A DNA stretch of 64,000 nucleotides from Clostridia bacterium (GTDB lineage: Bacteria > Bacillota > Clostridia > Christensenellales > SZUA-584), in contig JABGQS010000001.1 of the NCBI GenBank assembly GCA_018648645.1, positions 124,001 to 188,000 on the forward strand. The letters are read 5' to 3'. A program made the translations under genes and the position numbers. Below the pieces are notes generated by a model that was not told the DNA's origin, ran no database searches, and saw only the letters and a list, made by a program, of their open reading frames with translations. Shown here piece after piece: positions 1 to 64,000 of this stretch (position 1 is its first letter; each line of letters starts with the position of its first letter).

Positions 1-1
1 A

Positions 2-970
2 CAGATACGTATGCGCGCAAAAAGACTATCCAGCTCGGGAGAAATTATGCTGCTTGCCGAGACGGAAATAAGCAACTGCATTGCGGCAATGAACGAGCAC
101 GCGCCCGATTTTGTGGTGGTGGACTCGATACAGACGATGTACAGCGAGGATATTAATCCTGCGCCTGGAAGCGTCAGCCAAATTAAGCAGTGCGCAAGCA
201 TTTTGACCATGCAGGCAAAAACGAGCGGCGCGGCAGTGTTTATCATCGGGCACGTGACCAAAGAAGGCGCGATTGCGGGACCGCGGATTCTGGAGCACAT
301 GGTGGATACCGTGCTTTATTTTGAAGGGGAGCGGCAAGGCACGTTTCGCATTTTGCGAGCTGAGAAAAATAGGTTTGGATCCACCAACGAGATTGGTGTT
401 TTTGATATGCGGGACAGCGGCATGAAAGAAGTGGAAAATCCTTCAGGCGTGCTGCTGAGCGAGCGCAACGCCAGCGCGTCGGGCTCGTGTGTGTACCCGT
501 CGCTCGAAGGAACGCGACCGGTGCTACTCGAGATTCAAGCACTGGTGAGCACGACATCGTTCAACATGCCAAGGCGCATGGCGAGCGGGCTGGAGTATAA
601 CCGTATGGCGCTGATTATCGCCGTGCTCGAAAAGCGCATGGGGCTAAAGCTGTTTAACCAAGATGTGTACATCAACGTGGCGGGCGGCATCAAGCTGAAC
701 CAGCCTGCGGCCGATCTCGCTATGGCGGCAAGCATCGTTTCGAGCTTTCGTGACAGCGCGGTCAGCGACGTGGCGGCGATGGGCGAGGTTGGGCTGACGG
801 GCGAAGTGCGCGCAGTCGGGCAAATAGAAAAGCGCTTGAACGAGTGCAGCAAAATGGGTTTTAACAAAGCCGTGATTCCAAAAGCGAACTTGAAGGGTAC
901 AAAAATCCCCGAGGGTATGCAGGTGCACGGCGTGCGAAACGTGTTTGATGCGCTCGAAATTCTGATATAA
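2..970 (+). CDS. radA: DNA repair protein RadA (Sms), C-terminal part, 5' end outside the window
   Basis: RadA is a RecA-like ATPase that helps branch migration and processing of recombination intermediates. The reading frame is open from the first bases of the window, so the zinc finger and Walker A lie upstream and are not seen. What is seen: a Walker B-like strand (DFVVVDSIQT, about residue 33 after the first visible Met), the RadA-specific KNRFGS motif (AEKNRFGST, about residue 118), and the Lon-protease-like C-terminal domain (GLEYNRMALIIAVLEKR onward, ending EILI). About 320 residues are present, the expected length for the rest of a 450-460 residue RadA. A decayed copy of its last ~130 bp lies at 2833-2973, before the second LRR gene. 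No terminator separates it from the LRR promoter downstream. Confidence 0.97.
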   Translation, partial: QIRMRAKRLSSSGEIMLLAETEISNCIAAMNEHAPDFVVVDSIQTMYSEDINPAPGSVSQIKQCASILTMQAKTSGAAVFIIGHVTKEGAIAGPRILEHMVDTVLYFEGERQGTFRILRAEKNRFGSTNEIGVFDMRDSGMKEVENPSGVLLSERNASASGSCVYPSLEGTRPVLLEIQALVSTTSFNMPRRMASGLEYNRMALIIAVLEKRMGLKLFNQDVYINVAGGIKLNQPAADLAMAASIVSSFRDSAVSDVAAMGEVGLTGEVRAVGQIEKRLNECSKMGFNKAVIPKANLKGTKIPEGMQVHGVRNVFDALEILI

Positions 971-992
971 GGTTTCCAAAGTAAACAAATTA

Positions 993-1021
993 TTGCAATT
1001 GATACTTTTGATGTGTATACT
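993..1021 (+). promoter_or_regulatory. Promoter of LRR gene 1 (TTGCAA-17-TATACT)
   Basis: The -35 box TTGCAA is at 993-998 and the -10 box TATACT at 1016-1021, with a 17 bp spacer. The same arrangement recurs at 2996-3024 before the second LRR gene, inside the duplicated segment. Both boxes are unchanged between the copies although the bases around them differ, which supports their being functional. Confidence 0.7.
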
Positions 1022-1055
1022 CATTCTATATCGAATATAGGTTTTGGAGGTAGAC

Positions 1056-2768
1056 ATGTTTTGCTATTATTGCGGAAAGAAATTGCGGGAAGACGCAGGG
1101 TTTTGTACCGGTTGTGGTAAATCTGTAAAAGCTGTGGAGGAGCCAAAACCTCCAAAGAAGACACGTACCAAAAAAGAGAGAGTTAAAAAGACACCAAGCG
1201 AAGAAACACCGAGTGTAGAAACTGCGAGTGTAGAAACGCCGAGCACAGCAGTGTATACTAAGAAACGTAAAAAAAGATTAGGGCCTATACTCGGCCTTGT
1301 CGGCGGAGTGGTGCTTATCGCGGTGGCGGTTGTGCTTTGTTTTGTTTTTGGCGTGTTTAGCCTGGGTGCGGATAGAGACGATGATTATAATGTTCATGTA
1401 GGCAAAGCGGGAGTGCATTTTTCAAAAGTGTTTGGAACAGCCGAAAATTGGGATTTTACTGATGTAATTTATGAGATTGACGGGGAAGACTATTACTCGT
1501 TGGATGCGGAAGATTTCATGGATGAACCAGTTACTATTACTGTGAAATACATGGATATCACAAATGTGTGTGATCAGTTTACTGTGACTGATTTTATGAT
1601 TATTGACACGGAAATCGATGATTCTGTGGACATGGGCGACTATGAAATGGCAAAGGTGCTTTATGTGCATGACCCAAGTGCGCAGCTTGATATGGGCGAT
1701 ATTGATAGCTTTAGCGAACTTGAGTATTTAGTTCTTGATGAGTGCATGGGGTTTAATGATATAAGGGGTATTGAGGATTTAACAAAACTGACTGCGCTTG
1801 ACCTTGGCAACATGCAAAACCTTGAGAATATCGACGAGATTGAAGAGCTTGTAAATCTGGAACTTCTTTTTCTGTCGAGTTTAGGAATTGAAGAAATTGA
1901 TGGTGTTGAAGCTCTTGAGAATCTGCGATACTTAGAATTAGTTATATTAGATATCGAGGATATCGACGAGGTCGAGGAACTTGAAAATTTACAAGGACTA
2001 AGGTTGGTATTCTTATATAATGTCGATAGTATTGAGGCAATTGAAGAGCTAACAAACTTAACACAGCTATCGCTGCTAGGCATTAAAATTGATGATTTAG
2101 GTGACCTGGAGGATCTTGAGAATTTGGTCGATTTGAGTGTTAGTATGACAGAACTTGACGATGTTGATGCGTTGGAATCAATGGAAAAGCTGGAACGCCT
2201 TACGTTAATGGGCACTGATATAGACGACTGGGACGGATTTGAGGACCTTAGGAACCTGAAGAAATTAACTTTATACGACGTAGAAATTGACGATATAGAT
2301 TTCCTTGAGTCGATTAAAACTTTGCGGAGTCTTTATATCGGCAACTCTTCGATTGAGGATCTTGACGTAATAGAAAGCCTTGAAAATTTAGAGTTTCTTT
2401 CTCTTAGCGATTTTGACATTGGAGACCTTGACCTTCTTGAAAACTTAACTAGTCTTCGTCTTCTTTCGTTGGTTGACTCGGATATTGACGATATCTCGGG
2501 GATAGAAGAAATGGTGGGTTTGCAAGGTGTTATTCTTAACAATATTCCTATAGAAGATATAAAAGCATTTGAAGGTCTGCAAAACTTGCAGCTGCTGCGG
2601 CTTTCAGACTTGGTACTTGAAGATATTGAGCCATTGGATGAGCTTGTGAATCTAAAATACCTCTATATATCGAACGTCAAGGTAGACGATGTGGACGATG
2701 CTGAGGATATTGTCGATATTCTCGAAGACGATTATGGCGTTGATGTGGAGAAAGCCGAGTTCGAATAG
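1056..2768 (+). CDS. Zinc-ribbon / single-TM / leucine-rich-repeat surface protein, copy 1
   Basis: Predicted 570-residue membrane-anchored protein of unknown function. Order of parts: a double-CxxC zinc ribbon (CYYC and CTGC, residues 3-20); a Lys-rich cytoplasmic linker with four TPSxE-type pentapeptides (47-64); a basic stop (KKRKKR); one membrane span (about 75-103); a membrane-proximal domain with a DEPVTITVKYMD motif; and 15 leucine-rich repeats of 22-23 residues (about 219-552). Positive charge before the span puts the LRR part outside. Each repeat carries an acidic IDDID or IEDID step, and the asparagine normally found at the turn of internalin/SDS22-type repeats is mostly missing. 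The ATG at 1056 is chosen over TTG 1044 because GGAGG lies at 1046-1050. Paralogues are at 3059 and 44168. A role in adhesion or binding is only a guess from the fold. Confidence 0.85.
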   Translation: MFCYYCGKKLREDAGFCTGCGKSVKAVEEPKPPKKTRTKKERVKKTPSEETPSVETASVETPSTAVYTKKRKKRLGPILGLVGGVVLIAVAVVLCFVFGVFSLGADRDDDYNVHVGKAGVHFSKVFGTAENWDFTDVIYEIDGEDYYSLDAEDFMDEPVTITVKYMDITNVCDQFTVTDFMIIDTEIDDSVDMGDYEMAKVLYVHDPSAQLDMGDIDSFSELEYLVLDECMGFNDIRGIEDLTKLTALDLGNMQNLENIDEIEELVNLELLFLSSLGIEEIDGVEALENLRYLELVILDIEDIDEVEELENLQGLRLVFLYNVDSIEAIEELTNLTQLSLLGIKIDDLGDLEDLENLVDLSVSMTELDDVDALESMEKLERLTLMGTDIDDWDGFEDLRNLKKLTLYDVEIDDIDFLESIKTLRSLYIGNSSIEDLDVIESLENLEFLSLSDFDIGDLDLLENLTSLRLLSLVDSDIDDISGIEEMVGLQGVILNNIPIEDIKAFEGLQNLQLLRLSDLVLEDIEPLDELVNLKYLYISNVKVDDVDDAEDIVDILEDDYGVDVEKAEFE

Positions 2769-2779
2769 AGTATGTAATA

Positions 2780-2818
2780 AAAAGCTCCTTTGCTTTTATA
2801 GGCAAAGGAGCTTTTTTG
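2780..2818 (+). terminator. Rho-independent terminator after LRR gene 1
   Basis: A 12 bp stem (AAGCTCCTTTGC, 2782-2793, with its complement at 2802-2813) is followed by a T run. The terminators after the other two LRR genes have similar AGCTCC/GGAGC stems. Confidence 0.9.
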
Positions 2819-2832
2819 GTTAACGCGATTCC

Positions 2833-2973
2833 AGGTGCAGAAAATGATTTTAACGCTGATTGAAAAGCATTACAATCTTCTACGGGTATACGGGTATACG
2901 GGTATACGGGTATACGGGTATACGGGTGCACGGCGTGCGAAACGAGTTTGATGGGCTTGAAATTCTGATATAA
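2833..2973 (+). pseudogene. Decayed radA 3'-end fragment left by tandem duplication
   Basis: The last part, 2927-2973, reads VHGVRNEFDGLEILI and a stop codon, against VHGVRNVFDALEILI in radA (926-970). The stretch just after each stop is identical for more than 30 bp. Further upstream, 2835-2860 (GTGCAG, AAAATG, TTTTAAC in order) still aligns with radA 842-864, with small gaps. Between the two matching parts the sequence is replaced by six copies of an 8 bp repeat. There is no start or long frame here, so it is a non-coding relic that marks the left edge of the second copy of the duplicated unit. Confidence 0.8.
2881..2928 (+). repeat. Tandem 8 bp repeat, TACGGGTA x 6
   Basis: Five exact copies of TACGGGTA and a sixth ending in G run head to tail for 48 bp. 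They sit inside the radA relic, where functional radA has AAGGGTAC and GAGGGTATGC, a plausible seed. The array is about 70 bp upstream of the promoter of LRR gene 2. It is expected to be length-variable between strains. Confidence 0.95.
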
Positions 2974-2995
2974 GGTTTCCAAAGTAAACAAATTA

Positions 2996-3024
2996 TTGCA
3001 ATTGGCACCTATGGTGTGTATACT
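2996..3024 (+). promoter_or_regulatory. Promoter of LRR gene 2 (TTGCAA-17-TATACT)
   Basis: The -35 TTGCAA (2996-3001), 17 bp spacer and -10 TATACT (3019-3024) are identical in boxes and spacing to the promoter at 993-1021, from which it was copied. Confidence 0.7.
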
Positions 3025-3058
3025 GAATACATATCGAATATACGTTTTGGAGGTAGTT

Positions 3059-4861
3059 ATGTTTTGTTACTATTGTGGAAAGCAATTGCCCGAAGATGCC
3101 GGATTTTGTACCGGTTGTGGAAAACCTGTGAAAGTTATGGAGGAGAAAAAACCTTCAAAGAAGAAACGTCCTAAAAAAGTGAAACCCCAAAAAGTACCGA
3201 GTGCAGTTACGGCGAGCGCAGAAACTGCGAGTGAACAAACTGCGAGTACAGAAACTCCGAGTGAGCAAACTGCGAGCACAGAAACGGCGAGTGCGCAAAC
3301 TGCGGGTACAGAAACTGCGAGTGCGCAAACTGCGAGTGAAGAGGCGCCTCCAAGGAAACGCAAAAAAAGATTAGGGCTCATACTCGGTCTCGTTGGTGGG
3401 GTCGTGCTGATTGCGGTAGCAGTTGTACTATGCTTTGTGTTTGGTGTGTTTAGTCTTGGACCCGTCGGCAGCGATGAGTACTCGTTACGAGTGTCTGATG
3501 GAGAAATATATTTTTCCAAGATATATAAAATTGGCGACAAGTGGGAAGCTACCAACGTTTTTTATGAGGTTGACGGGAAGAATTATAATTCGCTGGACAT
3601 GGAAGATTTCATGGACGAACCCGTTACCGTTACTGTGAAGTACATGGATGTTGCAGAAGTAGGCGATCAGTTTACCGTGGCCGATATCATGGTTATTGAC
3701 ACCGATATTGAGGATTCGGTGGATCTTGATGATTACGAGATGGCAAAAGTGCTGTATGTACACGATCCGCTTGGACAGCTTGACATGGGTGATATTGCCG
3801 ATCTAAGTGAGCTTGAGTATCTAATTTTGGATGAGTGTTTGGGGTTTGAGGATCTAAAAGGTATTGAGGACCTGGAAAACCTGACTGCGCTTGAGCTTGA
3901 CGAGTTGAGTAACCTTGAGGATATCGATGAGCTTGAAGAGCTTGTCAATCTGGAACACCTTGCGCTGACGTATCTTAAAATCGAAGACATTGATGCAATA
4001 GAAGCGCTTGAGAATCTGCAATATTTAGAACTCACGATATTGAGGATTGAAGATATCGACGCGATAGAGGATTTGGAGAATCTGCAAGGATTGAGGCTTA
4101 GCTTTTTGGATGAAGTTGAGAACTTTGACGCTGTCGAAAACCTCACAAACTTAAAGTTTCTTCGGTTACTTGACATTGAGATTGACGACATAGATGTATT
4201 AGAGCAACTTGATAATTTGCGCGAACTGGTGCTTATCATGGTGGAATTGGACAATATCGATGCGCTGGAATCGCTTGATAAACTGGAAAGTCTATCAATA
4301 TGGACCTGCGAAATTGACGATTGGGATGGAATAGAAGGTCTTGAGAAACTGGAGAGACTTGGTTTGCTTGAGACTGAAATTGATGACATAGACTTCCTTG
4401 AAACCCTTGAGAATTTAAACTCTCTTGATTTAAGCAGGCTGGAAGTTGATGATATCGATGTGCTTGAAGACCTTGTCAATCTGGAGTCATTAATGATTAA
4501 TGCGCTGAATATTGACGACATTGATGTGCTTGAAAACTTGAATAGTGTTAAGTATCTCAGGCTGGAGAATATGAACATTGATGATATTTCAGTGATTGAG
4601 GAGATGGAGAGTTTGCAGGGAATCGTGCTTGGAAACCTGGCCATAGAAGATATTGATTCACTTGATAACTTAGAGAATATTACTGTGTTGTCTCTTTGGG
4701 GTTTGGCGATAGAGGATGTTGACGCTCTGGAGGAGCTTGTCAATCTGCAGCACCTTTATATATCTAGTGTTACAGTAGACGATGTGGATGAGGCAGAGGA
4801 TATTGTCGATATGCTTGAAGACGATTATAATGTTCAGGTGGAGAAAGCCGAGTTTGAATAG
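3059..4861 (+). CDS. Zinc-ribbon / single-TM / leucine-rich-repeat surface protein, copy 2
   Basis: 600-residue paralogue of the protein at 1056, with the same parts: zinc ribbon (CYYC/CTGC, 3-20), basic linker, span (about 105-134, nearly identical to copy 1), membrane-proximal domain (DEPVTVTVKYMD), 15 leucine-rich repeats (about 249-582) and an identical end (EKAEFE). The main difference is the linker: nine pentapeptides of the type TASxE/TASxQ (residues 51-95), alternating Glu and Gln, against four in copy 1. The LRR part has diverged far more than the anchor, as expected if the exposed face is under different selection. ATG 3059 has GGAGG eight bases upstream; the longer frame from 2996 would start inside the -35 box and is rejected. 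Function unknown. Confidence 0.85.
   Translation: MFCYYCGKQLPEDAGFCTGCGKPVKVMEEKKPSKKKRPKKVKPQKVPSAVTASAETASEQTASTETPSEQTASTETASAQTAGTETASAQTASEEAPPRKRKKRLGLILGLVGGVVLIAVAVVLCFVFGVFSLGPVGSDEYSLRVSDGEIYFSKIYKIGDKWEATNVFYEVDGKNYNSLDMEDFMDEPVTVTVKYMDVAEVGDQFTVADIMVIDTDIEDSVDLDDYEMAKVLYVHDPLGQLDMGDIADLSELEYLILDECLGFEDLKGIEDLENLTALELDELSNLEDIDELEELVNLEHLALTYLKIEDIDAIEALENLQYLELTILRIEDIDAIEDLENLQGLRLSFLDEVENFDAVENLTNLKFLRLLDIEIDDIDVLEQLDNLRELVLIMVELDNIDALESLDKLESLSIWTCEIDDWDGIEGLEKLERLGLLETEIDDIDFLETLENLNSLDLSRLEVDDIDVLEDLVNLESLMINALNIDDIDVLENLNSVKYLRLENMNIDDISVIEEMESLQGIVLGNLAIEDIDSLDNLENITVLSLWGLAIEDVDALEELVNLQHLYISSVTVDDVDEAEDIVDMLEDDYNVQVEKAEFE
3209..3343 (+). repeat. 15 bp coding repeat (nine pentapeptides) in the LRR 2 linker
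   Basis: Nine in-frame 15 bp units code for TASAE, TASEQ, TASTE, TPSEQ, TASTE, TASAQ, TAGTE, TASAQ and TASEE. Glu and Gln mostly alternate, so the longer unit is 30 bp. The Thr/Ser-rich stretch lies on the cytoplasmic side between zinc ribbon and membrane. Copy 1 has four related units, so the number has changed since duplication. Confidence 0.9.
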
Positions 4862-4874
4862 AGCATAAATTGAA

Positions 4875-4911
4875 GGGCTCCTTTGCGCAAATATGCAGAG
4901 GAGCCTTTTTC
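4875..4911 (+). terminator. Rho-independent terminator after LRR gene 2
   Basis: Stem GGGCTCCTTTGC (4875-4886) pairs with GCAGAGGAGCC (4895-4905), followed by five T. It corresponds to the terminator at 2780 and is the right end of the second duplicated unit. Confidence 0.85.
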
Positions 4912-5336
4912 AATTACAAAAGCGGGAAATGTCTCGAAAAAGGTTTAGGTAAGTGAGAGCCCAAGCGCCAATCAATAAACATAGTACATGAAAATCCTCA
5001 AAACACGAACGATTCGTTTTTTATTTGTTAAACCCATTGCATTGCGAATTAATATAGGGTAACATGTTGCGTGAAAAGGAAGTGGTGCTGACAGCCGACT
5101 TTTGGCTTTTTTAAGCAACGGCGCCAAATGGGACATGATTAGCAATAGCGCACGTATTAGCAGAACGGTGAAGCTCAAACGAATACGCAAATGGCGAATG
5201 CCGGATGCTTTTCTAGAAACGCAAAGAACTAAGCGAGATGTTTATTGTATAACGAGATTTTTTCTTGCAGTATAGGGCAAGGATGAATCTATTTTTTTGC
5301 AACGTAGTTGGCATAAGGAAAGCAGCAGGGTAGGAA
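4912..5336. other. Intergenic stretch, no gene recognised
   Basis: 425 bp without a supported gene. A minus-strand frame at 4972-5190 has no ribosome-binding site or recognisable product. A weak 4-5 bp hairpin with T run lies near 5097-5118. An imperfect inverted repeat (TTGCAAC GTA GTTGGCA, 5297-5313) lies just before the first MATE gene and resembles half of the MarR-type palindrome at 6757. No convincing -10/-35 pair was found. Confidence 0.5.
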
Positions 5337-6710
5337 ATGAACAAAACGAAGGACCTTACAAAAGGCAGCGTAAAAAAAACAATCAAGAAATTAACACTGA
5401 CGCTTGTGATAGGAACACTGGCGATGGTGGTCTATGGCTTCATTGACACCGCTATTGTCGGTCAGCTTGGCGAGATACAGCTGGCGGTGCTGGGGTTTGC
5501 CTATCCTGTTACGTTTGTGCTGATGTCGATTGTGGCCGGGCTTTCAATCGGCACAGCCACTGCGGTTGCGCATATCGCGTCTGACAGGGAAGGCGTGAAG
5601 CGGCTGGTTGCAGATGGTTTGATTATTACGTTCGTAATCACGATTGTTGTGGTTGTCATCGGTATCGTTACAATCAAACCGTTGTTTTACGGTATGGGCG
5701 CAACGGATATAGAAATGCCGTATATCGTTAAGTACATGACGCTGTGGTATCTAAGCGCTCCATTTCTCGTTTTTTCTATGTTGGGTAACAACACGATGCG
5801 CGCGCTCGGCAACGCGAAAGTGACGGCGGTCGTCTCTTCTACAATATACGTTGTAGCTCTTGTGCTGGACCCATTTTTTATTCTTGGAGTCGGCTTTTTC
5901 CCGGAGCTTGGGATAGTGGGTTCGGCTTGGGCGATTTTGATAGGGCGGTTTTGTGCGTTCCTGGCCATATTATACTTCATACGCATCAAAACAAAGCTGC
6001 TCACGTTTAAGGGTATCAGCGTAGTTAAAATATTTAAATCCGCAAAGAAAATACTGCACGTTGCGATTCCCTGCATATTTACAAAGTCGATTATTCCGAT
6101 TGGCGCATATATTATAAACGGGTTTTTGGCGGCGATTGGGAGCGGTGCTGTTGCCGGTTTTGGCGCGGGGCTAAGGGTGGAAAGGCTTGCAATGCACTTG
6201 ATTACTTCGCTGGCGTTTGTCATGGTTCCGTTCGCCGGACAAAACTTTGGCGCTGGCAAAATGGACCGTCTCAAGCAGGGGTTCAAGTATACGTTTTCCG
6301 TCGTTATCATATACAGCGTTGTGATATACGCAGCTATGTTCTTTGCTGCACCTTATATAGCCACAATCTTTAATGACAGTGCGCTTGTCCAGCAAACAAC
6401 GGTGCTGTATTTGCGTATTGCGCTTGCCGGAATGATATTCCATGCCGGTGTGCTGATTATCACATCGATGTTCAACGCTGTCAGCAAGCCGTTTCATGCT
6501 GCCGGTATTTCGATCTTGCAAGTGTTTGTGATTTATGTTCCGTTGGCGTATCTGCTGTCGCGGCAAATGGGACCTGCGGGCATATTCGTTGCGCTCGTCG
6601 TATCGTACGCGGTTGCTTCTGCTGTCGGATACTTTCTGTTCAATCGGTTTGTGCGCAAGCAGGAGAGTGCGCAGATTGAGGCGAGCAAGCTGGTCCGGGA
6701 AACGCAATAA
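5337..6710 (+). CDS. MATE family multidrug/cation efflux protein, first copy
   Basis: 457-residue inner-membrane antiporter of the MATE family, expected to export drugs or metabolites in exchange for Na+ or H+. The length and about twelve hydrophobic segments in two similar halves fit the family. Family-like stretches include FIDTAIVGQLG near residue 36 and LDPFFILGVGFFPELGIVG near residue 178. It is clearly paralogous to the gene at 7256 (shared PLFYGMGATDIEMPYI-type stretch), with a MarR regulator between them, so the pair probably arose by duplication around the regulator. The start has only a modest site (GGTAGGAA) before the ATG. Substrate unknown. Confidence 0.93.
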   Translation: MNKTKDLTKGSVKKTIKKLTLTLVIGTLAMVVYGFIDTAIVGQLGEIQLAVLGFAYPVTFVLMSIVAGLSIGTATAVAHIASDREGVKRLVADGLIITFVITIVVVVIGIVTIKPLFYGMGATDIEMPYIVKYMTLWYLSAPFLVFSMLGNNTMRALGNAKVTAVVSSTIYVVALVLDPFFILGVGFFPELGIVGSAWAILIGRFCAFLAILYFIRIKTKLLTFKGISVVKIFKSAKKILHVAIPCIFTKSIIPIGAYIINGFLAAIGSGAVAGFGAGLRVERLAMHLITSLAFVMVPFAGQNFGAGKMDRLKQGFKYTFSVVIIYSVVIYAAMFFAAPYIATIFNDSALVQQTTVLYLRIALAGMIFHAGVLIITSMFNAVSKPFHAAGISILQVFVIYVPLAYLLSRQMGPAGIFVALVVSYAVASAVGYFLFNRFVRKQESAQIEASKLVRETQ

Positions 6711-6725
6711 TTCTATAACAACAAC

Positions 6726-6736
6726 GGGGGGGGGGG
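6726..6736 (+). repeat. Run of 11 G residues upstream of the marR promoter
   Basis: An uninterrupted G11 tract begins 15 bp after the first MATE gene and ends 21 bp before the -35 box of the marR promoter; a T7 run follows closely. Such tracts slip easily during replication. It may tune the promoter or may simply be an assembly length error. Confidence 0.9.
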
Positions 6737-6756
6737 TGTATTTTTTTGTTAGAATG

Positions 6757-6786
6757 GTTGCAATTGCAACTAATATTGTATATGAT
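6757..6786 (+). promoter_or_regulatory. marR promoter with overlapping palindromic operator
   Basis: A perfect 14 bp palindrome, GTTGCAATTGCAAC (6757-6770), overlaps the -35 box TTGCAA (6758-6763). The -10 TATGAT is at 6781-6786 with a 17 bp spacer. TTGCAA half-sites are typical of MarR-family operators, so autorepression of the marR-MATE2 unit is the simplest reading. Confidence 0.72.
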
Positions 6787-6807
6787 AAAGACAAAGGTAG
6801 GTATACT

Positions 6808-7251
6808 ATGAGCAGGGTATCGATTGGAAGACGAGTAACGTACGTGTCGCGGCAAATTATAAAACTCAGGAACAAGTGTCTAGACGACTTTGAGTGTGAA
6901 GTTAGCGCGGCGCATGTGCATGCGTTTATTTACTTTGCGCACAATATCGGATGCAGCGAAAAGCAGGCGGCAGCTGCGATTGGGAAAGACAAAACGAGCA
7001 TTGCAAAGTCGGTGAAAAAGCTTTGTGAAATGCAGCTGATCACCGCAAAACCAGACGAAACCGACGCCCGGATAAAGCGCATTTCGCTTACGCAAAAAGG
7101 GCGGCAAGAGATGATAAAGGTAGGCAAGGCGCTGGAAGCTGTGTCGGTGATTATGTCGAAAGACTTGGGGTCGGAGCAGGTGCAGGCGTTTCTGGATATC
7201 TTATCGGCAATTCAAAATAACGTTCAAGACAACTTGGAAGGACGAAACTAA
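6808..7251 (+). CDS. MarR family transcriptional regulator
   Basis: 147-residue winged-helix repressor. The recognition region is seen at CSEKQAAAAIGKDKTSIAKS (about residues 48-67), followed by the wing (DETDARIKRISLTQKGRQEM). The frame is open upstream to 6535, but ATG 6808 is taken because AAAGGTAGG lies just before it, a promoter with operator lies before that, and the protein then has normal MarR length. The second MATE gene starts four bases after its stop, so both are one transcript. It probably senses a compound exported by the flanking pumps and represses its own promoter through the palindrome at 6757; it may also act on the imperfect copy before the first pump. Confidence 0.9.
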   Translation: MSRVSIGRRVTYVSRQIIKLRNKCLDDFECEVSAAHVHAFIYFAHNIGCSEKQAAAAIGKDKTSIAKSVKKLCEMQLITAKPDETDARIKRISLTQKGRQEMIKVGKALEAVSVIMSKDLGSEQVQAFLDILSAIQNNVQDNLEGRN

Positions 7252-7255
7252 AAAA

Positions 7256-8638
7256 ATGGCTAGAGCAGATTTAACGCAAGGCAACATCAAGAAAACAATT
7301 ATCAGATTGACGCTTCCTATGATACTTGGGATATTTGGCATGGTGGCGTTTAACTTTGCGGATACGGCTTTTGTGGCGCAGCTTGGGGGCACACAGCTTG
7401 CTGCGCTTTCGTTCACGTTTCCTGTCGTCATGATTATCCAGTCGATCTCGATGGGGCTCGGCATGGGCGCAGGGTCTGTAATCTCGCGGGTGGCGAAAAA
7501 GAAGGACAGCGTGAAACGGCTTGCCACAGACAGCCTAATACTTGCTTTCGTTGTGGTTGTGGTTGTAGTTGTGGTCGGGTTGTTGACGATCGAGCCGCTT
7601 TTTTACGGGCTGGGGGCAACCGATGTGGAGATGCCGTATATTAAGCAGTATATGACCGTGTGGTATTTTGGCGTTCCGCTGGTTGTAATACCGATGGTCG
7701 GCAACAACATCATCCGCGCGTTAGGTGACACCAAAATACCCGGGCTGGTGATGCTGGTGGCGGCGGGGATGAACATAATGCTCGATCCGCTGTTCATATT
7801 CGGTATCGGATTTTTCCCACAAATGGGCGTTACGGGCGCAGCGCTTGCGACGGTTATATCGCGGTTTACGACGCTTTGCGTTTCGCTTTATGTGCTGGGG
7901 CGCAGAGAGCGGCTGCTGACATTCGCCGGATTCAGCTTTGCAAAGATGCGCAGCTCGTTTGCGCGCGTGCTGCATGTCGCTATCCCTAGCGCGCTGACCC
8001 GTGCTATCGTGCCTTTTGGCGCGTATATCATAACAGGGCTGCTTGCAGTATACGGAGCAGGCGTTGTTGCGGGATACGGCGCCGGTATACGCTCGGAATT
8101 CGTTATGCTTACAGTTGTGGGAGCACTGGCTTCGGTGATGATTTCGTACTCAGGTCAAAACTTTGGAGCGCGCAATATAGAGCGGCTGCGCCAAGGTTTC
8201 AAATTTGCAGTGAGTGTAAACGCGCTGTACAGCATAGGCGCATATGCGGTGCTTTTCTTTGCGGCTCCGTACGTAGCCAAATTGTTCAGCTCGGAGGAAA
8301 TTATTATGCAGACGACAGTGTTGTATTTGAGAATAGCGGGCGCGGGGCTTGCTTTTCAAGGCAGCATACAAATCGTCACTTCGTCATTTAACGCGGTAGG
8401 TAAACCTATATACGCAACGATTATTGCGCTGCTGCAAATGTTCGGGATATACATTCCGCTCTCGTTTGCGCTGAGCTCGCTACTGGGACAGGCGGGTATA
8501 TTTGTTGCGTTGGTAATCTCGTACATATTAGCGGCGGTTATAGGTCACATTAGTTTTATGCGGTTTTTGCGCAAGGAAGAGGCAAATATAGAGGTTTTGG
8601 AGCACGAGAATACGAAAATTGGCGATATTGTAAAGTGA
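7256..8638 (+). CDS. MATE family multidrug/cation efflux protein, second copy
   Basis: 460-residue MATE exporter with about twelve membrane segments, similar along its whole length to the protein at 5337 (for example LTQGNIKKTI against LTKGSVKKTI at the N terminus, and FADTAFVAQLG). It starts four bases after marR stops, with GGAAGGA some 12 bases upstream, and should be co-transcribed with marR. Valine-rich stretch VVVVVVVVVG near residue 100 is part of a membrane helix. The 155 bp after it, before the MacAB-like genes, hold no convincing terminator. Substrate unknown. Confidence 0.93.
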   Translation: MARADLTQGNIKKTIIRLTLPMILGIFGMVAFNFADTAFVAQLGGTQLAALSFTFPVVMIIQSISMGLGMGAGSVISRVAKKKDSVKRLATDSLILAFVVVVVVVVVGLLTIEPLFYGLGATDVEMPYIKQYMTVWYFGVPLVVIPMVGNNIIRALGDTKIPGLVMLVAAGMNIMLDPLFIFGIGFFPQMGVTGAALATVISRFTTLCVSLYVLGRRERLLTFAGFSFAKMRSSFARVLHVAIPSALTRAIVPFGAYIITGLLAVYGAGVVAGYGAGIRSEFVMLTVVGALASVMISYSGQNFGARNIERLRQGFKFAVSVNALYSIGAYAVLFFAAPYVAKLFSSEEIIMQTTVLYLRIAGAGLAFQGSIQIVTSSFNAVGKPIYATIIALLQMFGIYIPLSFALSSLLGQAGIFVALVISYILAAVIGHISFMRFLRKEEANIEVLEHENTKIGDIVK

Positions 8639-8793
8639 AACGCAAATTCACTAACAGGCATATGAATAATTTGTAAAGCATAGGCACAATCGCTATACCA
8701 ATGCGAAACTTATTGATAAAATGACATTGATATTAACAATTATACGTATTTTGGTAAATAAATAATCAAGATATAAACAATTTGGAGGAGTTT

Positions 8794-10323
8794 ATGGCTA
8801 AGAAGAAAAGTAAGAAGAAATGGATTATTCTCATCATTGTGGTGTTGGTTGTGGCGGCGGCGGTTTTCGCGTTTATTAGTTTCCGCAATAATCTGAATGC
8901 ACAATCAAAGACGAGCTATGATATTTCAGCGGTGCAGCGTGGTACGGTTGAAGTGAAAGTTAAGGGCGCGGGCGCTGTTGAACCGCTGATTGACGAGACA
9001 GTTTACGCTTCGATTTCCGGCACGGTGGCGGACGTTTTGGCTGAGAACGGCGATATTGTAAGCGCAGATGATATTATTGTGACGTTTGTAGATGACGCGA
9101 TTGAAGAAACGCGCGAGGCGCTGGAGCAGCAGATAGAGGACGTGGATAGGACTATCAGCTCGCTTAGAAGCACAACGAGCAGAGCGACTATTTACTCGCC
9201 TGTCGAAGGCAGAGTAAAAATTATGTATGCGCAGGAAGGCGACAACGTTGACGTGGTTGTGGCGCAGTACGGCGCGCTTGCTGTTCTTTGCCCGGACGAG
9301 CTGATGCAGGTTATTATACCGATTGTTGACGGCGTAGCAGCCGGGGACATGGTAGTTGTGACGATTGGAGAGAAGACGCAGGACGGTACTGTGTATGAAA
9401 TCGGCGAGAGCGACATGACGATACACTTTGAAGACGATAAATTTTATCCCGATGATAGCGCGGCTGTGACGCTGGAAAGCGGCAGCGAGCTTGGCACGGG
9501 CAGCGTCAGCATTGCAAACCCGGTTTATATTGTAGCTCAGGGCGGCGTTATAGACGATATCCGTGAACCGCTGGGACACAGAGTTAAAAAGTACGGCAAG
9601 CTGTTCTATCGTGACGGAGAGATACTTTCTGCCGACTTGTATGCACAAATTGATCTGCGCAAAGATCTTGAGCAGGACTTGATTGACCTAGAAGAAGATA
9701 TAGCCGACCTTATGGTGTATGCCGGCACGGACGGTGTGATTTCCGGGTTGATGCTGAACACAGACCAAGTTGTGCAGGCGGGCACTTCACTGTTTACGGT
9801 AGAGAGTAACGAGATGGTTAAGCTGGACGTCGAGATTGACGAGATTGACATCGTGAACATCGTGATTGGGCAAGAGGCCAGCGTAGATTTTGACGCGCTG
9901 CCGAACAAAACGTATGTTGCGACGGTTGTGAAAATCAACCCGATTGGCGTGTCTATCAACAACGTGACTAACTTTACGATAACGCTCGAGATAGAGCAGG
10001 CCAGCGAGATATTGCTTGGCATGAGTGCGGATGTCGAAATTGTATCGCAAAGCGCGACGGACGTGTTGATTATACCGATAGAAGCCATACAGATTATCGA
10101 CGGCGAGAAATACGTTGCGTTTGGTGAGGATATCGATGAAGAGCTCGAGTTTATACTGGCAACGCACAAAATCGAGACCGGCATTACGGACGGCGTGAAC
10201 ATCGAAGTTACGCAGGGGCTGAGCGAAGGCGACATGATTGCAGTACCGCAGGTAAAACAGCTTAGCGCGCAAGACTTCATGATGGGTGGCGGAGCCGGCG
10301 GCGACGATAACCCGTTTGAGTAA
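8794..10323 (+). CDS. HlyD/MacA-type efflux adaptor protein (periplasmic-adaptor family), enlarged
   Basis: 509-residue membrane-fusion/adaptor protein, first gene of an adaptor-ATPase-permease operon. A Lys-rich start (MAKKKSKKK), one N-terminal membrane anchor (about 13-33) and an extracellular part follow. The lipoyl-like half (ETVYASISGTVADVLAENGD), a coiled-coil hairpin segment (EALEQQIEDVDRTISSL), beta-barrel and second lipoyl-like part (GVISGLMLNTDQVVQAGTSL) can be seen, ending in a glycine-rich tail. It is about 100 residues longer than a usual MacA because two separate hairpin/lipoyl-like segments are present (about 95-160 and 285-340). ATG 8794 is preceded by GGAGG; a TTG twelve bases earlier is rejected. 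In Gram-positives such adaptors work with MacB-type transporters in export of peptides or drugs. Confidence 0.88.
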   Translation: MAKKKSKKKWIILIIVVLVVAAAVFAFISFRNNLNAQSKTSYDISAVQRGTVEVKVKGAGAVEPLIDETVYASISGTVADVLAENGDIVSADDIIVTFVDDAIEETREALEQQIEDVDRTISSLRSTTSRATIYSPVEGRVKIMYAQEGDNVDVVVAQYGALAVLCPDELMQVIIPIVDGVAAGDMVVVTIGEKTQDGTVYEIGESDMTIHFEDDKFYPDDSAAVTLESGSELGTGSVSIANPVYIVAQGGVIDDIREPLGHRVKKYGKLFYRDGEILSADLYAQIDLRKDLEQDLIDLEEDIADLMVYAGTDGVISGLMLNTDQVVQAGTSLFTVESNEMVKLDVEIDEIDIVNIVIGQEASVDFDALPNKTYVATVVKINPIGVSINNVTNFTITLEIEQASEILLGMSADVEIVSQSATDVLIIPIEAIQIIDGEKYVAFGEDIDEELEFILATHKIETGITDGVNIEVTQGLSEGDMIAVPQVKQLSAQDFMMGGGAGGDDNPFE

Positions 10324-10335
10324 AGGTGCGATAAT

Positions 10336-11025
10336 ATGATAGAGTTACGCAAAATAAACAAGACATATCAAATGGGTCAGGCGGCTGTGCATGCGCTTGA
10401 CGACGTGTCTGTGAGCATAAAAGACGGCGAGTTCGTAGCGGTTATTGGACCTTCGGGCAGCGGCAAATCTACGCTGATGAACGTGATTGGGTGTCTTGAT
10501 CTGGCAGACGATGGGGAGTATATTCTCAACGGTCAGCACATTGACGACTACAGCGAGCGCGAGCTTGGAGTTATCCGCAACAAAGAAATCGGGTTTATAT
10601 TTCAGCAGTTCAACTTGCTTGCCAAGCTGACGGCATACGAGAACGTGGAGCTTCCGCTGATTTATCAAGGACTCGGTATGAGCGAGCGCAAAAAAAGAGT
10701 GACGGAATCGCTTGCGAAGGTTGGGTTAAGTGACAGAATGAGGCATAGACCCAACGAGCTTTCGGGCGGACAGCAGCAGCGTGTGGCGATAGCGAGAGCG
10801 CTAAGCACACACCCGACGTTGATACTTGCGGACGAGCCGACGGGCAACCTCGACTCCAAATCCGGTATAGAGATTATGAACATTCTCGTTGACTTGCACA
10901 AAGAAGGCAGAGGCATCGTTTTGATAACTCATGACGAATACGTCGCCGAGAAAGCGACCAGACGATTACACATGCTGGACGGCAGAATTGATAAGGACAC
11001 AGGGAAGGCGGGTGAGCGTGCATGA
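10336..11025 (+). CDS. ABC transporter ATP-binding protein, MacB/LolD type
   Basis: 229-residue ATPase that powers the adaptor/permease pair. Walker [10 protein letters not shown] (about 38-46), Q-loop in FIFQQFNLL, signature LSGGQQQR (about 141), Walker [14 protein letters not shown] and switch His in ITHDEY are all intact. The gene begins 12 bp after the adaptor and its stop overlaps the permease start by 4 bp (ATGA), so the three are translationally coupled. Cargo cannot be told from sequence; relatives export macrolides, antimicrobial peptides or move lipoproteins. Confidence 0.96.
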
Positions 11026-12185
11026 AGTTTTCACAAGCATTAAAAATGGCTATGGTTGCACTGAAGGGCAACAAAATGCGCTCGTTCCTGACCATGCTCG
11101 GTATCATTATCGGTGTGCTTGCCGTGACATTGCTTATATCTGTTGTGCAGGGCGCAACGGGCGAGATTACAGGACAAATAGAGGGCCTTGGGTCAAACCT
11201 TTTGCAAGTGTCGATGATGAGCCCGACAGACACTTATCTTACGACCGAGGACATGAGAGAGCTTGAAAAGAGCGAGTTCATACAAGGTGCGACGGGTATT
11301 GTCAGCAAGGGCGCGGACGTTAAGGGCGGTACCGAGACGGAAAGCTATACCGTGGAGGGCGTCGAAAACAGGTATCAAGTTATTACGGGACAAGTGATTA
11401 GTCTCGGGCATTTTATAACTGACATTGACGTGGCCGAACACACGTATAACGCGGTTGTGGGCACCAATGTTGCTACCGATTTGTTTGGTATTGAGGATTG
11501 TATAGGCAACGAAATCGATATTATGGGATATGATTTTACCATTATCGGTGTGCTTGAGGAATCGGACACTATGCTTGCCAACAAGGATGACACGGTAATT
11601 ATCCCGTTGATAACAGCGCAAAGGCTGTTTGATGACAAGGAGTTTGGTACATTGTACGTTTCTGCAACTACCAAAGAAAACGTTGATATTGCAGAAGAGA
11701 TTACCGACGACTTCTTGATTAAAGAGCTTGGTGATGACGAAGGGTATCGTATCATCAACCAAAATATGATCATTGACGTAATGAACGAAGTTATGAGCAT
11801 AATGACGATACTGCTGTCGGGCATCGCGGCGATATCGCTGCTGGTGGGCGGCATTGGCATCATGAATATAATGCTTGTTTCGGTCACAGAGCGAACGAGA
11901 GAGATTGGTGTGCGAAAAGCCATCGGCGCACAGAAGAGCGACATCTTAACACAGTTTTTGATAGAAGCGGTGGTGCTTTGCGTACTTGGCGGATTAATCG
12001 GTATTGGGCTTAGTTACATCGGGCTCGAAGTGATTGGCTTGGCGATGGGCATCAGTATGTCGATGTCTGCCAGCACAATTCTGCTGTCGGTAGGATTCTC
12101 GGCGCTTATCGGCGTAGTGTTTGGAATATATCCTGCCAACAAGGCGGCGAACCTGCGGCCAATCGACGCGCTGAGATACGAATAG
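11022..12185 (+). CDS. ABC transporter permease, MacB type (FtsX-like)
   Basis: 387-residue permease with the MacB plan: one N-terminal span (about 21-45), a large extracellular MacB_PCD-type domain (about 50-250), and three C-terminal spans (FtsX domain) with the conserved stretch MLVSVTERTREIGVRKAIGA near residue 285. It ends the adaptor-ATPase-permease operon and is followed by a strong terminator. It would form a mechanotransmitting exporter with the two upstream products. No transport substrate gene is next to it. Confidence 0.95.
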   Translation: MKFSQALKMAMVALKGNKMRSFLTMLGIIIGVLAVTLLISVVQGATGEITGQIEGLGSNLLQVSMMSPTDTYLTTEDMRELEKSEFIQGATGIVSKGADVKGGTETESYTVEGVENRYQVITGQVISLGHFITDIDVAEHTYNAVVGTNVATDLFGIEDCIGNEIDIMGYDFTIIGVLEESDTMLANKDDTVIIPLITAQRLFDDKEFGTLYVSATTKENVDIAEEITDDFLIKELGDDEGYRIINQNMIIDVMNEVMSIMTILLSGIAAISLLVGGIGIMNIMLVSVTERTREIGVRKAIGAQKSDILTQFLIEAVVLCVLGGLIGIGLSYIGLEVIGLAMGISMSMSASTILLSVGFSALIGVVFGIYPANKAANLRPIDALRYE

Positions 12186-12206
12186 AGGCAGCAAACTATT
12201 AATTAG

Positions 12207-12244
12207 GCTGACATCGCCAATGTAGACGATGTCAGCTTTTTTTA
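12207..12244 (+). terminator. Rho-independent terminator after the MacAB-like operon
   Basis: Perfect 10 bp stem GCTGACATCG (12207-12216) with CGATGTCAGC (12227-12236), followed by seven T. Confidence 0.92.
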
Positions 12245-12245
12245 G

Positions 12246-12251
12246 TATAAT
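12246..12251 (+). promoter_or_regulatory. Likely -10 box (TATAAT) for trmN6-rsmI
   Basis: A consensus TATAAT lies 26 bp before the trmN6 start, directly after the terminator. A weak -35 candidate TAGACG (12223-12228) is 17 bp upstream but sits within the terminator hairpin. Confidence 0.45.
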
Positions 12252-12277
12252 TAAGCTGTGACAGAAGAGAGGGCTTT

Positions 12278-13015
12278 ATGGAACGCAGAAACAGCGACAG
12301 AATAGAAGATTTGCAAAACGGATACTCAATTATCCAGAACGATGAGTATTTTTCGTTTGGGACAGATGCCATTCTGCTTGCACATTTTGCCGACATAAAA
12401 GAAAATGAGCGCGTGGTTGATTTTTGCACAGGCTGCGGGATTATCCCGATATTGCTGGCGGCGAAAAAAACGGATGCGCATATAACGGGTATTGAGATAC
12501 AAAAAGAGCTTGCAGATATGGCAGCGCAAAGCATAGAGTTAAACGAGCTGAACGCCAGCATAGATATCGTGCACGGCGATATAAAAAATGTGCTGGATTA
12601 TGTGAAGCACGGTGTGGACGTGGTGGTGGTGAATCCGCCGTACGAGAAAGCGGACACCGGTAAGCAAAGCGCGAACAATTTCGTAAACATCGCGAAGCGA
12701 GAGATTATGAGCAGCCTGGAGGACGTGATAAGCAGCGCAGGCAAGGTGCTGAGGACGGGCGGACGGTTTTATATCATATACCGCGTGGGGCGGTTTGCAG
12801 AGCTGATGGAACGCTTGCGTCAGTATAAACTGGAACCTAAGCAGATTGCGCTGGTGGCACAGCGGCAGGGGCAGGCACCGAATTTTGCGCTGGTGGAAGC
12901 ACGCAAAGGTGCAAACGAGGGTTTGGGGTTTTTACCGACGCTTTATGTGTACGAGAAGGACGGCGGATATACCGACGAGCTGAAAGAGATTTACCATATA
13001 GAGGAGGCGGACTAA
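12278..13015 (+). CDS. trmN6: tRNA1(Val) adenine-37 N6-methyltransferase-like protein (YabB/YfiC)
   Basis: 245-residue class I SAM-dependent methyltransferase. The SAM-binding loop is VVDFCTGCGIIPILLA (about 46-61) and the catalytic NPPY motif of N6-adenine methyltransferases follows (VVNPPYEKAD, about 118). Family members methylate A37 of tRNA-Val in E. coli; the substrate in Bacillota is not firmly established. It abuts rsmI without a gap, the same order as yabB-yabC in Bacillus subtilis, followed there too by abrB, metS and tatD. ATG 12278 has GAGAGGG upstream. Confidence 0.93.
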   Translation: MERRNSDRIEDLQNGYSIIQNDEYFSFGTDAILLAHFADIKENERVVDFCTGCGIIPILLAAKKTDAHITGIEIQKELADMAAQSIELNELNASIDIVHGDIKNVLDYVKHGVDVVVVNPPYEKADTGKQSANNFVNIAKREIMSSLEDVISSAGKVLRTGGRFYIIYRVGRFAELMERLRQYKLEPKQIALVAQRQGQAPNFALVEARKGANEGLGFLPTLYVYEKDGGYTDELKEIYHIEEAD

Positions 13016-13819
13016 ATGCTGTATATCGTAGCAACACCAATTGGCAATCTTGAAGACATTACGATGCGAGCACTGCGCGTGCTGGGTGAAGTGGACGTGA
13101 TTGCGGCAGAGGACACGCGGCGAACTATTAAGCTGCTGAATCACTATGAGATTAAGACGAAGCTCTTAAGCTTTCATGAGCACAGCGATAAGGGCAAGCG
13201 CGACCGTATTATCGGCGAGCTATTGGACGGCAAGGATATTGCGCTGGTTAGCGACGCGGGAACGCCGCTGATTAGCGACCCGGGTGCAATTCTTGTGAGC
13301 GAGGCTGTGTCGCGCGGTATCGAGGTAACGAGCATGCCGGGTGCGTGCGCGGCAATCACGGCGCTGACGCTATCGGGGCAAGACGGCGCGTTTGCGTTCG
13401 TTGGGTTTTTGCCAAAGAAGGCGAGTGACAAAGCAAAAGCAATTGAGAAAATCGCAGAGCGCGACATGGTGAGCGTTTTGTACGAAAGCCCTCATGCGCT
13501 GAGCAAAACGCTGGACGCGCTGCGGATAGCGTGCGGAGAGGACAGGCACATCGTTGTTGCAAAAGAGCTGACGAAAATACACGAGCACGTGTTTAGGGGA
13601 TCTCTAAAAGAGGCAATCGACTTTTTTGGCATCGAGAACAAAGGTGAGTATGTGTTGATTGTCAGCGAGCGAGAAGAGGAGACAGAAGCAACAGACGAGC
13701 AGATTATAGCTTTGCTGGATGAGTATATTACAAATGGAATGACAAAAAAAGATGCCGCAAACGCGACATCTAAAAAACTTGGTATACGTCCAAACCGAGC
13801 GTATCGGCTGACGCTTTGA
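13016..13819 (+). CDS. rsmI: 16S rRNA (cytidine-1402-2'-O)-methyltransferase
   Basis: 267-residue SPOUT-unrelated tetrapyrrole-methylase-fold enzyme that 2'-O-methylates C1402 of 16S rRNA in the decoding centre. The N-terminal LYIVATPIGNLEDIT and the AAEDTRRT and DAGTPLISDPG motifs are diagnostic; the C-terminal helical domain (EQIIALLDEYITNGMTKKDA) is present. Its ATG follows the trmN6 stop directly, so translation is coupled. It ends three bases from the stop of convergent abrB, leaving no room for a terminator outside coding sequence. Confidence 0.97.
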   Translation: MLYIVATPIGNLEDITMRALRVLGEVDVIAAEDTRRTIKLLNHYEIKTKLLSFHEHSDKGKRDRIIGELLDGKDIALVSDAGTPLISDPGAILVSEAVSRGIEVTSMPGACAAITALTLSGQDGAFAFVGFLPKKASDKAKAIEKIAERDMVSVLYESPHALSKTLDALRIACGEDRHIVVAKELTKIHEHVFRGSLKEAIDFFGIENKGEYVLIVSEREEETEATDEQIIALLDEYITNGMTKKDAANATSKKLGIRPNRAYRLTL

Positions 13820-13822
13820 GTT

Positions 13823-14059
13823 TTACTGGACCTTATCCATGCAGGTTCCACAGATCTTTGCACCCTTGAACTCTGTGACACCGCTTACGCTGTCACAAAA
13901 GATGCAAGCCGGTTGATATTTGCCGAGAACGATATGGTTCTCGTCTACAAATATCTCGATTGGGTCTTTGATGTCGATTCCCATTACACGCCGCAGCTCG
14001 ATTGGCAGCACGATGCGCCCTAGTGAATCCACTTTCCGTACAATTCCTGTTGATTTCAT
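13823..14059 (-). CDS. abrB: AbrB/SpoVT family transition-state regulator
   Basis: 78-residue DNA-binding protein with the N-terminal swapped-hairpin AbrB domain (MKSTGIVRKVDSLGRIVLPI, ending in ELRRVMGI). The C-terminal half differs from Bacillus AbrB in carrying two CxxC pairs (CIFC and CGTC), which could bind a metal. The Met at 14059 is chosen rather than 14068 because AGGAG is immediately adjacent to the latter but nine bases from the former, and because family members start MKSTG. It is convergent with rsmI and divergent from metG, as in B. subtilis. In Bacilli such proteins repress stationary-phase genes; here the targets are unknown. Confidence 0.95.
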   Translation of the reverse strand: MKSTGIVRKVDSLGRIVLPIELRRVMGIDIKDPIEIFVDENHIVLGKYQPACIFCDSVSGVTEFKGAKICGTCMDKVQ

Positions 14060-14139
14060 ATTACTCATCTCCTAATTTTATTATATGATGACTCTTCTCC
14101 AACAATTCTATCGTTATAATAGGATTGCCTCTCTTATAT

Positions 14140-14169
14140 AATATAACAAATTATGTTATGTTATGTCAA
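14140..14169 (-). promoter_or_regulatory. abrB promoter (TTGACA, spacer 17-18, TTATAT/TATATT)
   Basis: On the minus strand TTGACA is at 14169-14164 and the -10 region at 14146-14140. The surrounding DNA is very AT-rich with repeated TAACA units. AbrB often binds such AT-rich DNA at its own promoter, so autoregulation is possible. Confidence 0.6.
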
Positions 14170-14462
14170 TGTAAATTTGTCAAAAAGTGTTTCAATTAAT
14201 AAAATGTTCATATTAACGTAAAAATATTTATAAAAAGTAGCGGTTTTAGGGTAAAATAGCTTGAAATGTTACATAAAAAAGCAGCGGATGTAAGGTTTAG
14301 AAATAGCGACTTTTCTTTTTCTCGTGCAGACAATGTTGAAATAATACCAAAGAAGAAAAGGAATGTCAATAAAAAGGTGCGCGTAATTCGATCAGGATTA
14401 TCGGATATGCCGTTTCACGAGAAAGGGAGCCGTTTAACGTTGCCAAAAAAACACTGGGGTTG
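14170..14462. other. Intergenic stretch between abrB and the metG repeat region
   Basis: About 290 bp upstream of the repeats described next. A plus-strand frame of 67 codons (14266-14469) lacks a ribosome-binding site and resembles nothing I know. I see no riboswitch or T-box consensus. Confidence 0.4.
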
Positions 14463-14747
14463 CAGATAGTAAGGACGCGCGCGGTATCCTTTGAGAATCA
14501 ACCAAGCTGATTCGTCTGAAACGCTGCCGGAACATTGCTAAAATGGTAAATCTTCTAGTAAAGTAAGACGCGGGATAAAGAGTTGTATATACCATTAGAA
14601 CTGATTCGCGAATAATGATGCAACGGAACGTTGCCGGGACGTTGCCAGAATAAACGCTGTAATTACAGAAAGTAACGGCGCGCGCAGTACCCTTTGAGAA
14701 GCAACCAAGCCGATTCGCGAGAAATGATGCAACGGGACGTTGCCTGC
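14463..14747 (+). repeat. Imperfect three-fold repeat upstream of metG
   Basis: About 75 bp at 14463-14540 recur at 14662-14744 with roughly four in five bases the same (shared CCTTTGAGAA and CAACCAAGC blocks, GC-rich GCGCGC start). A shorter third copy of the right half lies at 14600-14647 (GATTCGCGA then AATGATGCAACGG). Copies two and three carry a perfect 6 bp stem, GCAACG with CGTTGC, around a three-base loop. The repeats end just before the metG promoter, so they are probably not part of its transcript. Confidence 0.75.
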
Positions 14748-14750
14748 TAC

Positions 14751-14779
14751 TTGACAAATTGGCTTTGGAAAACTATGCT
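14751..14779 (+). promoter_or_regulatory. metG promoter (TTGACA-17-TATGCT)
   Basis: Consensus TTGACA at 14751-14756 and TATGCT at 14774-14779, spacer 17 bp. The leader to the metG start would be only about 20 nt, so a T-box or S-box in the leader is excluded for this promoter. Confidence 0.75.
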
Positions 14780-14807
14780 AAGTAAAGAAATACTAGAAGG
14801 AGAAAAC

Positions 14808-16748
14808 ATGAAAACGTACTATATTACAACGCCCATATACTACACGAGCGGCAAGCTGCACATTGGCCACAGCTACACGACGGTTGCGGCGGACGCTCTG
14901 GCACGGTTTAAACGACTAACAGGCTATGACGTCATGTTCTTGACCGGCACGGACGAGCACGGCCAAAAGATTGAACGCGCTGCAAACGAAGCGGGCAAAA
15001 AACCGATAGAATACGTCGACGGAATAGTCGCGTCGATAAAAGAGCTTTGGGAATTGCTGAAGATTAGCAACGACGACTTTTTGCGCACTACGGAACCGAG
15101 GCACATCGAAGCGGTGCAAAAAATATTCAAGAAGCTGTATGACCAAGGCGACATATACAAGAGCAAATATGAAGGCTGGTACTGCACACCGTGCGAATCG
15201 TTCTGGCTGGAACGTCAGCTTGAGGACGGCAACTGCCCGGACTGCGGACGCGAAGTTGAGATGACGACGGAGGAGAGCTACTTCTTTAGAGCATCAAAAT
15301 ATGCAGACAAGCTGATTGACTACATTAAAGAGAACGACGATTTTGTTCAACCTAGCTCGCGCAGAAACGAGATGTTAAACAACTTCTTGCTTCCGGGTCT
15401 GGAGGATCTTTGCGTATCGCGGACATCGTTTAGTTGGGGCGTTCCTGTAACTTTTGACGAAGGGCACGTAGTTTACGTATGGATAGACGCGCTAAGCAAC
15501 TACATCACGGCGCTTGGGTACTTGAGCGAAGACGACGAGAAATTAAAAAAATACTGGCCTGCGGATGTTCAGCTGGTCGGCAAAGAGATTATGCGATTTC
15601 ACACCATCACATGGCCGATACTGCTGATGGCACTGGGGCTTCCGCTCCCTAAGCAAGTGTTTGGTCACGGATGGCTTACGACAGAAGGCAAAAAGATGAG
15701 CAAGTCGGTCGGCAACGTTATTGACCCTGTAAAGCTGATAGGGCGATATGGCGTGGACGCAATAAGATACTTTTTGCTGCGCGAAGTGCCGTTTGGGTCG
15801 GACGGACAGTATAGCAGCGAGTCGCTGTTGCTGCGCACAAACGCCGACCTTGCTAATGACCTAGGAAACCTGGTATCGCGCACGGCTGCAATGACGCTGA
15901 AATACTTTGACGGCGTTACGCCTGGCGAGTGGGAAGCGACAGAGCACGACGCGCTGATTGAACAGCAGGGAGAGAAGCTGCACGCTATTGTGAGCGAGCA
16001 TATGGACGCCCTTAGGCTGCCCGAAGCGCTTGCTGACATATGGAGCTATATTGGGTCGCTAAACAAGTATATCGACCTGACGATGCCGTGGGTGCTGGCG
16101 AAAGACGAAGCGAACAAGAAAACGCTGGCAAGCGTTATGTATCACCTTACCGAAGGGCTGAGAATTGTTTCGGTATTGCTTGTGCCGTTTATCGAGGACA
16201 CCGCGAAAAAGATACAGGATGTGCTTGGCATAGAAGACGAGACGCTTGTAGACTGGGACAGCATCGCAAAGTTTGGCAAGAACGTGTGTGGACTGACGGT
16301 CAAGAAAACTGCGCCGTTGTTCCCGCGTATAGATGTTAAGAAGGAGCTCAGTGAGCTTGAGAAGATTGCTGACGACAGCGATCTCAGCAAGAAAAAAAGC
16401 ACGCCCAAGAAACAGGAAGTCGCGGGCGTGATTACATACGACGAGTTTATGAAGGTCGAGCTGCGCCTAGGGCAAGTAAAAGAGGCGGAAGCGATTGACG
16501 GCAGCGACAAGCTGATCAAAATGCAGGTTGATGTCGGCGGGGAGACAAAGCAGATAGTGTCGGGCATCCGAGAGTGGTACAGCGCAAACGAAATGGTTGG
16601 AAAAACCATCGTCGTGGTAGCTAACCTGAAACCGACCAAGCTGTTTGGAACGATGTCGGAAGGCATGCTGCTTGCCGCGCAGGCTGATGGAGTACTGAAG
16701 CTGGTGACGATTGACGGCGACATGAAAAGCGGCGCGAGGGTGAGCTAG
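14808..16748 (+). CDS. metG: Methionyl-tRNA synthetase
   Basis: 646-residue class I synthetase that charges tRNA-Met, including initiator tRNA. HIGH motif in KLHIGHSYT (about residue 20), the CxxC pairs of the zinc knuckle (YCTPC and CPDC, about 126-148), and KMSKS in KKMSKSVGN (about 297) are present. The C-terminal OB-fold tRNA-binding domain (about 545-646, DEFMKVELRLGQV onward) is fused as in Bacillus MetS. ATG 14808 follows AAGGAG with good spacing and a protein start MKTYYITTPIYY typical of the family; the frame extends 38 codons upstream across the promoter and is rejected. tatD begins two bases after the stop. Confidence 0.97.
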   Translation: MKTYYITTPIYYTSGKLHIGHSYTTVAADALARFKRLTGYDVMFLTGTDEHGQKIERAANEAGKKPIEYVDGIVASIKELWELLKISNDDFLRTTEPRHIEAVQKIFKKLYDQGDIYKSKYEGWYCTPCESFWLERQLEDGNCPDCGREVEMTTEESYFFRASKYADKLIDYIKENDDFVQPSSRRNEMLNNFLLPGLEDLCVSRTSFSWGVPVTFDEGHVVYVWIDALSNYITALGYLSEDDEKLKKYWPADVQLVGKEIMRFHTITWPILLMALGLPLPKQVFGHGWLTTEGKKMSKSVGNVIDPVKLIGRYGVDAIRYFLLREVPFGSDGQYSSESLLLRTNADLANDLGNLVSRTAAMTLKYFDGVTPGEWEATEHDALIEQQGEKLHAIVSEHMDALRLPEALADIWSYIGSLNKYIDLTMPWVLAKDEANKKTLASVMYHLTEGLRIVSVLLVPFIEDTAKKIQDVLGIEDETLVDWDSIAKFGKNVCGLTVKKTAPLFPRIDVKKELSELEKIADDSDLSKKKSTPKKQEVAGVITYDEFMKVELRLGQVKEAEAIDGSDKLIKMQVDVGGETKQIVSGIREWYSANEMVGKTIVVVANLKPTKLFGTMSEGMLLAAQADGVLKLVTIDGDMKSGARVS

Positions 16749-16750
16749 TG

Positions 16751-17512
16751 ATGCGGCTATTTGATACACACGCGCACATGCTGGACAAGCGGTTTGACGA
16801 AGACAGAGAGCAGTTGATTGCGCAAATGCCAAAGGACGGCGTGGTAGGTGTTATCGAAGTCGGATGCTGCATGGACGTAAGCGCCCGGGCGGCAGCGCTG
16901 GCGCAGGAGCATGACTACATTTACGCCGCAGTCGGCGTGCACCCACACGACAGCGAGGACGTATCGGGCAATTATATAAGCGAGCTTGAAGAGCTGGCGA
17001 AGCATAAGAAAGTAATTGCAATCGGCGAAATTGGGCTGGATTATTATTACGACAACTCGCCGCGCGACGTGCAGCGAAAAGTGTTTGAGCAGCAGATTGT
17101 GCTGGCGGAGAAACTGGGTCTGCCGATGATATTCCACATGCGCAGCAGCACAGCCGATATGCTGAGCATTCTACAAGAGCACAAGGGAATACGCGGCGTG
17201 ATGCACTGTTATTCAGGAAGCGTAGAGACGGCGATGATATGCTTAGGTTTGGGACTGCACATATCGTTCACCGGGTCGGTAACGTTCAAAAACGCGCGAA
17301 AGGTTGTTGACGCAGCGGCGGCGGTGCCGCTAAATCGCATCATGGCAGAGACCGACTGCCCGTATCTTTCGCCCGAACCAAAGCGCGGCAGACGCAACGA
17401 CCCAAGGAACGTGGAGCACGTGCTTGCAAAGCTCGCAGAGATAAAGGACGTGACATTCGAGCAAATGTGCGAGATAAACATAGAAAACGCAAAGGGACTA
17501 TACGGAATCTGA
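16751..17512 (+). CDS. tatD: TatD family metal-dependent hydrolase/DNase
   Basis: 253-residue TIM-barrel hydrolase. Metal ligands are seen at DTHAHM (N terminus), EIGLDYYY (about 97), HMRSS (about 133), MHCYSGS (about 155) and ETDCPYLSP (about 201). The family has 3'-5' exonuclease activity in E. coli; the exact cell role is uncertain. A GTG one codon earlier is possible, but ATG 16751 gives the usual start MRLFDTHAH. It sits in the conserved metG-tatD pair, and its stop overlaps the next start by one base. Confidence 0.95.
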   Translation: MRLFDTHAHMLDKRFDEDREQLIAQMPKDGVVGVIEVGCCMDVSARAAALAQEHDYIYAAVGVHPHDSEDVSGNYISELEELAKHKKVIAIGEIGLDYYYDNSPRDVQRKVFEQQIVLAEKLGLPMIFHMRSSTADMLSILQEHKGIRGVMHCYSGSVETAMICLGLGLHISFTGSVTFKNARKVVDAAAAVPLNRIMAETDCPYLSPEPKRGRRNDPRNVEHVLAKLAEIKDVTFEQMCEINIENAKGLYGI

Positions 17513-18102
17513 TGAATACATACACGTACAGATACAAAGACGCGATTTATATAAACTTGACCAACAGGTGTACTAACGACTGCACCTTTTGTGTGCGCAA
17601 TAATCACGACGGCGTGGGCGGCTATCACTTGCAGATGGACAGCGAACCGAATGCAAAGGACATTATCGAGCAGCTCGAGAAGCAGGACGATGTCAGCAAA
17701 ATCGTGTTCTGCGGGCTTGGCGAGCCGACGATGAGCCTTGACGTGCTGCTTAACGTAGCGCGGTACCTCAAGAAACGCGGGTCGCACATTCGCATCAACA
17801 CCAACGGGCAGGCAAACGCGTACGCAAAGCAGAACATCGCAACGCGATTGGTTGGACTTATTGACGTGGTGTCTATCAGCCTAAACGCGCCAAATGCAGC
17901 CGAGTATCAAAAGTATTGCCGCAGCGTTTATGGCGAGGATGCTTACGCACACATGCTCGATTTTGCCAAGGCGTGCATTGCGGAAGGTATCGACACTGTA
18001 ATGAGCGTGGTGGACGTAATTGGCGACGAGAAGGTGGAGCAAAGCCGTAAGATTGCGCAGGACATTGGCGCGAGGTTTCGGATTAGGAAGTATGTGGAGT
18101 AG
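17512..18102 (+). CDS. TatD-associated radical SAM protein
   Basis: 196-residue radical SAM enzyme. The [4Fe-4S] motif CTNDCTFC (CxxxCxxC) is near residue 18, followed by the GEPT-type SAM contact (FCGLGEPTMSL). It matches the small radical SAM family that is genetically linked to TatD in clostridia and sometimes fused to it; the reaction is unknown. Start 17512 overlaps the tatD stop (TGATG), which implies coupled translation; an out-of-phase earlier Met at 17467 inside tatD is rejected. No terminator hairpin is evident after it. Confidence 0.9.
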   Translation: MNTYTYRYKDAIYINLTNRCTNDCTFCVRNNHDGVGGYHLQMDSEPNAKDIIEQLEKQDDVSKIVFCGLGEPTMSLDVLLNVARYLKKRGSHIRINTNGQANAYAKQNIATRLVGLIDVVSISLNAPNAAEYQKYCRSVYGEDAYAHMLDFAKACIAEGIDTVMSVVDVIGDEKVEQSRKIAQDIGARFRIRKYVE

Positions 18103-18224
18103 GGCTCTGCTCTATTTATATAATTAACTTAAATTAAAAAAGCGTGAAAAACCATAATAATCTTGTGCAGTTTTGCACTAATTTGCGAATTGAATAAAAA
18201 ACTTTATAAAGTTGCAAAATCCCA

Positions 18225-18276
18225 TTGACACTATATATAGTATGTACTATAATTATCAATACAGCGTATAGCGTGT
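18225..18276 (+). promoter_or_regulatory. nrdD promoter with two NrdR-like boxes
   Basis: Consensus promoter: TTGACA 18225-18230, 17 bp spacer, TATAAT 18248-18253. A sequence matching the NrdR box at 15 of 16 positions (ACACTATATATAGTAT, 18228-18243) covers the spacer. A second, weaker box (ACAGCGTATAGCGTGT, 18261-18276) starts 33 bp later, about three helical turns, which is the usual spacing. Repression by NrdR with (d)ATP is therefore likely; nrdR itself is not in the window. Confidence 0.78.
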
Positions 18277-18360
18277 TTGATTTAATTTTCATTTGAATTT
18301 ACATCTTTGTTTAATATATAGAATAAAAACAAATTGTGAGGGGCAGAAAAGGGGGCAATA

Positions 18361-20460
18361 ATGTTTACAGTTATACTCAAGAGGAGTGGACAGAAGGAAG
18401 CGTTTCAGCCAAAAAAAATCACCGATGCCATTTTTAAAGCGGCAAAAGCAGTGGGTGGCGACGACGCAGAACTATCACAGCAATTAACAAACCAAGTAAT
18501 TGACATCGCACGAATGAAGTACGGAGACAGAACCCCGGAAGTGGAAGGAATTCAGGATATTGTAGAACGTGTGCTCATCAAGAACGGACATGCAAAGACG
18601 GCCAAAGCATACATACTTTATCGTGAGAAGAGAAAGAGCGCTAGAGAAGACAACGCGCTAATCGGCGCAACTATCGGCATGTTTGACGGATATCTTGATG
18701 ATACTGATTGGAGCATCAAGGAGAACGCCAACACGCAAAAGAGCGTCAACGGACTTAACAACTACATCAGAGAAGCGTTTACAAAAAAATATTGGTTGCA
18801 CGAGATATACCCGGAAGAAGTGCGTGAGGCGCATCTTAGTGGCGATTGCCATATTCATGACCTCGGATTTTTTGGACCGTATTGCGCGGGCTGGGATCTT
18901 ATGCAGCTTTTGACTCTTGGTTTTGGCGGTATCCCCGGCAAGGTGGAAAGCAAGCCGGCAAAGCACATGAGAAGTTTCTTAGGTCAAATCGTCAACTCTA
19001 CGTTTACGACGCAGGGAGAAACGGCCGGAGCACAGGCGTGGTCTTCTTTTGATACCTATTGTGCGCCGTTTATTCGTCAAGACAACATGAACTATGAGCA
19101 GGTGAAACAGTGCTTGCAGGAGTTCATATTTAACATCAATGTGCCGACGCGGGTCGGTTTCCAGTGCCCGTTCTCTAACCTAACGTTTGACATCAAAGTA
19201 CCGTCAACGCTAAAAGACCGACCGGTTGTAATCGGCGGGACGCAGCAGGACACGACTTACGGCGACTATCAGGAAGAGATGGACTTGTTTAACCTCGCAT
19301 TCTGTGAAGTTATGCTTGCGGGCGATGCAAAGGGCAGAGTTTTCACGTTCCCGATTCCGACCATCAACATCACGAAGGACTTTGAGTGGAACAGCCCGGT
19401 TGTCGATAAGTTTATGGAGATTACGTGCAAGTACGGCATACCGTATTTCGCAAACTATATCAACTCGGACTTATCGCCCGAAGACGCTGTGTCGATGTGC
19501 TGCAGATTGCGCCTTGACGTCAGCGAACTGAGAAAAAGAGGCGGCGGACTGTTTGGAAGTAACCCGCTTACAGGGTCTATAGGCGTGTTTACAATTAACT
19601 TGCCGAGGATCGGTTATCTTTCGCGCACAAAGGACGAGTTCTTTGCACGTGTTAAGCGAATTGCAGAGATTGGTAAAACATCGCTTGAGATTAAGCGTAA
19701 GGTGATTGAAGACCAGACCGGCAAAGGATTATATCCTTATTCGGCGATTTACCTTGAAGGTGTCAAAGAGAGGTTCGGCAGCTATTGGGAGAATCACTTT
19801 AACACTATTGGTATCATCGGCATGCACGAAGCGCTGCTAAACTATATGGGCGAAGGCATTGAGACGCCGCAAGGCAACGCGTTTGCAATCGAGATTATGA
19901 ATTATCTGCGAGAGCTGATGCAGGAGTTCCAGACGGAAACAGGTCAGCAGTATAACCTTGAAGCAACGCCAGCAGAGGGCACAAGCTATCGCATGGCAAA
20001 GCGCGACAAGGAAAAGTATCTGGACATCATTACTGCCGGTACCGATGTTCCGTATTACACGAACAGCTCGCAGCTGCCTGTAGAGTTTACCGAGGACATC
20101 ATGGAAATGATCGACCTTCAGGACGAGTTGCAGTCGCTTTATACCGGCGGCACGGTGCAGCACTTGTATCTTGGCGAGAAGGTAGAGGATATCGAGACGG
20201 CAAAGAATATCATCAAAAAGATATTCACGAAGTATAAGATGCCGTACATCTCTGTTACGCCGACGTTCAGCGTTTGTGATGAGCACGGGTACCTGAACGG
20301 CGAGCAATACAACTGCCCGACGTGCGGTGCAGACACAGAGATTTGGAGCCGCGTTGTAGGATACCTGCGTCCTGTGCAGAACTATAACAAGGGCAAGAAG
20401 GAAGAGTATAAGGAAAGAGTTAAGTTTGTCGTATCTGATGAAATGACGACATGCGTATAG
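18361..20460 (+). CDS. nrdD: Anaerobic ribonucleoside-triphosphate reductase
   Basis: 699-residue glycyl-radical enzyme that reduces NTPs to dNTPs without oxygen. An N-terminal ATP-cone (about 1-95, KRSGQKEAFQPKKI) gives allosteric control. Catalytic-core cysteines are seen in FQCPFSNLTF and SMCCRLRLD. The C-terminal zinc site is CxxH/CxxC (CDEHGYLNG and CPTCG, about 640-658), and the glycyl radical loop is RVVGYLRPV (about 666). Length is normal. nrdG overlaps its last ten bases. The promoter upstream has two NrdR-like boxes. Confidence 0.98.
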   Translation: MFTVILKRSGQKEAFQPKKITDAIFKAAKAVGGDDAELSQQLTNQVIDIARMKYGDRTPEVEGIQDIVERVLIKNGHAKTAKAYILYREKRKSAREDNALIGATIGMFDGYLDDTDWSIKENANTQKSVNGLNNYIREAFTKKYWLHEIYPEEVREAHLSGDCHIHDLGFFGPYCAGWDLMQLLTLGFGGIPGKVESKPAKHMRSFLGQIVNSTFTTQGETAGAQAWSSFDTYCAPFIRQDNMNYEQVKQCLQEFIFNINVPTRVGFQCPFSNLTFDIKVPSTLKDRPVVIGGTQQDTTYGDYQEEMDLFNLAFCEVMLAGDAKGRVFTFPIPTINITKDFEWNSPVVDKFMEITCKYGIPYFANYINSDLSPEDAVSMCCRLRLDVSELRKRGGGLFGSNPLTGSIGVFTINLPRIGYLSRTKDEFFARVKRIAEIGKTSLEIKRKVIEDQTGKGLYPYSAIYLEGVKERFGSYWENHFNTIGIIGMHEALLNYMGEGIETPQGNAFAIEIMNYLRELMQEFQTETGQQYNLEATPAEGTSYRMAKRDKEKYLDIITAGTDVPYYTNSSQLPVEFTEDIMEMIDLQDELQSLYTGGTVQHLYLGEKVEDIETAKNIIKKIFTKYKMPYISVTPTFSVCDEHGYLNGEQYNCPTCGADTEIWSRVVGYLRPVQNYNKGKKEEYKERVKFVVSDEMTTCV

Positions 20461-21137
20461 CTGGATTTCTAAAGAACTCGTTTGTTGATTACCCCGGCAA
20501 TATCGCCTCTGTGGTGTTTGTGCCGGGGTGCAATATGGACTGCTGGTACTGTCACAATCGTCATTTGTGGCAGACGGAAGACCAGGTAAAGATGAGCGAG
20601 ATTGATACGTTTCTAGATAAGCGCGTCGGGTTTATTGATGGCGTTGTCATCACCGGCGGAGAGCCGACGCTGCACAGTGATTTGCCGGAGTTTATACAGC
20701 ACGTCAAGTCAAAGGGATATAAAGTGAAGCTGGACACAAACGGACTTAGACCGGACGTGATTGAGCAAGTAAGCGGTGACATCGATTATATTGCAATGGA
20801 CATAAAGGCACCACCGGGGGGTATATCCTCCGTGGTGTCTTTTGATATCGACGAAAATTTGATTTGGCAAAGCGCGCAGCTGATTATGAACAGCGGTGTG
20901 GATTATGAGTTTAGAACAACCATGATGCCCCTGCTAAAAGTTGCAGATATCGAGAGCATCGCAAAGCGCATTAGCGGAGCAAAAAGGTACGCGCTTCAGC
21001 AATATCGCATAAGCAAGCCAAAGGGCGACATCAAGCATGTGTCGATGCAGCTAAAGCCGCTCGGATCTGCGGAAATAAAAAAGGCTGCCAAGGCAGCCGA
21101 GCGATATTTAGATAATGTAATTGTGCGGGGGATATAA
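20451..21137 (+). CDS. nrdG: Anaerobic ribonucleotide reductase activating protein (radical SAM)
   Basis: 228-residue radical SAM activase that makes the glycyl radical on NrdD. The cluster motif is CNMDCWYC (CxxxCxxC, about residues 26-33), followed by VITGGEPTLH. It begins GFLKNSFVDYPG, typical of the NrdG2/PflA-like type found in clostridia and archaea, longer than E. coli NrdG. Start ATG 20451 overlaps the end of nrdD, so the two are coupled. It ends one base from the convergent gene at 21139. Confidence 0.95.
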   Translation: MRIAGFLKNSFVDYPGNIASVVFVPGCNMDCWYCHNRHLWQTEDQVKMSEIDTFLDKRVGFIDGVVITGGEPTLHSDLPEFIQHVKSKGYKVKLDTNGLRPDVIEQVSGDIDYIAMDIKAPPGGISSVVSFDIDENLIWQSAQLIMNSGVDYEFRTTMMPLLKVADIESIAKRISGAKRYALQQYRISKPKGDIKHVSMQLKPLGSAEIKKAAKAAERYLDNVIVRGI

Positions 21138-21138
21138 G

Positions 21139-21483
21139 CTATTCGTCCGAAGGCGCTTCAGTTATGTTTTCTTCGATAAAGGTCTCAGCCGCGTCATAAG
21201 CGGGAATTGTCCAAAGCCCGTATGCTGCACCTGCAATGGCGGCAGCAATGACGATGAGTACGATAATCTTGATAAAACCGGGTATCAACTTCCATACGAT
21301 TCCAAACGCGATGAAAAACAAAATAACAGCGCCGATGATGATTACCCAAGTCGGGATAGCTTTGTCGGTGATTTGCTGCGTAATGTCATTAATTCCGTTT
21401 TCGATTGTCTCTGCCTGTGCGCACGCTGCGAGTATACCGATGGCAACAAGCACGATGAGCACAACCAATAAAAACTTTTTCAT
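21139..21483 (-). CDS. Small membrane protein of unknown function
   Basis: 114 residues, not recognised. An N-terminal signal-like helix (2-20, MKKFLLVVLIVLVAIGILAA) is followed by a short polar part and two or three strongly hydrophobic helices (about 45-66 and 68-92), with an acidic end (FIEENITEAPSDE). A Cys at 21 after LAA would suit a lipobox (ILAAC), so it might be a lipoprotein with membrane helices. GGAAG precedes the ATG and a good promoter lies upstream on the minus strand. A plus-strand frame over the same bases is a shadow. Confidence 0.75.
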   Translation of the reverse strand: MKKFLLVVLIVLVAIGILAACAQAETIENGINDITQQITDKAIPTWVIIIGAVILFFIAFGIVWKLIPGFIKIIVLIVIAAAIAGAAYGLWTIPAYDAAETFIEENITEAPSDE

Positions 21484-21512
21484 CTGACTTCCTTCATTTT
21501 TGAGATAGCCAT

Positions 21513-21541
21513 ATTATAATAGAAACGCGGCAAAATGTAAA
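21513..21541 (-). promoter_or_regulatory. Promoter of the small membrane protein (TTTACA-17-TATAAT)
   Basis: Minus strand: TTTACA at 21541-21536, 17 bp spacer, TATAAT at 21518-21513, about 30 bp before the start codon. Confidence 0.65.
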
Positions 21542-21639
21542 GCGCTGCGGTGAATTTGCATTATAAAAGCATAGACATCAGCTCTGTTTGATTGTAGTAT
21601 ATAGGAAGAGATACAGCAATAGTTTTAGGGAGATTTGAG

Positions 21640-22500
21640 ATGTTTTTAGCGGATAAATTTAAAGATTATACGGTGTTGGACACGGGCGATGGTGAAAAGC
21701 TGGAGAACGTGGGCGGTGTTGTTTTACAGCGACCGGACCCGCAGGTGATTTGGGCGAAGAGTGACAGCAAACTGTGGAAGCCGCATGCGGTTTACGAGCG
21801 AAGCGACACGGGTGGGGGCAAGTGGCGGTTCAATCGACAAGTGCCGCAAAGGTGGAGCATTAATTACGGCAAGCTGCGTTTTTATGTGCGCCCGACAGGG
21901 TTTAAGCACATCGGCATTTTCCCCGAGCAGTCGGCAAACTGGGACTATATTGCGGATAAGATAAAGGGGAGCGGACGCAAGATTCGCGTACTGAACCTGT
22001 TTGCGTACACCGGTGGTGCAACGCTTGCGGCACTTAGCGCCGGGGCAAGTGTAGTGCATGTGGATGCGGCAAAGAGCATGAACGAATGGGCGAAGGAGAA
22101 CGCGCAATTGAGCGGTTTCGGTGGAGCAGACGTGCGATATATAGCGGACGATTGCCACAAGTTTGTGCTTCGTGAGCAGCGCAGGGGAAATACGTATGAT
22201 GCGATTATTATGGACCCGCCAAGCTATGGGCGGGGCGGCGGTAACGTGTGGAAGATAGAGGACAACCTGTATCCGCTGATAGCGGACTGCACGAAGCTAT
22301 TGAGTGACAAACCGCTGTTTTTTATAGTGAACTCATATACGACGGGACTCAGCGACATTGTATCGAGAAATATGCTGGAGATGTGTGTTGCCGATAAGTT
22401 TGGAGGAAGGGTGGAGTCGGGCACGCTGTGTCTGCCGCAGCAGAACAGCAAGATAGTGCTGCCGTGCGGAACAACAGCAAGATGGGAAGCACAAGCGTAA
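21640..22500 (+). CDS. Class I SAM-dependent methyltransferase, rRNA large-subunit type (COG1092-like)
   Basis: 286 residues. SAM-binding loop LNLFAYTGGATLAAL (about 117), acidic motif II (VVHVDAAKS) and the DPPSYGRGG catalytic loop (about 195) place it with RlmI/RlmK-type rRNA methyltransferases, but it lacks the PUA domain of RlmI, so the target nucleotide cannot be assigned. AGGGAG precedes ATG 21640. It is followed after 85 bp by a pseudouridine synthase, a plausible RNA-modification pair. A weak promoter (TAGACA-17-TAGTAT) may lie near 21576-21604. Confidence 0.88.
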   Translation: MFLADKFKDYTVLDTGDGEKLENVGGVVLQRPDPQVIWAKSDSKLWKPHAVYERSDTGGGKWRFNRQVPQRWSINYGKLRFYVRPTGFKHIGIFPEQSANWDYIADKIKGSGRKIRVLNLFAYTGGATLAALSAGASVVHVDAAKSMNEWAKENAQLSGFGGADVRYIADDCHKFVLREQRRGNTYDAIIMDPPSYGRGGGNVWKIEDNLYPLIADCTKLLSDKPLFFIVNSYTTGLSDIVSRNMLEMCVADKFGGRVESGTLCLPQQNSKIVLPCGTTARWEAQA

Positions 22501-22585
22501 CGCTTCACCTATTCCTGAAGCAGCTTCGGAGTAAAAAAAGGTTTTGTCCGCAATGTGCTGCGTGAGGAAAAGGATGGATATATAA

Positions 22586-23245
22586 ATGAACGTGTTATAT
22601 GAGGACAACCATCTGCTGGTGGTGGAAAAACCGTATGGAGTACCCAGCCAAGCGGACAGCAGCGGTGACGATGATATGCTGAGCATGTGCAAGGCGTATA
22701 TTAAGCGCAAGTATGATAAGCCAGGCGAGGTGTATTTGGGGCTGGTGCACAGGCTGGACAGACCGACGCGCGGCGTTATGGTGTTTGCGAGGACGAGCAA
22801 GGCGGCAGCGCGGCTAAGCAAGCAGATACAAGCGGGGCAGTTTGATAAAACGTATACGGCGGTGCTGGTAAATGAGCCTGCACAAAAGACAGGCGAGCTG
22901 GTAGATTATCTACTAAAGGACGAGAACATGCGCATCGCGAGGGTTGTGCACGAAGGCACACCGGGCGCAAAAAAAGCAGTGATGCGATACGAGGTGCTGG
23001 CGACACAGGACGGGTTGACGCTGGTAAGGGTTAAGCTGATCACGGGCAGGTTTCATCAGATACGCGCGCAGTTTGATGCAATCGGCTGCAGCGTTTATGG
23101 CGATATGAAGTATGGCAGGCGAGACAAAAAAGAGAAGCTGGCGTTGTTTGCGAGTGAGGTGTGCCTCGTGCATCCGACGAAAAAAGAGAGGATGTGTTTT
23201 GCATTGACGCCGATGCATTTTCCGTTTGATAAGTTTGAGTTATAA
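22586..23245 (+). CDS. RluA family pseudouridine synthase
   Basis: 219-residue enzyme converting uridine to pseudouridine in rRNA or tRNA. The catalytic Asp is in HRLDRPTRGVMVFAR (about residues 55-69); the family consensus is HRLDxxTSG, so Arg-Pro-Thr-Arg is a variant seen in a subgroup of small RluA proteins. The RFHQIRAQF stretch near residue 155 is also diagnostic. No S4 domain is present. Target site unknown. A terminator follows. Confidence 0.93.
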   Translation: MNVLYEDNHLLVVEKPYGVPSQADSSGDDDMLSMCKAYIKRKYDKPGEVYLGLVHRLDRPTRGVMVFARTSKAAARLSKQIQAGQFDKTYTAVLVNEPAQKTGELVDYLLKDENMRIARVVHEGTPGAKKAVMRYEVLATQDGLTLVRVKLITGRFHQIRAQFDAIGCSVYGDMKYGRRDKKEKLALFASEVCLVHPTKKERMCFALTPMHFPFDKFEL

Positions 23246-23258
23246 TATTTCTCGAAAG

Positions 23259-23293
23259 AAAAAGACGCTTCTCCAATAGAGCGTCTTTGTTGT
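23259..23293 (+). terminator. Rho-independent terminator
   Basis: Stem AAAGACGCT (23261-23269) with AGCGTCTTT (23280-23288), A-rich on the left and T-rich on the right, so it may act in both directions between the pseudouridine synthase and the convergent gene at 23365. Confidence 0.75.
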
Positions 23294-23364
23294 ATTACGA
23301 TGAAAAGTATTTTCTTTTTTCTTACCGTCCAATAGCAAACGTTTTAGATGTGACCGGCTCTGCT

Positions 23365-24177
23365 CTATTCTTTCGGTTTTAATCTTACACGCGGCGCACG
23401 TCCGACACTTGGTGCAGACTTGACACTTGGCGCGCGTTTAAGCCCAGAAGGTCTCGTACTGGAAGTTTTCGCCGGTGTCGCAGGTGTATATGTTTGCGAT
23501 GGAGTTTTCTCTTGGACTGTTTCTGATTGCGCAGGAGCTGTCATTGGCGGCGCGGGCGCTTCCGGCTGAGTGGGAGGGGTTTTGCGAAGCGGTGTTTGCG
23601 ATTCCTCGGGCGATGCTATTGGCGGCGTGGGCGATTCCGGTGATACCGTTGAGGAGGCGTTGCGTGTAATAGGTTTTACTTGTATAGGTGAAGTTGACTC
23701 GCTTGACGTATGTGAAGGAATATCTGAAAAAGCTTTTAGGTAAACATCGTCATCCTTTTCTTCCTCATCTACATACCATGACCTATTCTTTATGTATTTT
23801 CCTGAGTTAACTGCTAGTGTAAAGAATAAAAACAGGTATAGATAAGTCTCAAAACTAGCATAATAGATGGCCGCTGAAAGCTCTACAATAATTATTATTA
23901 AGGCACCGATAGAGATGATAATGCTTATTATCATAATGAATCGGTCTTCGTCTCCTCTGACAAGCGTAAGGAACAGACCGATAAACACCGCGGGTCTGGC
24001 GAGCGAGCTGAAAAAGGTTACTGCAAAATAAGCGGTATCCGGAATCAAACCGCCCAAAATCCATGCAAAAGCACCGAAGGCAAATATATACTTACTCTGT
24101 CTCATCAAGGAGTTCAAAAAACGAACTTTTTTGAAAGTTGCGTTGCATTCCTTAAGGCTGCGCCTTAATGCATTCAT
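23365..24177 (-). CDS. Membrane protein with long Pro/Ser/Thr-rich cytoplasmic tail, function unknown
   Basis: 270 residues, not recognised. About four membrane helices lie between residues 28 and 130. The rest (about 135-270) is low-complexity: an acidic patch (DEEEKDDD), then a Pro/Ser/Thr/Glu-rich stretch with PTPPIASPEES-like units, ending in a strongly basic segment (RAPSVKSAPSVGRAPRVR). The ATG has AGGAGG eight bases upstream. It is transcribed away from the terminator of pnp. The tail could be a phosphorylation target or a wall/nucleic-acid-binding segment; this is a guess. Confidence 0.75.
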   Translation of the reverse strand: MNALRRSLKECNATFKKVRFLNSLMRQSKYIFAFGAFAWILGGLIPDTAYFAVTFFSSLARPAVFIGLFLTLVRGDEDRFIMIISIIISIGALIIIIVELSAAIYYASFETYLYLFLFFTLAVNSGKYIKNRSWYVDEEEKDDDVYLKAFSDIPSHTSSESTSPIQVKPITRNASSTVSPESPTPPIASPEESQTPLRKTPPTQPEAPAPPMTAPAQSETVQEKTPSQTYTPATPAKTSSTRPSGLKRAPSVKSAPSVGRAPRVRLKPKE

Positions 24178-24401
24178 ATAAGTGGCCTCCTGTTTTTAAT
24201 TTCTCGCTTGGATTTATACTATAACTTTTCGCGTGTCTTCGCAAGCAATATTTTCCTCTAGTTCCTGCGAGTGCAATGTTTTTTATGGCAATATGTGTTT
24301 TGACAATCGAAGTGCAGGAGCACACAAAGGTCTTGACTCAATCCGTTATTTCAGGGAGCGGAGCAATTCACTTGCATTATCCGCAGCATTTATTTGCAAA
24401 A

Positions 24402-24436
24402 GAAAAAGACGCCTCTTAATTGAGAAGCGCCTTTGT
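24402..24436 (-). terminator. Rho-independent terminator of rpsO-pnp
   Basis: On the minus strand a GC-rich stem (AAGGCGCTTCT with AAGAGGCGTCTT) is followed by a T-rich tail, 14 bp after the pnp stop. Confidence 0.85.
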
Positions 24437-24448
24437 TGAATTGCGTTA

Positions 24449-26554
24449 CTACTTGTCTGTTTTCTTGTCGTCCGGAAGCAGACCTTTTCTTGTGAGGTTG
24501 ACTCTGCCTTGGCGGTCGATCTCTGCAACACGCACAAGGATTTCGTCGCCGATGTTGACAACGTCTTCGACTTTTTCAACACGCTCGTTAGCGAGCTTGC
24601 TGATGTGCACAAGACCGTCTTTGCCGGGGGCAAGCTCTACAAATGCGCCAAAGTTCATGATGCGCACGACTTTGCCGAGGTAAACTGCGCCGACTTCGAT
24701 GTCTTTGGTAATCGCGTCGATAGCTGCCTTTGCTTTTTCCGCAGCCTCTTGGTCGGGCGATGTAATAAACACGCGTCCGTCGTCTTCGAGGTCGATTTTG
24801 ACACCGGTGTCTGCGATGATGCCGTTGATGACTTTACCGCCGCTGCCGATGACGTCGCGGATTTTCTCCGGGTCGATCATGAACTGCATGATTCTCGGTG
24901 CGTACTGCGACATTTCTTCTCTCGGCTCGGTGATGACTTCGTTCATCTTACCGAGGATATGCATTCTGCCGTCGTTTGCCTGAGCAAGCGCGCGGGTTAA
25001 GATTTCCTCGTCTATGCCTTTGATCTTCATGTCCATCTGAATTGCTGTGATGCCCTTTGACGTTCCGGCTACTTTGAAGTCCATGTCACCAAGGAAGTCT
25101 TCAAGACCCTGGATGTCTGTGAGTATCGCGATGTTGCCGTTATCTTCGTCCTGGATGAGACCCATTGCAACACCCGCAACCGGTGCGCTTATCGGCACGC
25201 CCGCGTCCATAAGAGACATTGAGCAGCCGCAGATGCTTGCCTGCGATGTAGAACCGTTACTGCTGATACACTCGGAAACTGTGCGGATTGCGTACGGGAA
25301 CTCTTCCTCGTCCGGGAGAACCGGTGCGAGTGCACGTGCTCCAAGAGCACCGTGACCGACTTCACGTCTGCTTGTGCCACGCAGCATCTTAGCCTCGCCT
25401 GTTGAATACGGCGGCATGTTGTAATGATGCATATAACGCTTGAACTCTTCTTCTGTGATTCCGTCAACACGCTGTCCGTCGCCGATAGCGCCGAGCGTTG
25501 TGATAGTCATTGCCTGTGTGTCGCCACGTGTAAATACTGCGCTGCCATGCGTTCTTGGGAGCACGCTAGTCTCGCACCATATTGGGCGAACTTCTTCGTG
25601 TGCTCTGCCGTCAGGACGCAGCTTTTTGTTGATGATTTTGTCGCGAACGATTTCTTTCTTGATTCCATAAAGCACTTCGTCGATGTCTTTTTCGCTTTCG
25701 GGATACTCTTCTTCAAAGTTTGCAATCGTTTCGTCCATGACTGCTTTTAAGTTGTCGTCGCGTACGTCACGCTCGATTGTGTCGAGTGCAGCTACCATTT
25801 TGTCAAACGCGAAATCGCGCACTTTAGCCGCAAAGTCTTCGTCAACTGTGTAGATATCCGGCACGAGTTTTTCTTTGCCGATCTCGTCAACAATCGTGTC
25901 GATGAATGCAACGATTTTTTTGATCTCTTCGTGTGCAAACAGTATCGCATCGAGCATTTCTTTTTCTGTAATTTCGTTTGCTCCTGCTTCAACCATCATC
26001 ACGGCGTCTCTTGTGCCCGAAACTGTCAGGTCAAGAACGCTCTTTTCGCGCTGCTCGCTGTCCGGGTTGATGATGTACTGACCGTCTACCATACCGACGA
26101 TAACCGATGCGGTTGGTCCCGCGAACGGAATGTCGCTGATGGACAAAGCGATGGACGAGCCAATCATGCCGTACACTGTCGGCGGGATGTCGTAGTCTAC
26201 GCTAAGCACGGTTACGATGACCTGCACGTCGTTTCTGTACCCTTTTGGGAACAGCGGACGAAGCGGTCTGTCTGTCAGTCTGCATGACAGTACTGCGTTT
26301 TCTGAAGGTCTTCCTTCTCTTTTGATAAACCCACCCGGTATTTTACCTACAGAGTATTTTTTCTCTTCATACTCTATGCTGAGCGGGAAAAAGTCGATCC
26401 CTTTTCTCTGGTTCTTTGATGCCGTTGCTGTTACCAGCACCATCGTGTCGCCGCAGCGCAGAATACATGATCCGCCTGCCTGCTGTGCATACTTGCCGGT
26501 GTCGACCGAAAGCGTTCTGCCGCCAAGTTCCATTTCATAAACTTTGTGATTCAT
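24449..26554 (-). CDS. pnp: Polyribonucleotide nucleotidyltransferase (PNPase)
   Basis: 701-residue phosphorolytic 3'-5' exoribonuclease of RNA decay. Two RNase PH domains (about 10-140 and 310-540) are linked by a helical domain; the KH domain holds the GSGG loop ([13 protein letters not shown], about 562) and the S1 domain is at about 620-690 ([15 protein letters not shown]). The start at 26554 ([12 protein letters not shown]) is preceded by GGAGG; the frame runs 34 codons further upstream, through a structured leader, and is rejected. It follows rpsO as in most bacteria. Confidence 0.98.
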
Positions 26555-26583
26555 TTTTGTTTTCCTCCATTCATTCTTTACCA

Positions 26584-26662
26584 AGGTATGCACACCCTTT
26601 GCGCACACCCTAGGCGCATGTAATTTTGCGCCTATACAAAGAATAGAGCGACACATTAGCCG
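26584..26662 (-). promoter_or_regulatory. Two hairpins in the rpsO-pnp leader
   Basis: Reading the minus strand, a first hairpin pairs TAGAGCGGC with GTCGCTCTA (around 26662-26640) and a second pairs TAGGCGC with GCGCCTA (around 26634-26610). Neither has a T run. In E. coli a comparable double stem in the pnp leader is cut by RNase III for PNPase autocontrol; the same use here is inference. Confidence 0.6.
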
Positions 26663-26677
26663 CTCTACTCGAAATGC

Positions 26678-26941
26678 CTATTTTCTTAAGTTCAAGGTCT
26701 TGATGACTTCGCGATATCTTTCTATGTCTTTCTTCATCAGATAGTTTAGAAGTCCTCTTCTCTTACCTACCATCTTTAACAGTCCGCGCCGTGAGTGATG
26801 ATCCTTCTTGTGAATCTTCAGATGCTCTGTCAAGTGGTTGATGCGCTCTGTCAGCAGTGCTATCTGCACCTCGGGAGAGCCTGTGTCGCCGTCTTTCACA
26901 GCGTACTGCTCAATAATACCTGTCTTTTTCACTTTATCCAT
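26678..26941 (-). CDS. rpsO: 30S ribosomal protein S15
   Basis: 87-residue ribosomal protein that binds 16S rRNA helices 20-22 early in assembly. The stretch [17 protein letters not shown] and the [19 protein letters not shown] core are typical and length is normal. AGGAGG precedes its ATG. pnp lies 123 bp downstream in the same direction. A short perfect hairpin (CAACG-CTATA-CGTTG, 26984-26970) lies in its leader and may take part in S15 autocontrol, which in other bacteria uses varied leader structures. Confidence 0.98.
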
Positions 26942-27026
26942 GTGTTCCTCCTAATTTTTAATCCATATACAACGTATAGCGTTGGATAGTCGCTAAACAT
27001 CGTATAAGGTCTTTTTAGCACAAACA

Positions 27027-27055
27027 ATCATAACACAAGCGAGTTTGTTTGTAAA
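27027..27055 (-). promoter_or_regulatory. rpsO promoter (TTTACA-17-TATGAT)
   Basis: Minus strand TTTACA at 27055-27050, 17 bp spacer, TATGAT at 27032-27027; leader of roughly 80 nt to the S15 start. Confidence 0.6.
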
Positions 27056-27132
27056 CGGTTTTGTTTGTGCGTCGTGTGGCATAGCCGAGCGTTTGCTATT
27101 ATATTGTACAGGATGTTAGTTTGGCAAGGCGG

Positions 27133-27161
27133 TTGATAATGGTTGGAAGAGATTGTATAAT
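27133..27161 (+). promoter_or_regulatory. Promoter of the gene at 27210 (TTGATA-17-TATAAT)
   Basis: TTGATA 27133-27138, 17 bp spacer, TATAAT 27156-27161, about 50 bp before the start codon; divergent from the rpsO promoter. Confidence 0.72.
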
Positions 27162-27209
27162 GGAGTTGTATAAAAAGTTTGACGATAGTAGATCCATAGG
27201 AGGTTAGGA

Positions 27210-28451
27210 ATGAGAAAATCAATTAGATTGACGCTACTGTGTTTTCTAGCACTTGCACTATTTACTTCTACTATAGGTTGCAGGTCTTTGGAATATAGCG
27301 ATACCGATGATGTAGCACGCAAGCAAGATGTCCACGCAGATACAGGACAATCAACTGCTTACTTTGATGGGCGCATTTACTATATATCTCAAGAAGATGG
27401 AGAAGACGGCATATACAGCATGCTTGAGGATGGCAGCGATGTTCATTTTGAATTATCTGTGCCAAAGATTACACGGATGATTGTAACGCAGGATTATATT
27501 TACTATGTTGGTGCCAAAAGCCCTGAGGAGTATGAAGGGCAAAAAGTTTTCAGCTTGTATCAGTTTGACCGTTCAACATTTGAAACTATAGAAGTGGAAT
27601 ATTCAGATTCTATACAATCTGTGTATGACGCATATGTGACCGATGGCGGAGTAGTCTGTGTATTGGTGAAGAGAGGTCCAAGAGGTATGGTGCCACCATC
27701 TAATTTTGCTTATATTAAGAATAGCAGTGAGTTTTTGAAAGCTGACATTTCGCTAAACGGACATCTTGAAAGTAATGACGAGGTTATTTTTGCTCATGAT
27801 GAACTAAATGCATTTGGAAAGAGCAATCTAGTTGGCGACTATAACGTATCCTTTCTTGATGCTAATTCCGGCGTTGCAGTGATGAATAGTGTTGAACTAA
27901 ACGCAGTACCGTACTTTAAAGTGCTATATGCTGAAGGTGATAAGATATGGTGCTCTTTGGATAATAATTTGCTCGAAATAGATAGGAAAACACTACAAGT
28001 AAGCTTCATCTATATGAACTTTGATGACAAAGTTCATGATATGAAAATCACTGAAATGTACATGCATGACGATGCGGCTTTCGTAATATATGAAAAACAA
28101 TTGGGGGGCACTCAATTATTCTATAGATTGGATTTAGAGTATGCGGCATATAATGAACTTATGACCTTTAATAAAGGAAAAGTGCTGCTAAAAGTTGAGG
28201 ATGAATATGTTCTTTGGGCTAAAGGAAACAAAATATTTAGTAGCCAGTATATTGACGAGAGGTATAGATGGATTATTGGTGAGCCGAAACTTGAAATAGA
28301 GATGCCCGAAAATATTGTTGCTAACAACATACTTGAGATTGCGGGGGACTGGCTGTTTATACATAAGAAAGCAAGTAGTGCAGATACTGAAACAAACCAA
28401 TTACTATATAAGGTGAACCTGGTTACAAAAGAAATTCAGAAGGTTGATTAG
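27210..28451 (+). CDS. Probable secreted lipoprotein with beta-propeller-like repeats, function unknown
   Basis: 413 residues. A basic start and hydrophobic signal helix (about 6-22) end in STIGC (Cys 24), an acceptable lipobox, so a membrane-tethered lipoprotein is likely. The rest has recurring blocks of the type YFDGRIYYISQ...DGIYSMLEDGSD, IYYVGAK, KIWCSLDNNLLEID and YVLWAKGNKIFSS, which resemble the strands of DUF5050-like beta-propellers. Codon use is more AT-rich than in its neighbours, a possible sign of later acquisition. AGGAGG precedes ATG 27210. No enzyme motif was seen. Confidence 0.75.
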   Translation: MRKSIRLTLLCFLALALFTSTIGCRSLEYSDTDDVARKQDVHADTGQSTAYFDGRIYYISQEDGEDGIYSMLEDGSDVHFELSVPKITRMIVTQDYIYYVGAKSPEEYEGQKVFSLYQFDRSTFETIEVEYSDSIQSVYDAYVTDGGVVCVLVKRGPRGMVPPSNFAYIKNSSEFLKADISLNGHLESNDEVIFAHDELNAFGKSNLVGDYNVSFLDANSGVAVMNSVELNAVPYFKVLYAEGDKIWCSLDNNLLEIDRKTLQVSFIYMNFDDKVHDMKITEMYMHDDAAFVIYEKQLGGTQLFYRLDLEYAAYNELMTFNKGKVLLKVEDEYVLWAKGNKIFSSQYIDERYRWIIGEPKLEIEMPENIVANNILEIAGDWLFIHKKASSADTETNQLLYKVNLVTKEIQKVD

Positions 28452-28493
28452 CAGGTTATAGAAAAATGTAAAGTTTGTAATTAGCCACCCCTC

Positions 28494-28521
28494 TTGTAAA
28501 CAAATTGTGTTGTGTTATAAT
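28494..28521 (+). promoter_or_regulatory. Promoter of the TauE/SafE-type gene (TTGTAA-16-TATAAT)
   Basis: TTGTAA 28494-28499 and TATAAT 28516-28521 with a 16 bp spacer, about 40 bp before the start codon. Confidence 0.6.
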
Positions 28522-28559
28522 GCATATTGGTTAACGAATTTATATCTCAAAGGGGCAAC

Positions 28560-29279
28560 ATGGCTGACATCATTCTCATATGCTTAGTACTTCTGTTTGC
28601 ATCGTTCGTGCAGGCGGCGTCCGGTTTTGGGTACGCTATTGCGGCGATGGCCTTTTTGCCGATATTTCTTCCGCTGACCGACGGTATGATGCTGACTATT
28701 ATATGCTCGTTTCCTATCATGCTTTATTTGTACATCAAAAACATGAAGCACGTAAACTATCGGATTGCGGTGCTGCCGCTCGTTTTCTCGCTGGCGGGCG
28801 CGCTTGTCGGTATGATGCTGCTTGTCAATTCTCCAAATGCGCTGGCGCTGCGAATTCTTGGTGGCTTTTTGGTTGCACTGGCCATATACTTTTTCATGTT
28901 TTCTGAGAAGATCAAGATACCCAACAACCGCATCAGCGCTTCGGTGGCGGGGCTTGTCTCGGGGCTGACGGGCGGCTTTTTCAACATCGGCGGACCGCCG
29001 GTCGTGCTGTTTTATTCGGTTGCTGCTAAAGACAAGAAAGAGTATTTGGCGACTTTGCAGTTTTTGTTCTTGTGCATGAGCGTTGTGAAATTTACTTATT
29101 TTGCTGCGACATTAGGCATTTCGAAGCAAGTGCTTACGATAGCGCCTTTTGGGGTAGGCATAAGCGTGGTCGGGATGGTGCTCGGCATGCTCGTGTTTAA
29201 CAAACTTTCGGGCAAAGTGGTACACAGAGTGGTGTATGTGATTATGGCGCTATCCGGATTATGGTACTTGTTCAGTTAG
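28560..29279 (+). CDS. TSUP family (TauE/SafE) anion permease
   Basis: 239-residue membrane protein with about seven to eight helices in two halves. Each half begins with the family signature: FASFVQAASGFGYAIAA near residue 13 and LVSGLTGGFFNIGGPPVVLF near residue 138. Members move sulfite, sulfoacetate, sulfolactate or similar organic anions; the substrate here is unknown. ATG 28560 follows AAAGGGG; a TTG 33 bases upstream is rejected. It stands alone between its own promoter and the rnf operon. Confidence 0.9.
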   Translation: MADIILICLVLLFASFVQAASGFGYAIAAMAFLPIFLPLTDGMMLTIICSFPIMLYLYIKNMKHVNYRIAVLPLVFSLAGALVGMMLLVNSPNALALRILGGFLVALAIYFFMFSEKIKIPNNRISASVAGLVSGLTGGFFNIGGPPVVLFYSVAAKDKKEYLATLQFLFLCMSVVKFTYFAATLGISKQVLTIAPFGVGISVVGMVLGMLVFNKLSGKVVHRVVYVIMALSGLWYLFS

Positions 29280-29545
29280 TTTTTCAAATCAACTTATCCC
29301 GGAAAAACGATAAAAAGGGGTAACCGAAATCGGATTACCATTATTATATAACCGCTCTTATTGAGCAAAAAAACATTAGGATTTACTATACAATTCAAGA
29401 AAAAACCACTATAATTAGTAAAGAAACAAACTTCATTGGCTCCTTTGAGTAATGGAGGTTTTGGCGCGTAAGACGGCGAAGCGAAAACGAGACTACTATA
29501 AAAACGATACTACAAATGGCAGAATATTACTTTACAATTAACGAC
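29280..29545. other. Intergenic stretch upstream of the rnf promoter
   Basis: About 265 bp without a gene. A 7-8 bp stem (GGTAACCG with CGGATTACC, 29319-29339) lacks a T run. The rest is AT-rich with a short GC-richer block around 29460-29495 that I do not recognise. Confidence 0.45.
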
Positions 29546-29573
29546 TTGAAAACAATTAATGTTATGCTATAAT
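29546..29573 (+). promoter_or_regulatory. rnf operon promoter (TTGAAA-16-TGcTATAAT)
   Basis: TTGAAA 29546-29551, 16 bp spacer, TATAAT 29568-29573 with an extended -10 TG at 29565-29566. Leader about 40 nt to rnfC, whose start has AAGGAG. Confidence 0.75.
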
Positions 29574-29620
29574 ACTTATTTGGGTAAATTATTGCGGTTT
29601 TTTGTAAAAAAGGAGACTAC

Positions 29621-30958
29621 ATGGCAGCAAAACGATCATTCAAAGGCGGCGTTCATCCGCTAAAGCGCATGCATCACGGAAAGATACTGTCCGAGAACAG
29701 CGCAATCAGCGCGTGCAGCGTGCCTGACGAAGTTATATTGCCGATAAGCCAGCACATCGGCGCACCGGCGGTTCCGATTGTGGCGGCGGGCGACAGAGTG
29801 GACATGGGACAGAAAATCGCGGAAGCAGGAGGTTTTGTAAGCGTGCCGATATTCGCCAGCGTGTCGGGAACCGTGAAATCGATTGAGGCTTGCTCTACGC
29901 TTTCGGGAAGACCGTGTGACTCCATTATAATTGAGAACGACCATGAAGACAGATTGAGCGGTGATATAGTAAAACCTGTGCGCCTTGCTGAGCTTAGCGG
30001 ACAGCAGATTATAGATATTATAAAGGAAGCGGGAATAGTCGGGCTTGGCGGTGCTGCGTTTCCGACGCACGTAAAACTCTCGCCGCCGCCGGAGAAGAAG
30101 ATTGACACACTGATTGTAAACGGCGCAGAGTGCGAACCTTACCTCACCGCTGACCACCGCGTAATGCTTGAGTATCCAGAGGAGATTGTTCGCGGTATCA
30201 AAGCGATGATGAAAGCGCTGAATGTAAAAAAAGCGATTATAGGCATTGAAGCAAACAAACGCGATGCGATTGACGCGATTCTAAAGTATACGCATAACGA
30301 GAACATCGATGTGACGGTCTTGAGGGTGAAATATCCGCAGGGCGCAGAAAAGCAGTTGATTGATTCGGTGATAGATCGCCAGGTGCCGTCAGGCAAGCTG
30401 CCGATGGATGTCGGCTGTGTTGTTGTGAACGCCGGAACGGCATATCAAGTTTCGCTTGCGATTGAGCAGGGATTGCCGCTGTATGAGCGCGTGGTCACTG
30501 TGACAGGCGCGGTCAACCAGCCGAGCAACTTAATGATCCGCCTTGGTACGCCGCTCTCGCACGTAATATCGCACGTTGGCGGGTTTTCCGGCGATGTGGC
30601 AAAAGTCATATCCGGCGGTCCAATGATGGGCGTGTCGCAGCAGGACCTTGAAGCACCTATTGAGAAGGGAAGCTCGGGTGTGCTGGCTCTGACCCACAAG
30701 ATGGCCAAAGCGACTCGCGAGTCTGACTGCATACGATGCTGCAAATGCATCGAGGTTTGTCCGATGGGACTGCTACCGTTTTTGATTGACGCGCACAGCA
30801 ACAGCAACGATTTTGAAGCGGCGGATAAAGACAGCGTATTCGATTGCATGGAGTGCGGTGCATGTTCGTATATATGCCCGGCAAACAGGTACTTGGTGCA
30901 GTCTATACGGCTGGCAAAGGCCGAGCTGACGGCGCAGCGGAAAAAAGAAAAGCAATAA
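29621..30958 (+). CDS. rnfC: Rnf complex subunit RnfC
   Basis: 445-residue peripheral subunit of the ferredoxin:NAD+ oxidoreductase; it is the likely NADH/FMN-binding entry. The SLBB/Complex1_51K-like core has GLGGAAFPTHVKL (about 145, flavin/NAD loop) and NGAECEPYLTADH. Two [4Fe-4S] motifs lie at about 369-380 (CIRCCKCIEVCP) and 408-419 (CMECGACSYICP). No long Lys/Ala-rich tail as in proteobacterial RnfC. First gene of rnfCDGEAB-maf, the clostridial order. Confidence 0.98.
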   Translation: MAAKRSFKGGVHPLKRMHHGKILSENSAISACSVPDEVILPISQHIGAPAVPIVAAGDRVDMGQKIAEAGGFVSVPIFASVSGTVKSIEACSTLSGRPCDSIIIENDHEDRLSGDIVKPVRLAELSGQQIIDIIKEAGIVGLGGAAFPTHVKLSPPPEKKIDTLIVNGAECEPYLTADHRVMLEYPEEIVRGIKAMMKALNVKKAIIGIEANKRDAIDAILKYTHNENIDVTVLRVKYPQGAEKQLIDSVIDRQVPSGKLPMDVGCVVVNAGTAYQVSLAIEQGLPLYERVVTVTGAVNQPSNLMIRLGTPLSHVISHVGGFSGDVAKVISGGPMMGVSQQDLEAPIEKGSSGVLALTHKMAKATRESDCIRCCKCIEVCPMGLLPFLIDAHSNSNDFEAADKDSVFDCMECGACSYICPANRYLVQSIRLAKAELTAQRKKEKQ

Positions 30959-30985
30959 TTGTTTATATATAGGAAAGAGGTTTTT

Positions 30986-31954
30986 ATGGATAAGTTCGCC
31001 ATGTCTTCGTCACCTCACGTCCGAGCGAGTGAATCGACGCGACGAATCATGATTGACGTTATCATCGCACTTTTGCCGGCGACGGTCTGCGGTGTGTACT
31101 TTTTTGGGATCGACGCATTGTGGATTATTCTCGTTTGCGTGGCTTCAGCCGTAGGGACAGAGGCGGTTTTGCAAAAGCTGATGAGAAGAAAGGTGACAGC
31201 GCTTGACGGAAGTGCTGCATTGACGGGATTGCTGCTTGCGCTCAATCTGCCCGTTATGGCACCGGGAATGCTTTGGCTGCCGTTCGTTGGCGCAGCGTTT
31301 GCAATCGCGATTGTTAAGCAGGCGTTTGGCGGGATAGGCAGCAACTTCTTGAACCCGGCACTGGCTGCACGGGCATTACTTATGGTGTCCTGGCCGACAG
31401 CGATGACGACATGGACGATGCCGGTAGATGCTGTTTCGGCAGCAACGCCTTTGGCCGCGCTCAAGTACGGCGGCGACGCGTTAAGCCCGTATCTCGACAT
31501 GGCAGTTGGCAACGTTGGCGGAACAATCGGCGAAACGAGCGCGATTGCGCTCATCATCGGCGGATTGTATTTACTGATAAGGAGAGTTATCGACTGGCGC
31601 ATACCCGGCGTGTTTATCGCAACGGTTGCGCTGTTTACGTTTATCGCGGGGCCTGAGGGTCTTTTTACCGGAGACGCGCTGTATCATATGCTGGGAGGCG
31701 GGCTGATGCTGGGCGCAATATATATGGCGACCGATTATTCGAGCGCGCCGATGAGCAACACAGGCAAGATAATCTTCGCTCTTGGGTGCGGAATACTAAC
31801 GAGCGTGATACGGCTTTGGGGCGGTTTTCCCGAGGGCGTTTCGTATTCAATACTGTTGATGAATTTGGTAGTACCGCTGCTGGACAAAGCGTTTAAACCG
31901 AAATTGTTTGGCACTTCAAGGCGGCGCGCCAAGTTTAAGGGGGTGACGGAATGA
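30986..31954 (+). CDS. rnfD: Rnf complex subunit RnfD
   Basis: 322-residue membrane subunit with about ten helices and a covalently bound FMN. The attachment motif DAVSAATPL (about residues 145-153) fits the ApbE flavin-transferase rule D-x-x-(S/T)-x-A-T. N terminus SSSPHVRASESTRRIMIDVI is typical. ATG 30986 is chosen because AAAGAGG lies before it; a TTG at 30959, directly after the rnfC stop, is possible but has no site. The stop overlaps rnfG by four bases. Confidence 0.96.
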   Translation: MDKFAMSSSPHVRASESTRRIMIDVIIALLPATVCGVYFFGIDALWIILVCVASAVGTEAVLQKLMRRKVTALDGSAALTGLLLALNLPVMAPGMLWLPFVGAAFAIAIVKQAFGGIGSNFLNPALAARALLMVSWPTAMTTWTMPVDAVSAATPLAALKYGGDALSPYLDMAVGNVGGTIGETSAIALIIGGLYLLIRRVIDWRIPGVFIATVALFTFIAGPEGLFTGDALYHMLGGGLMLGAIYMATDYSSAPMSNTGKIIFALGCGILTSVIRLWGGFPEGVSYSILLMNLVVPLLDKAFKPKLFGTSRRRAKFKGVTE

Positions 31955-34047
31955 AGAAAATTATCGTAATGACAATTAAGCTTCTAGTCATCACCGTTGT
32001 TGCGGGCGTTTTACTGGGCGTCGTTAACGCGATTACGAAGGACCCGATTGCCGCGCAGGAAGCAAAGGCGGCAGACGAAGCGAGGTTTGCAGCATTCCCG
32101 TCTGCGACCGAGTTTGAAAAAATCGATATTGACATATCGGAGGATTATTCGCTGATACAAAACGTGTATACTGCGAAGGATGCGAGCGGCAGCGACATTG
32201 GCGTTGCAATCGGTATCAAAACCAAAGCGTACAGCACAGGGCTTAATATGACTGTTGGGCTGAGCGCGCAGGGCACAATTACCGGTGTTGTAATCGGATC
32301 AAACCAAGAAACGCCGGGGCTTGGCTCTAAAGCGGCCGAGCCAAAGTTTATCGATCAATTTAAGGATGTGTCGTTTGACACGCCGCTGGTAGTGATGAAA
32401 ACAGGTGCAAGCGCGCCTTACGAAATTCAAGCGATTGCCAGCGCAACCATTACGTCGGACGGAGTCACGTACGCCGTTAACAAAGCGGTGGAGTATTACA
32501 CCAAAGTGCTTGGCATGGGCGAGAACGTGACGAACGAAGCAATCGCGGAGCAAGAGGAGAAAGTTAGGGACGCGGATATGCTTGCTGCATTTGCAGGAGC
32601 GGACGCGTTTGAAAAAATAGACATTGAGATACCCGATAAGTACGCGGCAATCAAAGAGCTGTACAGGGCGATTGACGCGCAGGGCAGCGAGATTGGCGTG
32701 CTTGTTGTGATGACTTCGAAAGGGTACTCTGAAGACTTAGGTCTGATGATTGGGCTTAGCAAGGACGAGTATGTTGCCGGGCTTGTGCTTAATGTGGGCG
32801 CAGAGACACCGGGGATTGGAACGCTGGTCGAGGATTCTTCGTTTACCGACCAGTTTGTGGGCGCACCGTTCGACCCGCCGTTGACGCTCGTAAGAAATGA
32901 ATCGACAGCACAAACAGAAATTCAAGCAGTCAGCGGAGCAACGATTTCTTCAAGAGGCGTAATGGATGCGATAAACACAGCTGTGGGGTTCTATACCGAT
33001 ATACTTAGCCTTGGTGACAACGTGACGAGCGAAGCGATTGCGGAGCTTGAAGCAAACGCGCAGGCAGAAAACATGCAAGCAGCGTATCCAGATGCAGCTG
33101 AGTTTGAAGTGATGGATATACAGATACCTGCGGAATATGCGCAAATAAGCAGCATTTACAGCGCGCTTGATGCGCAAGGAAAACAAATCGGCATACTGGT
33201 GGACGTGACCACGAAAGGTCGCGCGGAAGAGCTTGACCTGCTGGTTGGGATGAGTGAGGACGGTTTTATTGTCGGACTTGTGTTAAAGACAAATGTTGAT
33301 GTACCGTGGCTGGGCACGATGGTTGAGGACACAAGGTTCGTTGACCAGTTTATCGGGCAGCCGATAAGCACGCCTTTTATGACCATTAGAAGTACGCCAA
33401 CGCAAGATAACGAAATTCAAGCGGTCAGCGGAGCAACAATCTCGTCAAGAGGTGTTGCGTATTCCGTAAACGCGGCAGCGCAGTTTTATGCCGATATGTT
33501 GGGTATAGAAATCGTGGTGCCGATAGCTACGCCGACGCCGTCGCCGGTACCGACGCCGACAGCGATACCACCCGAGCGTATTATCGACCCGGTGGACGAA
33601 GTAAGGGCGCAGGTGTTCCCGGAAGCGTACTCATTTGAGTTGATCGAGATTGAACTGCCCGAGCACTATGCATTTGTGGACAGCTTCCACAGGGCGTATG
33701 ACGCTTGGGGCAACGAAATTGGCGTGATAGTGGAGATTACGACCAACGGATATTACTATGGCATTAACTACACGGTTGGGTTCAGCAATACCGGTGTGAT
33801 AACCGGCATGGCGTTTGGCGAGAACGTGGACGAACCGGGGGTTGGGGACGAGCTTCACGTGGACTACTTTATCGAGGAGTACATAGGACTCTCGTTCTTG
33901 GAGGAGCTTAGAGTCTCGATGATGCAGTCGGCACCGCCGGGAGAGATTGACGCGGTTACAGGCGCGACGATTATGGTGGTGGACGTGACATACTATATAA
34001 GTGAAGCAGCAAGGTTTTATATCGACGTGATCGGAGGTGTGTCATGA
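31951..34047 (+). CDS. rnfG: Rnf complex subunit RnfG with four FMN-binding domains
   Basis: 698 residues, against roughly 180-220 for ordinary RnfG. After one N-terminal membrane anchor (about 5-27) come four homologous FMN_bind domains about 165 residues apart, the last separated by a Pro/Thr linker (about 528-548). The flavin-site motifs are AIASATITS (Thr about 165), AVSGATISS (Thr about 330), AVSGATISS (about 495) and DAVTGATIM (about 672). Only the fourth has the Asp that begins the ApbE recognition motif; the first three have Gln there (IQAxxxAT). The reading frame is unbroken and keeps four-base overlaps with rnfD and rnfE, so this is not an annotation artefact. It would move electrons across the outer face of Rnf, with extra flavins or as a spacer. 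Confidence 0.95.
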   Translation: MKKIIVMTIKLLVITVVAGVLLGVVNAITKDPIAAQEAKAADEARFAAFPSATEFEKIDIDISEDYSLIQNVYTAKDASGSDIGVAIGIKTKAYSTGLNMTVGLSAQGTITGVVIGSNQETPGLGSKAAEPKFIDQFKDVSFDTPLVVMKTGASAPYEIQAIASATITSDGVTYAVNKAVEYYTKVLGMGENVTNEAIAEQEEKVRDADMLAAFAGADAFEKIDIEIPDKYAAIKELYRAIDAQGSEIGVLVVMTSKGYSEDLGLMIGLSKDEYVAGLVLNVGAETPGIGTLVEDSSFTDQFVGAPFDPPLTLVRNESTAQTEIQAVSGATISSRGVMDAINTAVGFYTDILSLGDNVTSEAIAELEANAQAENMQAAYPDAAEFEVMDIQIPAEYAQISSIYSALDAQGKQIGILVDVTTKGRAEELDLLVGMSEDGFIVGLVLKTNVDVPWLGTMVEDTRFVDQFIGQPISTPFMTIRSTPTQDNEIQAVSGATISSRGVAYSVNAAAQFYADMLGIEIVVPIATPTPSPVPTPTAIPPERIIDPVDEVRAQVFPEAYSFELIEIELPEHYAFVDSFHRAYDAWGNEIGVIVEITTNGYYYGINYTVGFSNTGVITGMAFGENVDEPGVGDELHVDYFIEEYIGLSFLEELRVSMMQSAPPGEIDAVTGATIMVVDVTYYISEAARFYIDVIGGVS

Positions 34048-34670
34048 GCAAACAAAAAGCACTGACAATACTGAGAAACGGCATATTTGACGAAAACCCG
34101 ATTTTCCGATTGATGCTGGGCATGTGCCCGATGCTGGCGGTGACAACAGCTGCGGTTAACGGTATCGGCATGGGGGCTGCCTCGATGTTCGTGCTGATTG
34201 GCAGCAACGTTGTAATTGCACTATTGCGCAACTTTATACCGCCGAAAATTCGCATACCGGCGTTTATCGTGATTATCGCGACGTTCGTGACGCTGGTGCA
34301 GTTTTTACTTAAGGCGTATGTTCCGGCACTCGACAAGTCGCTTGGCATATTTATACCGCTGATTGTGGTCAACTGTATTATACTCGGACGTGCAGAAGCG
34401 TTCGCATCCAAAAACACGGTTTGGCGCTCGTTTGTAGACGCCATCGGTATGGGGCTTGGGTTTACGGTTGCGCTGGTCATTGTAGCGTCTATTCGTGAGA
34501 TTATCGGCAACGGCACGATATTTGACATCGCGCTGTTTGGAGACCGTTTTGAACCTGCGCTGATTATGGTTGGTGCGCCGGGTGCTTTCATCACGCTTGG
34601 GTTGGTGCTCGCGCTGATAAACCACATATCCAAAAAGAGACGACAAAGACAAACGAGGGGAGTGAGATAA
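34044..34670 (+). CDS. rnfE: Rnf complex subunit RnfE
   Basis: 208-residue integral membrane subunit with about six helices, homologous to RnfA and NqrD. It helps form the membrane part with the [2Fe-2S] site shared with RnfA. Conserved stretches: NPIFRLMLGMCPMLAVTT near residue 17 (cluster Cys) and PLIVVNCIILGRAEAFASKN near 110 (second Cys). Overlaps rnfG by four bases; rnfA starts three bases after its stop. GGAGG site within the end of rnfG. Confidence 0.97.
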   Translation: MSKQKALTILRNGIFDENPIFRLMLGMCPMLAVTTAAVNGIGMGAASMFVLIGSNVVIALLRNFIPPKIRIPAFIVIIATFVTLVQFLLKAYVPALDKSLGIFIPLIVVNCIILGRAEAFASKNTVWRSFVDAIGMGLGFTVALVIVASIREIIGNGTIFDIALFGDRFEPALIMVGAPGAFITLGLVLALINHISKKRRQRQTRGVR

Positions 34671-34673
34671 GTT

Positions 34674-35258
34674 ATGGAAGGTTTCACAGGGATTATGCTG
34701 ATACTACTCAGCTCGATACTCGTCAACAACTTCGTACTGTCTAGGTTCCTCGGAGTCTGTCCGTTCCTAGGCGTTTCCAAAAGAGTGGAAACCGCGCTTG
34801 GAATGGGGTTTGCCGTGACGTTCGTTATGGCGTTGGCTTCGGTCATATCATACCTAGTGCATTACTATATACTCGTTCCGCTAAACATCGAGTACATGCA
34901 GACGATTGCGTTTATACTCGTGATTGCGGCGCTGGTGCAGCTTGTTGAGATGGCGCTGCAAAAGCTGGTGCCGTCGCTATACAAGGCGCTTGGTGTTTAC
35001 CTGCCGCTGATTACGACGAACTGTGCGGTGCTGGGTGTGGCGATCATTAACATCACGAAGGAGTTTACGCTGATTCAAACGCTCTTTAACGGCGTGGGCG
35101 CGGCGATTGGTTTGACGCTGGCGATTGTGCTCTTTGCCGGTATAAGAGAAAGACTGGAGCTAAGTAATGTTCCCGAAGCGATGAAGGGATTCCCGATTGC
35201 GCTGATTAGCGCGGGGCTTATGGCAATGGCGTTCCTTGGGTTCCAAGGGTTGATATAG
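34674..35258 (+). CDS. rnfA: Rnf complex subunit RnfA
   Basis: 194-residue membrane subunit with about six helices, partner of RnfE. The two conserved Cys regions are SRFLGVCPFLGVSK (about 23-36) and LITTNCAVLGVAI (about 108-120), which coordinate the intramembrane [2Fe-2S] cluster in solved Rnf/Nqr structures. GGGGAG upstream of ATG 34674. Length is normal. Confidence 0.98.
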   Translation: MEGFTGIMLILLSSILVNNFVLSRFLGVCPFLGVSKRVETALGMGFAVTFVMALASVISYLVHYYILVPLNIEYMQTIAFILVIAALVQLVEMALQKLVPSLYKALGVYLPLITTNCAVLGVAIINITKEFTLIQTLFNGVGAAIGLTLAIVLFAGIRERLELSNVPEAMKGFPIALISAGLMAMAFLGFQGLI

Positions 35259-35275
35259 ACAAAGGAGAGTACTGA

Positions 35276-36262
35276 ATGTTCAATGAAATTATATTGCCCG
35301 TGGCTGCACTAGGGAGCCTCGGACTTATACTCGGGCTCGGGCTTGCGGTGGCGTCAAAGCTTCTTGCTGTCAAGGTTGACCCGAAAATAGAGCAAGTACG
35401 GGAGCTTTTGCCGGGAGCGAACTGCGGTGCCTGCGGGTATCCCGGTTGCGACGGCTTTGCAAAAGCGACGTGCGAGGGAGTGGCGCAGGTTGGCGCGTGC
35501 ACCGTGCTTTCGGAAGAGGACTTGGGCGAGATTGCGGAGCTTCTTGGTGTTGAAGCCAAGATGGGCGAGCGCAGAGTAGCGCGAGTACTTTGCCGCGGTG
35601 ACGAAGAAAACTGTGCATCAAAGTTTGAGTATTACGGTGTGTCCGACTGCCGCGCTGCGGCGATGCTGGCCGGCGGACCGTCTTCGTGCAGGTTTTCGTG
35701 CGTGGGGATGATGACGTGCGCAAAAGTGTGCCCGTTTGACGCGATATATTTGAACGAGGTTGGAATCGCGGAGGTGAACGAAGCGAAATGCACCGGCTGC
35801 GGCAGGTGTGTGGTGGCTTGCCCTAAGGACGCGATTGAAGTGATGGACGAAAAGAACATCACTTATATAAACTGCCGAAACACCGATAAAGGCAAAGCGG
35901 TGACATCGGTTTGTAAAGCGGGCTGCTTTGGATGCACTCTTTGCGAAAAGCGGTGCCCGCAGGACGCGATTACGATGGTAGATAATCTTCCGGTATACGA
36001 TTACGATAAGTGCACACATTGCGGCGTTTGTGCTGTGGTTTGCCCCAAAGGCAGCATAGCGCTAAAGACGCCGATAACGCAAACGGCTGTGATTAGCGAA
36101 GACCCGTGCACCGGCTGCGGCGTATGCAAAAAGGTGTGCCCGACCAAGGCGATTAAGGGTGAGCCGGGTGAGCTTCATGTTGTTAACCCGGACAAGTGCT
36201 CGGCGTGCAACATATGCGTAGAAAAATGTCCGGAGGATGCGATAGAATTATGCGACAAATAG
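35276..36262 (+). CDS. rnfB: Rnf complex subunit RnfB, multi-cluster ferredoxin type
   Basis: 328-residue ferredoxin-oxidising subunit. One N-terminal span (about 5-27), then the Fe-S domain motif CGACGYPGC (about 45-53) and five or more ferredoxin-type motifs: CVGMMTCAKVCP, CTGCGRCVVACP, CFGCTLCEKRCP, CTHCGVCAVVCP, CTGCGVCKKVCP and CSACNICVEKCP. Length and cluster number agree with clostridial/acetogen RnfB rather than the shorter proteobacterial form. AAAGGAG precedes the start. It overlaps maf by 13 bp. Confidence 0.97.
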   Translation: MFNEIILPVAALGSLGLILGLGLAVASKLLAVKVDPKIEQVRELLPGANCGACGYPGCDGFAKATCEGVAQVGACTVLSEEDLGEIAELLGVEAKMGERRVARVLCRGDEENCASKFEYYGVSDCRAAAMLAGGPSSCRFSCVGMMTCAKVCPFDAIYLNEVGIAEVNEAKCTGCGRCVVACPKDAIEVMDEKNITYINCRNTDKGKAVTSVCKAGCFGCTLCEKRCPQDAITMVDNLPVYDYDKCTHCGVCAVVCPKGSIALKTPITQTAVISEDPCTGCGVCKKVCPTKAIKGEPGELHVVNPDKCSACNICVEKCPEDAIELCDK

Positions 36263-36801
36263 TATTGGCATCGGGGTCACCAAGGCGGCATGAGCTGCTA
36301 AAATACATCGTGACGGAGTTCGAGATTATGGCGAGCGACATTGAAGAAATCGCCGACGGATCGCCGAGAGAGCAAGTTGTTAAGCTCGCGCGCGATAAGG
36401 CGGGTGACATTGCTGCAAAAAGACCCGGCGCAGTCGTGATTGGTGCGGATACGCTGGTGGCGATCGGGGATACTATACTCGGCAAACCGAAGAACAAAGC
36501 CGATGCCGCAAGGATGCTTAGGGCGCTTTCGGGAAACACTCACTGCGTACATACAGGAATCGCTGTGATTAGCGGCGGCAAGACAGAGACAAGATGCGTT
36601 GGCACGGATGTCACGTTTAACGAAATGAGCGATGAGGAAATTGAAGAGTATATCGACACGGATGAGCCGATGGACAAAGCCGGCGCGTACGGTATACAAG
36701 GATACGGCGGCAAGTTTATCGACAGGATTGACGGGTGTTATTTTAACGTGATGGGGCTGCCACAAAGCGTGCTTTATGATATGATACGAAAATATTTGTA
36801 G
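36250..36801 (+). CDS. maf: Maf-like nucleotide pyrophosphatase
   Basis: 183-residue house-cleaning pyrophosphatase that hydrolyses modified or canonical nucleoside triphosphates (dTTP/UTP type in relatives). N-terminal IVLASGSPRRHELL, GADTLVAIGDTILGKP (about 66-81) and DEPMDKAGAYGIQGYGG (about 138-154) are diagnostic. ATG 36250 lies inside the end of rnfB, with GGAGG at 36231-36236 slightly far upstream. maf after rnfB is common in clostridia. Confidence 0.95.
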   Translation: MRQIVLASGSPRRHELLKYIVTEFEIMASDIEEIADGSPREQVVKLARDKAGDIAAKRPGAVVIGADTLVAIGDTILGKPKNKADAARMLRALSGNTHCVHTGIAVISGGKTETRCVGTDVTFNEMSDEEIEEYIDTDEPMDKAGAYGIQGYGGKFIDRIDGCYFNVMGLPQSVLYDMIRKYL

Positions 36802-36811
36802 GAGAAACGCA

Positions 36812-36843
36812 ATGGGCTGCGCCGAATATGACGCGGCTTTTTT
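36812..36843 (+). terminator. Probable terminator of rnf-maf
   Basis: Six-pair stem GCTGCG/CGCGGC (one G-U pair) with a ten-base loop followed by seven T, just after maf. Confidence 0.6.
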
Positions 36844-36876
36844 TATAACTGTAACCACATAGATAAGGAGAACAAC

Positions 36877-37677
36877 ATGGATGACATCGCACAAAAAAAC
36901 GCAGACAGGTTTACCGGATTTTCGGACACTTACGAGAGTTCACGTCCCGCGATGCCGCTTTATCCCGTGAAAATTGTTAAGAAATATTTGGGAAGGATTC
37001 CGGATGTCGTAGTGGATTTGGGGTGCGGGACGGGGTTGTCTACTGTGATTTGGGAAGGCAACTGCAGCAAGGCGATTGGTATTGAGCCGAGCGACGACAT
37101 GCGAGGGGTTGCGCAGAGCAAAAGCAGCGATACGATATCGTTCGCTAAAGCGTATGCGCACGACACGAAGCTGGCGGACAACAGCGTTGATGCAGCCATT
37201 TGCTCGCAGTCGTTTCATTGGATGGAGCCGACTTCGACTTTGAAAGAAGTTCACAGGATTCTGGCGACGGGTGGCGTGTTTGCAGCTGTTGACTGCGATT
37301 GGCCGCCGCTTTCCGACTGGCGGGTGGACAGGGCGTATAATGAACTTTTCAAAAAGATTCATCAAATTGAAGATACGAACGATACAATTAAAGACAACTT
37401 CACTCGGTATGAGAAAGACAAGCATCTTAGCAATATAATAGGCAGCGGGCTGTTCGCGTTTGCGAGGGAAGTCGTGTTTAGCAACACCGAGAAGTGCGAT
37501 GCGAAAAGGCTGATTGATCTGACGATTAGCCAAGGCAGCCTTCAGAATATCATCAAGCATGTGCCGGAGTTGATTGCAGACGATATTGAGGGATACAAGG
37601 CATTGGTGCACGATGTGTTTGGTGAGCGCGAGTTTGAAATAGAGTTTTCGTATCGCATGAGGATTGCTGTGAAATGA
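36877..37677 (+). CDS. Class I SAM-dependent methyltransferase
   Basis: 266-residue small-molecule-type methyltransferase. SAM-binding motif VVDLGCGTGLSTVIW (about 44-58), acidic GIEPSDDM (about 67) and post-motif AAICSQSFHWMEP (about 106). The N-terminal RFTGFSDTYESSRPAMP is typical of the UbiE/TAM-like group. Substrate unknown. AAGGAG precedes the start. A bidirectional terminator separates it from the minus-strand cluster. Confidence 0.9.
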   Translation: MDDIAQKNADRFTGFSDTYESSRPAMPLYPVKIVKKYLGRIPDVVVDLGCGTGLSTVIWEGNCSKAIGIEPSDDMRGVAQSKSSDTISFAKAYAHDTKLADNSVDAAICSQSFHWMEPTSTLKEVHRILATGGVFAAVDCDWPPLSDWRVDRAYNELFKKIHQIEDTNDTIKDNFTRYEKDKHLSNIIGSGLFAFAREVVFSNTEKCDAKRLIDLTISQGSLQNIIKHVPELIADDIEGYKALVHDVFGEREFEIEFSYRMRIAVK

Positions 37678-37692
37678 AATAGTGTAAAAGTG

Positions 37693-37724
37693 AAACCCCG
37701 AGTGTTTGGTGCACTTGGGGTTTT
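37693..37724. terminator. Bidirectional terminator between convergent units
   Basis: Stem AAACCCCGAGTG with CACTTGGGGTTT, A-rich on the left and T-rich on the right; it can serve the methyltransferase (+) and the coiled-coil gene (-). Confidence 0.8.
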
Positions 37725-37730
37725 GTGTTG

Positions 37731-38675
37731 CTATTTATTTGTGGTGACTCCGTCAAGCACGACGCCGTCCATATAAGCTTTCAGCGCTGTCGATTTTTTG
37801 TGTGACTTGTCGAACAGTATATGCAGACCGGAAGACGCTCGCGATAATTCATGCTTTGTGCTTTCTATATTGCTTAAAGTCATGTCCATATCATACTGCG
37901 CGCAGGCGGGTTGAAAAATTTCGCTGAGAATGGAATCCGCTTCAAAATAGGTCGATGTTATTTTGATGTCAGAGGTTATCCCAATATCTGCGAGCTTTTG
38001 GTTAAAACTCCTAAGATGACGACTTGCCGAAAAAACAGCACCTTGCATATCCTCTAAATATGATTCTTTGATTGCCCTGATAATATGACCTCGCCTTCCT
38101 TCCCAAGCTGCCCAAGCCTGTGCTTTGTCAAGAAAAAACGCTGCGTTATCCAAAGATGCCCGCGCCTGCCTGCTGTAATCAAGCGCTTTTCTTGTGCTTC
38201 TTTCTGTGAAAACGAGCTTGTTCAGCTGCTCCGATTTATCCATCAGTATTTGCGCCATTTGAGGGGATTGATTCATCAACAGCTCTTTTTTCTGATTGTA
38301 CAAACTGTCATACTCTTCTTGGCAGTCCGCCAATTTATTTTGCGCTCCTCTATGCAAATCTATTCTTTGCTGTATATCATCCAGTTCCTTTTTTGCAAAA
38401 TCGTATTTGATCTTTGCAGACAGCGCTTCTCTCTTTTCTTGCTCGGTACGCTCGACGAGCTGGCTGAGAAGCGTATATATGGCCTTTTTAAAGCTCATTT
38501 TTTGCAGCTTTTCTACATCGAGGTTTTCTTTTCGAAACTTCTCATAAAGCAAATCCGCTTTCTGCTCGATAGGGTTTTTCTCTAGCTCCAGCAATAATAC
38601 CGCATTTTTATATTCTTTGTGTCTTGCGATATTTTCCTGCGCTTGTTCGATTTGCCCGTTTAGCTCCTTGTACAT
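37731..38675 (-). CDS. Coiled-coil protein of unknown function
   Basis: 314 residues, not recognised. No signal or membrane segment. Long heptad-like, charged helices cover about residues 1-185 (for example EQEKREALSAKIKYDFAKKE and QQRIDLHRGAQNKLADCQEE), followed by a more globular part rich in Ser (SRHLRSFNQKLADIGITSDI). Start at 38675 rather than 38705 because AAGGAGC lies eight bases before it. Third gene of a minus-strand cluster with the GyrI-like and TIM-barrel-like genes, 26 bp after the former. Possibly a structural or tethering protein. Confidence 0.75.
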   Translation of the reverse strand: MYKELNGQIEQAQENIARHKEYKNAVLLLELEKNPIEQKADLLYEKFRKENLDVEKLQKMSFKKAIYTLLSQLVERTEQEKREALSAKIKYDFAKKELDDIQQRIDLHRGAQNKLADCQEEYDSLYNQKKELLMNQSPQMAQILMDKSEQLNKLVFTERSTRKALDYSRQARASLDNAAFFLDKAQAWAAWEGRRGHIIRAIKESYLEDMQGAVFSASRHLRSFNQKLADIGITSDIKITSTYFEADSILSEIFQPACAQYDMDMTLSNIESTKHELSRASSGLHILFDKSHKKSTALKAYMDGVVLDGVTTNK

Positions 38676-38701
38676 GCAATAGCTCCTTGTTGTCGTTCTT
38701 A

Positions 38702-39325
38702 TCATTTTTTCTCTACCCTAAACCTAAGCGTGGTCTTCTGTTTCTCAGGCTCGGTTTTTCGTGCATCGGTCAAGTAGATTTCCTTGTGGGTTTTCTGCGT
38801 GCGGAAATATCCGTGCTCGGCGCAGAACTGCTGCATAGCGGCAAACGAAGCAGGCTCATCGTCATAGCTCCCTAGGTGCAGCATTTGCAGACTAAGCCCG
38901 TCTGCGATGCGCTCGAAAGCTACGTGTTGCAGCAGATCGTGCGGTTTCTTCTGCTTCGTGAACTCGATAACGCTTGCTGTAAGCTCGTTCGTTACGAAAT
39001 CGGGCTGACGGATCATGACTGTGTATTTGAGATTGTTCTTGTCGAATGGCTCGTCCGCGTTGGCAGCGTCTATCAAACCCCACACGCCTTCGAGCGGGAA
39101 CACGGTGTACTCGTAATAGCCCGGCGGTTCGGGTGCTCTTTTGGGCAGCATCTTGACGCCGTAGGCAAGCGAGTACAGCACGCCAATCGCTTCCCCAAAA
39201 GGCTCATCGTTGGGGTTGCCTTGCCCGCTTAGCGTGAAGTAATTAAACTCAGCTACGTCTATAATTGTCGGGATTGCCTTTGGTAGATAAAGCGCTTTGT
39301 CCTGCTTTCTCCATTCGTATTTCAT
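38702..39325 (-). CDS. GyrI-like small-molecule-binding protein
   Basis: 207 residues of the GyrI/SBMCL (COG4832-like) group: begins KYEWRKQDKALYLPKAIPTI, with FNYFTLSGQGNPNDEPFGEA near residue 28 and a PLEGVWGL core. The fold binds small amphipathic molecules and is used as effector domain or as stand-alone hydrolase-like protein. There is no DNA-binding domain here. GAGGTG lies eight bases before ATG 39325. It starts 11 bp after the stop of the gene at 39337, so both are co-transcribed. Confidence 0.82.
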   Translation of the reverse strand: MKYEWRKQDKALYLPKAIPTIIDVAEFNYFTLSGQGNPNDEPFGEAIGVLYSLAYGVKMLPKRAPEPPGYYEYTVFPLEGVWGLIDAANADEPFDKNNLKYTVMIRQPDFVTNELTASVIEFTKQKKPHDLLQHVAFERIADGLSLQMLHLGSYDDEPASFAAMQQFCAEHGYFRTQKTHKEIYLTDARKTEPEKQKTTLRFRVEKK

Positions 39326-39336
39326 TGGGCTGCACC

Positions 39337-40152
39337 TCAAACATTGTTTTTTAGAATATCACAAACCAGATCGCTGTTTTCTTGCAATTGATCCTTGTAT
39401 TTTTGGAAAATGCCGACTGTCGCAATATCTGTAGGTTTGATGTTGGTATAGACCTCTTCTAATGCGTCTCGCAGCATTTGAGGCGTTTGACGTGCCAGAT
39501 ATCCGCCTCTGAATATTTTGTATGCAATGCAGGGTTTACTGCACTGTTTGATAAACTCTAGAGAAACCGGGCGTGTGCCTTCTATAAACGGATTCTCTTT
39601 GCCCGCATCCGTGATTCCTGAAATGGCAGAGCTAACGTGGTCGTCCGGTTTTCGGTGCAGCGATGCCATATAAAAATCGGCGTCCCAGTTCCTCTCCTCC
39701 GCCATCACAAGGTTCTCGGTTTTGTGAGACGCGATCCCGGCATAGATACCGCAGTCTTTCATTTGCTTTATTTTATCTATTACCTTTTGCTCTTGCCCGT
39801 TTTTTATGTAGTGGTCTATCAGACCACCTTGAAAATACATCGTCCATGGGTGCCCTTTCATCACGGGGGGCAGGGGGAATTCGGCGACTTGCGCGATGAA
39901 ACCCATGCTGCCGCCCATTTGGCGATATTCACGGAGCATTCGCAGCATCAGCGAATCCGCGAACAGAATAGAGGCGGTATATCCGACCTCCTGCGCGTGC
40001 ATCAGCGTTTTGGCGATGCGGTTGGCGGTGTAATAATCGTGCATCTCCTCGTCCGCTTGCGGCGACAAGTAAGACGAGCCGGAAAACGGGTTGCTTCCGA
40101 CGATTAACCGTGATACTTTTCTGCCTAAAAAATCTACTTGTGGTAGTCTCAT
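39337..40152 (-). CDS. Putative TIM-barrel protein, aldo/keto-reductase-like, function unknown
   Basis: 271 residues. The start LPQVDFLGRKVSRLIVGSNPFSG resembles that of aldo/keto-reductase-like or luciferase-like barrels, but the catalytic Tyr/Lys/His set could not be placed. Cys and Lys residues near 203-214 (CSKPCIAYKIFRGG) are notable. A family of similar uncharacterised proteins exists in clostridia to my knowledge. AGGAG precedes the ATG. First gene of a three-gene minus-strand unit. Confidence 0.7.
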   Translation of the reverse strand: MRLPQVDFLGRKVSRLIVGSNPFSGSSYLSPQADEEMHDYYTANRIAKTLMHAQEVGYTASILFADSLMLRMLREYRQMGGSMGFIAQVAEFPLPPVMKGHPWTMYFQGGLIDHYIKNGQEQKVIDKIKQMKDCGIYAGIASHKTENLVMAEERNWDADFYMASLHRKPDDHVSSAISGITDAGKENPFIEGTRPVSLEFIKQCSKPCIAYKIFRGGYLARQTPQMLRDALEEVYTNIKPTDIATVGIFQKYKDQLQENSDLVCDILKNNV

Positions 40153-40369
40153 ATTGTTTGTTTAACTCCTGTATGGTTTACTATTTATTGCATAATTACT
40201 AGTTTCGCGGCGGTGCACTAAACTATATTTGTCATAACAGTGTGATTGGGGGCGACTATATACAACTCTAGTTTACACTATAAATACAACAATTGTAAAT
40301 GTGGGCGACGCTTTTCTTAACAGTGTGTTCATCAATATGTAACGAAATAAAAAAGAATACTTTTTGCTG
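40153..40369. other. Intergenic region between divergent units
   Basis: About 215 bp, AT-rich, with no gene. It should contain the minus-strand promoter of the gene at 40152, but I could not place convincing boxes. Confidence 0.4.
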
Positions 40370-40398
40370 TTGACCATTATGGTAAAAAACTATATAAT
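40370..40398 (+). promoter_or_regulatory. Promoter of pyruvate:ferredoxin oxidoreductase (TTGACC-17-TATAAT)
   Basis: TTGACC 40370-40375, 17 bp spacer, TATAAT 40393-40398. The transcript would have a leader of about 100 nt before the start, which has AGGAGG. Confidence 0.75.
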
Positions 40399-40495
40399 AA
40401 CTACGATTGAAAGCAACCTATTTATTAGCGCTGAAACAAAGGACAATTTTTTTGTTTTGGCTATGAGATATAGATAATTTAATTAATTTTATTAG

Positions 40496-44026
<3,531 letters not shown>

Positions 44027-44053
44027 GTAAAGCCGGAGAGATAGTATAACAAT

Positions 44054-44088
44054 GAAGCTCCTTGTCGATTTGGCAGGGAGCTTTTTTC
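44054..44088 (+). terminator. Rho-independent terminator after the oxidoreductase
   Basis: Stem AAGCTCCTTGTC with GGCAGGGAGCTT and a run of six T. Confidence 0.88.
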
Positions 44089-44108
44089 GTGGAATGAGAA
44101 GCAAACGA

Positions 44109-44137
44109 TTGTTCCATAAATATATATGTGGTATAAT
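44109..44137 (+). promoter_or_regulatory. Promoter of LRR gene 3 (TTGTTC-17-TATAAT)
   Basis: TTGTTC 44109-44114, 17 bp spacer, TATAAT 44132-44137. It is unrelated to the promoter shared by LRR genes 1 and 2, and no radA relic lies near it. Confidence 0.6.
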
Positions 44138-44167
44138 AATCCAAAATATATTATTTTGGAGTTGCTT

Positions 44168-45952
44168 ATGTATTGTTATAAATGCGGGACCAAGCTAGCG
44201 GATGATTTGAGTTACTGTCAATCATGCGGTGCAGAGATAGGACAGGGACAGACACATGAGACGAAACCTGCAACACATAAGAAAATGAGGACAAGGAAAA
44301 AGGGCATATTTATTGCAGGTATAACAGGAGTAATAGTCTGTGCCATAACGATAGGTTTATTGTTTGTCTTTGGGGTATTTGGAGAGAAACAGAACATTGC
44401 AGCAGATAATGTTGTGGAGCCTGATGAGGAGATTGGTGATAGTATAATTGAAAAGAATGATGGTTGGGTTGATTCCGGTGTAGATATAAGCGTCAATTTA
44501 GGACTCAGTAGTCCTGCGTTTTTTATTAATAATTATAAATATGCTCGCTTATCAAGCCAGCTTGGAGAGTTTAGGATAACGTATTATATTGATGGTGAGG
44601 AAATGGATTCAACTAATTCTGGTGATTATATGGATAAGCCGGTAGATTTAACTGTTATATATGAATATGTAGAAGATGACCTTAATTTTGAGTTTACCAT
44701 AAAAAACTTAATGATACTGGATACTGATTGGGATTTGAGCATTGATATTGAGGACTACTCGAAAGCAGATGTGCTGGTTGTTAAGGATTACAATAGCAGC
44801 TTCGATTTAATGGAGTTAGAAAAACTTTCCGGACTTGAAACGCTCTATTTGCTTGCGAGCTACGACAGCATAGAAGGCATTAGTGAGCTAAAGAACCTAA
44901 AGGAGCTGCATTTATCGCACTTAGAGATTGATAACATAGATGCTTTAAATGGTATGAGCGGACTGAGAAAGCTAAGCGTCAGAAACATGAGTATTAACGA
45001 TATAAGCGGACTTGAGAATTTGAAGAGCCTTGAAGTTTTAAAACTTGAAAATCTTCCTTTGCTATTCGATACCAGTCCCCTTGAAGGGCTCGAAAAGTTA
45101 AAAAGAATTGTGTTGGGGGAAATGCAGATAGATAACGTTGATGCCCTTAGAAACCTAGTAATGCTGGAGGAAATTATTATTTTTGAGTCTGAAAATTTGA
45201 CTGATATAAGCGGACTTTCAAACCTTAAAGCTTTAAAAAGACTTGAAATAGGTGATATCTCTACAGATCTATATATCGAGGATTTAGATGCTATCGCCGG
45301 ACTTACAGAACTTGAATTATTGTCATTGATAAGTATCAGTACAAACAGCGATGCGGATTTATTAAGAAACTTAACAAAACTTGAGGAGCTAACTTTGTTT
45401 GGTTTAGATTTTGAGGATATTAGTGCAATAAGCGACTTGAATAATCTAGAAAGGTTGATGCTGGCACATTTAGATATAAAAGATATTGATGCAATTGAGA
45501 ATTTGGGCAATTTGAAGCATCTTACTATATTTGGGTGGCGCTTGGAGAATATAGATGCAGTTACTAATCTTACTTCGCTGAAGTCTTTAAAAATAGTATA
45601 TTCGTATTTGAGCAACATTGAACCGATTGGGGATTTAGAGAATCTTGAGAACTTGTTGTTATACAAACTGGAAATAGATAGCATTGATGTGGTTGGAAAT
45701 CTGACCGGACTGGAAACTTTGTATTTACGAGATTTGCAAATAGATGACATAAGTGTTATCGGGCAACTTAAGGAACTTGAATGGTTGTTTATGATGTCTC
45801 TGGAGAACATCAAGGAAATCAATGTTCTTCTAGACCTAAAGCGGTTGGAATTTGTTTATATTTGGTCTTTGGAGGACATGGTTAGTTTGGATCAGAATGA
45901 TGCACAGCAAGTGTTGAATGAACTCGAAAATAGGGACGTTGAGGTGCATTGA
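44168..45952 (+). CDS. Zinc-ribbon / single-TM / leucine-rich-repeat surface protein, third paralogue
   Basis: 594 residues with the same plan as the proteins at 1056 and 3059: zinc ribbon (CYKC and CQSC, 3-20), a short basic linker without the pentapeptide repeat, a membrane span (about 46-71), the membrane-proximal domain (MDKPVDLTVIYEY), and about 16 leucine-rich repeats reaching nearly to the C terminus. The repeats are less acidic than in copies 1 and 2 and more AT-rich in codon use, with DISGL-type turns closer to internalin repeats; the turn asparagine is again mostly missing. ATG 44168 is preceded by GGAG; the frame 14 codons upstream crosses the -10 box. It stands alone between two terminators. 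Function unknown. Confidence 0.83.
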   Translation: MYCYKCGTKLADDLSYCQSCGAEIGQGQTHETKPATHKKMRTRKKGIFIAGITGVIVCAITIGLLFVFGVFGEKQNIAADNVVEPDEEIGDSIIEKNDGWVDSGVDISVNLGLSSPAFFINNYKYARLSSQLGEFRITYYIDGEEMDSTNSGDYMDKPVDLTVIYEYVEDDLNFEFTIKNLMILDTDWDLSIDIEDYSKADVLVVKDYNSSFDLMELEKLSGLETLYLLASYDSIEGISELKNLKELHLSHLEIDNIDALNGMSGLRKLSVRNMSINDISGLENLKSLEVLKLENLPLLFDTSPLEGLEKLKRIVLGEMQIDNVDALRNLVMLEEIIIFESENLTDISGLSNLKALKRLEIGDISTDLYIEDLDAIAGLTELELLSLISISTNSDADLLRNLTKLEELTLFGLDFEDISAISDLNNLERLMLAHLDIKDIDAIENLGNLKHLTIFGWRLENIDAVTNLTSLKSLKIVYSYLSNIEPIGDLENLENLLLYKLEIDSIDVVGNLTGLETLYLRDLQIDDISVIGQLKELEWLFMMSLENIKEINVLLDLKRLEFVYIWSLEDMVSLDQNDAQQVLNELENRDVEVH

Positions 45953-45979
45953 TAGATATTAGAGGCTAGTAGATTATTA

Positions 45980-46016
45980 AAAAGCTCCGATGCAAAATCA
46001 CGTCGGAGTTTTTTCA
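45980..46016. terminator. Bidirectional terminator between LRR 3 and the arginine operon
   Basis: Stem AGCTCCGATG with CGTCGGAGTT, A run on the left and T run on the right; it serves both convergent units. Confidence 0.85.
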
Positions 46017-46025
46017 TATACAAAT

Positions 46026-46544
46026 TTACCTATTTCCCACCACACTTTCATAATCAAACAACTCGTCCATTGGCTTAAGCTCGTTGACCATAAACGCGCG
46101 GATGTACGCTTTGTCGCGCGTGATGGAGTGGATGTAGTAGCCGTTCTTGAGATAGAACGCGACCGAGCTTGTCTTTTTGCTGGCGGTATAGAGCGTGATG
46201 GCTTTTACGCCGAGGCGTCTGCACTCCTGATGCGCTTTCTCTAGCAACAGACCGCCGATGCCGATGGACTGGATGTCGGGGTCTATGGCGAGGCGGGAGA
46301 GGTATGCGATGCCGTCTGTGAGGACCGCGAACCGTACTGCGCCGACCAGATGACCGTCGAGCAGGCAAAGGTAGACGTGTTTGTGCTTGATGTCGTAGTC
46401 GACGTCCTCGATTGTTTCACTTAGCGCGTCGACATGACCTTGCTTGCGTATCTCGTGAGCGTACGCAATAAACGCCTTTTTGGTGAGGCTGTGTACTTGC
46501 TGCGAGTCGGCAATGCCAGCTTTTTTGAATACGATGCTATCCAT
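46026..46544 (-). CDS. GNAT family N-acetyltransferase, last gene of the arginine operon
   Basis: 172-residue acetyltransferase. The acetyl-CoA loop is seen at IQSIGIGGLLLEKAHQE (the Q/RxxGxG/A motif, about 91-107), after the beta-4 strand YLSRLAIDPD, with TASKKTSSVAFYLKNGYY near 121. It begins three bases after argF stops, with AAGGAT inside the argF end, so it belongs to the arginine operon. Because argJ and argA are missing from the operon, it is a candidate short-form N-acetylglutamate synthase, but sequence alone does not prove it; a role in resistance or protein acetylation is equally open. Confidence 0.85.
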   Translation of the reverse strand: MDSIVFKKAGIADSQQVHSLTKKAFIAYAHEIRKQGHVDALSETIEDVDYDIKHKHVYLCLLDGHLVGAVRFAVLTDGIAYLSRLAIDPDIQSIGIGGLLLEKAHQECRRLGVKAITLYTASKKTSSVAFYLKNGYYIHSITRDKAYIRAFMVNELKPMDELFDYESVVGNR

Positions 46545-46547
46545 GTG

Positions 46548-47504
46548 CTAATCCTTCATCAGCAGAACCATGACTGCTTTTTGTGCGTGCAGGCGGTTTT
46601 CCGCTTCGTCGAACACGACGCTTTGGTCGCCGTCAATCACGTCTGAGGTGACTTCCTCGCCGCGATGCGCAGGCAGACAGTGCAGGAAGATTGCGTCCTT
46701 GTCGGCGAGTGCCATCAGCTCACTATTGACTTGGTAGTCGGTAAAGTGCGCGTGTTTTTGCTTGGCATCGCTTTCTTGCCCCATGCTGGCCCAAACGTCG
46801 GTGTAGACCGCGGTTGCGCCGCTTACTGCTTCTTTGGGATCTTGCGTAATCGTAATTGTAGCGCCCGTGTTTGCGGCGATTTTCTGCGCGGTCGCGAGAA
46901 TATCCGCGTCCGGCTCAAAGCCTTTCGGACACGCGATTGTGACATCCAGCCCAACTTGTGCGCAGCCGATAAGAAGCGAGTTTGCCACGTTGTTGCCGTC
47001 GCCGATGTATGCCATTTTCCCGTCAAAACTGCCGACATTCTCGTAGTACGTCAGCAGGTCGGCAAGGATTTGGCAGGGGTGCAGCAGGTCGGTCAGCCCG
47101 TTGATGACGGGGATGCTGCCGTGCTCTGCAAGACCTTCGACGTCGCTTTGCGCAAACGTGCGAATCATGATGCCGTCCACCATGCGCGAAAGGACCTTCG
47201 CTGTGTCGCTGATTGGCTCTCCGCGTCCAAGCTGTATATCGTTGCTCGAGAGGAACTGTGCCGTACCGCCAAGCTGGTATATACCGGCCTCGAACGATAC
47301 GCGCGTCCTTGTCGAGCTTTTGGTGAATATCATTGCGAGTATTTTGCCGCCCAGCAATGGTGCCGGATAGCCTTTTTCCTTTTGTGTTTTTAGGTTGAGC
47401 GCGAGGCTCAGAACCTGCATAATTTCATCAGGTGTATAGTCGCTGAGTTTAAGCATATGCTTTTGCGCAAACTCCTCTTTTGGGTTATATGTTAACAAAT
47501 TCAT
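46548..47504 (-). CDS. argF: Ornithine carbamoyltransferase
   Basis: 318-residue enzyme forming citrulline from ornithine and carbamoyl phosphate. Carbamoyl-phosphate loop SSTRTRVSFE (about 59-68), HPCQILADL (about 146) and the HCLPAHRGEEV ornithine site (about 280) are intact. AGGAGG precedes the start. It lies 10 bp after carB, so substrate supply and use are encoded together. Confidence 0.97.
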   Translation of the reverse strand: MNLLTYNPKEEFAQKHMLKLSDYTPDEIMQVLSLALNLKTQKEKGYPAPLLGGKILAMIFTKSSTRTRVSFEAGIYQLGGTAQFLSSNDIQLGRGEPISDTAKVLSRMVDGIMIRTFAQSDVEGLAEHGSIPVINGLTDLLHPCQILADLLTYYENVGSFDGKMAYIGDGNNVANSLLIGCAQVGLDVTIACPKGFEPDADILATAQKIAANTGATITITQDPKEAVSGATAVYTDVWASMGQESDAKQKHAHFTDYQVNSELMALADKDAIFLHCLPAHRGEEVTSDVIDGDQSVVFDEAENRLHAQKAVMVLLMKD

Positions 47505-47514
47505 TATATGCCTC

Positions 47515-50500
47515 CTAGTAGGTTAAGTATTCGTGCAGCGGAATGAGGTGCTGCTCTATGTTGGTTGCGTCCATGATGGACAGCAGTGCGCCAAGGGTGT
47601 CGAGCGAAGTTATGCACGGCACGTCCCATTCCATTGTTGTGCGCCTAAGGATAAAGCCGAGCCGGTCCTTCAGCTTGCCTCTGGTGGGTGTGTTAACGAC
47701 CATGGATATTTTGTGGTTTTTGATCGCAACAACGACATCCTCCTTCTTGATAAGCATGCACTTTAGACCGTGCTTGCGATAGAACGCACACGTGCCGTCT
47801 GTGCCTGCTATTGTGAAGCCCATGTCAATCATCTTTTGGGCGCTGCTTAGCGACTCTTCGATGTCTCGCGGTGTTATGGAGAACAGCACCGGTTTTTCCT
47901 TGCCCGGCATGCGGATGCCAGAAGCTACGAACGCTTTGCGCAGCGCTGCCAGATATGTTGTATCTGTGCCCATAACCTCGCCGGTAGACTTCATTTCGGG
48001 TCCGAGGAATATATCGACCGCGGTCATCTTTGAGAACGAGAACACGGGCGCTTTGACTGTGATGAGAGTGCTTTCCTTGTGCAGTCCGCTAGCGTAACCG
48101 ATATCAGCGAGCGTCTCGCCCAGCATGATTCGCGTTGCGGCGGTTACCATCGGAACGCCGGTGATTTTTGACAGAATCGGCACGGTACGGCTTGCCCGTG
48201 GGTTGACCTCAAGTACATAAACGTCGTCCTTGTCGTCTATGATAAACTGTATGTTGAAAAGCCCTTTTATGCCAAGCTCCTTGCCGATTTGCATGGTATA
48301 TTCTACAACGGTGTCCTTGGTTTTCTGGCTGAGCGTTTGCGTTGGGTACACGGCGAAGCTGTCGCCTGAGTGCACGCCTGCGCGCTCTATATGCTCCATG
48401 ATGCCGACAACGTGACAGTCCTGACCGTCGCAAATGCTGTCCGTTTCGACCTCTTTGCCCATCAGATATTTGTCAACAAGTACAGGATGGTCGGGCGAAA
48501 TATCTGCCGCATACGTCATGTATTCGTCAAGCTCGTGGTCGTTGTAGACGATTTCCATCGCTCTGCCGCCGAGTACATAAGACGGACGCACAAGCACGGG
48601 ATAACCTACCCGGTTTGCGATTTTTTCGGCTTCCGGAAGTGAGAACGCTGTTGCGCCGGCCGGAAGCGGAATGCCAAGCTTCTCGAGCACTTGCAAAAAC
48701 TCTTCGCGGTCCTCGGCTTTGTTGATGCCCTCGACGCTTGTGCCGAGTATATTTGCGCCCGCGATCTCCAGCTCTGCAGCAAGGTTGATTGCAGTCTGTC
48801 CACCAAACTGCACGATGACGCCCATAGGGCGTTCGCGCTCGATTACGTCGAGAACACACTCGCGATCCAGAGGCTCGAAATATAGCTTGTCGGATGTGTC
48901 AAAGTCGGTCGAGACAGTTTCGGGATTTGAGTTGATGATGATGGACTCGTAATCCAGATCGCGCAGGGCCATAACGGAGTGCACGCTGCAATAGTCAAAC
49001 TCGATGCCTTGTCCGATGCGGATTGGACCGCTGCCAAGAACCAAAACTTTCTCGCGGTCGCTTATCTTTGCTTCGTCAACGTCGTCGTAGCAAGAGTAGT
49101 AGTAAGGCGTTTTTGCTTCGAACTCGCCTGCGCAAGTGTCTACCATTTTGTACGACGGTTTCAAGTTCATGGCGTAGCGGATTGTTTTGATTACCCTTGC
49201 CGTTGTGCCGACGAGGTTTGCGATATAATTATCGCCAAAGCCGTACTTTTTGCACGTGATTAGCAGCTCTGGTGGCAGCGTTTCAAAGTTATATTTCTTT
49301 AGCTCCTCGGACAGCTCAACGATGTTTTTCAGCTTTCCGAGAAAGAACTTGTCAATTTTGGTAATCTCCCAAATGTCGTCCACGCTGTAACCGCGCTCAA
49401 GCGCTTCGGACACAACGAAAATGCGCTCGTCATCCGGGTTTTTGAGCGAAAACTCGATCTGCGTATCCGACCACTCCTTAATGGACTTCATGCCGAGCTG
49501 ATAATCGAGCTTGACATCAAGGCTGTCTATGGCCTTTAGCAGCGATTCTTCCAGCGTTCTGCCGATCGCCATGACTTCGCCGGTGGCTTTCATTTGTGTG
49601 CCGAGCGTTTTGGTCGCCGTGACGAACTTGTCGAACGGCCAGCGCGGTACTTTTGTGACCACGTAGTCGAGCGTCGGCTCGAAGCAAGCGCACGTTTCGC
49701 CTGTGATCGGGTTGGTGATTTCGTCGAGCCCGTAGCCGACGGCGATTTTTGCTGCGGCGCGTGCGATGGGGTAGCCGGTGGCTTTGCTGGCAAGTGCGGA
49801 TGAGCGCGATACACGCGGGTTGACTTCGATAACGATGTATTCAAAGCTGTCGGGATTTAGAGCATACTGCACGTTGCAGCCGCCTTCTATACCGAGCGCG
49901 CGAATGATACGTATTGCGGAACTGCGCAGCATTTGATACTCTTTGTCGGCAAGCGTTTGGGACGGCGCCACGACGATGCTGTCGCCGGTGTGTATGCCGA
50001 CCGGGTCGATGTTTTCCATGTTGCACACGACGATGCAGTTATCAAACGAGTCTCGCATGACTTCGTATTCGATCTCTTTATATCCTGCGATGCTTTGCTC
50101 GAGAAGCACTTGATTGATCATTGAGAAGCTAAGCCCCGTGCCTGTGATTTCTTTCAGTTGCTCGATATCATGTGCGATGCCGCCGCCGGTGCCACCCATG
50201 GTGAACGCAGGGCGCACGATGACAGGGAAGCCGATTTTTTCCGCGAAAGTAACCGCATCGTTGATGCTTGAGCAAATGACGCTTTTTGCGATGTGCTCGC
50301 CAATTTCGCTCATCGTTTGCTTGAAAAGCTCGCGGTCTTCGGCAAGCTCGATAGAGTGCAGAGATGTGCCAAGCAGCTCGATATCAAGCTCTTGCAAAAT
50401 ATCCGTCTTGTCAAGCTCCATAGCCATGTTAAGCCCTGTTTGTCCTCCAAGCGTTGCGATGATACCGTCCGGCTTCTCTTTGCGCAGAATGTCGCTGACG

Positions 50501-50718
50501 ACCTGCAGCGTGATGGGCTCTATGTAAACTTTGTCGGCTGTTTCCTCGTCCGTCATGATGGTGGCGGGGTTTGAGTTTATCAGCACGACCTCATACCCTT
50601 CTTCTTGCAATGCCCTGCAGGCTTGGGTGCCCGAATAGTCGAACTCTGCCGCTTGCCCGATGATAATGGGACCGCTGCCGATGACGAGTATTTTTTTCAA
50701 ATCAGTACGTTTTGGCAT
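47515..50718 (-). CDS. carB: Carbamoyl-phosphate synthase large subunit
   Basis: 1067 residues, normal length. Two homologous ATP-grasp halves ([20 protein letters not shown] near the start and [18 protein letters not shown] near 560) and a C-terminal MGS-like allosteric domain (about 940-1067, [18 protein letters not shown]). It makes carbamoyl phosphate from bicarbonate, ammonia and two ATP. The small glutaminase subunit carA, which normally precedes carB, is absent: argD ends 17 bp before the carB start. carA must be elsewhere, or the enzyme uses free ammonia. AGGGAG precedes the start. Confidence 0.98.
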
Positions 50719-50735
50719 ATTATCTCCCTAAATTA

Positions 50736-51920
50736 TTATAATACTTGCTTGAGCGCAGCAATCAGTTTGTCGATGTGCTGCGTTTGTATCGTGTATGGCG
50801 GCAGGAACCGTAGGACGTTTTCGCCTGCTGTTGCAGTTACAAATCCCATGCCCAGAAGCTTTTTGAGCACGCTCTTCGCTTCAACCGTTTCATCCAAATC
50901 AATGCCGAGCATAAGACCTTTGCCGCGAACTTGTTGTATGCACGAGAATACTTGCTTGAGGTCGTTTAGCTGCTGTTTGAAGTATGCGCCTGTTTGCGCA
51001 ACTTGCGACATCATATCGGTGGTTATCAACTTGTTTACCACGTAGTACGCTGCAGTGCAAGCAAGATGGTTGCCGCCAAAGGTGCTGCCGTGGTCTCCCT
51101 GAAGGAGCGCCGTTGACGCTTTGCCGCGGGCCAAGAATGCGCCGATGGGGAAGCCGTTGCCGAGAGATTTGGCGAGTACAACCACGTCCGGCATTGCGCC
51201 GAGCGAGGGGGAAGCCAGAAATTCACCTGTGCGTCCGCAGCCTGTTTGTATCTCGTCTGCTATCATCAGCGCGCCGTGTTTGTCGCAAAGGGCGCGGACA
51301 GCTTGGAAATATTCATTAGAGATTGAGATTAAACCACCTTCTCCGATGATAGGCTCTATCATGACCGCTGCTGTAGCATTGGTGATGGTATTCGCTAGCT
51401 CGTTTATATCGTTTGGCGCAACGTAAGTGAACGTATCAATCAGCGGTTTGAACGCTTCGTGGAATTTGTCTTGACCTGTTGCTGCGAGCGTTGCCAATGT
51501 GCGTCCGTGAAAGCTGCCTTTTATGGTGATGATTTCTTGGCGCTGGTCGCCGTTGTTGTAGTGATATTTGCGGGCGAGCTTAAGCGCGCCTTCAACCGCC
51601 TCTGCGCCGCTGTTTTGGAAAAACACGTTGTCCATACCTGTGGCGTTGCATAGAGCTTCTGCAAGCTTTGCCTGCTGCTCTATATAAAAATAGTTTGACG
51701 TGTGCATCAAATTGTCGATCGTGTTTTTCAGCGCGGTTTTGAAGCCATTGTCGCTGTAACCAAGACAATTGACGGCGATACCCGACAAAAAATCGGTGTA
51801 TTTTTTACCGTCCGTGTCAAAAAGATATACGTCCTCGCCTATTGTGAAGCACACAGGAAGCCGTTTGCCAAAGACCTGCATGAAGTATTTTTCGTCAAGT
51901 TTCGTGATGTCGCTGAGCAT
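50736..51920 (-). CDS. argD: Acetylornithine aminotransferase
   Basis: 394-residue class III PLP enzyme that forms N-acetylornithine. Phosphate-binding GAEAVEGALKLAR (about 105), GSFHGRTLATLAATGQ (about 132), and the PLP Lys in VVVLAKSLGNGFPIGAF (about 245) are present. AAGGAG precedes the start, nine bases after argB. Fourth step of arginine synthesis. Confidence 0.95.
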   Translation of the reverse strand: MLSDITKLDEKYFMQVFGKRLPVCFTIGEDVYLFDTDGKKYTDFLSGIAVNCLGYSDNGFKTALKNTIDNLMHTSNYFYIEQQAKLAEALCNATGMDNVFFQNSGAEAVEGALKLARKYHYNNGDQRQEIITIKGSFHGRTLATLAATGQDKFHEAFKPLIDTFTYVAPNDINELANTITNATAAVMIEPIIGEGGLISISNEYFQAVRALCDKHGALMIADEIQTGCGRTGEFLASPSLGAMPDVVVLAKSLGNGFPIGAFLARGKASTALLQGDHGSTFGGNHLACTAAYYVVNKLITTDMMSQVAQTGAYFKQQLNDLKQVFSCIQQVRGKGLMLGIDLDETVEAKSVLKKLLGMGFVTATAGENVLRFLPPYTIQTQHIDKLIAALKQVL

Positions 51921-51929
51921 TGTGTCTCC

Positions 51930-52805
51930 TTATTCCTCGATAGTCTTTCGCACCATTGTGCCGATACCTTTGTCGGTAAAAATCTCGAGCAGTATCGGGT
52001 GCGGAATTGTTCCGTTCAGTATATGCGTGCGTTTCACGCCGTTTTCTATCGCTTTGATACAGCCGTCTACCTTTGGCAGCATGCCTCCCGAGATTACGCC
52101 GCTTTCGATATAGTCGTAAATCTCGTCGATCGTGATGATGGATATAAGCGATTCAGGGTCATCGGGATCGCTGCGTATGCCGTCGATGTCGGTTAAGAAC
52201 ATCAGCTTTTGCGCGCTTAGCGCAGCTGCGATTTCGCCCGCGACCGTGTCCGCGTTGATGTTATAACTCTCTCCGTCTTTGCCGACGCCGATGGGTGCGA
52301 TGACAGGGATGTATTCGTCCTTGACCAGAAGGTCGAGCAGGTTGGTGTTGATGCTCGTGATTTGACCGACGTGACCGAGGTCGGTGCCGTCGTCAGCCAT
52401 TTTCTTTTCTGCTGTGATGAGGTTTGCATCTTTGCCGCAAAGACCAATCGCTTTAGCGCCCGCAACGCCGAACTTTGCTACGATGTCTTTGTTGATACGA
52501 CCTGTCAGCACCATTTGAACAACGTCCATTGTGTCGTCGTCTGTTATGCGAAGCCCGTTGTGAAAATCGGGCTTGATGTCGAGTTTTTCGAGCATACCGT
52601 TGATCTCATTGCCGCCGCCGTGTACCAGAATCGGGTTGACACCGACAAACTTTAACAGCGTGACGTCCTGCATGATTTTGCTGGAAAGCTCTTCACTGAG
52701 CATGGCAGCACCGCCGTATTTGATGACGACCGTTTTGTTTGCCAGACGTTGTATGTAGGGAAGCGCTTCGATAAGCACGCCCGCTTTCTCGATGAGTTTA
52801 TCCAT
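51930..52805 (-). CDS. argB: Acetylglutamate kinase
   Basis: 291-residue amino-acid kinase that phosphorylates N-acetylglutamate. Motifs: VIKYGGAAM (about 29), [10 protein letters not shown] (about 61), the NAG-binding [19 protein letters not shown] (about 83) and [15 protein letters not shown] (about 183). No extended N-terminal helix is present, so the arginine-insensitive, shorter type is possible. Its ATG directly follows the argC stop. Confidence 0.97.
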
Positions 52806-53825
52806 TTATAAATACCATCCTATATTGTTTAGCCCTTCGCTTTCACTATATCCACACATGGTGTTCATGTTCTGTACCGCTTGACCCCCCGCGCCTTTGA
52901 TAAGGTTGTCGATACACGATATGATTATTATACGACCCGTGCGCTCGTCGAGCTTGAAGCCGATGGCGCAATTATTGCTGCCGATTACGTGTTTGATCTC
53001 GGGCAGTGTGTTCGTTATGTGCACGAAAGGCTCATTGCTGTATATATCGTACGCCTTGTCTATCTGTGCTTTGGACGCTGTAGTAGACGCATATATCGTT
53101 GTTAGTATGCCGCGTTTTATCGGCAGAAGATGCGGGGTGAAGCTGAGCGTAATCTCGCTGCCCGCCGCAATGCTTAGCTCCTGCTCTATCTCGGACGTGT
53201 GCCTGTGACTCGCAACACCGTATGCTTTAAAGTTCTCGTCCACTTCGCAGAAAATAAGCGGCAGCTTTTCGCTTCGTCCGGCACCCGTTACGCCCGACTT
53301 TGCGTCGATGATGATGCTGCCCGTGTCGATAAGACCTGAACGAAGAAGCGGTGCTAGTGCCAGTATTGAGCTTGTGGTATAGCAGCCGGAATTGCCGACC
53401 AAACCGGCGTGCTTGATTTTGTCACGGTAAAGCTCTGTCAGACCGTACACGCTTTGGTTCAAAAGGTGCGCTGCCCCATGCTTCGTATTATACCACTTCT
53501 CATAGACCGCTGCATCGTTATATCGAAAATCGCCCGACAAATCTATGACCTTTACACCGCCATCCAAAAGCTGTGGCACAACCTCTGATGATGTGCCGTG
53601 CGGCAGGCAGGTGAAAACGATGTCGCTGTCCGCGCAGATCGCCGGAATATCGAGCGGCTCAAGCGGATAATCACAGCCGAGAAAACTAGGGTATATTTCG
53701 CTCATTTTTTTGCCGGCAAAGCTTTTTGACACGGCATGCACGACCTTTGTGTTTGGGTGACCTGACAGTATACGCATTAGCTCTGCGCCCGAGTATCCTG
53801 TTGCGCCAATTACCGAAATATTCAT
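52806..53825 (-). CDS. argC: N-acetyl-gamma-glutamyl-phosphate reductase
   Basis: 339-residue NADPH-dependent reductase. Rossmann start ISVIGATGYSGAELMRIL, catalytic Cys in VGNSGCYTT (about 143) and HRHTSEIEQEL (about 212) are intact. First gene of argC-argB-argD-carB-argF-GNAT. AAAGGTG precedes the start, and a clear promoter lies upstream. In Bacillus the next gene would be argJ; here it is argB. Confidence 0.97.
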   Translation of the reverse strand: MNISVIGATGYSGAELMRILSGHPNTKVVHAVSKSFAGKKMSEIYPSFLGCDYPLEPLDIPAICADSDIVFTCLPHGTSSEVVPQLLDGGVKVIDLSGDFRYNDAAVYEKWYNTKHGAAHLLNQSVYGLTELYRDKIKHAGLVGNSGCYTTSSILALAPLLRSGLIDTGSIIIDAKSGVTGAGRSEKLPLIFCEVDENFKAYGVASHRHTSEIEQELSIAAGSEITLSFTPHLLPIKRGILTTIYASTTASKAQIDKAYDIYSNEPFVHITNTLPEIKHVIGSNNCAIGFKLDERTGRIIIISCIDNLIKGAGGQAVQNMNTMCGYSESEGLNNIGWYL

Positions 53826-53857
53826 AAAAATAACACCTTTCCGTGTAGTTATTTATA

Positions 53858-53886
53858 ATTATACATAAAAATGTATAAAAATGCAA
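53858..53886 (-). promoter_or_regulatory. Promoter of the arginine operon, with possible ArgR box
   Basis: Minus strand TTGCAT at 53886-53881, 17 bp spacer, TATAAT at 53863-53858. Overlapping AT-rich, nearly palindromic DNA (TGTATAATTATAAAT, about 53866-53851) resembles ArgR boxes, so arginine repression is plausible but not proven. Confidence 0.6.
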
Positions 53887-53915
53887 CAACTATTTTGAGG
53901 ATTTGCGAATTATTT

Positions 53916-53946
53916 TCGAAAAAAAACCGCCCGTGTAAGGCGGCTG
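53916..53946 (-). terminator. Rho-independent terminator after glycerate kinase
   Basis: Minus strand: CCGCC-CGTGTAA... with stem GCCGCC pairing with GGGCGGT and nine T after it; it protects the arginine operon promoter region from read-through. Confidence 0.75.
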
Positions 53947-53955
53947 TGGTGATAT

Positions 53956-55095
53956 CTATTTAATATCCTTGCCGATTTTGAGCAGCGAGAACACCCTGTC
54001 TGCTGCTTTGGCAAGAAGAGCCGACGCGTTTTGTATGCAATCTTGCAGCGTTGTAGGGGATTCGGGAAGTGCGATTAGCGTGTTGACACCGAGAGGATAT
54101 ACCGCTTGCGCGCCGCTGCCTATGCTGCCCGCGATGACGACGACGGGGATGTCCTGCGCTTTTGCGTAGTTAGCAACGCCGTGAACAACCTTGCCGGAAG
54201 CCGACTGTGCATCGACCTGACCTTCGCCTGTGACGATGAGGTCTGCGCGCTCAATCAGCTCGTCGAACTTCACCAGCTCCAAAACAGCGTCGATGCCGCT
54301 TGTAAGCACGGCGCCTGCAAAGCAAACGAGTCCGCAGCCTATGCCGCCTGCCGCACCTGCGCCGGGTAAAGTGGTCACATCTTTTTTGGCGTAATCGTTT
54401 AGGATGAATTCAAAGCTTTTCATGCCGGCTTCGAGTTGCTCTAAACGCTTTGGCGTACCGCCTTTTTGCGGGCCGTATATATATGTTGCGCCGTTTTTGC
54501 CCGTTAACGGGTTAGTTACGTCGCACATAATGGAGATGTTGGTGGTTTTGAGCCGTGGGTCAAGCTCGCTGTCGTCTACGCGCGCAACGCTGGCGAGCTC
54601 TTGCCCGCACATGCGCGCAATCTCGCTGCCGTTCGCTCGCAGATACCGCAGCCCAAGCGCCTGTAATGCGCCGCTGCCCGCGTCGTTTGTGGCGCTTCCG
54701 CCGATGCCGAGATATATGTTGGTGAAGCCGCTATCAAGCGCTTCTTTGATCAGATCGCCCGTGCCGTGCGTGGACGTAATCAGAGGGTTTCTTTCCTGCT
54801 CACTAAGCAGCGCCATTCCGCTGCACTCGGACATACCGATTATTGCCGCGCCGTTTGCATCGCCATAGATGCAATCTATAACGCGCCCTAGAGGATCGTG
54901 TGCCTGCGCTGTTATCGTTCTGCCGTCCGATGCGTGGACGATGGCTTCTACAGTGCCGTCGCCGCCGTCCGCGATCGGTACTTCGACGATTTGTGCACTC
55001 GGGAAAATCGAAAGCGCGCTTTGCTTTACGCCTGCGATAACCTGCATCGAGGAGAGTGAGCCTTTGAACGAGTCGGGAGCAATGATAATCTTCAT
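53956..55095 (-). CDS. glxK: Glycerate kinase, GarK/GlxK family
   Basis: 379-residue enzyme that phosphorylates D-glycerate (2-phosphoglycerate product in the GarK/GlxK group). The N-terminal KIIIAPDSFKGSLSS, VPIADGGDGTVEA (about 40), GIGGSATNDAGSGALQALG (about 129) and TGEGQVDAQSASGKV (about 286) are diagnostic. No glyoxylate genes are near, so it probably acts on glycerate from the environment or from serine. It is divergent from the arsR-type gene, with the two -35 boxes only seven bases apart. Confidence 0.95.
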   Translation of the reverse strand: MKIIIAPDSFKGSLSSMQVIAGVKQSALSIFPSAQIVEVPIADGGDGTVEAIVHASDGRTITAQAHDPLGRVIDCIYGDANGAAIIGMSECSGMALLSEQERNPLITSTHGTGDLIKEALDSGFTNIYLGIGGSATNDAGSGALQALGLRYLRANGSEIARMCGQELASVARVDDSELDPRLKTTNISIMCDVTNPLTGKNGATYIYGPQKGGTPKRLEQLEAGMKSFEFILNDYAKKDVTTLPGAGAAGGIGCGLVCFAGAVLTSGIDAVLELVKFDELIERADLIVTGEGQVDAQSASGKVVHGVANYAKAQDIPVVVIAGSIGSGAQAVYPLGVNTLIALPESPTTLQDCIQNASALLAKAADRVFSLLKIGKDIK

Positions 55096-55128
55096 ATTAT
55101 GACCTATTCTTTCATCGTTGATAGGATG

Positions 55129-55158
55129 ATTATATCAGAGAACGGGCGATATTATCAA
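55129..55158 (-). promoter_or_regulatory. glxK promoter (TTGATA-18-TATAAT)
   Basis: Minus strand TTGATA at 55158-55153, 18 bp spacer, TATAAT at 55134-55129, divergent from the promoter at 55166. Confidence 0.65.
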
Positions 55159-55165
55159 CATACTA

Positions 55166-55218
55166 TTGACAATGCGTTAAAAGTGCGGTATCATTTGAAC
55201 AGTTGAACAAGTATTCAA
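55166..55218 (+). promoter_or_regulatory. Promoter and operator of the arsR-permease unit
   Basis: TTGACA 55166-55171, 17 bp spacer, TATCAT 55189-55194. Just downstream, TTGAACAAGTATTCAA (55203-55218) is a palindrome with arms TTGAA/TTCAA around six bases, like operators of CzrA/CadC/SmtB sensors, placed to block elongation or initiation. A partial repeat of the left arm (TTTGAACA) overlaps the -10 edge. Confidence 0.78.
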
Positions 55219-55239
55219 ACGTTATTGGGAGGATGATAT

Positions 55240-55569
55240 ATGTTGCGCTGTACACAAGATATTGATATTGAGCCGATAGAAGAGGCAAAAGCGATGCGGA
55301 TTGCCGATTTGCTGAAAGTGTTTGGCGACCCCGGACGCGTACAGATATTGAGCTTGCTAGTCGACAAAGAGGTGTGTGTGTCGCACATTGCCGGGGCGCT
55401 TGGCAAAAGCGTGTCGGCAGTGTCGCATCAGCTCAGCATACTGCGCAGCCACAACATTGTGCGCTTTGTCAGAGACGGCAAAAACACGTATTATACGCTC
55501 GACGACAAGCATGTCGAGGATGTACTCAAATCGGGCATTGAACATATAGACCACATAGATCGCGCATAA
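55240..55569 (+). CDS. ArsR/SmtB family metal-sensing repressor
   Basis: 109-residue winged-helix sensor. Recognition helix region SVSAVSHQLSILRSHNIVRF (about 56-75) is typical. The C-terminal helix has D-x-H-x10-H-x2-H (DKHVEDVLKSGIEHIDH, about 88-104), which is the alpha-5 zinc site of SmtB/CzrA, and the alpha-3 Cys pair of CadC/ArsR is reduced to one Cys (EVCVSH). It therefore most likely senses Zn(II) or Co(II). GGGAGG precedes the start; the permease gene begins 13 bp after it. Confidence 0.92.
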   Translation: MLRCTQDIDIEPIEEAKAMRIADLLKVFGDPGRVQILSLLVDKEVCVSHIAGALGKSVSAVSHQLSILRSHNIVRFVRDGKNTYYTLDDKHVEDVLKSGIEHIDHIDRA

Positions 55570-55582
55570 GAAAGGAAAGTAA

Positions 55583-56896
55583 ATGAACTATATTGAAGTA
55601 TTTCTAGATGCATTTCTGGATGTATTTTTGGATATGTCGCTGTATATGCTTATAGGAATGGTGCTAACGGGCGTGCTTTCTGTTGTGATGAAAAAGCAGA
55701 TGGTGGCAAAGCACCTAGGGAAAAATGCGCGAGTGCCCGCGGTTAAGGCGGCGGCTTTTGGGGTACCGCTGCCGTTGTGTTCGTGCGGCGTGCTGCCAAC
55801 AACGGTATATCTTAGCCAAAACGGGGCTTCGACCAGCGCGGTGATGTCGTTCTTGATATCGACACCGCAGACGGGGGTCGATTCTATTATTGCCACGTTT
55901 GGTATGATGGGCGTTGTGTTTGCTGTATATCGACCGGTTGTCGCGTTCATATCGGGCGTTGTCGGTGGCAGTTTGATTCAAAAAATTGCGGGAAACAAAA
56001 GGATCGAGGATTCGCAGGAAGCGCTGGATGCGGAGTGCGAGGAATTCGGGAACTGTTGCGATGAAAATAGTTGCGAGATTGGGCAGGGTGCTAATGCAGC
56101 GGTCGAGCCGAAACTATCGCTGTCAGAGAAACTTAAAAAAATGTTTAATTATGCGTTTGTCGAGTTTGTGGACGATATTGCGCTGCACTTTGTTGTCGGC
56201 GTGATTATCGCGGCGCTGATTACGATTATCATACCGACAGGGTTTTTCGAGAGCTTGAATATAAGCTCGGGTATACTTGCGATGTTGGTGATGCTGGTGA
56301 TTGGGCTGCCGATGTACATATGCTCGACCTCATCGATTCCCATCGCGCTTGTGCTGATGGCAAAGGGAATCAGCCCGGGCGCAGCGTTTGTGTTTCTGTT
56401 TGCGGGACCGGCGACTAACGCGGCATCGCTTGCGGTGCTTGCTAAATCGCTAGGTAAAAAGACGGTGGCTGTGTATCTTGCGATAACGGCAGTTTCTGCG
56501 ATCGGGTTTGGACTGCTGCTGGACGGCCTTATCGGATGGTTCTCGCTGCCGATGCCGGATATTTTGAGCGATACAATGGCGCATGGTACAAACTGGCTGC
56601 AAATAGTGACGGGCGTGATTTTCGGCGGGGTGCTGATAAGAAGCCTGGTTATGCGCGTGGTAAGGAAGATTAGAGCGAAAAGGGACAAAGCAAAGGAGAA
56701 TGTTATGGAACTAAGTATTGAAGGCATGAGCTGTGAGCATTGTGCAAAGAGGGTGACGCAGGCGCTTGAGAATATTGGCGGCGTTGTTTCGGTCAGTGTG
56801 GACGTAAAAGAAGGTAAAGCGTATGTGCAGGGAGAAGATATAGATATGGCAGCTATGAAGCAAGCTGTAGAAGATGCAGGTTATGATGTGAAATAA
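55583..56896 (+). CDS. SO_0444-type Cu/Zn efflux permease with fused C-terminal HMA domain
   Basis: 437-residue membrane permease (PF03773, ArsP-like) with about eight to ten helices. The signature PLPLCSCGVLPTTVYL (about 62-77) and its second-half counterpart PMYICSTSSIPIALVL (about 240) are present. A Cys-rich cytoplasmic loop (ECEEFGNCCDENSCEIG, about 152-168) could bind metal. The last 63 residues are a heavy-metal-associated domain with GMSCEHC. An AAAGGAG site six bases before an in-frame ATG at 56705 could give this domain as a separate protein. With the zinc-site ArsR upstream, metal efflux is likely; metal identity is inferred. Confidence 0.9.
   Translation: MNYIEVFLDAFLDVFLDMSLYMLIGMVLTGVLSVVMKKQMVAKHLGKNARVPAVKAAAFGVPLPLCSCGVLPTTVYLSQNGASTSAVMSFLISTPQTGVDSIIATFGMMGVVFAVYRPVVAFISGVVGGSLIQKIAGNKRIEDSQEALDAECEEFGNCCDENSCEIGQGANAAVEPKLSLSEKLKKMFNYAFVEFVDDIALHFVVGVIIAALITIIIPTGFFESLNISSGILAMLVMLVIGLPMYICSTSSIPIALVLMAKGISPGAAFVFLFAGPATNAASLAVLAKSLGKKTVAVYLAITAVSAIGFGLLLDGLIGWFSLPMPDILSDTMAHGTNWLQIVTGVIFGGVLIRSLVMRVVRKIRAKRDKAKENVMELSIEGMSCEHCAKRVTQALENIGGVVSVSVDVKEGKAYVQGEDIDMAAMKQAVEDAGYDVK
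56705..56896 (+). CDS. Possible internal start: free 63-residue metallochaperone (CopZ-like)
   Basis: In frame with the permease, ATG 56705 is preceded by AAAGGAG at 56692-56698 with six-base spacing, as good as any start in the window. The product (MELSIEGMSCEHC..., betaalphabetabetaalphabeta HMA fold) is a complete CopZ-like chaperone. It is either an alternative product of the same mRNA or the scar of a fusion between a permease gene and a chaperone gene. Confidence 0.5.
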   Translation: MELSIEGMSCEHCAKRVTQALENIGGVVSVSVDVKEGKAYVQGEDIDMAAMKQAVEDAGYDVK

Positions 56897-56905
56897 GGTG
56901 AAGCA

Positions 56906-58075
56906 ATGAGAAACACTACAGTGTATCCCGGCAGCGCAAACGGCGTCGTGACAGCGCCGAGCTCGCTTGACGAAGCGTTGTCTGCAATTGTGCTTGCGGC
57001 GATTACCAGGACGAGCGTCAGAGGAGCGGGCAGCAGCGTTGATACCATTTCGATGTTCAATGGTTTGTTTGCGATGGGCGCAAAGTTTCGTCAGCAAGAG
57101 GATGTCGTGACGTTTTATACAGCGCCGAAGAAGGGCAGCGCTAATATCGAATGCACACACAAAGTTTTGGTGTTTCTTCTGCCGTTGTGCATCGCGCTTG
57201 GCGGCGAGTACACGTTCTTAGGTGAGTTTGACAGCCATATTATTGCCGGACTTAAGAGTCTTGATATCGATTGGTCGGTAAGCGAGAAAGGCGTAACGAT
57301 ACGCTCAAATCGGCAAAACCGAGATACTGCACTGGAGGACGAAACGTTTGCGGCCGGATTTATGCTGACGCTTCCCTTGAATGAGAGTGCCAAGCTTTCG
57401 TGCAGCAGCGGCAAGAAGTTTGCGGAGCTGACAGTGGCAATCATGCAAGACTTTGGGTACAGGCTTTTCGACCAAGAGGGATATTCGATAGCAAAGCACC
57501 GAAAAGTTGACACGAATTATATTTACAGCGTTGGCGGAGATTATGGCAAATCGGCTTATTTGCTGCTTGCCGGATTTTTGTCGGGCGAGGTTGGCGTGAC
57601 GGGGCTGCTTGCGGGTTCGATGCAAAGTGGGCGCAGCGTTACAGATGAGTTCAAAGATTTGAAGCTGCGCGTGAACGAGATGAACGGCGCGGTGTTTGCC
57701 AAAAAAAGCCGCATTGGCGAGGCAGTAATCGATGTGAGTGGCATGGCAGAGCCGATTGTCGCTTTGGTGCTTGCGTGTTTTTGCAAAGGTAAATGTGTGA
57801 TAAAAAACGCTGAGAAACTATCGGACGAGAGAAGAGAAGAGTTTGACATAACGGCAAAAGCGCTGCAAAGCATTGGCGCTGACATTATAAAGATTGGGCA
57901 GGAGCATTTTATTACCGGCAGCAAGAAGCTGTTTGGCGGCAATGTGAATGCTCACGGCAGCCAAAACATTGCAATGGCGCTGGCAGCAGCCGGGATAGTC
58001 AGCGAAATTGGTGTCACGCTAAGTAACGCGCCGTCATTGGATGTGTTGCAAAGGCTTGGTGTTACGATTCAGTAA
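56906..58075 (+). CDS. EPSP-synthase-like protein lacking catalytic motifs
   Basis: 389 residues, related to AroA (usual length about 425-430) by the inside-out alpha/beta barrel pattern. VGGDYGKSAYLLLAGFLSG (about 209-227) matches the GDxSxAAxF region, KLSDERREEFDITAKALQSI resembles the ESDR region, and NIAMALAAAGI matches the end of DHRIAMA. But the start lacks GSKS (PGSANGVVTAPSS), the GNAGT loop is replaced (ECTHKVLVF), and DHR is replaced by HGS. It begins nine bases after the metal permease, with AAGGTGA, and is the third gene of that unit. It is probably not a working EPSP synthase; a role is unknown. Confidence 0.75.
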   Translation: MRNTTVYPGSANGVVTAPSSLDEALSAIVLAAITRTSVRGAGSSVDTISMFNGLFAMGAKFRQQEDVVTFYTAPKKGSANIECTHKVLVFLLPLCIALGGEYTFLGEFDSHIIAGLKSLDIDWSVSEKGVTIRSNRQNRDTALEDETFAAGFMLTLPLNESAKLSCSSGKKFAELTVAIMQDFGYRLFDQEGYSIAKHRKVDTNYIYSVGGDYGKSAYLLLAGFLSGEVGVTGLLAGSMQSGRSVTDEFKDLKLRVNEMNGAVFAKKSRIGEAVIDVSGMAEPIVALVLACFCKGKCVIKNAEKLSDERREEFDITAKALQSIGADIIKIGQEHFITGSKKLFGGNVNAHGSQNIAMALAAAGIVSEIGVTLSNAPSLDVLQRLGVTIQ

Positions 58076-58207
58076 ATACGGGGGGCATGCGTGTGCGAAA
58101 AACGCAGATAAAAACTACGTAAAGATGGTGAAATTGGTGCTTTAACAGCGAAACTATAATAAATTTGTCAATGGTTTAAAAAAACCGCTAATGATGTGTT
58201 GTTCTGA

Positions 58208-58236
58208 TTGACAACGCGCTGTGAATGGGGTACAAT
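58208..58236 (+). promoter_or_regulatory. Strong promoter (TTGACA-17-TACAAT) without a clear gene
   Basis: TTGACA 58208-58213, 17 bp spacer, TACAAT 58231-58236. Transcription would begin near 58243 and meet a terminator at 58397. Confidence 0.75.
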
Positions 58237-58242
58237 TATCTT

Positions 58243-58397
58243 AATTGAATAAGGAATAAGCGATATTTATACTATATTTATACTACTATTTGAGCTAATG
58301 GCGACCACTTTCGAAAGGAGTGCGCGCAGAGCATGAAGTCTAAGGTCTTTTGGCTATGGCGGTTCGGCTGTCTCGTTGGTATGAGGCGGCTTTTTTT
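58243..58397 (+). ncRNA. Candidate small RNA of about 155 nt (or 33-codon peptide)
   Basis: Bounded by a consensus promoter and a terminator. A hairpin CACTTT-CGAAA-GGAGTG (58306-58322) lies in the middle and hides an AAAGGAG sequence. A 33-codon frame starts at ATG 58333 (MKSKVFWLWRFG...) and runs through the terminator to 58434, which argues against it as a normal gene. The downstream gene at 58603 has its own promoter, so this need not be a leader. It resembles no riboswitch class I know. Confidence 0.5.
58367..58397 (+). terminator. Terminator of the candidate small RNA
   Basis: Eight-pair stem GCTGTCTC/GAGGCGGC (two G-U pairs, 58367-58374 and 58383-58390), eight-base loop, then seven T. 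Confidence 0.7.
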
Positions 58398-58526
58398 GTT
58401 CAAAAATATAGGAAAAGCCTTTGTAAGCAAGTGACGTCTTTTCGGTTATTATATTTAAAGGGAGCGTGGAGTATTCTGCGCTCTTTTTATTTTGCGCAAT
58501 TGGCTTGGCAAGATAGGCTGCAAGAC

Positions 58527-58556
58527 TTGTCAGAAAGCTTTTAAGTATTATATAAT
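58527..58556 (+). promoter_or_regulatory. Promoter of the gene at 58603 (TTGTCA-18-TATAAT)
   Basis: TTGTCA 58527-58532, 18 bp spacer, TATAAT 58551-58556. Confidence 0.6.
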
Positions 58557-58602
58557 GTGACAAGGCGTACCAATACGAAACATCGATACAAGGGGAGATT
58601 TT

Positions 58603-59943
58603 ATGAATAACAAACGCATACTCAACTACTCTATGGTTGCAGCTTACACGATACTGCTTATGATTGTTGCGGCGATTGTCGAGCTTGCGCTCTTTAAAGT
58701 TGCGGCGCCGGACGGCTTGATAGCAATCAGCGAAGGGCTTGCTGAAACGGGCTTCTCGGTGACAGTTATCACCGTGTCGATATTGGCTGTGATTACGAAC
58801 ATCAGCGAAAGGCGCTTTTTTGGTGTTAAAGCAGGGGAGTATCTGAAGTTTAGACGCAGGAAACTGAGCCCCGGGTTCTACGATGTGCTGATTATAATCG
58901 TGCTTGTCGGAGCTTTGCAATACGTTGCGCTGGCGGCAGATTTTCGATTTGCGGCGGCGGTGATGTTCCTTGAGATTATCGCGCTGCTGATTGTGCAGAT
59001 TCGGTGGGGGTTGGGAATCGCGTTTTTCTATTACGGTAAAGAGAGGGAGATCCGAGCTTTCTTTATCGACGAGATTAAAGATAACTTAAAAATAGTCGCG
59101 GATGAAAAGACGGGTCAAAGAAAAATCGACCGTGCACAGCAAGCTGTGGGATCCAGAATTGACAACTTGTTTACGCACACAAAAAATGCGGTGGGCAGGC
59201 AGGAGAGTTCGCAAATACAGCAGAATCTGAACATGATGGCGAACATTTTGGATTTGCTTTTGGACAACAGGTATCAGAGCGTGTGGCACAATTATGAAAC
59301 GCGCGTGGATTATCTTATATCGTCGATATTGCCGGACGAAGAGCTTGGAGAGTATGCGAGCAGCGCGCTGCTTAAGATGACGGATATTATTTTGGCGACA
59401 AAGGAATCGGGCGACAAGCAGATTGCAAAGAACTGTGATTTTGACCAGAGCCGAAATCGGGCGTACAAGATGGTGACTTATGCTTCTGCTATGCTGCTGC
59501 AAAGCATGTTCGACAAGCAGATTTTTTATAAGCTGGCAGCAGTAAAGATATACGGTATCGACAATGCTGAGCGAAAGGTAAGCAGGTACGCGCTGTACGC
59601 CGACCAGTTTGCAGAGCATGTGGCGGCAAGCAAACACCTTGAAGAAATAAACGCAATGGTGACGACCAGCCTTCGTAAGCTGGCACCGCTGTGTTTTGCA
59701 AACGGCAAAGCGACAGATACGGCGATATACTTTAGCTTGGTTGTGCGGGCGCTCGAGAAAAACGGCGTGCCGACAGATGCGCTGTGGGAAGAGGCGAATA
59801 ATCACGAGGAAGAGAACGGGAAGCAGAGTGCAGGCGTGTGTATGCTCAAAAGCGTACACGATGTGCAAAACGGCGATGAGCTGAGTGACGATGAAAAGAA
59901 AACGGTAGAGAGTTTTACAAAGCTGATTGAAGCGCATGAGTAA
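58603..59943 (+). CDS. Four-helix membrane protein with large cytoplasmic domain, function unknown
   Basis: 446 residues, not recognised. Four membrane helices are predicted at about 10-32, 44-64, 88-108 and 110-135; the rest (about 145-446) is soluble, helical and charged, probably cytoplasmic, without cofactor or nucleotide motifs. ISERRFFGVKAGEYLKFRRR (about 67-86) forms a basic loop between helices 2 and 3. AGGGGAG precedes the start. It has its own promoter and is followed 84 bp on by the nuclease gene. It might be a sensor or scaffold, but nothing in the sequence proves it. Confidence 0.8.
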   Translation: MNNKRILNYSMVAAYTILLMIVAAIVELALFKVAAPDGLIAISEGLAETGFSVTVITVSILAVITNISERRFFGVKAGEYLKFRRRKLSPGFYDVLIIIVLVGALQYVALAADFRFAAAVMFLEIIALLIVQIRWGLGIAFFYYGKEREIRAFFIDEIKDNLKIVADEKTGQRKIDRAQQAVGSRIDNLFTHTKNAVGRQESSQIQQNLNMMANILDLLLDNRYQSVWHNYETRVDYLISSILPDEELGEYASSALLKMTDIILATKESGDKQIAKNCDFDQSRNRAYKMVTYASAMLLQSMFDKQIFYKLAAVKIYGIDNAERKVSRYALYADQFAEHVAASKHLEEINAMVTTSLRKLAPLCFANGKATDTAIYFSLVVRALEKNGVPTDALWEEANNHEEENGKQSAGVCMLKSVHDVQNGDELSDDEKKTVESFTKLIEAHE

Positions 59944-60027
59944 ACATTTCTCTTTGATTTTACAGCGATATTTGATACAATAACAGTTGCGAATATTTAT
60001 TAGACAAATACAGGAGGACGCAAATTA

Positions 60028-61575
60028 ATGTATATAACTTTTACGGGTGCAGCAAGATGTGTTACGGGATCGTGCACGCTGATTGAAACGGACGACAAAA
60101 AGGTACTTGTCGACTGTGGGATGAGACAGGGTGCAGACGCAAAGAATACACCCGTTAAGGACGGATTTGTGTTTGACGCGGGGCAGATTGACGCTGTGTT
60201 TTTGACGCACGCGCATATCGACCACTCGGGGCTGATTCCGCTGCTCGTGAAAAAGGGATTTACCGGTCAGGTGTTTTGCACCGGGGCAACAAGCAGGCTG
60301 TGCTCGATTATGTTCCCGGACGCCGGGCACATTCAGGAGATGGAAACGGAGTGGGCAAACCGCAAGCGCCGCCGTGCCGGCAAAAAAGAGATTGAACCAT
60401 TGTATACGGTGGAGGATGCAAAGCGGGCAATAACGCACCTTGTACCGATGGATTATGACGAAACCAGCAAAGTGCTTGGCGACATCTCGGTTCGGTTTGT
60501 TGACGCGGGTCATCTGCTTGGTTCGGCATCTATTGAGCTTTGTGTAGAGGACAAAAAGCTGGTTTTCTCGGGCGATATTGGGAACAAGGATAAGCCAATC
60601 ATCAAAGACCCAATATACATCAAAGATGCGGACATGGTATTTATGGAAAGCACGTACGGCGACAGAAACCATAAAGACCTTTTGCCGACGAGCGAGCAGC
60701 TTAGAATCGCGCTTACCGCGGCACTAAAGCGCGGTGGCAACATCGTTATACCATCGTTCGCTGTGGGGCGCACGCAGGAAGTGTTGTATGCCATCAGCAT
60801 CATGCTGGAGGAGAATTCTATCCCTGGGCTTGAGAAAGTGCCGGTTTATATCGACAGCCCTCTTGGCATTGCGGCAACCGAGATTTTTAAAACCAGCAGC
60901 AAAGGCTATTTTGACAAGGAAGCGATGGCGTTTAAATCGGAAGGTGTGGAGTTCTTTTCGTTCAAAACGCTGATTGTTGCGCAGTCGGTGGACGAGTCCA
61001 AAGCGATTAACATGGACAAGCGGCAAAAGATAATCATATCGAGCAGTGGAATGTGCACCGCAGGGCGCATCAAACATCATTTGAAACACAACATTTGGAA
61101 GACAAACGCTACTGTGCTGTTTGTGGGATATCAAGCAAACGGGACGCTTGGAAGACGGATACTCGACGGCGCAGACAACATCAGGATATTCGGTGAAGAG
61201 ATACAGCCGCGCGCGACTATCGAGCGTATCGAAGGGTTTTCGGGACACGCCGACAAAGATGGGCTGCTCGAATGGATTGGGCATTTCCCGACAAGCGTGA
61301 GAAAAGTGTTTGTGATGCACGGAGAAAATTCCGTCAGCATAAACTTTGCAAAAGATTTGGAGGGGCTTGGGTACGACGCGGTTTCTCCCGAGCTGCTTGA
61401 TACGTTTGACACGAGCAAGATGATGAGCGAGCGCAAAAAGGTTAAGTATGTGAAAGCGGAGCCTTCGGATATAATGGACGAGCTGTCGCAAAAACTTGGC
61501 GAAGTCAGCAATGATGAGAAGCTGCGTATGAAAAAAGAGCTTGAGAACCTTTTAAAGAAGTGGGATAAGGAGTAA
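60028..61575 (+). CDS. Metallo-beta-lactamase/beta-CASP family ribonuclease
   Basis: 515-residue zinc-dependent RNA nuclease of the CPSF73/YSH1-like type found in bacteria and archaea. Motif 2 is THAHIDHSGLIP (about 64-75), motif 3 His in DAGHLLGSASIEL (about 161), motif 4 Asp in VFSGDIGN (about 181); beta-CASP motifs are at MESTYGDRNH, GMCTAGRIKHHLKHN and VMHGE (about 430). No KH domains as in archaeal homologues. Unlike RNase J, it lacks the long C-terminal domain. It forms a unit with the GntR regulator, two bases downstream. RNA target unknown. Confidence 0.95.
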   Translation: MYITFTGAARCVTGSCTLIETDDKKVLVDCGMRQGADAKNTPVKDGFVFDAGQIDAVFLTHAHIDHSGLIPLLVKKGFTGQVFCTGATSRLCSIMFPDAGHIQEMETEWANRKRRRAGKKEIEPLYTVEDAKRAITHLVPMDYDETSKVLGDISVRFVDAGHLLGSASIELCVEDKKLVFSGDIGNKDKPIIKDPIYIKDADMVFMESTYGDRNHKDLLPTSEQLRIALTAALKRGGNIVIPSFAVGRTQEVLYAISIMLEENSIPGLEKVPVYIDSPLGIAATEIFKTSSKGYFDKEAMAFKSEGVEFFSFKTLIVAQSVDESKAINMDKRQKIIISSSGMCTAGRIKHHLKHNIWKTNATVLFVGYQANGTLGRRILDGADNIRIFGEEIQPRATIERIEGFSGHADKDGLLEWIGHFPTSVRKVFVMHGENSVSINFAKDLEGLGYDAVSPELLDTFDTSKMMSERKKVKYVKAEPSDIMDELSQKLGEVSNDEKLRMKKELENLLKKWDKE

Positions 61576-61577
61576 CG

Positions 61578-62357
61578 ATGGACAGCTCCGTTCTAAAGAA
61601 CGATCTTGATATGGCAAGCGACAAGCCACTTTACGAGCAGCTGATATCGTTCATAAAGAGCGATATAGACAATGGTCTGCTTAATGTGGGCGATTTGCTG
61701 CCGTCCGAGAACGAGTTTTGTGAACGGTATGACATCAGCCGACCTACGGTGCGTCAAGCACTTTCTGCTCTTGAAGAGCAGGGGCTTGTTGTGCGGATGC
61801 GGGGCAAAGGCAGCTTTGTGACGCGGCCAAAAGTGAAGCGCAGTCTCAAAACGCTGTACAGCTTTAGCGACGAGGTTGCTGCGATGGGGTTAACGCCAAA
61901 ATCGCGCGTGATTGCGTACGAAGTGATCTCGCCCGGCGAAGAGATACGCTCGAGGCTTGGGTTGGCGGACGGCGAAAAGGTATACAGCATCACGAGGGTC
62001 AGATACGCCGGAGACGAGCCGATTGCGCTGGAGATGGCGTTTATACCAACGCGGATGAGCCCTTTTTTGACGCAGGAGAAGGTGGAGACGGGCTCGCTGT
62101 ACAAAACGCTGGCGGCGCAGGAGGGTATCGAGATTGGCTACGCAAAAGAGACGTATGAAACGGCTATGCTCAGCGAAAGCGAAGCGCAGATACTAGGGTG
62201 CAAGCAAGGTACGTGCGCGTTTTTCATACAGCGTACCGCATACACTTTGACAGACGAGGTGTTTGAGTATACAGTAATGATTGTGCGAAGCGACAGGTGC
62301 AAGTATGAGGTGGAGCTTACCTCGGACAACGTACAGCTGAGCACGAGCGTTGACTAA
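61578..62357 (+). CDS. GntR family transcriptional regulator, HutC subfamily
   Basis: 259 residues: an N-terminal winged helix (LYEQLISFIKSDIDNGLL, then LPSENEFCERYDISRPTVRQ, about 30-65) and a C-terminal UTRA effector domain (about 95-245, with FSDEVAAMGLTPKSRV). UTRA domains bind sugars, amino acids or phosphonates. It sits two bases after the nuclease and 21 bp before the binding-protein gene, which it may control together with its ligand. No autoregulatory operator is evident because its promoter is upstream of the nuclease. Confidence 0.93.
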   Translation: MDSSVLKNDLDMASDKPLYEQLISFIKSDIDNGLLNVGDLLPSENEFCERYDISRPTVRQALSALEEQGLVVRMRGKGSFVTRPKVKRSLKTLYSFSDEVAAMGLTPKSRVIAYEVISPGEEIRSRLGLADGEKVYSITRVRYAGDEPIALEMAFIPTRMSPFLTQEKVETGSLYKTLAAQEGIEIGYAKETYETAMLSESEAQILGCKQGTCAFFIQRTAYTLTDEVFEYTVMIVRSDRCKYEVELTSDNVQLSTSVD

Positions 62358-62378
62358 AACAGAGGAAAGAGTATATTT

Positions 62379-63878
62379 ATGGCTAGATACACAAGAAAAA
62401 GAAGACACAAAAGAAGACGCGGCGGCGTTAAAAGAGCTGCGGTAGCCCGGCACGAACCGAGGATGCAAACCAGCGCTAAAGAGAAGAGCACAAAGCGCGA
62501 GAAAAGCACGCAAGGCGGTTTTGCGGCGTTTATACGCAGGCACATAATAGTGATTGCGATAGTGGTGCTTGTTCTTGTTGCGGCCGGTGTTGCGCTTGGA
62601 ATCGTGTTTGGCGGAAGAGAAACCACGGGCACGCAGGACGATGCGGCGCAAGCGAGCGCGGCAGTGCAAACGGATGTGCCTGAGGGAGAGTACGACGAGT
62701 ATTCGGAGGAAACCGGATACGATTACGCAGGTGTTGAGGACAGCGTACTGGAAGGGCTGGCGGGAAGCGACGACAGCTTGTTTAGCGATATAGACGATGA
62801 AATGGAAGACGCGATGTTTGCCGCGCAAGGTATTCGCATCGGCGTGACAATCGGAGATCTAAATAGCGACACGGATAAGATGCTGCTTGGGAGGCTGGAG
62901 CAGGCGTCCAACGCTGCGGAAGAAAGCAAGCTTGTGTACGAGGTGTATTATTACAACGCACAGGGCGACCCAAATCAGCAGCTTCAGGATGTGAGAAGCT
63001 TGATCAAAAACGAAGTGGACGCGATTATTGTCGGCGGTACTACCAAGGAAAGCTTTGATATGGTAGTTGCGTTGGCAAATGATGCGGGCATACCTGTTGT
63101 TGCGTATAACGCGCCGCCGGGTGCGAGCGGATATGTGATTAACATTGTGGCTGACCAATCGGATTGGGGCAGTGTATACGGCGATTTTATGGCGGACAAC
63201 TTGGATTCCGGCAGAATTGTGCAGGTGCTGGGCAGCGAGGATAACGAGCTTGATATCGAGCGCGCCTCCGCAATAAACGCAGCGCTTGCTACAAATGAGA
63301 ATATAAGCACCAAAGACACGCTTTATGAAAAGTGGGATAATGACGACGCGTATGACGCGATGGTGGAGTACCTGGACGAGGAAGGGTATGTGCCGGGAGT
63401 CATCACGGAAGAAGGAATGGCGCAGGGCGTACTGGACGCGTTTATTGAGATAGAGCGGCTGCCGATTGTGATGTGCGGCGATGTGTCGGCCGGGTTTATA
63501 AAGACGTGGTATGCGCTTAAAACCATCGGTATTGACATCACACCCGAGCCGGAAGACGACGATGAAGAAGTAGCGACAGTGATATTCAAATCGAAGGTTG
63601 GCGAAATGATAGTGTGCGCTCAGCCGGCGCCGGTCAGTATCGGAGCGGTTGCGTTTGAAATCGCGTTTAAGCTGGCAGAAGGCAGAACTTTGAAAGTATC
63701 GGGCGCTACATACGTGTACACCGTTGAGACAGTTATCACAGACAGCAACCTGCCTAAGTATTATGCGATGGTACGGGACGAGAAGGACGACGTTTTGGTG
63801 AGGGATATAGTATCACAGGAGACGATTGAAAACCTGTTGAACCCGCCGGAGGAAACGGAAGAGGAAGCTGACGAGTAG
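62379..63878 (+). CDS. Membrane-anchored periplasmic-binding-protein-like receptor, no transporter nearby
   Basis: 499 residues. A very basic start (RYTRKRRHKRRRGGVKR), one span (about 50-74), an acidic linker (about 85-145, EGEYDEYSEETGYDY), then a type 1 (sugar-type, Peripla_BP_4) binding domain: IRIGVTIGDLNSDTDKML near 150, DAIIVGGTTKESFDMVVALA near 212, GIPVVAYNA near 236, ending in an acidic tail (PPEETEEEADE). There is no lipobox and no ABC permease or ATPase gene beside it, so it is either a surface receptor for the GntR system or works with a transporter elsewhere. GAGGAAAGA precedes the start. Confidence 0.85.
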   Translation: MARYTRKRRHKRRRGGVKRAAVARHEPRMQTSAKEKSTKREKSTQGGFAAFIRRHIIVIAIVVLVLVAAGVALGIVFGGRETTGTQDDAAQASAAVQTDVPEGEYDEYSEETGYDYAGVEDSVLEGLAGSDDSLFSDIDDEMEDAMFAAQGIRIGVTIGDLNSDTDKMLLGRLEQASNAAEESKLVYEVYYYNAQGDPNQQLQDVRSLIKNEVDAIIVGGTTKESFDMVVALANDAGIPVVAYNAPPGASGYVINIVADQSDWGSVYGDFMADNLDSGRIVQVLGSEDNELDIERASAINAALATNENISTKDTLYEKWDNDDAYDAMVEYLDEEGYVPGVITEEGMAQGVLDAFIEIERLPIVMCGDVSAGFIKTWYALKTIGIDITPEPEDDDEEVATVIFKSKVGEMIVCAQPAPVSIGAVAFEIAFKLAEGRTLKVSGATYVYTVETVITDSNLPKYYAMVRDEKDDVLVRDIVSQETIENLLNPPEETEEEADE

Positions 63879-63892
63879 GATACGTTAATATT

Positions 63893-63928
63893 AAAAAAGC
63901 GGCAGTTCGTGTGAACTGCCGCTTTTTA
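63893..63928. terminator. Strong bidirectional terminator
   Basis: Nearly perfect stem AAAAAGCGGCAGTTC with GAACTGCCGCTTTTT around a four-base loop (GTGT); serves the gene at 62379 and the convergent gene at 63944. Confidence 0.95.
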
Positions 63929-63943
63929 TATTGGATATTTTGA

Positions 63944-64000
63944 TTATGCGAACAGGTTGGCTTTGTGCTCTTCCGAGTAGAACTGGGCATCATACAGCCG
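63944..64000 (-). CDS. C-terminal end of a gene running off the window
   Basis: Only the last 18 codons are inside the window (RLYDAQFYSEEHKANLFA, stop TAA at 63946-63944 on the minus strand). The LYxAQF pattern is common at the ends of ABC exporter ATPase-permease proteins, but 18 residues are too few to name it. The terminator at 63893 just beyond its stop supports that this is a real gene end. Confidence 0.5.
   Translation of the reverse strand, partial: RLYDAQFYSEEHKANLFA

Follow-up and report, generated by a model that had tools for sequence, protein, structure and literature searches.

Why does a gene that resembles EPSP synthase (AroA), and whose product appears to have lost its active site, lie behind a metal-efflux permease and its repressor? 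The question is raised by the ORF at 56906–58075 (+) of the window, by which we mean the whole 64-kb stretch of DNA analysed here, from an uncultured clostridial bacterium. The ORF runs exactly from an ATG at 56906 to a stop codon ending at 58075 and encodes 389 amino acids. A first-pass annotation of the DNA had recognized the AroA family pattern in it and proposed a comparison with AroA and MurA profiles. PF00275, the EPSP synthase family, matches over its full length (residues 11–373 against positions 7–401 of 417) with an E-value of 5.2e-19 and 68.7 bits (cut-off 22.8), which bears the pattern out. The aroA model TIGR01356 matches weakly, at 89.3 bits against an equivalog cut-off of 287.25, and the murA model reaches 27.3 bits against 392.7. 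TIGR01356 gives 129.3 bits for the ortholog described below and 375.6 bits for the genome's own AroA, to which the ORF product is 24% identical. The family match and the ortholog rule out a chance ORF or a reading-frame artefact.

Solved EPSP synthases were matched with a best E-value of 1.5e-11 by the single sequence and 1.2e-25 by a two-sequence profile that included the ortholog. A structure model from the two sequences has a mean pLDDT of 51.8, with residues 20–130 or so at 70–90. Using this low-confidence model, Foldseek ranked EPSP synthases first (E-values down to 2.7e-10, TM-score only about 0.35), and MurA was also among the matches, again with low TM-scores. The EPSP-synthase fold is assigned mainly from the sequence.

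The ORF is the third gene of a tight cluster. A promoter-like site, TTGACA-17-TATCAT, identified by consensus match only (11 of 12 positions), is located at 55166–55194 (+) before the ArsR gene. Just 3' of it, at 55204–55217 (+), lies a sequence with the pattern of an ArsR/SmtB operator core, TGAACAAGTATTCA (TGAA-N6-TTCA). This site is the sole one of its kind in the window, in which about one is expected by chance, and a core of the same type, TGAACAAACGTTCA, occupies nearly the same place 5' of the ortholog's ArsR gene. The repressor gene at 55240–55569 (+) encodes an ArsR/SmtB-family protein of 109 amino acids (NF033788, 81.3 bits, cut-off 55). This helix-turn-helix protein carries the alpha-5 type motif D-x-H-x10-H-x2-H (DKHVEDVLKSGIEHIDH), read in the sequences of the window and of the ortholog's genome (G001), in which His replaces the final Glu of the defining DxHx10Hx2E (PMC8790569). 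Alpha-5 sensors answer Zn and similar ions, and their usual operators are 12-2-12 repeats near the start site (PMC8790569). We infer that the window ArsR senses Zn(II) or a similar ion.

The second gene, at 55583–56896 (+), encodes an SO_0444-family Cu/Zn efflux permease of the ArsP_1 family (437 amino acids; NF033936, 353 bits, cut-off 300). Its C-terminus holds an HMA domain with a GMSCEHC motif (56711–56887 (+); PF00403, 2.6e-13, residues 377–435). Both neighbors thus agree with the first-pass reading, an ArsR sensor and a Cu/Zn-type permease. Under Zn or Cu stress, Shewanella depends on SO_0444 for growth (PMC3219624). In Nitratiruptor, Cd and Cu induce another member of the family (PMC10092412). 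The gaps are 13 bp between the ArsR and permease genes and 9 bp between the permease and EPSP-like genes, and the ribosome-site-like sequence AAGGTG precedes the ATG of the latter. This spacing suggests that the three genes form a single transcript.

Further downstream, we notice a c-di-GMP-I riboswitch at 58290–58375 (+) (RF01051, 37.2 bits, gathering cut-off 35), with a promoter-like site at 58208–58236 and an overlapping terminator-like hairpin at 58366–58391. The riboswitch precedes a gene (58603–59943) whose product of 446 amino acids has hydrophobic segments at its N-terminal end and matches no Pfam family.

To locate the losses, we aligned the EPSP-like protein and its ortholog with 33 AroAs from the window genome and its relatives. 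Fifty-two columns are conserved in at least 95% of the AroAs; 18 of them were put to the substrate or catalytic site and 34 elsewhere. The 18-position set is our own choice from E. coli EPSPS, in the numbering of which we take the site to include Lys22, Ser23, Arg27, Arg124, Ser169–Gln171, Asp313, Lys340–Glu341, Arg344, His385–Arg386 and Lys411. Lys22, Arg124 and Lys411 belong to the PEP site of E. coli EPSPS (PMC3411725). The window protein retains 0 of the 18 active-site positions, whereas it retains 18 of the 34 others (Fisher p 5.5e-5 with this author-chosen set). The ortholog retains 3 of 18 (the equivalents of Arg27, Tyr200 and Arg386) and 20 of 34. Loss thus falls mainly on the active site, and it has gone further in the window lineage.

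The first-pass annotation had claimed the loss of the GSKS, GNAGT and DHR motifs, to be abandoned if catalytic residues aligned; none aligns in the window protein. LD stands where AroA has its KS loop, part of the N-A-G-T loop is missing and DHR has become SQN. SSQ is replaced by DET and KESDR by ERREE, and RPI is deleted. The PEP-holding residues Lys22, Arg124 and Lys411 are lost, as are Arg344 and Arg386. What is kept relative to AroA are structural glycines and hydrophobic blocks. The product is probably a non-catalytic AroA paralog, that is, a pseudoenzyme.

The window genome (G000, 95% complete) contains three members of the family: one MurA, one intact AroA and the ORF studied here. A true aroA elsewhere, for which the first-pass annotation advised a search, lies within an aroB-aroA-aroC-pheA operon, away from the metal-efflux cluster. 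With this separate gene, the cell does not need the EPSP-like protein for chorismate. Given the intact aro operon and the absent active site, we reject the reading of the ORF product as an active or second AroA. On a separate point, we observed only one MurA in this genome, and three MurA-type genes, or nearly, in each of the related genomes G001, G002 and G004; the lone MurA may reflect a real loss or the incomplete assembly.

One ortholog of the EPSP-like protein was found, with 40% identity, in G001, a metagenome-assembled genome of the same family and another genus. By position and sequence, its locus is JAQTSP010000077.1 of Eubacteriales bacterium STB_2 (L057). The gene order is common to both: glycerate kinase on the opposite strand, ArsR, permease and EPSP-like gene. 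Linkage to the permease, the lack of which in relatives would have told against the first-pass reading, is thus kept, together with ArsR, in the only relative in which the gene was found. ArsR, permease and glycerate kinase are 62–65% identical between the two genomes, and the EPSP-like protein changes at roughly twice the rate of its partners in the operon. In the tree, the two EPSP-like proteins group together with full support (100/100) at the end of a long stem, the attachment of which among the AroAs the tree does not resolve. A true AroA was not seen in the G001 assembly, but this assembly is 83% complete and its aroC contig ends at that point, so that the absence carries little weight. 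The G001 permease gene (L057:3530-4607) is broken by a run of N, at which the frame changes; this is probably a gap in the scaffold. The gene seems to lack the C-terminal HMA domain.

The search for further carriers covered genomes from the order (396), the class (391) and the phylum (398), as well as viral contigs, plasmids and the GTDB contigs. No further ortholog appeared in these approximately 1,200 sampled genomes; apart from G001, every match examined either was an ordinary AroA or had a score within the range of AroAs. The scan of GTDB contigs, with two 8-residue patterns that distant orthologs could escape, returned no other carrier. AroA sequences sought in viral contigs to deepen the alignment were not found there. 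Within the order, ArsR and permease genes are adjacent in G048 and G008 and separated by two other genes in G146, all with the same operator type as the window and without an EPSP gene, which suggests that this gene was added to the pair. In genus g3 (represented by two species, G002 and G004), neither the permease nor the EPSP-like gene was found, and this joint absence indicates that the EPSP-like gene is dispensable.

A fourth gene extends the locus in relatives. In G001, an 89-aa protein encoded 15 bp 3' of the EPSP-like gene barely passes CM_2 (PF01817; 28–29 bits, cut-off 27). Only helix 1 of this chorismate-mutase-like (CM-like) protein is matched, its scores are below every NCBIfam chorismate-mutase cut-off, and the Arg11 equivalent is absent by eye. 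In G002 and G004, an orthologous ArsR gene (56–58% identity) without the TGAA-N6-TTCA operator stands immediately before a relative of this CM-like gene, after which comes a beta-CASP nuclease gene that is also downstream in the window. These small CM-like proteins (L056:1459-1752 and L073:1471-1758) carry a CAxC motif. A CM-like gene other than pheA was sought in the window genome and not found. The simplest history would be an ancestral ArsR–permease–EPSP-like–CM-like cluster with differing losses, and independent gains may be the alternative.

Based on these observations, we consider it probable that the ORF encodes a retained AroA-derived pseudoenzyme, captured behind an ArsR/SmtB-controlled efflux permease and made when metal releases the repressor. 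AroA would have been duplicated, and the copy captured behind the metal-efflux permease in an ancestor of the bacterial family. The copy would then have lost catalysis and been kept, to be produced when metal frees the ArsR repressor from the operator. It may act by binding a ligand or a partner, not by enolpyruvyl transfer. Family membership, active-site loss, the separate AroA, an arrangement of genes and an operator core conserved between two genera, and purifying selection are the parts of this account that are read from sequence.

As to the specific role, the most likely one, which we hold loosely, is that of an accessory or regulatory partner tying metal stress to the chorismate pathway; we favor it because a CM-like second gene shares the locus in relatives. 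The first-pass annotation had suggested a non-catalytic or repurposed fold in metal handling. The family, the loss of catalytic residues, the separate AroA and the linkage speak for that suggestion, but no unique metal-ligand motif was found, and the only link to metal is the predicted co-transcription. With the CM-like gene at the locus in relatives, a tie to the aromatic pathway and a direct role in metal handling are equally plausible. We lean slightly, with low confidence, towards a regulatory link to aromatic metabolism. That the EPSP-like and CM-like proteins, as two inactive chorismate-enzyme relatives produced along with the efflux permease in a metal-responsive module, would serve as regulatory partners coupling metal stress to aromatic biosynthesis is a speculation that we judge unlikely.

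The main rival, which we consider fairly unlikely, is that the AroA copy became a mere passenger of the operon, without function or role and on its way to disappearing. Fast evolution, an active site of which the window lineage retains nothing, the shortened C-terminus of the window protein, the longer window branch (1.85, against 1.29 for the ortholog) and the absence from genus g3 fit such decay. However, the frame is open over 389–406 codons in the two members, and dN (0.64) is well below dS (1.7, saturated; one pairwise estimate), which would be unexpected without constraint. Codon positions 1, 2 and 3 differ by 45, 39 and 63%. The low dN and the intact frame point to selection on the protein sequence, and from two members and one comparison we conclude that the gene is under purifying selection. 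Some blocks show no difference between the two proteins (VGVTGLL, NGAVFAKKSR, GKCVIK and KKLFGG), a further sign of constraint. The GC3 of the gene resembles that of its operon partners in the window genome, which also speaks against the passenger reading.

Three other rivals were weighed. GAPDH modifies a substrate ahead of export by ArsJ, and by analogy the active site might have been rebuilt for another substrate, such as a metal-binding or toxic molecule modified before export. The operon link to an efflux permease and the family-specific basic blocks NGAVFAKKSR and KKLFGG would suit this idea, but with all five PEP-site and arginine residues named above lost in the window protein, the family chemistry is hardly retained, and two sequences define no new set of acid, base or nucleophile; we regard it as improbable. 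Direct metal binding, with the protein as a cytosolic metal buffer or a chaperone of the permease, is more doubtful still. It would agree with the operon link to ArsR, the permease and the HMA domain, and with Cys83, Cys95 and FC-(x3-5)-C (C293/C297 in the window protein) common to both proteins, C297 occurring in 0 of 32 AroAs. On the other hand, Cys83 comes from ordinary AroA, in which 28 of 32 sequences have it, the second Cys pair differs in spacing between the proteins where the alignment is unsure, and the HMA domain already supplies a chaperone-like site. We rejected a diagnostic metal-binding Cys motif in the protein, as the cysteines are not diagnostic. An EPSP synthase or MurA that has diverged but still works is hardly credible: the family match exceeds the Pfam cut-off, but the catalytic residues are all absent, the aroA and murA scores are far under their cut-offs, and intact AroA and MurA are present in the genome.

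EPSP synthase is an essential enzyme and a herbicide target. The literature that we searched describes no bacterial relative of it that has lost catalysis and yet been kept. The family described here offers a clear case, in which the site is erased, the frame is selected and the place behind metal efflux is kept across two genera. Automatic annotation may label such genes aroA. If the CM-like partner is functionally linked, the locus would suggest that metal stress and aromatic metabolism are connected in a way not described so far.

Compared with known systems, the protein is closest to AroA (PF00275, TIGR01356), with which it shares the full-length family match, the structural glycines and the hydrophobic blocks. 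It differs in lacking the catalytic and substrate-binding residues, in its loop deletions and in its position outside the aro operon under an ArsR/SmtB-type operator. The locus also resembles the regulator–permease pair SO_0443–SO_0444 of Shewanella, of which plain two-gene versions exist in two genomes of the order, whereas the window locus adds an EPSP-like gene (with a CM-like gene in one relative) and its regulator is ArsR-type, not ZntR-type. The fourth gene of G001 is similar to type II chorismate mutase (AroQ) in passing the Pfam cut-off, but AroQ contrasts with its helix-1-only match, its missing Arg11 equivalent and its place in an ArsR locus. Rcl1, a protein of this fold class related to RNA 3'-phosphate cyclase, likewise lost catalysis and was kept in a non-enzymatic form. 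It belongs, however, to another branch of the superfamily and acts in eukaryotic ribosome assembly without a link to metal.
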